A program made the position numbers and the translations under genes. A stretch of 20,887 nucleotides of DNA, taken from IMG/VR virus record IMGVR_UViG_3300050821_020551, positions 1 to 20,887 of that record; one strand, given 5' to 3'. Shown in pieces: positions 1 to 20,887 of the stretch. Position 1 is the first letter of the stretch. Each line of letters starts with the position of its first letter. The notes under the pieces were generated by a model. That model was not told where the DNA came from, ran no database searches, and was given only the letters and a program-made list of their open reading frames with translations. This DNA is from a virus.

Positions 1-3
1 TTT

Positions 4-10
4 CACTCCT
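4..10 (-). promoter_or_regulatory. Ribosome binding site of a gene beyond the left edge
   Basis: Just after the capsid stop codon the minus strand reads AAAAGGAGTGAAA and then leaves the window. A strong Shine-Dalgarno so close to a stop implies that another minus-strand gene, presumably the next head or tail gene, starts within a few bases outside the window. Confidence 0.5.
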
Positions 11-11
11 T

Positions 12-965
12 TTAGTTATTTAAGGTACATAGCATTTGGCTGATCCAAAGGTCATTTAGAACCCTTGTGACTTCGGCAAAAGTATAACCAATTGTAATAT
101 TTTGTTGCAAAGCATCAGAGAATTCTGGACCTTTGTAAATTATTCTTGCAGAGAAGTTATCTTGGTATACGCAACCAACAGCTTCAAGGCCTTGAACAAA
201 TACAGAGTATACAGATCTACCAAATGCAGATGCGAAAGGACGAACAAGACCAACGCTGGAAAGCATGAACCTGACGTTGTTTACGCTACCCCATTCCGCT
301 GCCAATTTCTGAGAATTTTGGTTGGGATAATTCCACTTAGGAATAAACTGATTAAGATTATTCAAATCTTGTGACAAATCAGTATGACCCATAGCTAGGT
401 ATGCGTCACGAACTGGAGCTGTCGCAAAACGATCTTCGCCGATTTCTCTATCAAATATCATCCATGCATCATTAGATAATAGACCTGAGGTTACTTCACC
501 AATATCTGGTAGCGATAAATTCGTTGGCTGGTCGCCATTTTGACCGTTTACACACCAGTATTGGGTTGCGCCAGAAGCCAAAGCATCTCTAGATAATTGG
601 TCTTCTGTCATACGCATAGAAAGACCCATCAGCTCAGATACTTCTGAGAGGACATTATCTTGGTTTTGCAAGAACACACGTTGGTTAATCGCGCTATACA
701 TCCCGTAAATGGAGACAGTTGCATCGATATCCACGCGGTTCAATGGGGTAGAAGGAATTGGAGCTCCATCTTGACCTAAAGGAACAGGTGCTGTTGGCAA
801 TCTATCATATCTGGACATACGTAGGGTTGTACCAGCTTTTTCTTTTAATTCTTTGGTTACTGCGCCCAATTTGTGAATCAAACGTGGTGTTTTTACTGAC
901 AATAATATGTCATCACACGATTGTTGCACTTCAGGAGGCAGATTGATTTGACTATTGATAGGCAT
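12..965 (-). CDS. Major capsid protein, N4-gp56 family
   Basis: This 317-residue protein should be the shell-forming major capsid protein. Its N-terminal arm (residues about 18-56) has the pattern typical of the N4-gp56 capsid family: a hydrophobic segment, then LIHKL, then a GTT...RYDRL stretch before a proline-rich turn. Length suits an HK97-fold capsid subunit. The start has the site AAGGAGAGACTATG. It lies immediately downstream of the scaffold-like gene, the usual order in a head operon, but is separated from it by 304 bp with a terminator-like hairpin, so it may be expressed separately. The family call rests on recognition of the N-terminal pattern, the position and the size; I could not run a profile search. 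Confidence 0.85.
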   Translation of the reverse strand: MPINSQINLPPEVQQSCDDILLSVKTPRLIHKLGAVTKELKEKAGTTLRMSRYDRLPTAPVPLGQDGAPIPSTPLNRVDIDATVSIYGMYSAINQRVFLQNQDNVLSEVSELMGLSMRMTEDQLSRDALASGATQYWCVNGQNGDQPTNLSLPDIGEVTSGLLSNDAWMIFDREIGEDRFATAPVRDAYLAMGHTDLSQDLNNLNQFIPKWNYPNQNSQKLAAEWGSVNNVRFMLSSVGLVRPFASAFGRSVYSVFVQGLEAVGCVYQDNFSARIIYKGPEFSDALQQNITIGYTFAEVTRVLNDLWISQMLCTLNN

Positions 966-995
966 AGTCTCTCCTTATATGTATTTTTAGAAATA

Positions 996-1025
996 TGTAT
1001 ACAAAGACAAGCCAATGATTGCTAA
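996..1025 (-). promoter_or_regulatory. Weak promoter candidate for the capsid gene
   Basis: On the minus strand a TTAGCA (-35, 1020-1025) lies 18 bp from TATACA (-10, 996-1001), about 30 bases before the capsid start. Both hexamers match the sigma-70 consensus at only four of six positions. The -35 sits inside the palindrome ATGATT-gct-AATCAT at 1015-1029, which could be an operator. The call rests partly on the need for transcription after the upstream hairpin. Confidence 0.25.
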
Positions 1026-1161
1026 TCATGACTTAAATGAGACTGGCGAGGTCGATACGCCTGAAGGTGGTGAGGCTTCTTACACCTGTAGGTAAGCGGT
1101 GCCTACAATAACGCTCGCAAAAACCATACCATATTCATGGTAGAAAAAACAAGTAGATATG

Positions 1162-1187
1162 AAAAAACCCCGGGAGTGGACCCAGGG
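1162..1187 (-). terminator. Terminator-like hairpin after the scaffold gene
   Basis: On the minus strand CCCTGGG and CCCGGGG form a 7-bp stem with one T-G pair around a six-base loop, followed directly by six T. It lies about 80 bases after the scaffold stop and before the capsid leader. It has the form of a Rho-independent terminator and may reduce read-through into the capsid gene or end a shorter transcript. Confidence 0.6.
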
Positions 1188-1269
1188 CAAAAAATGAAGA
1201 AGTGAGTAATGAAGGGAAGCCCTAAACAACTCGCGATCGGATAGGGCTATTTCATGAAGCAGTGTGATT

Positions 1270-1902
1270 CTAACTCATTCTCTTTTTAAGAGCAACAGCT
1301 TTCATAATCCTTTCTCTATCTTCATCGCTTAGCCTTCTACGACCATAATTTTCTTCAAGATCTGCTAGTGGCGTTGACGCCTGTTGCGGTGCTCCCACGG
1401 AAGAAGAGTTAGGCTTTTTCTTATTTTCTTCAATACGATCGTTATTTTTAGATATAGTGCTGTTAAGAGCAGTATTAGCAGAGATACCATAGTTTTTTAT
1501 CATATTATAAGCAGTTTTCGATTTTTGTTTTGCGTTTGGGTTATACCTTATTGAGTTAAAGTCATCTGGATACAAACGTTCTAATGTTTTAAGATTTTCG
1601 TCTGTTACTACCTGATCAAAATCACTTATTTTAGAAGTAGCTGTATCCGCCTCAAGCATATTCAATCGTTGCTCAAGATATTCTATTTTCTTTTGAGCTT
1701 CATCTTCGTCATCATCTAAAGAGGTAGACGATCTGCTTCTGGCTTCTTCTAAAGCTCTTTCTGCCTGCTCAGCCCTATTTATAGCTGCTTTTCTTTCTCG
1801 TTCTTCTTGCTCAAGCTTTTTTCTCATAGAGACTAAGTTTTGTTCAGCAAGTGTTGGTTGTTGTGTTGATGTTTCAACTGTTTGGTTTAGATTTTCTTCC
1901 AT
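1270..1902 (-). CDS. Scaffold-like coiled-coil protein
   Basis: The 210-residue product is highly charged. Residues about 25-110 (EQEERERKAAINRAEQAER onward) look like a long coiled coil, with an acidic run DDDEDEA in the middle; the tail is basic (RRRLSDEDRERIMKAVALKK). Coiled coil, charge, and position one gene before the capsid fit a capsid scaffolding protein, whose basic C-terminal helix usually contacts the shell. There is no sequence signature to prove it; it could be another head-assembly protein. Start supported by AAAGGAATTTTATG. Confidence 0.6.
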   Translation of the reverse strand: MEENLNQTVETSTQQPTLAEQNLVSMRKKLEQEERERKAAINRAEQAERALEEARSRSSTSLDDDEDEAQKKIEYLEQRLNMLEADTATSKISDFDQVVTDENLKTLERLYPDDFNSIRYNPNAKQKSKTAYNMIKNYGISANTALNSTISKNNDRIEENKKKPNSSSVGAPQQASTPLADLEENYGRRRLSDEDRERIMKAVALKKRMS

Positions 1903-1911
1903 AAAATTCCT

Positions 1912-2454
1912 TTACTCAATGATATCTTCTTTTGGGGTTATACGTATTATTGCGTCTGGTAATTCACCACATTCTTTTTTGACCCAGTTAAGCAAAGCAC
2001 CAGATTCCATAAAGAGAACAATCTCAGCCTGCTTTTTCCATTTTGGATCTTCCAAATATTTCTGCTTATTTTTTAATATATCTTCATATCTTTGCTTGGA
2101 GGGAATATTCCATAGATATTCAAGCTCCTTTGTGTTTTTATGAAACTTCCATACTGCTTGTTTATAAACAGGTGTAGGACATGAATATCGTGGGGGAAGA
2201 AATTGAAACTTAGGTTGATGGAGAATTCTATCCGCATTGATAACAAGCACAACATAGAAGTCTTTACCCATAAATGCCTCAGAAGAACTTACGCTATCAG
2301 CGAATGCCCTCATTTCCTTCATGACATCTCTACCCATTACATAGGTATATTCTCTTACATCATCTTCAAGAGTAAGCCCACGGTTCTCATTTTCTTGAAC
2401 CTGTTCACCTACTGTTTTTCTACCGGATAATAAGAATTTTGGATCAAATGACAT
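1912..2454 (-). CDS. Conserved-looking head-operon protein, function unknown
   Basis: This 180-residue soluble protein lies between the portal module and the scaffold gene. I do not recognise a family. It has a mixed composition with aromatic-rich middle segments (FQFLPPRYSCPTPVYKQAVW around residues 83-102) and no membrane segment or signal peptide. The ribosome binding site is AAGGGATATATG, and its stop is only nine bases before the scaffold start, so the two are probably translated from one mRNA. Position suggests a head-assembly or minor virion role (inference). Confidence 0.75.
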   Translation of the reverse strand: MSFDPKFLLSGRKTVGEQVQENENRGLTLEDDVREYTYVMGRDVMKEMRAFADSVSSSEAFMGKDFYVVLVINADRILHQPKFQFLPPRYSCPTPVYKQAVWKFHKNTKELEYLWNIPSKQRYEDILKNKQKYLEDPKWKKQAEIVLFMESGALLNWVKKECGELPDAIIRITPKEDIIE

Positions 2455-2510
2455 ATATCCCTTCGTTTTAGAGATACATTACAAAAAAAGGCTTCTATTA
2501 GCAACAAAAA

Positions 2511-2534
2511 CCCCACAGATTGCGAACTGTGGGG
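2511..2534 (-). terminator. Terminator-like hairpin in the head operon
   Basis: CCCCACAG (2511-2518) and CTGTGGGG (2527-2534) form a perfect 8-bp stem with an 8-base loop. On the minus strand it is followed by TTTTTG. It lies between the small basic gene (stop 2571) and the 180-residue gene (start 2454), leaving about 56 bases for a new promoter, of which only a weak candidate (TTGCTA, 17 bp, TAATGT) can be seen. Confidence 0.7.
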
Positions 2535-2570
2535 CAATACAAGAGTGCTAGGGAGTTAAGCCACACACAT

Positions 2571-2855
2571 CTAATCTTTATGCATATTCTTTAATGTTTC
2601 TGCAAGGCGAGCCCTTTTTCCAAGCTTTCCTTTAGCATGAGCAGCTTTTTCAAGTTTTCCTGCTGGAATTTTCTTTCCTGCTGGAACATGTAATTCTTTA
2701 TGTAAGGCACCAGGGTGTTTTATAGCTCCGGCTATCCACATCTTTTTAGAGCCGTCGCTTTTCTTTTCTTTCATCATGCGTTTTTTAGCTTTACGCATAC
2801 CTTCTTCAAGTTTCTCATGCATACCTTCTTGCATATGCATTGCTCTTTCTGCCAT
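2571..2855 (-). CDS. Small lysine-rich head-operon protein
   Basis: The 94-residue product is very basic. Residues 1-38 are Met/Lys/Glu-rich (MHEKLEEGMRKAKKRMMKEK). Residues 39-94 carry a motif I know from short phage proteins of head operons: MWIAGAIKHPGALHKEL, then IPAGKLEKAA, then GKLGKRARLAETLK. This block is often found alone or at the end of small virion-associated proteins; its role is unknown, though its charge suggests contact with DNA or an acidic protein. The start follows TAAAGGAGCATTCATG, ten bases after the stop of the 33-residue gene upstream, whose composition resembles this protein's N-terminal part. Confidence 0.75.
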   Translation of the reverse strand: MAERAMHMQEGMHEKLEEGMRKAKKRMMKEKKSDGSKKMWIAGAIKHPGALHKELHVPAGKKIPAGKLEKAAHAKGKLGKRARLAETLKNMHKD

Positions 2856-2865
2856 GAATGCTCCT

Positions 2866-2967
2866 TTAATAGCAATCTTTTTTCATTTTCTTTTTCTTCA
2901 TCTTCTCTTTTTTCATTTTAGCTTCTTCGTGCTTCATCTTCTCTTTTTTTGTTTCATTCTTTTTCAT
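2866..2967 (-). CDS. Lysine/methionine-rich micro-protein, 33 residues
   Basis: An open frame of 33 codons starts after AGAAGGATTATTATG and ends ten bases before the next start. The product is almost wholly Lys, Met and Glu, with the unit KKEKMK appearing twice (residues 7-12 and 19-24), and ends DCY. No known family. Its composition matches the N-terminal third of the downstream 94-residue protein, so the pair may have arisen by duplication or splitting. The strong ribosome binding site and tight spacing argue that it is translated; low complexity argues for caution. Confidence 0.5.
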   Translation of the reverse strand: MKKNETKKEKMKHEEAKMKKEKMKKKKMKKDCY

Positions 2968-2987
2968 AATAATCCTTCTAAAATCAA

Positions 2988-3012
2988 GCCCCCTCTCTTT
3001 CGATCAGGGGCC
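2988..3012 (-). terminator. Terminator-like hairpin before the micro-gene
   Basis: GCCCCCT (2988-2994) pairs with AGGGGC (3006-3011), with one bulged base and an 11-base loop. On the minus strand TTGATTTTAG follows. Only about 20 bases separate it from the next start at 2967, too few for a promoter, so it may act as an attenuator or processing site rather than a full stop. Confidence 0.45.
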
Positions 3013-3031
3013 CTTCCAAACAAGCCATATA

Positions 3032-3181
3032 TTATCTAGCAGTTGATGATGAAGCTCGCCAAGCAATAAGTTGTTTTTCTGTTGGGTTCTTATCCTCTTT
3101 TTGTTGAAGAGTTTTTGGAGTTCCCATTATCTTATACAACATCTTAGCTAACTTCTTATCTGGTCTCAATTGTACCGGCAT
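3032..3181 (-). CDS. Small basic protein, 49 residues, unknown
   Basis: The frame begins with MPVQLRPDKKLAKMLYKIMG and ends SSSTAR. It has a good site (CAAGGAGAAAGTAATG) and its ATG shares one base with the stop codon of the upstream gene (TAATG), a sign of translational coupling. No family is recognised. It is soluble and positively charged, with no membrane segment. It is one of four small genes between the portal and scaffold genes, probably minor virion or assembly proteins. Confidence 0.6.
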   Translation of the reverse strand: MPVQLRPDKKLAKMLYKIMGTPKTLQQKEDKNPTEKQLIAWRASSSTAR

Positions 3182-3369
3182 TACTTTCTCCTTGTTTTAA
3201 GGTCTGAAGTAGCACCTTCGTATTTCATGCGACACTCTGAAATGCTTTGTTGCCACTGAGGAACTTGCTCAAAAGCTACGAAATGGGCTCCTTTAGGAAC
3301 TCCTGCGTAATCTCTTGGCGAATCACTCATGATCTTAGCATGTCCTTTTACTTCTCTGATCTTTTCCAT
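3181..3369 (-). CDS. Small head-operon protein, 62 residues, unknown
   Basis: The product has a central SPRDYAGVPKGAHFVAFEQVPQW segment (split here only by sense) and a basic C-terminus (LKTRRK). No family recognised. The start follows GGTAAGGGGATCTTATG, nine bases after the previous gene, and its stop overlaps the start of the 49-residue gene by one base. Tight packing within the head operon supports a real gene. Confidence 0.65.
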   Translation of the reverse strand: MEKIREVKGHAKIMSDSPRDYAGVPKGAHFVAFEQVPQWQQSISECRMKYEGATSDLKTRRK

Positions 3370-3378
3370 AAGATCCCC

Positions 3379-3621
3379 TTACCAGCTATGTGGCTTGGTC
3401 ATAGATCTAGCAGCAGAAGCATCTTCTTTCATCATCTTCTCTACGCCTTCATAAAGGTCATTAACCTTAACTGAGTTCATGTTGCCTCTCATAGGAGCAT
3501 CAAGAACGACTGAACGGCTACCAAAAGGTAAACCACAAGGTTCGTTCATAGCTTCTTTGACTATGCCAGCATTGTTTTTAGTCCTAATTGGACCGTTGGT
3601 TGTGTAAAATCTTTTAGCCAT
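3379..3621 (-). CDS. Small head-operon protein, 80 residues, unknown
   Basis: The frame is open from 3663, but the ATG at 3621 has the better site (GAAGGAGGCCATAATG), giving a protein beginning MAKRFYTTNGPIRTKN. It has no membrane segment; the C-terminal half is helical with KMMKEDASAARSM. I do not recognise the family. It directly follows the portal gene, a place where many podoviruses and siphoviruses carry short minor virion proteins. Confidence 0.7.
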   Translation of the reverse strand: MAKRFYTTNGPIRTKNNAGIVKEAMNEPCGLPFGSRSVVLDAPMRGNMNSVKVNDLYEGVEKMMKEDASAARSMTKPHSW

Positions 3622-3682
3622 TATGGCCTCCTTCAAGAACTGCGAACCACTTAAGTGTCGCAAGGTTTAATAAAAAACACCT

Positions 3683-5851
3683 CTACTGTAGAGGATTAAT
3701 TGCTTGTTCTGGAGCTGCTTGTGGAGCAACTTGTGCATTTTCAACCATATTGGGTTGATTTTGACCCTGCAAATTAGCCAAATCATTGGTAGATGATTCT
3801 TTTAACTTCTCTTCAGGTGTCGGTTCTTTTGCTGAACTCTTTTCTTCTAAGCTATTTTCTGCCTCTTGGCCTTTTATTATAGTCTGCATATCTAGTAGCT
3901 GACGAAGATGAGCAAGATCAACGCCTTCCAATTCTTTAGCAGCTCTAACAAAATTGAGTAAAGCTTGGTTTTCATTTTGTACCGATTCAGCACGCCTTTC
4001 TTCAGCAAGAGCGAAGTTCTCTTGTACTCTTGAGGTTCGTTCATTATATAATCCCATGTCAGCCATAGCTCTTGCTTGTGCCAATTCTGACTGAGCTTGA
4101 TTGAGTTTCATTTGTGATTCAGAAAGCTGTTGTTGCTGTTGCTGTGCTGCTTGTTCTCTTTCCTGCATTCTTGCAAGCATTCTATCTTTATGTTGTATGG
4201 TTGATGCTTCAATCATATCTTCATCAGGTATGGCAACGCCAGCATCTTTACGTAAAGTGAGTAACTGAGCAAACTGTAACTGTTGTTGTGATTCAGTATT
4301 GTATGAAAGTTGAACTTGTGAGTGGTACTTACCAAATGCTTTATCATAGAATAATTGAGCAGGCTCTTCACCTTCAAGAATATTTTTTATCTTTGCTGGT
4401 GTGTAGTTTGCTCTACAAATTTCCATAAAACGATTACCCAACATACAGGTTGATAGATCAAGCCTATCAAATAATGGTTGGGTTGCAGTGAGACCAGCAG
4501 CAGTTCTTTGGGCAGCAAGATAGCCAGAGGAATCATCTTGGACTATTTTCCCCAAGTTCTCTTCAGAGATACCTGCACAGTTATACAGCTCTTTATCAAA
4601 TACTTGTTGTAGTTCAAAAAATGATGGTGGAATTGTTGGTGGTGCTATCTGTTCAACATCTGACATTTGATAACCATCTTTAATAGGTATAACCCTACCA
4701 GCACCAGTCTGGAATAGATGTTTAACATCAATAACCGCACCTTCTTTGAACTTCCAGCCTCCGGTCACTTGGGCTTCGATCATATCCGCAGATAATATGA
4801 CTCTTCTATTGAAAAGAATCTGCGGATCTATGAGAGATTGTACCACACCAGCTATGCGCTGATACATGTATGGCAGCGACTTTGAGTAATATCCTATAAC
4901 TGGAATAAAAGGGAAATTATCTATAGATAGTGGATTGGGTCCGTCATATATAACTATATTTTGTACACGAAGAGCCAATCTTACTGTTGGAACCATTTTC
5001 TTGTGTACAGTTAGTTGTGGATTATCTGCAACAGCTGCATCAAGGTCTATATCAGTATCATAGGTAACGTCCCTCATATCTCCTGTAACTGAGTCAAATA
5101 CGAGCGTAGCTTGCCTATAATCCCTATACCAGTACTCATCGTAGGTTAATTTATTTCCCTGTGTTGTACCAAAGGATTCTGGCATGTACTGAAAACGAGC
5201 ATCTTTTGACATGCCTGATGGTGAACCCTGCAAGGACATAATCTTTTCCCACATATCAGGTGGGCATATTGCTGCGCAAGCTGACGGAGTTAAAAATGTT
5301 CTACGCCATATAAACTGGCCATCAGAATAATCAGGCTCCCTAAAGAAGGGGTCACACATCACCTCATTATAGTCTAGGTTTTTTGCTTTGATCTCACCAT
5401 TAAGTGGATCATTGGAAAAGTCTAAATAAAGCTGTATGAAATTAAGACCAGTTATAACGGCACCTTGATGGAATGCTTCAGAAATAGTTTCGTGAACGTT
5501 TTCCTTCTTGAACCATTGAAGCATGATCTTTGTCCATTGGTCTGCGGTCTCTGAGTCGCCGTTTTCTAGTGGATTAACAATGATAGATTTTCTATTTCTT
5601 CTTTGAACACCAGACAACATACCACAAATAGGACGAATTCTATTGAAGTAAAAATTGTTCTGTCTGTTACCAGATATATTTATATTGAACTGGTTCATCA
5701 TTGTAGGATCACCAGCTTCAGCTCTTACTGCACGAGCTCCTTGGGCCCAATGTTGTACCCAAGCTGTCTGATTATTATTCCAATCGGCATCCATCTTGGA
5801 TGTAATAGCCGAAAAGTCTTTATTTAGGCTTTCAGGAACACGCATTAACAT
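3683..5851 (-). CDS. Portal protein, P22-like
   Basis: The 722-residue product fits a portal protein of the P22 gp1 type, the dodecameric ring through which DNA enters the head. The N-terminal part contains NRIRPICGMLSGVQRRNRKS (about 68-87), followed by a helical region, HQGAVITGLNFIQLYLD, and YDEYWYRDYRQ near residue 230, all in the arrangement usual for this family. Residues about 535-610 are Gln-rich and predicted coiled coil (REQAAQQQQQQLSES), matching the barrel of P22-like portals; the Pro/Gln-rich tail is likely disordered. It lies directly after the large terminase, as expected. The start site GAGGGTATTAAACTATG is modest, and a second ATG two codons on is an alternative. Confidence 0.8.
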   Translation of the reverse strand: MLMRVPESLNKDFSAITSKMDADWNNNQTAWVQHWAQGARAVRAEAGDPTMMNQFNINISGNRQNNFYFNRIRPICGMLSGVQRRNRKSIIVNPLENGDSETADQWTKIMLQWFKKENVHETISEAFHQGAVITGLNFIQLYLDFSNDPLNGEIKAKNLDYNEVMCDPFFREPDYSDGQFIWRRTFLTPSACAAICPPDMWEKIMSLQGSPSGMSKDARFQYMPESFGTTQGNKLTYDEYWYRDYRQATLVFDSVTGDMRDVTYDTDIDLDAAVADNPQLTVHKKMVPTVRLALRVQNIVIYDGPNPLSIDNFPFIPVIGYYSKSLPYMYQRIAGVVQSLIDPQILFNRRVILSADMIEAQVTGGWKFKEGAVIDVKHLFQTGAGRVIPIKDGYQMSDVEQIAPPTIPPSFFELQQVFDKELYNCAGISEENLGKIVQDDSSGYLAAQRTAAGLTATQPLFDRLDLSTCMLGNRFMEICRANYTPAKIKNILEGEEPAQLFYDKAFGKYHSQVQLSYNTESQQQLQFAQLLTLRKDAGVAIPDEDMIEASTIQHKDRMLARMQEREQAAQQQQQQLSESQMKLNQAQSELAQARAMADMGLYNERTSRVQENFALAEERRAESVQNENQALLNFVRAAKELEGVDLAHLRQLLDMQTIIKGQEAENSLEEKSSAKEPTPEEKLKESSTNDLANLQGQNQPNMVENAQVAPQAAPEQAINPLQ

Positions 5852-5923
5852 AGTTTAATACCCTCAAATGAAAAAATCTTTTCCTTGAGTCTAAAAAACA
5901 CATGAGCATAAAACAAGTATTAT

Positions 5924-7288
5924 TTATCTTCTATAATCGTCATTTGGTCTTAACTGATTTGGAAGGTTATTATTATCCCCATACAAGGCTCTCATGCGCT
6001 GAGCTTCAAAGTCAGAAGCAGTCATACCAGTTTTAGTCTTTGGTAATGACTGACACAGATACCTTAGGGAATCAACATAATGGCTGGCCCAATTATGAAT
6101 TGGCTTATTAGAATATACCTGTTTTTCTTCGTCAAATTCTCTTCGGTAGTTCTCTATAGCATCAATGAGAGATTTGCATTTGTTCTTATCAATCCATAAA
6201 CGAGGGAATGTCATGCGAACATTATCAATACCATCCATGAAATCTATCTGCTCAAGAACGGTAAAGTTGATACCAAGCTGCCTTCCTTTTTCATATCTGG
6301 TTATTGCACCACCACCCCATTCCCTTACCATCATATCATGAGGGGCAAAGAAACTATTTTGGCTGTAACGATAGGGCTTATCTTGTATAATCTTAACATA
6401 GTGATCAAGGCCAAGATTGTTGTTGCTGTAACAGTCAATAATTCTAATGGCCACCCCTTCTCCCATTACTTGGAAAAAAATGAGGGTTGTGGCGTCTTTA
6501 ACCCCTATATCGCAGGCAACATAGGTCACAAGCATTGGATCATGGGGAACTAACGTAAGCTGACCTTCTTGCTCAAGTCTTACAAGTTCAACACCAAAAT
6601 AGGATCCTTCAACGCCTTGATTCCAGTCATTTTCATACTCTTGAGCGTATTTGGCTGGTGACATTCTTATTCGTTCTGCTTCAAGTGCCTCTTCTGGTAT
6701 ATGCTTAAGCTCAGATGTCTTCTTGTACATAACAAACCAGTCTTTTTGGTCTTTAGCTATATTGTACATATGCCACATAAAATTTTTACCAAACACAGTA
6801 CTGATAAATACCACGATACCGCCGTTAGCAGCAAGAATAGGGGAAATAGTATCATACACAGCAACACCGTCCTTAAAGTAGGCATACTCAGAAAGAACCA
6901 CCATATAAGGATTAGTACCACGAATAGAGCTATCATGAGTGTCTCCACCCACCAATTTAAGTATCGAACCATTGTGGAATTGAACCTTCATTTCCGAGAT
7001 ATTAATCTTATATACTACTTCCTTGGGAATATACTCTAAAAACGGGATACCTTCAGAGCTAATAGCATCAAATACGGTAGACCTTGCTTGCCCATATTTA
7101 GGAAGAACATACATAACCAAGCATCTTTTTTTTATGCATTGCCTTATACATATATTCCAAGCAGTGATATCTTTTCCTGCTCTTCGTGGAAGTATTGCAA
7201 GAATCTTTCTGTATTTTTGTTCTTCTATTGCATACAGAATTTCTTCTTGATAGTCACGATACTGAAATTTATCCAATTCTACTGCCAC
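5924..7288 (-). CDS. terL: Terminase large subunit
   Basis: The 454-residue packaging motor has an ATPase and a nuclease domain. The Walker A variant is LPRRAGKD (33-40). The Walker B region is PYMVVLSEYAYF (127-138), where the usual Asp-Glu pair reads Ser-Glu, a variant also known in other terminases. The coupling motif is FISTVFG (161-167). The RNase H-like nuclease shows Asp260 in YVACDIG, Asp318 in PHD, and Asp406 in SHYVDSL. The start is GTG at 7288 with GGGAG ten bases upstream, sharing one base with the stop of the preceding gene (TAGTG). It cuts concatemeric DNA and pumps it into the prohead through the portal encoded next. Confidence 0.93.
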   Translation of the reverse strand: MAVELDKFQYRDYQEEILYAIEEQKYRKILAILPRRAGKDITAWNICIRQCIKKRCLVMYVLPKYGQARSTVFDAISSEGIPFLEYIPKEVVYKINISEMKVQFHNGSILKLVGGDTHDSSIRGTNPYMVVLSEYAYFKDGVAVYDTISPILAANGGIVVFISTVFGKNFMWHMYNIAKDQKDWFVMYKKTSELKHIPEEALEAERIRMSPAKYAQEYENDWNQGVEGSYFGVELVRLEQEGQLTLVPHDPMLVTYVACDIGVKDATTLIFFQVMGEGVAIRIIDCYSNNNLGLDHYVKIIQDKPYRYSQNSFFAPHDMMVREWGGGAITRYEKGRQLGINFTVLEQIDFMDGIDNVRMTFPRLWIDKNKCKSLIDAIENYRREFDEEKQVYSNKPIHNWASHYVDSLRYLCQSLPKTKTGMTASDFEAQRMRALYGDNNNLPNQLRPNDDYRR

Positions 7289-7599
7289 TACTTACAACTC
7301 CCTGTTGCTGCATAATATGTTGCTAATGCTGATAATCCCGCAGCGGTTATGGTAACACCACCAGTTATTAATGCAAGCTTGATCTTCGTGTTGCAGCATT
7401 TATGGCTCAACTTCACATGGTCGCTATTTTGATATTGATCTGCTGGCCTGGTTTCTTCGTCAGGAGGCGATACAACATTAGTAGGGGAATCATGTTGCAT
7501 AGTAATGGTTAAGACATCCAGCGTTCTTCTTGTGGGATTTGGCGAAGGTGATGAGGCATAAAGAGATGATGATAGAAGAAGTATATATAAGAATTTCAT
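7288..7599 (-). CDS. Exported small protein with C-terminal membrane segment
   Basis: From the ATG at 7599 (site GCTGGAGGGCTTATG) the 103-residue product has an N-terminal secretion signal (MKFLYILLLSSSLYA), a hydrophilic Pro/Thr-rich middle, a Cys pair, and a C-terminal membrane helix (LALITGGVTITAAGLSALAT, residues about 75-94). This would place the middle in the periplasm with both ends at the inner membrane. The layout resembles unimolecular spanins, which join both membranes at lysis, but the N-terminal signal lacks a lipobox cysteine, so the similarity is only architectural. It overlaps terL by one base and sits in a cluster with an endolysin. Confidence 0.65.
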   Translation of the reverse strand: MKFLYILLLSSSLYASSPSPNPTRRTLDVLTITMQHDSPTNVVSPPDEETRPADQYQNSDHVKLSHKCCNTKIKLALITGGVTITAAGLSALATYYAATGSCK

Positions 7600-7619
7600 A
7601 AGCCCTCCAGCATTAAAAT

Positions 7620-7674
7620 TAAATTCCCACCAAGTGTACCGCAGAGCGAACCCTATACACAAGATGGGAATTTA
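7620..7674 (-). promoter_or_regulatory. Two-tier RNA stem-loop in a 5' leader
   Basis: TAAATTCCCA (7620-7629) and TGGGAATTTA (7665-7674) form a perfect 10-bp stem. Inside it GTGTA (7634-7638) pairs with TACAC (7656-7660), and the tip allows a further CGC/GCG pairing. It lies just before the start of the exported protein (7599) without a run of T after the stem, so it looks more like a leader element than a terminator. Confidence 0.5.
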
Positions 7675-7689
7675 TGTAGATCTTCTACC

Positions 7690-7842
7690 TTAAGTTGTAG
7701 GGGTTGTTGGAGGTGTAGCTGGCGGATTCTTCATAGATTCAGCTAGCTTAACTAATCCTTCAACAAGGGATACAAACTGTTCAATGTTCTGTGCATTTAC
7801 ATGGGTTGCTAATGATTCAAGTAATGAAAGGAATTGTGGCAT
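7690..7842 (-). CDS. Short protein with Pro/Thr tail, 50 residues
   Basis: The ATG at 7842 follows TAAAGGGGAAATT and gives a product with a helical first part (MPQFLSLLESLATHVNAQN...) and a tail PPATPPTTPTT. An earlier ATG in the same frame would overlap the upstream gene and has a poorer site. It has no signal peptide or clear membrane segment. The Pro/Thr tail recalls the Pro-rich stretches of the two neighbouring exported proteins. Function unknown. Confidence 0.6.
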   Translation of the reverse strand: MPQFLSLLESLATHVNAQNIEQFVSLVEGLVKLAESMKNPPATPPTTPTT

Positions 7843-7852
7843 AATTTCCCCT

Positions 7853-8164
7853 TTAAGGACAACAGCGTTTGGTTTGTTTAGACTCAACATCTTTAATACG
7901 AGCTGCAAGAAGTAGTGCATCGTTCTCCAGTTTTTGTAATCTTCCTTCGCATGGCATTGGACCTTTAGGTAACGAAACAGGAACTGGCGGAGTTACGGGT
8001 GGTGACATAACAGAATTAAGCTTTAATTTTACTTCATCTATAGCTGCACCTGCCAGTTTACGTGCTTCAAGTTCTGCTATCTCTTCAGCCGCACCTATTA
8101 CAATGCCACTCATAGCATATGAACAGCTTGAGAAAATAAACATCAAGGGAAGTAGTCTTTTCAT
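7853..8164 (-). CDS. Exported Pro-rich/coiled-coil protein, possible lipoprotein
   Basis: The 103-residue product starts with a signal peptide (MKRLLPLMFIFSSCSYA). The segment FSSC resembles a lipobox except that position -3 is Phe, so lipid attachment at Cys14 is possible but unproven. A helical part is followed by SPPVTPPVPVSLP (about 54-66) and a short coiled coil ending KRCCP. Pro-rich lipoproteins next to endolysins are often outer-membrane spanins; this one is a candidate. The start follows AAGGAGAACTCATG, and the gene lies 68 bases downstream of the endolysin. Confidence 0.65.
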   Translation of the reverse strand: MKRLLPLMFIFSSCSYAMSGIVIGAAEEIAELEARKLAGAAIDEVKLKLNSVMSPPVTPPVPVSLPKGPMPCEGRLQKLENDALLLAARIKDVESKQTKRCCP

Positions 8165-8232
8165 GAGTTCTCCTTATAATAGCGGGGATAAAGATAAACT
8201 ACCGCCTCAATATCCCCTAATGTACATTTCTC

Positions 8233-8574
8233 TTATAAGTTTTGCATTTCAAAGTGATTAGAGTCAACTAAATGAGTAAAGTCTCCTCCAAATCTGTTAT
8301 AAGGGTGTAATGATAACCAGAATTCCCTAAACAAAGCATAATGATCTTTATCTGTCAGATATTTACCATCCTTATCAAGCAAGTTTATATCGATAGCCAA
8401 TCTCTCTGTGTGAAGGCTATGAGATATTCCTTTACCATCCTTAGCATTAAGTGCGGCTTGCTCTGGAGTCCTGTAAGCTTCAGAAAGAGTTGGATTGAAT
8501 CCCTTTGCATGCATCTCTATTAGTAACTTAGCTGCGTTCTGAGCGAAAATTGCTTGTTTTTCCCACAGTTCCAT
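8233..8574 (-). CDS. Endolysin, M15 family peptidase
   Basis: This 113-residue zinc peptidase should cut the peptide part of peptidoglycan at lysis. It shows the M15 (VanY/T5 endolysin type) motifs: SEAYRTPEQA (31-40), SLHTERLAID (53-62) giving the zinc ligands His55 and Asp62, and DSNHFEM (104-110) with His107 as the third ligand. In the family, HSxGxAxD is usual; here the Gly is replaced by Arg. The length is typical of single-domain phage M15 enzymes. It has no signal peptide and so would need a holin, for which no clear candidate is identified. Start site: TAGGAGAAAGATATG. Confidence 0.88.
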   Translation of the reverse strand: MELWEKQAIFAQNAAKLLIEMHAKGFNPTLSEAYRTPEQAALNAKDGKGISHSLHTERLAIDINLLDKDGKYLTDKDHYALFREFWLSLHPYNRFGGDFTHLVDSNHFEMQNL

Positions 8575-8614
8575 ATCTTTCTCCTACCTTCTTTTTTGTT
8601 TACTAACTGTTTTA

Positions 8615-8794
8615 TTACTCATCGCTAACACATTTCTCTTGGGTACAGGATTTATGTTTCTTAGCTATGCCATCAAAAGGGTCATAGACATCTTCACAAT
8701 GAACATCGAAGCACATCAAAGAAGGATTAAGGGCCTTCATGAACTCGTTAGTTTCTTTTTTATCTTGCCAATCTTGATGTGATTTACACTTCAT
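8615..8794 (-). CDS. Cys-rich small protein, 59 residues
   Basis: The ATG at 8794 lies seven bases after AGGAG; a second ATG four bases upstream in another frame meets a stop after four codons. The product begins MKCKSHQDWQDKK and contains five Cys (about 3, 28, 33, 50, 55) and three His, spaced in a way that could bind a metal, though no known zinc finger is recognised. Its ribosome-binding stretch GGTAGGAGA is the same as that of the endolysin gene just downstream. Function unknown. Confidence 0.6.
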   Translation of the reverse strand: MKCKSHQDWQDKKETNEFMKALNPSLMCFDVHCEDVYDPFDGIAKKHKSCTQEKCVSDE

Positions 8795-8804
8795 TCATTA
8801 TCTC

Positions 8805-8852
8805 CTACCTTCTTTCAGTTTTTCTCAAAGATTTACTCAAATGTTGACCCAT
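8805..8852 (-). CDS. Possible 15-residue Arg/Lys-rich peptide
   Basis: An ATG that shares one base with the preceding stop (TAATG) opens 15 codons ending KSLRKTERR. Upstream is AGGGAGAAGG. The peptide repeats the tail KSLRKAGRR of the preceding 36-residue product, and the DNA is duplicated accordingly. It may be only a remnant of a tandem duplication. Confidence 0.25.
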   Translation of the reverse strand: MGQHLSKSLRKTERR

Positions 8853-8893
8853 TAGAAATGCCTTCTCCCTGCTTTTCTCAATGATTTACCCCA
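8808..8893. repeat. Imperfect direct repeat, 53-bp period
   Basis: Stretches beginning CCTTCT at 8808 and at 8861 are alike over about 31 bases, sharing TTTTCTCAA and GATTTAC, with roughly 25 matches. The repeat covers the ends of the 36- and 15-codon frames. A third partial copy of the motif CTCCTACCTTCTTT occurs at about 8581-8594 and 8803-8816, around ribosome binding sites. Confidence 0.6.
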
Positions 8894-8962
8894 AAGATCA
8901 TAATTAGGCTTATGACGCCTCTTTCCTATTATAAATCTTAAATTTTCTAACGTGCCCCACAT
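8852..8962 (-). CDS. Basic micro-protein, 36 residues
   Basis: The frame starts MWGTLENLRFIIGKRRH after AAGGTGGTTTTAGATG, a good site lying 18 bases past the previous gene, and ends LRKAGRRHF. It is strongly basic with Trp at positions 2 and 24. No family is recognised. Its position within the operon and its site support translation. Confidence 0.45.
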   Translation of the reverse strand: MWGTLENLRFIIGKRRHKPNYDLWGKSLRKAGRRHF

Positions 8963-8979
8963 CTAAAACCACCTTAAAA

Positions 8980-9393
8980 TTAAGACAACAAGTCAGCAAG
9001 AATACTACTTTTATTTCTCTTAAACGACAAAGGACTAAGGGTCTTGGGTGGATATGACCTTGGTGCTCTCTTATTTTTCATGCATTCGTCACGTCTATCT
9101 TTATATTCCTTTAGCTCTTTATGAGGTTTGACATAACTCAATCGAGTCTCAAGTTCTTTGGTGTATAGCTCAAGGTTACAGATTTGCTTTTCTTGTTTCT
9201 TGGATTGTTCTAGAAGCTCTGCATACTTCTTCCTAAAATCATCTCGTTCTTGGCGTACAAGTTCAAACTCTAGGGCTTTAAGTTTTAGATCTAGGGCCCT
9301 ACTGTCAGCCGAAGTAGTGAGGTTAGCTATCTCATCTTTACAGTCACCCCAGTGTAGTCTAAACATTCTTTTCCTCGTTATACTATGATTCAT
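8980..9393 (-). CDS. Coiled-coil protein, unknown
   Basis: The 137-residue product has a long charged helix (residues about 30-110; LKLKALEFELVRQERDDF and KKQEKQICNLELYTKELE) and a basic Pro/Lys tail. It has no membrane segment. The ATG at 9393 overlaps the upstream stop as ATGA and has GGAG at a proper distance; a longer version from TTG at 9405 is possible but less likely. Function unknown; lack of a membrane anchor argues against an inner-membrane spanin. Confidence 0.7.
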   Translation of the reverse strand: MNHSITRKRMFRLHWGDCKDEIANLTTSADSRALDLKLKALEFELVRQERDDFRKKYAELLEQSKKQEKQICNLELYTKELETRLSYVKPHKELKEYKDRRDECMKNKRAPRSYPPKTLSPLSFKRNKSSILADLLS

Positions 9394-9608
9394 TCTTTGC
9401 TCCAACTATAAAATCCATAACTTGCAATACTTAAAGAAACAAGGTGCCAGAACCCTTGGCTATAAAGACCCATGCTACCAGCCCTAAACATCCAGTAAAA
9501 GATTGAACAAATTGATATCAGCCAGCCAACCCTATTTTTCTTTATCTTATAATACGATCCAACTTGTATCATAGCACCTACTATAAAATCAATGATCTGG
9601 TAGTTCAT
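9390..9608 (-). CDS. Small membrane protein, PnuC-like fold suspected
   Basis: The 72-residue product has about two to three membrane segments and a pattern seen in short phage membrane proteins related to nicotinamide-riboside transporter (PnuC-like) repeats: YKIKKNRVGWLISICSIFYW, then GLYSQGFWHL, ending IASYGFYSWSK. The small size is half or less of a PnuC transporter, so any transport role would need oligomers. The start overlaps the upstream stop (ATGA) with GGGAG upstream. A holin role cannot be excluded, since no other holin is obvious near the endolysin. Confidence 0.6.
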   Translation of the reverse strand: MNYQIIDFIVGAMIQVGSYYKIKKNRVGWLISICSIFYWMFRAGSMGLYSQGFWHLVSLSIASYGFYSWSKE

Positions 9609-9982
9609 CCGGTGATCTCCCTTACGGATGCTTTGTTAGAAAATCTGAGTCTCTTTGACTCAGATTTGTTGCGTTTATTTGACTCACATTTTCTCATAGT
9701 CTCTTCGTACCATGGTGTTATAACTCGCACAAGTTCTGGTATAAGTTCATCTTCATAAGAAAGCATAAGGGCAGTAGATAGCTTATCACACAGGTGTTGA
9801 TGGCTCCCATGGTCAAGGCCAAAGATCCAGTCATGGTGGTGGAACAAGGAGTCTTGTCCAGGCTCACCAATAAAAAGCTCTGACCAAAAGTACTTCTCAT
9901 TCATTGCCTGTAGCTTAGACGATAGTCTGGCTAGCGTGGGATCTGTTTGCCTGCACATACGATATCTGGAATTATGATACAT
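9605..9982 (-). CDS. Unknown protein, 125 residues
   Basis: I do not recognise this family. The product has a His-rich stretch (FHHHDWIFGLDHGSHQHLCD, residues about 47-66) that could bind metal, an acidic helix, and a very basic Ser/Lys/Arg-rich tail. It overlaps the genes on both sides: its start lies inside the terminase-small-like gene and its stop overlaps the next start as ATGA. The His-rich centre and the basic tail are the only functional hints. Confidence 0.65.
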   Translation of the reverse strand: MYHNSRYRMCRQTDPTLARLSSKLQAMNEKYFWSELFIGEPGQDSLFHHHDWIFGLDHGSHQHLCDKLSTALMLSYEDELIPELVRVITPWYEETMRKCESNKRNKSESKRLRFSNKASVREITG

Positions 9983-10454
9983 CTTTAGCCTTAGCTGTCT
10001 TCATGATCACCGTAAAGTCCTTCTCAACTTCTTGCTCAGCCGCCTTTAATCTTGCATGGTATTGGTCAATAAGAGCCCACTCAGGATCCAAGGTATGCAT
10101 ATCTTTATAAGCAGCAGATTCTTTGAGCTTAAATTGCATAACTTGTTTACGTCTTCTTACTGCTAGGTAGCGCTTTATATTTTCAACTTCTTTAGCTAAC
10201 TGCTGGTCTGCTTTACGCCATAAACGAAAAGTCTCCACATTCAGTCTATGTACCTGACAGAACTCTTCCAGCTCTAACTTATCTTCATCATCAAAGAAAA
10301 CATACATAGAATAGATGAGTCTATTAATGTAACCATCTCGGGAAGGATCGTGCAAAAAGGACTGCGGATGAAGATAGTCATTCCAATCCAAGCCTTTTGA
10401 CAATAAAACAGGGGGAGTGCTACTATGAGGGGTTTTTGCTATTTTTTTCTTCAT
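9972..10454 (-). CDS. Small terminase-like DNA-binding protein
   Basis: The 160-residue product shows a helix-turn-helix-like stretch (FCQVHRLNVETFRLWRKADQ, about 64-83) followed by long basic helices and KESAAYKDMHTLDPEWALID (about 111-130), then a coiled tail. HTH first, oligomerising helices next and a late acidic tail is the usual layout of small terminase subunits, which recognise the packaging site. Against this, it is separated from terL by about 2.7 kb with the lysis-type genes in between. It could be another DNA-binding protein of the late operon. It overlaps the rusA-like gene by four bases. Confidence 0.45.
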   Translation of the reverse strand: MKKKIAKTPHSSTPPVLLSKGLDWNDYLHPQSFLHDPSRDGYINRLIYSMYVFFDDEDKLELEEFCQVHRLNVETFRLWRKADQQLAKEVENIKRYLAVRRRKQVMQFKLKESAAYKDMHTLDPEWALIDQYHARLKAAEQEVEKDFTVIMKTAKAKDVS

Positions 10455-10837
10455 AGTATCTCACTAATAATAATTACTGTTCGTGGTTGTGTATCATAAA
10501 TCTTTGTTGAGTTTATTTCTGCTACTTGCTTATCATCTTCCCATATGGTTTCTGTATTATTTATGGTGTCTAGGACCATCTTGATTAAATTATCGAGATC
10601 TGGATAGGTTGATTGATATTCTGAGTGCTTTCTTTTTGATATAGATTTTGGAATGGGCATCCTAAAATGCAGATCTAATTTCAAGGGGCCTTGGAACTTT
10701 GGTTCATTGCCATGCTGTTGAATAAGATAAAGTCCCATAGCCAATTTTTCTTTAGTTTGTTTGTCAAAGAAGGTATGTCCTGATAGTCCTGCTCTTTTCC
10801 AAGGGATAGGATTGAGAGGTATCACATACTGTTTCAT
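10451..10837 (-). CDS. rusA: RusA-like Holliday junction resolvase
   Basis: The 128-residue product belongs to the RusA family of small Mg-dependent endonucleases that cut four-way junctions arising in recombination and before packaging. The motif YPDLDNLIKMVLDTIN (78-93) provides the Asp80, Asp82 and Asp90 cluster, followed by WEDDKQV (99-105) and the conserved Lys in STKIY (113). The length is typical. The ATG at 10837 follows AAAGGAGTATTGAAT; a TTG six bases upstream is a less likely start. It is the first gene of the late operon, next to the divergent promoter region. Confidence 0.9.
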   Translation of the reverse strand: MKQYVIPLNPIPWKRAGLSGHTFFDKQTKEKLAMGLYLIQQHGNEPKFQGPLKLDLHFRMPIPKSISKRKHSEYQSTYPDLDNLIKMVLDTINNTETIWEDDKQVAEINSTKIYDTQPRTVIIISEIL

Positions 10838-10879
10838 ATTCAATACTCCTTTGTGATCAATAGTTGCTTACATGCGCAT

Positions 10880-10907
10880 ATCATAACAATTGTGCCCACA
10901 TTTACAA
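10880..10907 (-). promoter_or_regulatory. Promoter of the leftward late operon
   Basis: On the minus strand TTGTAA (10902-10907) lies 16 bp from TATGAT (10880-10885). The -10 matches five of six consensus bases. It is about 35-40 bases before the rusA start. The 8-bp palindrome ACAATTGT lies in the spacer, and GTTATGA overlaps the -10, as in other promoters of this window. Confidence 0.55.
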
Positions 10908-10924
10908 ATTAATATTGCATTAAT
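10908..10924. repeat. Inverted repeat ATTAAT-attgc-ATTAAT
   Basis: Two ATTAAT hexamers, each itself a palindrome, flank ATTGC between the two divergent promoters. It may bind a regulator, but AT-rich short palindromes are common and this is a weak call. Confidence 0.3.
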
Positions 10925-10943
10925 AGTTACGTTCTGTTATGTT
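10915..10943 (+). promoter_or_regulatory. Promoter candidate of the 10985 gene
   Basis: TTGCAT (10915-10920) is 17 bp from TATGTT (10938-10943). The -35 is poor, so activation or repression by a factor binding the overlapping 10-bp repeats is plausible. The gene start at 10985 follows with a good ribosome binding site (AAAGGGAAACTATG). Confidence 0.4.
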
Positions 10944-10952
10944 TGGTTATGT
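10926..10952 (+). promoter_or_regulatory. Three operator-like heptamers at 10-bp spacing
   Basis: GTTACGT (10926), GTTATGT (10936) and GTTATGT (10946) start exactly 10 bp apart, one helical turn, over the -10 region of the plus promoter. Related pairs occur at 14916/14926 and 17933/17943 in the other two plus-strand promoters. The arrangement fits a multimeric regulator binding one DNA face. Confidence 0.6.
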
Positions 10953-10984
10953 AATAATAAATAAACAAACCTGAAAGGGAAACT

Positions 10985-11404
10985 ATGAACGACTATACAT
11001 TAAGAGATGAGACCTGGATTAAAGTGGCTCATGAGTTGTATGAAGCACAGAAGATGAGAAAGTACTATACCCAGATAGAAGATAGGCTTCATGATATCTT
11101 GGTAGAACTCTCAAAGGGTGAAAGTAGTGTGGGGTCTATCTATCGTTTTGCCAAAATAGATCGTAAGGGCTCTATAGACTACTCAAAAGTAACAGAACTT
11201 ATTGGGGTTAATCTTGAGCCATATAGAAAGGCAACCTCAACATCCTGGAAGTTGAGCAATGATAACATTATGATATCTGGCACAGACATATTCTACACAA
11301 AGCTTCTGAACGATATTCAATCTAGCACCTCTGAGCATTCCTACCAGGAAGCGCAAGTGGGCTCTTCAAAGACCTCCTCCCATTCTGAATCATCAGATAA
11401 GTAG
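10985..11404 (+). CDS. Unknown protein with a YqaJ-tail-like segment
   Basis: The 139-residue product has its own promoter. Residues about 55-92 contain RKGSIDYSKVTEL, then LEPYRKATSTSWKL. To me this resembles the C-terminal tail found on some phage YqaJ-type exonucleases (GS-DY-K-EL---LE-YRK---T--W), but no nuclease domain is present here. The last 30 residues are Ser-rich and likely disordered. Its 3' end overlaps the convergent replication gene by 64 bases. The family link is from memory and needs a profile search. Confidence 0.65.
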   Translation: MNDYTLRDETWIKVAHELYEAQKMRKYYTQIEDRLHDILVELSKGESSVGSIYRFAKIDRKGSIDYSKVTELIGVNLEPYRKATSTSWKLSNDNIMISGTDIFYTKLLNDIQSSTSEHSYQEAQVGSSKTSSHSESSDK

Positions 11405-12444
11405 GGTTGGTTTATTTCATTACTTACAAGTGGCTCAGGATTAACCTCCTGGGCTTCTTTTTTGCTCAAATTATGCGACACATCATCTGGCTGTTCGCGC
11501 CGCCTTTCTCTTAGTGGCGCAAGCTCATAGCCCTTAATCATAAGCTCCAGTTCAAATGTAGTTCGTCCTTCTATATCCAGATTCATTCCTATCGCTTTAG
11601 CTCGGATTCTTTCTCTTCGATCACGCAGTTTGTCAGCCGTTGATTGATAATCATCTTGCCATTCTTCTTTCGGCTGTGATTGTTTGTTCGGCTGTTGTGC
11701 TGCCTTTTTAGAAAAAGAGGGGGAATAGGATTTCGGCTGCCCTTCTCCTTCAGTATAGTTTCGTGCAATTGCCAGACACCAGGTGAAGGCATCTTTAGGC
11801 GGCTGCCCTTCTGCACATTTCTGTTTTAGTCGTGAGGCAGCCCTGTTAAAGGCAGCTTGCCCATATTGTGATAGTTGTTCTAACTGCTCTGCATTGAATT
11901 GCGGCAGCGCTGTTGGGAAAAGTGTCATACTCATGTCCTCTTTAGGGGTTACTCTTTCTTTTTTTTTGTAAGGAACAAATCTGGCGCCTCTATAATCAGA
12001 GCCACCGAAGTAAGTTGAAGTTAGTATAAATACTTCCTTAGAAGTTAATTGTGTAACGTTATCTGCCTGTGCAGGTTTTGAGCATATAAGACTCAAAGAG
12101 AAGTAAAATAGTTGGCACCAAGCAGATAGCTTATATTTATACTCATCTGTGTAAGCAATGGGATTGAGGAAATATACTTTGCTTTTAGCATGCCTATAGT
12201 CAGAGGAAATAAGCCCATCCTCTTCAAGCTGCTTGAGGGACTCATTGGCAGTCTTTCTAGAATACCTAGTCCATTTGGCAATAGTAGATTGGGTGGGGTA
12301 AAGTACCTTAAAATAAGGCTTTATTGAAAATAACTTAAAGTAAATCTTTACAGTTGCTGTAGGGTAATTTGATAAAAAGCCCAATGGATTAGGACTTAAT
12401 TGTTGATTATGTTGACTTTGATGATTTTGTATTGTATCATTCAT
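11341..12444 (-). CDS. Winged-helix replication initiator-like protein
   Basis: The 367-residue product has an N-terminal winged-helix domain (about 28-95): YPTATVKIYFKLFS, then TQSTIAKWTRYSRKTANESL (51-70), the recognition-helix region, then KQLEEDGLISSD and the wing YFLNP. After a variable middle comes FTWCLAIARNYTEGEG (about 223-238), then long Gln/Lys/Arg-rich and acidic stretches. This layout is usual for phage or plasmid replication initiators that bind iterons near their own gene. Just upstream lies a stretch with six TTCAC pentamers. A simple transcription regulator is the alternative. Upstream site is weak (AAGAAAG...ATG); the start at 12444 is not certain. Confidence 0.6.
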   Translation of the reverse strand: MNDTIQNHQSQHNQQLSPNPLGFLSNYPTATVKIYFKLFSIKPYFKVLYPTQSTIAKWTRYSRKTANESLKQLEEDGLISSDYRHAKSKVYFLNPIAYTDEYKYKLSAWCQLFYFSLSLICSKPAQADNVTQLTSKEVFILTSTYFGGSDYRGARFVPYKKKERVTPKEDMSMTLFPTALPQFNAEQLEQLSQYGQAAFNRAASRLKQKCAEGQPPKDAFTWCLAIARNYTEGEGQPKSYSPSFSKKAAQQPNKQSQPKEEWQDDYQSTADKLRDRRERIRAKAIGMNLDIEGRTTFELELMIKGYELAPLRERRREQPDDVSHNLSKKEAQEVNPEPLVSNEINQPYLSDDSEWEEVFEEPTCASW

Positions 12445-12495
12445 TACATATAACTTTCTTTTTTAATTCACGTTAGAAAAGGTTTTATACCCATA

Positions 12496-12536
12496 AACCA
12501 ATTCACAATAGTTTTGTACGTTAGTGTGAATGGGTT
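12496..12536. repeat. Inverted repeat, 12-bp arms
   Basis: AACCAATTCACA (12496-12507) and TGTGAATGGGTT (12525-12536) are complementary at 11 of 12 positions around a 17-base loop. The arms contain two of the TTCAC sites. A run of A follows, so on the plus strand it is not a terminator; it is probably a protein-binding or origin structure. Confidence 0.55.
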
Positions 12537-12551
12537 AAAAAAAATTTCAAG

Positions 12552-12571
12552 TCCTCGGTGAAAACCGGGGA
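12552..12571 (-). terminator. GAAA-loop hairpin, possible terminator
   Basis: TCCTCGGT and ACCGGGGA form an 8-bp stem with one T-G pair and a GAAA tetraloop on the plus strand. On the minus strand it is followed, after a few bases, by eight T, so it may stop leftward transcripts coming from the 12679-14847 operon before the replication gene. As a GNRA-capped hairpin it may equally act on the plus strand. Confidence 0.5.
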
Positions 12572-12586
12572 TTTGTTATTAGTTGT

Positions 12587-12622
12587 CAGTACTTGAGTTT
12601 TGTTCACAAACAACCAATACTG
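12587..12622. repeat. Nested imperfect hairpin
   Basis: CAGTA (12587-12591) pairs with TACTG (12618-12622), and inside it TTGTT (12600-12604) pairs with AACAA (12609-12613) around CACA. It adds to the secondary structure of the candidate origin. Confidence 0.4.
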
Positions 12623-12678
12623 GTGAATGTAAATAAATATCGATCATATATTAGCAGTAGATCAGCTAAATGCAAGTT

Positions 12679-12873
12679 TTATTTTTCCTGTGATGCTTGC
12701 TGATCAAGATATGAAGAAGTCATCCTTAAAGATTTTCCAAATAAACTCATTACCTCATTCAAGACAACTTGTTCACTAACCCCTGGTATAGCCATAAGAA
12801 ATCTATAGAGCCTCTTGCGCCAATACCTTAGTTGACGCTGATATCTATTCTTGCGGTTTGCTATTACTTTCAT
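12679..12873 (-). CDS. Small basic protein, 64 residues
   Basis: The product begins with a strongly basic aromatic stretch (KNRYQRQLRYWRKRLYRFLM) followed by a helical second half. It may bind nucleic acid. No family is recognised. The ATG at 12873 lies inside the end of the upstream DUF551 gene and has GGAAGAG about nine bases before it. Confidence 0.6.
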   Translation of the reverse strand: MKVIANRKNRYQRQLRYWRKRLYRFLMAIPGVSEQVVLNEVMSLFGKSLRMTSSYLDQQASQEK

Positions 12874-13084
12874 CAATTAACTCTTCCTTTTCTGGTCCTT
12901 CTGGAATGGGTTGCCAATGAGTGACATCATGGTACTTCTCATAACAACATGTACATTCATACGTAGTATTTGTATCCCAGAAATAACCTTTATCAAACAA
13001 AGCTATATGCACATATCCATTCCATATCAAAACATATTCACGTTTTTCATCGGGCATTACTGTCTTTACTGATATCCACTTCAT
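12845..13084 (-). CDS. DUF551-like protein
   Basis: The 79-residue product has the DUF551 plan: an opening MKWISVKTVMPDEKREYVL, a middle with variable Cys (CTCCYEK), and the closing motif VTHWQPIPEGP (about 54-64). DUF551 proteins are common in phages and prophages of Gram-negative bacteria; their function is unknown. Its ATG overlaps the preceding stop (ATGA) after GGAGATAAAAA. It is one of four related genes in this operon. Confidence 0.8.
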   Translation of the reverse strand: MKWISVKTVMPDEKREYVLIWNGYVHIALFDKGYFWDTNTTYECTCCYEKYHDVTHWQPIPEGPEKEELIDESNSKPQE

Positions 13085-13287
13085 TTTTTATCTCCACTAC
13101 AAGAATAATCTTGTTTCTGGGGTAGACTAATGTCATCTAATAACATGAAATGAGTCCAAGCTGTTCTAAACTTAGGAGTTATTGAACCTCTATAGCCATT
13201 ATACTGAATACCTATCTCATCACCATCGGTCACCAACATGTTTGCTTGAGGAACCAAACTAGACGATTCTATTTTTATCCACTTCAT
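13081..13287 (-). CDS. Diverged DUF551-like protein
   Basis: The 68-residue product starts MKWIKIESSSLVPQ and ends with a segment AWTHFMLLDDISLPQ that lines up with the THWxxLP motif of its neighbours. The family opening and closing are kept but the middle is different, so it looks like a degenerate paralogue. Its start and stop both overlap the adjacent genes by four bases, with AAAAGGATAAACAATG as the site. Confidence 0.6.
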   Translation of the reverse strand: MKWIKIESSSLVPQANMLVTDGDEIGIQYNGYRGSITPKFRTAWTHFMLLDDISLPQKQDYSCSGDKK

Positions 13288-13565
13288 TGTTTATCCTTTT
13301 CTGGGCCCGATGGTAAGTTCATCCAGTGCGTCACTTCACTAATATCACCCTGAAAGGCTCCAAATTCATCCAGACATGCCCAGTCTTCACCCCAGGAACA
13401 AATTCCAAACTTACTCGGGATAACTTCAGGCTTCGCACCGCCTTCTCTAAATCCATATGCTATAATAATTTGGCCATTATGTGGTTTTCTTTCCTTAACT
13501 GATATCCATTCAGGGCATGTATGAGTTATGTAGCAGCCTGCTGGAGGATTAGTATACGTAAGCAT
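13284..13565 (-). CDS. DUF551-like protein with N-terminal extension
   Basis: The 93-residue product has about 18 extra N-terminal residues (with two Cys) before the DUF551 opening PEWISVKERKPHNGQIIIAY (18-37), and closes with VTHWMNLPSGP (78-88). The start follows GGAGGGAAAATAATG, sharing one base with the stop of the HTH gene upstream (TAATG). Function unknown, as for the family. Confidence 0.8.
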   Translation of the reverse strand: MLTYTNPPAGCYITHTCPEWISVKERKPHNGQIIIAYGFREGGAKPEVIPSKFGICSWGEDWACLDEFGAFQGDISEVTHWMNLPSGPEKDKQ

Positions 13566-13783
13566 TATTTTCCCTCCAAATATCTCTCTATCTTCTTAAT
13601 CAAATATGGCATCAAAATTCCCCCAGCCATGAACTTCTTCAAGGTGGTAGGGCTAATACCTATATCCCTGGAGTAAGCGTGGTTGCTGAGTGGATTTTTA
13701 TGCATTAGATGGCCAAGTTCTAGTCTTAACTTAGCTTGGTAGTCTTGTGAGTTCGCGTCAAACTCATGTAATATTTCATTCAT
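13565..13783 (-). CDS. Small HTH protein
   Basis: From the ATG at 13783 the 72-residue product carries a helix-turn-helix of the lambda-repressor/Cro type: NHAYSRDIGISPTTLKKFMA (34-53), with the recognition helix around ISPTTLKKF, followed by LIKKIERYLEGK, the usual last helix. It has no other domain. ATGA overlap with the upstream stop decides the start. It may regulate its own operon or one of the GTTATGT-type operators elsewhere in the window. Confidence 0.65.
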   Translation of the reverse strand: MNEILHEFDANSQDYQAKLRLELGHLMHKNPLSNHAYSRDIGISPTTLKKFMAGGILMPYLIKKIERYLEGK

Positions 13784-14163
13784 TCCCATTCCTTCAAGTC
13801 TTCGTTAATGTATTCTTTTATGGTATCCCATCGAGCCATGTTACATTCTCCTCTATAAGCATAACCATCATAAGAATTGCGATATTCTATATGGATATCA
13901 CCCACCCTTGTTTTAAGTTTATAGCCATATATTATTAGGCCGTCTTGGTTGGCATTCATTGGTATAGAAATAACATCTGTTATAATCCAACAACTCCAGT
14001 AATCATCCTTGCATGGATATATAATTGATTCAAACCAACATTCACTACAACAATCGCCCGAGGCAATATAAAACATATCACCCTCTAAAAGCTCAAATCG
14101 CAGAAACTTTTTGTCCGCGCTTCTATATATATTTTGGAGGCATTTTCCTTTAAGTTCGTTCAC
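13780..14163 (-). CDS. Unknown conserved-type protein (GDCCSE motif)
   Basis: The 127-residue product contains FYIASGDCCSECWFESI (about 31-47) and, near the end, GDIHIEYRNSYDGYAYRGEC (87-106). I recall the pair of motifs GDCCS and (F/Y)RNSSNGYYGG from a family of small phage and bacterial proteins (possibly the one named DUF7448), with no known function. It starts at a GTG, supported by GGAGGAAAATACTAGTG and a one-base overlap with the upstream stop. Confidence 0.6.
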   Translation of the reverse strand: MNELKGKCLQNIYRSADKKFLRFELLEGDMFYIASGDCCSECWFESIIYPCKDDYWSCWIITDVISIPMNANQDGLIIYGYKLKTRVGDIHIEYRNSYDGYAYRGECNMARWDTIKEYINEDLKEWE

Positions 14164-14291
14164 TAGTATTTTCCTCCGTTCAATTCATAAAAATGCTTTT
14201 CAATTATCTTCATTTTTTTCTTAAGTGTATGTACTTGTGACATTGTCATCCCCAAAAGAAAACATACAATAAAAAATATCACGTCATTCAT
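14163..14291 (-). CDS. Single-span membrane micro-protein, 42 residues
   Basis: The frame opens with ATGA overlap of the preceding stop, after GGGGATAAAGA, and ends TAGTG with the next start. The product begins MNDVIFFIVCFLLGMTMSQV, a membrane helix, followed by a basic amphipathic tail (HTLKKKMKIIEKHFYEL). This is the layout of small membrane-anchored regulators and of some holin-type peptides; no family is recognised. Both overlaps and both ribosome binding sites support translation. Confidence 0.6.
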   Translation of the reverse strand: MNDVIFFIVCFLLGMTMSQVHTLKKKMKIIEKHFYELNGGKY

Positions 14292-14464
14292 TCTTTATCC
14301 CCAATCGATAAGCTTCCACTATCTATCAATCCTTGCCTTGTTGACAATATGAACTTAACTGAATCACTATCCCTAAATTGTTCAGAAATTGTTACTGTTT
14401 TATCACCCTTAACACAATACGTATTTCCATCGTTGCGAAATCTCCACAAATTCTCATCTTCCAT
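14288..14464 (-). CDS. Small unknown protein, 58 residues
   Basis: The ATG at 14464 follows GGGAATAAAA, two bases past the upstream stop. The product begins MEDENLWRFRNDGNTYCVKG and is predicted beta-rich with a short acidic C-terminus. No family is recognised. It overlaps the membrane micro-gene by four bases. Confidence 0.6.
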   Translation of the reverse strand: MEDENLWRFRNDGNTYCVKGDKTVTISEQFRDSDSVKFILSTRQGLIDSGSLSIGDKE

Positions 14465-14466
14465 TT

Positions 14467-14847
14467 TTATTCCCAATCTTGGTAATATTCTCTAACACTC
14501 ATCCAATGAGTAACATCTTCAATAGTTGACGAATCATTTTCAGAGTTTTTTCTAAACTCATCATGCTTATACCAGCAAGGTATAGCCCATAAGAACAATT
14601 CACATTTTCTTGTTCTTCCAAATGCGATAACATTCTCGTATGGATGGGGTAATTTATCCTCTACCTTATGCCATGTCGGTAACTTAGTTGGAAAAGCTGG
14701 CCTATCATCGTAGAGACATTTTTTGCATTTATTATAGGCTACCATCCTTATGGTTCCAGGTGGAATAGGCCCCATCGGTTCTTCTGGAGCTGGTGGATTC
14801 GTAATACATTCCTGACACTTATATTCTTTGTACTCTTTTGCTGGCAT
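14467..14847 (-). CDS. DUF551 protein fused to a Cys-pair domain
   Basis: The 126-residue product starts with about 50 residues holding CQEC (14-17) and CKKC (36-39), a spacing that could form a zinc ribbon, separated by a Pro-rich linker. The rest is a DUF551 domain: WHKVEDKLPHPYENVIAFG (about 59-77) and VTHWMSVREYY near the end. It is the first gene of the leftward operon, with AAAGGATAAAG before the ATG. The fusion may give a hint to the otherwise unknown role of DUF551. Confidence 0.75.
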   Translation of the reverse strand: MPAKEYKEYKCQECITNPPAPEEPMGPIPPGTIRMVAYNKCKKCLYDDRPAFPTKLPTWHKVEDKLPHPYENVIAFGRTRKCELFLWAIPCWYKHDEFRKNSENDSSTIEDVTHWMSVREYYQDWE

Positions 14848-14895
14848 TCTTTATCCTTTATGGTTATTAATATAAACTCATTCTCTCATTAAATG

Positions 14896-14923
14896 TTGAC
14901 ATTGTAAAGAATGGCGTTATGAT
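14896..14923 (+). promoter_or_regulatory. Strong sigma-70 promoter
   Basis: A perfect TTGACA (14896-14901) lies 16 bp from TATGAT (14918-14923), the best consensus match seen in the window. It drives the rightward 14965-17328 genes, with a leader of about 35 bases before the first ATG. Confidence 0.75.
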
Positions 14924-14942
14924 TAGTTGTATAAGTAACAAC
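14916..14942 (+). promoter_or_regulatory. Operator-like repeats over the -10 and start site
   Basis: GTTATGA (14916) and GTTGTAT (14926) start 10 bp apart, and GTTGT...ACAAC (14926-14942) is an inverted repeat with 7 bp between the arms. It covers the -10 and the expected transcription start, a place where a repressor would block the promoter. Confidence 0.45.
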
Positions 14943-14964
14943 AAAAACTGATCGGAGAAAAATC

Positions 14965-15243
14965 ATGGAAAATATGAATCTCAAGACTAATTATAATGAG
15001 TTGATTGAAGATCATATCGCTGAATGCATTTTAGAGCTATCAAAGCAAGAACCTGATATGTCTTTTTTTATTGAAAAACTCAATGATATTAAGGCTTGCA
15101 ATAAGGAATCATTACTAAAAGATGGCGCAATGATAAAAATTATCGAATCACAATGGAATGACATCAAGAACATTAAAGAAATAAAAGACGAACTTGAATA
15201 TGAAGTTGCTCAAAATTTCTACAAAAATCATAGGTTTCCATAA
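14965..15243 (+). CDS. Unknown early protein, 92 residues
   Basis: It is the first gene after the strong promoter, with the site GATCGGAGAAAAATCATG. The product is acidic and helical (ELIEDHIAECILELSKQEPD), with no recognised family, signal or membrane segment. As the promoter-proximal early gene it might act on host functions soon after infection (inference). Confidence 0.7.
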   Translation: MENMNLKTNYNELIEDHIAECILELSKQEPDMSFFIEKLNDIKACNKESLLKDGAMIKIIESQWNDIKNIKEIKDELEYEVAQNFYKNHRFP

Positions 15244-15279
15244 TGATAAAATTAACCAACGAGTTTAATAGGGGCTAGT

Positions 15280-15588
15280 GTGATAATAATAGGAAATCAT
15301 TACTATGAAGAATATGAAACAAGTAGATGGAGACTAACCAATGAATGCGTTTCGATCCCATGTGATTCACATAAGGATTCAGGAGCAAAAATGAATGAAT
15401 TTAAACTCACTCCCTACGAACTAAAAGAGATAACCAAGTGGCTAGAATTTGTGCATAAAGATGTTGAGCATAAGTTGTTAGAACATTTCAAGATACAGGG
15501 CGTAGATCAACTCAGATCTGGGCAATATGAAGAAGCTGTGGATTATATTCAGGAGATGCATGTTAAACTCTCTAAAGGGAAAAAATGA
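15280..15588 (+). CDS. Unknown early protein, 102 (or 65) residues
   Basis: A GTG at 15280 follows AGGGGCTA at a proper distance and gives 102 residues. An internal ATG at 15391 has an even better site (AGGAGCAAAAATG) and gives a 65-residue helical protein beginning MNEFKLTPYELKEITKW. Both may be used. A 12-codon frame (15243-15278) sits between the previous stop and the GTG, overlapping both as TAATG and TAGTG. No family is recognised. Confidence 0.6.
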   Translation: MIIIGNHYYEEYETSRWRLTNECVSIPCDSHKDSGAKMNEFKLTPYELKEITKWLEFVHKDVEHKLLEHFKIQGVDQLRSGQYEEAVDYIQEMHVKLSKGKK

Positions 15589-15908
15589 ATTGGTTTAAGA
15601 GATTGTTTGGTAGGTCAGAGACAAATCCTGATAACCAACACCTACATGATGAGATAATTAGGCTGCAAAGATCTTTAGATCAAATGAGGTGGAACAAATC
15701 ACAAGCCATCAGAAACATCAAAGAAAGATACCAAGAAGCTATGATCAATAATGGTGTAACTGGATTATTTCCCAGAACTAAGAAATTAGCAGATCATACC
15801 GTGAAGCCAAAACCGAAGGGACCTAAGCCCGGCTGGCCTAAAGGTAAACCTCGTGGACCAAGAAAATCTAAGTCACAAGTATTAACAGAATTGTTGGGCA
15901 AGAAATGA
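15585..15908 (+). CDS. Basic protein with AT-hook-like tail
   Basis: The 107-residue product has an N-terminal helical part (HDEIIRLQRSLDQMRWNKSQ) and a long basic Pro/Gly tail: KPKGPKPGWPKGKPRGPRKS (about 75-94), which resembles AT-hook or H1-like DNA-binding tails. It overlaps the previous stop (ATGA) after AAAGGGAAAA. It may bind DNA; no family is recognised. Confidence 0.65.
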   Translation: MNWFKRLFGRSETNPDNQHLHDEIIRLQRSLDQMRWNKSQAIRNIKERYQEAMINNGVTGLFPRTKKLADHTVKPKPKGPKPGWPKGKPRGPRKSKSQVLTELLGKK

Positions 15909-16030
15909 TAGATGTCGATATATACTTTCTATTGGATTCGTTTGATGTATTTGCCAAGATAGGCATTATGTTCATGTTGTCGTTGATATTTGGGGCATTG
16001 TGCAAGTTAATTGGGAAGATGGAGAAATGA
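15905..16030 (+). CDS. Membrane micro-protein, 41 residues
   Basis: The frame overlaps the previous stop and the next start, each as ATGA. The product begins MIDVDIYFLLDSFDVFAKIG and has one membrane helix (GIMFMLSLIFGALCKLIG, about 20-37) with a short basic end. No family is recognised. The double overlap argues that it is real. Confidence 0.6.
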   Translation: MIDVDIYFLLDSFDVFAKIGIMFMLSLIFGALCKLIGKMEK

Positions 16031-16284
16031 GTATGTTTAATAATGATATAACTGATATGAAAACAGATATCTCTTCGCTTCAGGCTAAAATAGCATCGCT
16101 ACAGATAGATATCACGAGTATTACGTTTAGACTTGATAGGCAAATGGCTATTATTGATAAGATGGTGATTAGAATAAATGAATCTCAAAATATTTCTCAA
16201 CTTGATTATGACTATATGCACTTCGTCAATACCGGTAAAAAGATAGCAAAAAATGTTTGTTGTTCATGTTCAACCGGGAAATAA
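16027..16284 (+). CDS. Coiled-coil protein, 85 residues
   Basis: From the ATG at 16027 the product begins MSMFNNDITDMKTDISSLQ and continues as a heptad-like coiled coil to about residue 58; the last part has CCSCSTGK. The frame extends further upstream, but ATGA overlap and GGAG favour this start. Coupled to the membrane micro-gene before it; the two may act together. Confidence 0.6.
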   Translation: MSMFNNDITDMKTDISSLQAKIASLQIDITSITFRLDRQMAIIDKMVIRINESQNISQLDYDYMHFVNTGKKIAKNVCCSCSTGK

Positions 16285-16295
16285 ATGGAGAAATA

Positions 16296-16475
16296 ATGGA
16301 AGAAATTAAAGTAGAAAGAATATGTATGGAAACTAAATCTGATATGGAAAAATTGCTAGTACTTTTAGGTGAGCTTTCAGAATCATTCAAATCTATAGCT
16401 GATTCAATGGCAACAAGCGCTCAGATAGAAAGATGTAAGCATACAGATAATAACGGCGACTGCTTTTTTTGTTAA
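16296..16475 (+). CDS. Small protein with Cys/His tail, 59 residues
   Basis: The ATG at 16296 follows GGAGAAATA. The product begins MEEIKVERICMETKSDMEKL, is helical, and ends ERCKHTDNNGDCFFC, a C-H-C-C pattern that may bind zinc. The first 15 bases of the gene are identical to those of the next gene (16510). A longer frame from 16257 overlaps the previous gene and has no site. Confidence 0.6.
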   Translation: MEEIKVERICMETKSDMEKLLVLLGELSESFKSIADSMATSAQIERCKHTDNNGDCFFC

Positions 16476-16480
16476 ATAGT

Positions 16481-16494
16481 GCAGCAGTTGCTGC
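16481..16494. repeat. Short perfect hairpin GCAGCA/TGCTGC
   Basis: GCAGCA and TGCTGC lie two bases apart between two genes. Without a T run it is not a full terminator; it may affect mRNA stability. Confidence 0.3.
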
Positions 16495-16509
16495 GTAATT
16501 AGGAAAATG

Positions 16510-16728
16510 ATGGAAGAAATTAAACCGAAAAGAACAAGAAGATCAGAAGATCAATTGCTGACTGACACCATAACATCTCTGTATGAAAAGATTCAGGCAA
16601 AGATACAGAAGATTGATGATGAACGTAATTGCGTGGAAGAGATATTTGATGCTCTTTCTCCATTAATAAAACTTGAACTTACATACAGAATGGCCAATGG
16701 GCCTATACCAAGGGTAATAAATGACTGA
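16510..16728 (+). CDS. Small helical protein, 72 residues
   Basis: The product begins MEEIKPKRTRRSEDQLL and is helical and charged, ending NGPIPRVIND. An ATG three bases upstream is equally possible, but the match of the first five codons with the gene at 16296 points to 16510. No family is recognised. Confidence 0.6.
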   Translation: MEEIKPKRTRRSEDQLLTDTITSLYEKIQAKIQKIDDERNCVEEIFDALSPLIKLELTYRMANGPIPRVIND

Positions 16729-16891
16729 AACACAAGAAATAACCACCAACCTACAACTGAAGATCAAGAACAAGACTGAAGACTTAAAGAGACTTGAACA
16801 ACAAGTTGCCGCTTTAAGATCTGAAATTCAAGCTGATATTGCAACGATAGAGAAAATTATAATTGATGCGAAAGAGCATGTACAATCATGA
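16721..16891 (+). CDS. Coiled-coil micro-protein, 56 residues
   Basis: The ATG lies eight bases before the previous stop, after AAGGGTAATAA, and the frame ends in an ATGA overlap with the next gene. The product is one long coiled coil (LQLKIKNKTEDLKRLEQQVA and following). Unknown role; could be a partner for a neighbouring helical protein. Confidence 0.6.
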   Translation: MTETQEITTNLQLKIKNKTEDLKRLEQQVAALRSEIQADIATIEKIIIDAKEHVQS

Positions 16892-17328
16892 ATGGAGATA
16901 AATTTTTGTTAGTTCTACTTGTTGCAATAATGAGTTTGTTCGCTTACTCAATCTGCTATGGATCTTCACTTAATGAACTTGCTGATCTTAACCCTGAGCT
17001 ACGCAATGGCAAGATAAGCCATATTATTGCCAGGCCTAACACCCCAATAGAAGAGGATGTGGTTACGCTAAGTGAGATTGCAGTAAAGCTGATGGAAAAA
17101 ACTAATGTAACTATGGACCAAGTTTTGTTGACCATAAAGAATGGTGATAGATACTGGACATTAAATCCTAAATATCAGCTATGTTTTAGCCCATTAAACA
17201 GGTTAGCTGTTCTGTACAATAATAATGATCGTTATGTAAAAATCTTGCAACCTGGGGCAAATCATCGATGGATTGATATGTGGTTGCAAAATAGAGATAA
17301 ATATAAATCAAAATATAGGGGCACATAA
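16888..17328 (+). CDS. Exported or membrane-anchored early protein
   Basis: The 146-residue product opens with a signal peptide or anchor (FLLVLLVAIMSLFAYSICYG, residues 6-25), followed by a soluble part with no recognised family (QLCFSPLNRLAVLYNN, RWIDMWLQNRDKYKSKYRGT). An early phage gene whose product goes to the envelope is a reasonable candidate for superinfection exclusion, but nothing in the sequence proves it. It is the last gene of its operon, before a terminator. Confidence 0.65.
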   Translation: MNGDKFLLVLLVAIMSLFAYSICYGSSLNELADLNPELRNGKISHIIARPNTPIEEDVVTLSEIAVKLMEKTNVTMDQVLLTIKNGDRYWTLNPKYQLCFSPLNRLAVLYNNNDRYVKILQPGANHRWIDMWLQNRDKYKSKYRGT

Positions 17329-17349
17329 TTAGGGATGTGTTTCTATTGA

Positions 17350-17390
17350 GCCCGGGGGATGCGCTGACCATCTACCCGGGCATTTATTTT
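17350..17390 (+). terminator. Rho-independent terminator of the 14965-17328 operon
   Basis: GCCCGGG (17350-17356) pairs with CCCGGGC (17375-17381), extended by GATG with CATC, and ATTTATTTT follows on the plus strand. It lies between convergent operons and may also slow leftward transcripts leaving 17384. Confidence 0.75.
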
Positions 17391-17674
17391 CTATAGTGGG
17401 GAACAATCTTTTCTATAATTAAACGAGACTTGAAAATAAGCAAATCCAGCAATTCATCTTCATCTTCAAAAGTCACATCTTCGATCAGATGACGAAGTTT
17501 TCTTGCTTGATCTTGCACTATTTTCATGTGACTTAATATCCACTCATTTTTACAACCTTCATCTTGAGTAAACAAGTCTTCATCCTTAAATGTATGTATA
17601 AATTCAAGAACAATAACCATTTCCGATAGAGTTAATGCTTCTATTGTTATTTCATCTTTTAATTGATTTAACAT
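17384..17674 (-). CDS. Unknown acidic protein, 96 residues
   Basis: The product is helical and very acidic (DVTFEDEDELLDLLIF, about 67-82), with no family recognised. It follows the HTH gene, sharing one base of its stop (TAATG), with the strong site GAGGAGAAATAATG. Coupling to a repressor-like gene suggests a regulatory partner or an immunity-related role (inference). Its stop lies beside the terminator hairpin. Confidence 0.65.
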   Translation of the reverse strand: MLNQLKDEITIEALTLSEMVIVLEFIHTFKDEDLFTQDEGCKNEWILSHMKIVQDQARKLRHLIEDVTFEDEDELLDLLIFKSRLIIEKIVPHYRK

Positions 17675-17904
17675 TATTTCTCCTCTTCATATATCTCTAA
17701 CCATTTTTTCATTTTAACTGCGGTAGTAAACTTTGGCTTTGTCTTTTCCCTAAGGAGAAGATCCAAATTCTGCCTTGCTAGCCCTATTTCCCTTGCTGCC
17801 CTATCTATGGGTATACCCCTTGCTATAATTACCTGAGCAACCCTAAATATAAGCTTATCCATATCAAGCCATGTTTCTGTAACTGATGGGCCTCTTGCTT
17901 TCAT
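17674..17904 (-). CDS. Cro/CI-like HTH regulator
   Basis: From the ATG at 17904 the 76-residue product carries an XRE-type helix-turn-helix: RVAQVIIARGIPIDRAAREI then GLARQNLDLLLREKTKP (about 21-57), ending in AVKMKKWLEIYEEE. This is the size of a Cro-type repressor without a cleavage domain. A GTG at 17928 is an alternative start but lies in the -35 of the divergent promoter and has no site. It stands divergent to the ERF operon over a region with paired GTTATGT-type heptamers, so it probably controls both directions and perhaps the other two promoters with the same motif. Confidence 0.7.
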   Translation of the reverse strand: MKARGPSVTETWLDMDKLIFRVAQVIIARGIPIDRAAREIGLARQNLDLLLREKTKPKFTTAVKMKKWLEIYEEEK

Positions 17905-17921
17905 CGTATCTACTCTTTCAA

Positions 17922-17950
17922 TTGACACTTTTGTTATGTAGTGTTATATT
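17922..17950 (+). promoter_or_regulatory. Promoter of the ERF operon
   Basis: A perfect TTGACA (17922-17927) lies 17 bp from TATATT (17945-17950). Transcription would start near 17957, giving a short leader before the ERF start at 17992. Confidence 0.7.
17933..17949 (+). promoter_or_regulatory. Operator-like heptamer pair, 10-bp spacing
   Basis: GTTATGT (17933) and GTTATAT (17943) start 10 bp apart, between the -35 and the -10 of the ERF promoter and just past the predicted start of the leftward repressor promoter. A protein bound here would block both. The same motif recurs at 10926-10952 and 14916-14932. Confidence 0.55.
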
Positions 17951-17957
17951 CGTCACA

Positions 17958-17985
17958 AGTATATATCTTATGTAATGAAAGGCAA
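17958..17985 (-). promoter_or_regulatory. Promoter of the leftward HTH operon
   Basis: On the minus strand TTGCCT (17980-17985) is 16 bp from TATACT (17958-17963), a five-of-six -10. It would give a leader of about 45 bases to the ATG at 17904 and passes through the heptamer pair. Confidence 0.5.
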
Positions 17986-17991
17986 TAAGAC

Positions 17992-18558
17992 ATGGAAGAA
18001 TTAATAAAGGCGCTTGTAGCTGCTCAGTCAGAAATGGGGCATGCCATTAAGAGTGCATCAAATTCCCATTTTAAGAGTAGATATGCAACGCTTGATGATA
18101 TCATTGAAGCTGCTATCCCTACACTCACCAAGCATGGACTAGCTGTTTCACAGTACCCAGAATCCTTTGAAGGAAACACCTACTGCGTAACCAGATTATT
18201 GCATACCAGTGGCAATGAAATATCCACAAGAGTATTACTTCACATAAAAGATCCTTCAAATATGCAGGATTTTGGTAAAGCCATGACCTATACCAGAAGA
18301 TATACTTTTGCATCAATATGCTGCATAACCAGTGGCGAAGATGACAATGATGGTGAAGTTGAGCAAAAACCTGAAATGGCAAAGTCTGAATACATATCTC
18401 AAGCTCAAGCAAATTTTTTGAGAAGCCTCATGAAGGGAAATAAAGAACTTGAGGCCGCTGTATGTAAAGCTGGTGCATGTGAAAGGCTTGAAGAGCTCCA
18501 TTGGAAGAAAAAGCAGTCAGCACAAGCATATATCGAAACTAAAATGGCACAACAATGA
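17992..18558 (+). CDS. erf: ERF-family single-strand annealing protein
   Basis: The 188-residue product belongs to the ERF superfamily of recombinases that anneal complementary single strands, as in phage P22. It shows the N-terminal motif SHFKSRYATLDDIIEA (25-40), a central beta region (QYPESFEGNTYCVTRLLH), and the family signature GKAMTYTRRYTFASICCI with GEDDNDGE (95-122). The C-terminal part (about 130-188) is helical and variable. With RusA it forms a recombination set that may serve genome circularisation and repair. The site is AAAGGCAATAAGACATG. Confidence 0.9.
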   Translation: MEELIKALVAAQSEMGHAIKSASNSHFKSRYATLDDIIEAAIPTLTKHGLAVSQYPESFEGNTYCVTRLLHTSGNEISTRVLLHIKDPSNMQDFGKAMTYTRRYTFASICCITSGEDDNDGEVEQKPEMAKSEYISQAQANFLRSLMKGNKELEAAVCKAGACERLEELHWKKKQSAQAYIETKMAQQ

Positions 18559-18740
18559 AATTCTCATTAGATACTATTTTTGGCCTACTCTTAGTTGCTG
18601 CGGGCGTTCTCTTAACTATCATTTTAGCAATATGTTTTTATTGTGCCTTGTCAGAATTACTTGATGAGAGAGAGATGAGAAAGTTAAAAATAGAGCATAT
18701 GAAGAAAAATGGAATAGATTTAACTCATGGAGCATGCTAA
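18555..18740 (+). CDS. Small membrane protein, 61 residues
   Basis: The product has one long membrane segment (FGLLLVAAGVLLTIILAICF, about 9-28) followed by a charged helix (LLDEREMRKLKIEHMKK). It overlaps the erf stop by four bases (ATGA). The single span and cytoplasmic-type tail do not identify a family. Confidence 0.65.
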   Translation: MKFSLDTIFGLLLVAAGVLLTIILAICFYCALSELLDEREMRKLKIEHMKKNGIDLTHGAC

Positions 18741-19033
18741 TGCCAACAGACCTATATAATCAGTTTGAAACAGACTTTATTGACACATTCAATATCTATA
18801 AAGAAATGCATGAAAAACTCGATACCTATCGTGGTAAAGTGCTTGAAGAAGAAGATGTGGAAATAGTAAATAAATTATTATTTGATATTCAGGATGTTTT
18901 CTTTAATAAACTGTATCCAACATTCAATTTTGTAGTGCAACGATATCAGTTCTGTTGTAAGTCTTTGCAAGAGTATGAGATATTTATTGAAGAAATTAAA
19001 AAAGGTGGCGCTACCCCAACTGCTTCATCATAA
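18740..19033 (+). CDS. Unknown helical protein, 97 residues
   Basis: The ATG at 18740 shares one base with the previous stop (TAATG) after GGAGCATGC; a start six bases earlier is less likely. The product is acidic and helical (DLYNQFETDFIDTFNIYKEM) and ends KKGGATPTASS. No family is recognised. Confidence 0.65.
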   Translation: MPTDLYNQFETDFIDTFNIYKEMHEKLDTYRGKVLEEEDVEIVNKLLFDIQDVFFNKLYPTFNFVVQRYQFCCKSLQEYEIFIEEIKKGGATPTASS

Positions 19034-19044
19034 GTAGGTAAATA

Positions 19045-19359
19045 ATGATACAAACAACCAAGTACTTAAAGGTTAAACCATCTGATGAGTATGCATGGAA
19101 TAGTTATGGAAGTTATGTTAGAGAGTTTGATCTCACATACCCTGCTTCAAAGAAAAAAGATAACCGCAAAAATAAACATAAAATAAGATCATTTATTCAA
19201 AGGCGTGAACATAGAGATAGATATGTTGAAGCAGCAAAGATGAGAGATAGAATGCTACTTTCTGTTAAGGTTCCAAATTTAATACATAAACTTGCCTCAA
19301 TTAGAGATATGATGCCCAAAAATTCAGGAACCACCATAATCTTGAAACGCTATAAATAA
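19045..19359 (+). CDS. Early protein ending in a capsid N-arm-like segment
   Basis: The 104-residue product has a basic, probably helical first two thirds (KKKDNRKNKHKIRSFIQRRE). Its last 37 residues match the N-terminal arm of the major capsid protein encoded at 12-965: residues 68-103 against capsid residues 18-53 give 17 identities in 36 without a gap, including LLSVKxPxLIHKL, GTT and RY. It stops (TAA) just where the capsid would continue into DRLP. Codons in the shared block mostly differ, so the likeness is old and kept at protein level. The site is AGTAGGTAAATAATG. It could bind capsid or scaffold proteins, or be a relic; no family for the first part is recognised. Confidence 0.7.
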   Translation: MIQTTKYLKVKPSDEYAWNSYGSYVREFDLTYPASKKKDNRKNKHKIRSFIQRREHRDRYVEAAKMRDRMLLSVKVPNLIHKLASIRDMMPKNSGTTIILKRYK

Positions 19360-19369
19360 TGAGATATGC

Positions 19370-19687
19370 ATGATATTTAATATCTTTAAAAAGAAACCAA
19401 GGCTATATGAAAGTGGTGATCCATGTCCCTTTTGCCTAAATAATGAATCAGTAGGAATGAGGGCTTACCAAGATGGTAAAAAAGCCATGTTTTTTTGCTC
19501 AGATTGCAATGAAAAAATTGAGGACGTTAGGCCTTCCGAATGTCTCACTTGTGGAACAGATGAGCATACAAGAATAATTACCTCACCTAATAATCAATAT
19601 GTCTATCCATATTGTACACTTCATCCAGAAGAAGATGAAAAAGAAAAGATGAATGCTATAATGAATAATGAGATGTATGATAAATAA
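19370..19687 (+). CDS. Zinc-ribbon protein, 105 residues
   Basis: The product carries two Cys pairs typical of a zinc ribbon, CPFC (19-22) and CSDC (43-46), and then a second possible site CLTC (58-61), His66, Cys82 and His85. The rest is acidic at the C-terminus. Such small zinc-ribbon proteins of phages often bind nucleic acid or RNA polymerase, but nothing here shows which. The site is weak. It is the last gene of the ERF operon, before a terminator. Confidence 0.7.
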   Translation: MIFNIFKKKPRLYESGDPCPFCLNNESVGMRAYQDGKKAMFFCSDCNEKIEDVRPSECLTCGTDEHTRIITSPNNQYVYPYCTLHPEEDEKEKMNAIMNNEMYDK

Positions 19688-19731
19688 ATCTTAAGTGGAT
19701 ATGAGATAGTATTAATATGCTTCTGTTACTT

Positions 19732-19769
19732 TCCCCCGATAACCATGAAAATTGGCTCGGGGGATTTTT
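19732..19769 (+). terminator. Rho-independent terminator of the ERF operon
   Basis: TCCCCCGA (19732-19739) pairs with TCGGGGGA (19757-19764), extended by CCA with TGG, and TTTTT follows on the plus strand. It lies between the convergent ERF operon and the fibre genes. Confidence 0.85.
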
Positions 19770-19785
19770 ATCAAAAGTATCATTT

Positions 19786-20499
19786 TTATTCAGATAATCC
19801 AAACAAAGTTATAACTCCAGACCCACTTTGTAAAAATGTAGAGCCGCCGGCAAAAAATATTTTTAATGCATTTATAGATGAAGTATTAACAGTTCCATGA
19901 TGATAAGCTCTTGCTATTCCACCAGCTCCTGCTGCTTGATTTTGTCCCACGCTTTCTCCACTAATCATCATATTTGATCCGCTAGACATTCCATATAGCC
20001 AAATAGTTGAAAAGAATGATGACATAGTAGTGAATGATATGAAAAATTCGCTTGTGGAAGTATTGTTGGCAAAATTATTGGCTATATCTCCCCCAGTAGT
20101 TCCTGAAGTATAACCAGATGTTAAATAAGAAGATCCGCCATTAGTTGAAACTTGTAAAGCTAATTGATCAGATGTTGCAGTACATTCAAGACCGGTGCAT
20201 AAAAGCAAATAAGTATTATATGCATTTGTTATTCCTGAAGTTATTGTAAATGAAGAAGCTCCATTCACAACAGAACCAGAACTAATTAATGTAAGATTTC
20301 CTACAATAGATTGAAATGTTGGTGGATTTCCAGCACCATTAGATACCAGAACTTGTCCTGAATTTCCGGCAGAAGTCACTCCAACATTACCAGTTCCGTT
20401 TCCATATAAAATGCCTTTAGATGATAAACTAGAATTACCAGTACCACCCAAAGCAACTTGTATGGGATCTAATGAGTCTATCGGATTATTTGTTGCCAT
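19786..20499 (-). CDS. Tail-fibre-like protein
   Basis: The 237-residue product is Gly/Ser/Thr/Asn-rich. Residues about 14-65 (QVALGGTGNSSLSSKGILYG, then GNVGVTSAGNSGQVLVSNG) match the repetitive shaft stretch seen in many phage fibres and host-specificity proteins. The rest (about 70-237) is probably a beta-sandwich receptor-binding head; it ends SGVITLFGLSE, the ITLYG-type last strand common to such domains. The start shares one base with the previous stop (TAATG). It likely takes part in host attachment. Confidence 0.7.
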   Translation of the reverse strand: MATNNPIDSLDPIQVALGGTGNSSLSSKGILYGNGTGNVGVTSAGNSGQVLVSNGAGNPPTFQSIVGNLTLISSGSVVNGASSFTITSGITNAYNTYLLLCTGLECTATSDQLALQVSTNGGSSYLTSGYTSGTTGGDIANNFANNTSTSEFFISFTTMSSFFSTIWLYGMSSGSNMMISGESVGQNQAAGAGGIARAYHHGTVNTSSINALKIFFAGGSTFLQSGSGVITLFGLSE

Positions 20500-20887
20500 T
20501 ATATTTTTACTCCATATATAGATATGGTTCCCGTAGATATATTACCTGAGCTCATGGCAAATTTAATAGCATTAATGTTTGCAACTGCTGTGTTATTTAT
20601 AAAGCCAGCAATTATTCCCATTGTTGCGGCACCACTGGTTGATCCATCAAAAGTGACATTACCAACAATATTTGGATCATCTCCGTTGAAAGTAGGATTA
20701 GCGTCCATCAAATAGAATGAACCGCTAAGTCCTTGTCCCGCAGTATTGGATAATGGACCTGATAAATAAAAGAAGCTTGGATTTGTTGAACTACCAGGAC
20801 CCTGATATACATTAGTATATGTTGTAGAGTTATATGCTGCATATGAACATCCATTACCTATACCAAATCCACTATTTAAGTAAGTTG
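20499..20887 (-). CDS. Fibre-like protein, partial at the window edge
   Basis: The minus-strand frame stays open from its stop at 20499 to the right edge, giving at least 128 residues of a protein whose start is outside the window; internal ATGs around 20708-20711 are not the true start. The sequence is Gly/Ser/Asn-rich and beta-rich and ends TGTISIYGVKI, the same kind of final strand as the next gene (ITLFG). It is therefore probably the end of another fibre or receptor-binding protein. Confidence 0.6.
   Translation of the reverse strand, partial: TYLNSGFGIGNGCSYAAYNSTTYTNVYQGPGSSTNPSFFYLSGPLSNTAGQGLSGSFYLMDANPTFNGDDPNIVGNVTFDGSTSGAATMGIIAGFINNTAVANINAIKFAMSSGNISTGTISIYGVKI

Follow-up and report, generated by a model that had tools for sequence, protein, structure and literature searches.

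Why would a tailed phage that encodes a major capsid protein also carry a second, much smaller gene whose product ends in a piece resembling that same protein? We addressed this question in a 20,887-nt stretch of DNA from an uncultivated tailed phage (IMG/VR virus record IMGVR_UViG_3300050821_020551), hereafter called the window, and in the records of related phages.

A capsid-like segment at the C terminus of a small protein

The small gene encodes 104 amino acids (plus strand, 19045–19359), and its start is preceded by AAGTAGG. Its product has two parts: an N-terminal part (residues 1–66, 19045–19242) with a net charge of about +9 and no family match, and a capsid-arm-like segment (residues 68–103, 19246–19353) recognized by BLASTP and by a capsid-only profile. 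The segment aligns without gaps to residues 18–53 of the window's capsid protein with 17 of 36 residues identical, including 11 of the 13 in the block LLSVKxPxLIHKL. We reproduced this match, which a preliminary description had reported together with the basic extra part and the ending of the small protein at the end of the capsid arm, both of which hold. An old rather than a fresh duplication had also been proposed and is supported, as nine of the 11 identical block residues use different codons in the two genes.

In a single BLASTP comparison with the window capsid, residues 62–103 of the small protein matched residues 12–53 (18/42 identical, E = 1e-9). A capsid-only profile, built from 68 distinct capsid arms of related phages with the small proteins left out, scored the 104-aa protein at 50.6 bits (E = 6.9e-12 at Z = 1e6), whereas the top score among 2,000 shuffles of the same protein was 9.8 bits; among the remaining open reading frames of the window, only the capsid itself scored. 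The profile score, the shuffles, and the reading frame comparison place the match far above chance, and the C-terminal segment is, by sequence, a true homologue of the capsid N-arm. It retains the pattern LLxVxxPxxIH...GxTLRMxRY of the N-arm and E-loop base, with R49 and M50 replaced by I and L. Pfam and PHROG yielded no capsid match for the 104-aa protein, and neither these databases nor PADLOC matched any small arm-carrying protein. A small-protein search gave no hit in phage records and one chance hit in plasmid records (E = 6).

Extent of the copied piece in the capsid model

The N-arm of the capsid is an inter-subunit contact that packs against neighbouring subunits. To place the copied piece, we used an AlphaFold2 model of the window's 317-aa major capsid protein (minus strand, 12–965), which is assigned to the N4-gp56 type based on PHROG 1357 (major head protein, E = 1e-19) and on the model; its score against PF25209, 24.4 bits, is under the cut-off of 27. 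The model was built from 67 relatives (pLDDT 78.5, pTM 0.73) and replaced a first one from 29 sequences (pLDDT 55). It aligned with the phage N4 capsid (9e99) over 293 residues (Z = 21.2, rmsd 4.4), beginning at model residue 13 and N4 residue 26, and the predicted structure matches the HK97 fold of N4 gp56.

In the model, residues 18–35 are extended, residues 36–40 and 47–53 form strands, and residues 54–76 lie at the expected place of the HK97 E-loop, with a returning strand at 77–83 and the spine helix at 102–132. Based on this layout, the copied piece (capsid residues 18–53, minus strand, 807–914, delimited by BLASTP and the model) comprises the second half of the N-arm and the rising first strand of the E-loop, stopping short of the tip. 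A similar arm occurs in phage DEV (PMC10925440). The likeness of the small protein to N4 gp56-type capsid proteins lies in its C-terminal 36 residues, which are homologous to the N-arm and E-loop base. With the BLASTP match spanning only capsid positions 12–53, it lacks the complete HK97 fold: missing are the first 17 residues and everything after Y53, with the E-loop tip, the spine helix, and the P and A domains. Unlike the N4 gp56-type protein, it is not a capsid protein.

An early-type operon

The arm gene is the fourth in a plus-strand set that opens with a gene for an ERF-type ssDNA-annealing protein (17992–18558; Pfam PF04404, E = 2e-22). Between the two lie genes for a 61-aa protein whose hydrophobic N terminus is, by eye, an apparent membrane segment (18555–18740) and for a 99-aa protein with homologues in six related phages (18734–19033), and the arm gene is followed by one for a 105-aa CxxC Zn-ribbon-like protein with weak matches only (19370–19687). 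Upstream of the ERF gene are a strong-looking, promoter-like TTGACA-17-TATATT with an extended TG (17922–17950, plus strand; 11/12 match), although such sites are not in excess across the whole region, and a divergent gene for an HTH regulator (minus strand, 17674–17928; PHROG 4268, E = 3e-7; PF21716). A hairpin, CCCCCGA...TCGGGGG followed by ATTTTT (19733–19769, plus strand), is by eye the apparent terminator of the operon; it was not listed by a terminator scan whose loop limit is 8. This layout of promoter, divergent regulator, and terminator suggests early expression, in agreement with the earlier assignment of the gene to an ERF-containing early operon. Separately, two adjacent minus-strand frames at 19786–20711 resemble a tail-associated repeat family that is present in several tandem copies in the related phage G003.

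Early production would suit a decoy. If the capsid arm were recognized by a host defense, an early protein bearing it might titrate or mislead the sensor before capsid is made. Capsid proteins are known triggers: CapRel-SJ46 responds to newly made major capsid protein and to a small phage protein that is unrelated to it (PMC11578894). The latter, Gp54-Bas11, offers a parallel as a small, non-essential phage protein with a binding partner in common with the capsid (PMC11578894), but it is not a capsid homologue, whereas the arm protein is homologous in sequence. However, this phage group has no known sensor, PADLOC gave no defense-family match at E ≤ 1 for any small protein of the three phages that carry such a gene (see below), and a soluble mimic might equally trigger the sensor. 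We consider a decoy role improbable.

Arm genes in other phages

The search for homologues in related phages, suggested in the preliminary description, yielded arm genes of the same kind in two more, in what look like independent versions on unrelated-looking small proteins. An IMG/VR scan found G001 (IMGVR 3300028800_000048, 37.7 kb), which encodes a 106-aa protein (L001:9809-10126) with a Cys-containing, unrelated-looking N-terminal part and the arm at its C terminus; the full capsid gene of G001 lies 11 kb away. Profile searching of the whole records of capsid relatives found G102 (IMGVR 3300049215_000478, 35.4 kb), with a 61-aa protein (L283:12597-12782, minus strand) in which a basic lead of 26 residues is followed by the arm; the capsid-only profile scored it at 26.2 bits (E = 3e-4 at Z = 1e6). 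These two carriers show that the segment is not unique to the window. In all three small proteins, the arm is C-terminal on an otherwise different protein, ends 1 to 3 residues past the equivalent of Y53, and lacks the capsid's first 17 residues. All three arms contain KVPN, compared to 3 of 84 distinct capsid arms, and the N-terminal parts are strongly basic in two of the three. Weak second hits in G078, G089, and G043 (E 0.005–0.01) were taken as chance matches: one frame lies on the opposite strand of a tail-type gene, one contains stops, and one is 45 residues long.

Carriers are rare, and the arm genes occupy different genome slots. In a further 65 or so records of at least 17 kb, most searched with both profiles and many of them fragments, the capsid arm is present without a small arm gene. 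IMG/VR scans for an arm closely followed by a stop codon returned just known capsids, chance matches, and G001; these scans are incomplete because the patterns require CAT-AAR at the H-K codons. An arm query against bacterial and archaeal genome contigs found no relative. Absence or decay of the segment in related phages had been named as counting against the preliminary reading: the gene is indeed absent from most relatives, but no decayed copy was found. Most likely, the arm genes are a rare, laterally spread accessory type whose products would dock at the site of the capsid arm.

In G001, the arm gene begins right at the stop of the preceding gene, and the next ATG falls within the arm gene's own last codons; the start of the G102 gene lies within the end of the gene before it. 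CxxC proteins adjoin all three arm genes; when these neighbors were compared, we saw no mutual similarity or common ancestry (best E 0.12). A Fic/DOC-like gene lies near the G001 arm gene (L001:11569-12060; PF02661, E = 8e-5, just under the cut-off). In two relatives, the terminase-portal slot holds an ankyrin-like-repeat protein with a hydrophobic leader (L162, G006 about 30663-31903; L164, G007 about 28163-29272), suggesting that this slot takes accessory genes.

The G102 arm gene itself sits between terminase and portal, and that of G001 a few kilobases upstream of terminase. These locations, together with retention of the core residues L, L, P, G, T, and Y, would fit a role in regulating or assisting assembly of the phage's own head, in which a free arm binds scaffold or coat and times or sizes assembly, or binds a partner common to both capsid lineages described below. 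However, the gene is missing from most of the near-full-length relatives that share this head module, so assembly does not require it, and we give this explanation little weight.

Constraint on the small arms

We asked whether the small arms have been kept as the capsid arm has. With the three arms pooled, capsid-invariant positions were kept in 32 of 48 cases, whereas variable positions equaled the consensus in 21 of 49 (p = 0.015); under a generous count, in which every residue that occurs in some capsid is accepted as kept, the difference is gone (35/49). This is mild evidence that the small arms may be under the same constraint as the capsid. Some capsid-invariant residues have disappeared from the small arms, A35 from all three.

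A weak constraint signal is what functionless relics would leave, that is, 5' remnants of displaced capsid genes recombined onto passing frames, and the rarity and patchiness of the genes, with a different neighborhood and N-terminal part each time, point the same way. Against this, the capsid's first 17 residues are missing and the end point is the same in every case, KVPN is common to all three, and each is an open frame closely packed among its neighbors, with overlaps or an 11-base gap. The missing residues, shared end, and tightly packed open frames disfavor simple debris, and we think relics quite unlikely.

Interrupted capsid genes and hosts of related phages

In relatives, capsid genes contain one to four insertions, about 200–235 nt or 350–1,440 nt long and located at many different codons (L018, L020, L021, L023, L033, L034, L040, L042, L099, L105, L108, L112, L121, L127, L133, L143, L203, L205, and others); the window capsid gene is without such insertions. 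The short inserts align with one another and share a consensus fold of 37 pairs, 29 of them with compensatory changes, in which a GACTA/AGTC pairing resembles P7 of group I introns. A DNA profile of the inserts gave 201 matches in 99 loci, some redundant, and the inserts matched no Rfam family even at E ≤ 1. An intron that is spliced from a phage capsid gene has been described (PMC3706429); the density of the inserts and the missing Rfam match look unusual. The portal of G003 (L158, G003:19978-22049) and the terminase of G021 (L174, G021:31598-32097) are each split over two frames, perhaps by introns or frameshifts.

We considered whether an arm gene could be the first exon of a split second capsid gene and dropped the idea: although two of the insertions in relatives fall near residue 48 (L203, L205), the small proteins reach Y53, their N-terminal parts are foreign, and a second capsid gene was not found in G000, G001, or G102.

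Six capsid relatives lie in bacterial or archaeal bins. Three are in Simkaniaceae, Parachlamydiaceae, and Parachlamydia contigs (L202, L204, L205), which hints at environmental chlamydiae as possible hosts for part of the phage group. The remaining three are in Saccharibacteria, Methanomicrobiales, and Methylococcaceae bins, and binning errors are possible.

The small arms and the two capsid lineages

The capsids split by their arms into two main lineages, an RTP/KTP type, which includes the window capsid, and a PVP type. Over 33 columns, the window's small arm scored 51.3 bits with the PVP-type profile versus 39.1 with its own type, and shared 20–21 of 33 residues with the best PVP-type arms versus 16 of 33 with its own capsid. 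Its MPKNSG fits the MPRNGG of the PVP lineage, whereas its own capsid has LKEKAG. G102, whose capsid is RTP-type (L269, 79% to L009), has a small arm that likewise scored higher with the PVP type (24.5 versus 16.6 bits), and that of G001, a PVP-type phage, had no clear preference (39.2 versus 40.3 bits). The arm tree rests on the same 33 columns and is undecided: a constraint that places the window's small arm within its own lineage survives the AU test (p = 0.31), and a joint clade of the small arms from the window and G001 is neither established nor firmly rejected (p = 0.057). The segment had been described as an arm of the phage's own capsid; in view of its higher scores against the other lineage, it is better described as an arm module that has spread laterally and appears to fit another capsid lineage better than its own.

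This lineage fit bears on whether the arm is a docking tag that would hold the variable N-terminal part on the procapsid of the same phage, with a basic or Cys-rich domain perhaps carried into the head or placed on its surface. Encapsulin cargo-loading peptides, C-terminal peptides that dock a protein to a shell of the HK97 fold, offer a parallel, and encapsulins share the capsid's fold. The arm is always C-terminal, the N-terminal parts differ, and two of the three are strongly basic, as such a tag would predict. Docking of the phage arm is putative, however, and the encapsulin peptides do not copy an arm of their shell. Moreover, the window and G102 arms fit another lineage better than that of the head to be tagged, the window gene is in the ERF operon and not among the head genes, and the G102 protein, with its 26-residue lead, is nearly without cargo. 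Since that protein is almost only arm, the arm looks like the working part and not a cargo tag, and we consider tagging unlikely.

A possible role in interference with head assembly

We tentatively propose that the small protein binds at the site of the capsid arm and disturbs the assembly of heads in related, co-infecting phages. Its C-terminal 35–40 residues are a diverged copy of the N-arm and first E-loop strand of an N4-gp56-type capsid, produced from an operon that is probably expressed early. Because the capsid arm packs against neighboring subunits, a free copy would be expected to dock in trans on capsid subunits or on the arm's assembly partner. The docked arm may then disturb head assembly, mainly that of relatives of the other lineage; that co-infecting relatives are the target is a guess based on the better fit of the arm to the other lineage. 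A more far-reaching and rather doubtful form of this proposal is a laterally moving family that uses a borrowed capsid N-arm, often from the other lineage, as a weapon to poison a rival's head assembly in co-infection.

The principle has a precedent in Ty1, where the Gag-derived p22 blocks particle assembly (PMC4599808). In both cases, the protein derives from the shell protein of the same kind of element and is encoded apart from it, and the trans-dominant action on assembly known for p22 (PMC4599808) is what we propose here. The two differ in that p22 is identical to half of the Gag of the same element and its inhibition has been demonstrated (PMC4599808), whereas the phage piece is diverged, fused to other sequence, and putative in its action.

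A non-exhaustive search of open-access full text turned up no described phage gene in which the N-arm of a major capsid protein, and no more of it, is attached to another small protein. This type of small protein is real, recurrent, and, as far as we found, undescribed, and its role is putative. If it binds capsid subunits, phages would possess a natural peptide directed at HK97-fold assembly, and with it a simple means of interfering with one another; the peptide would also serve as a ready probe of N-arm function.
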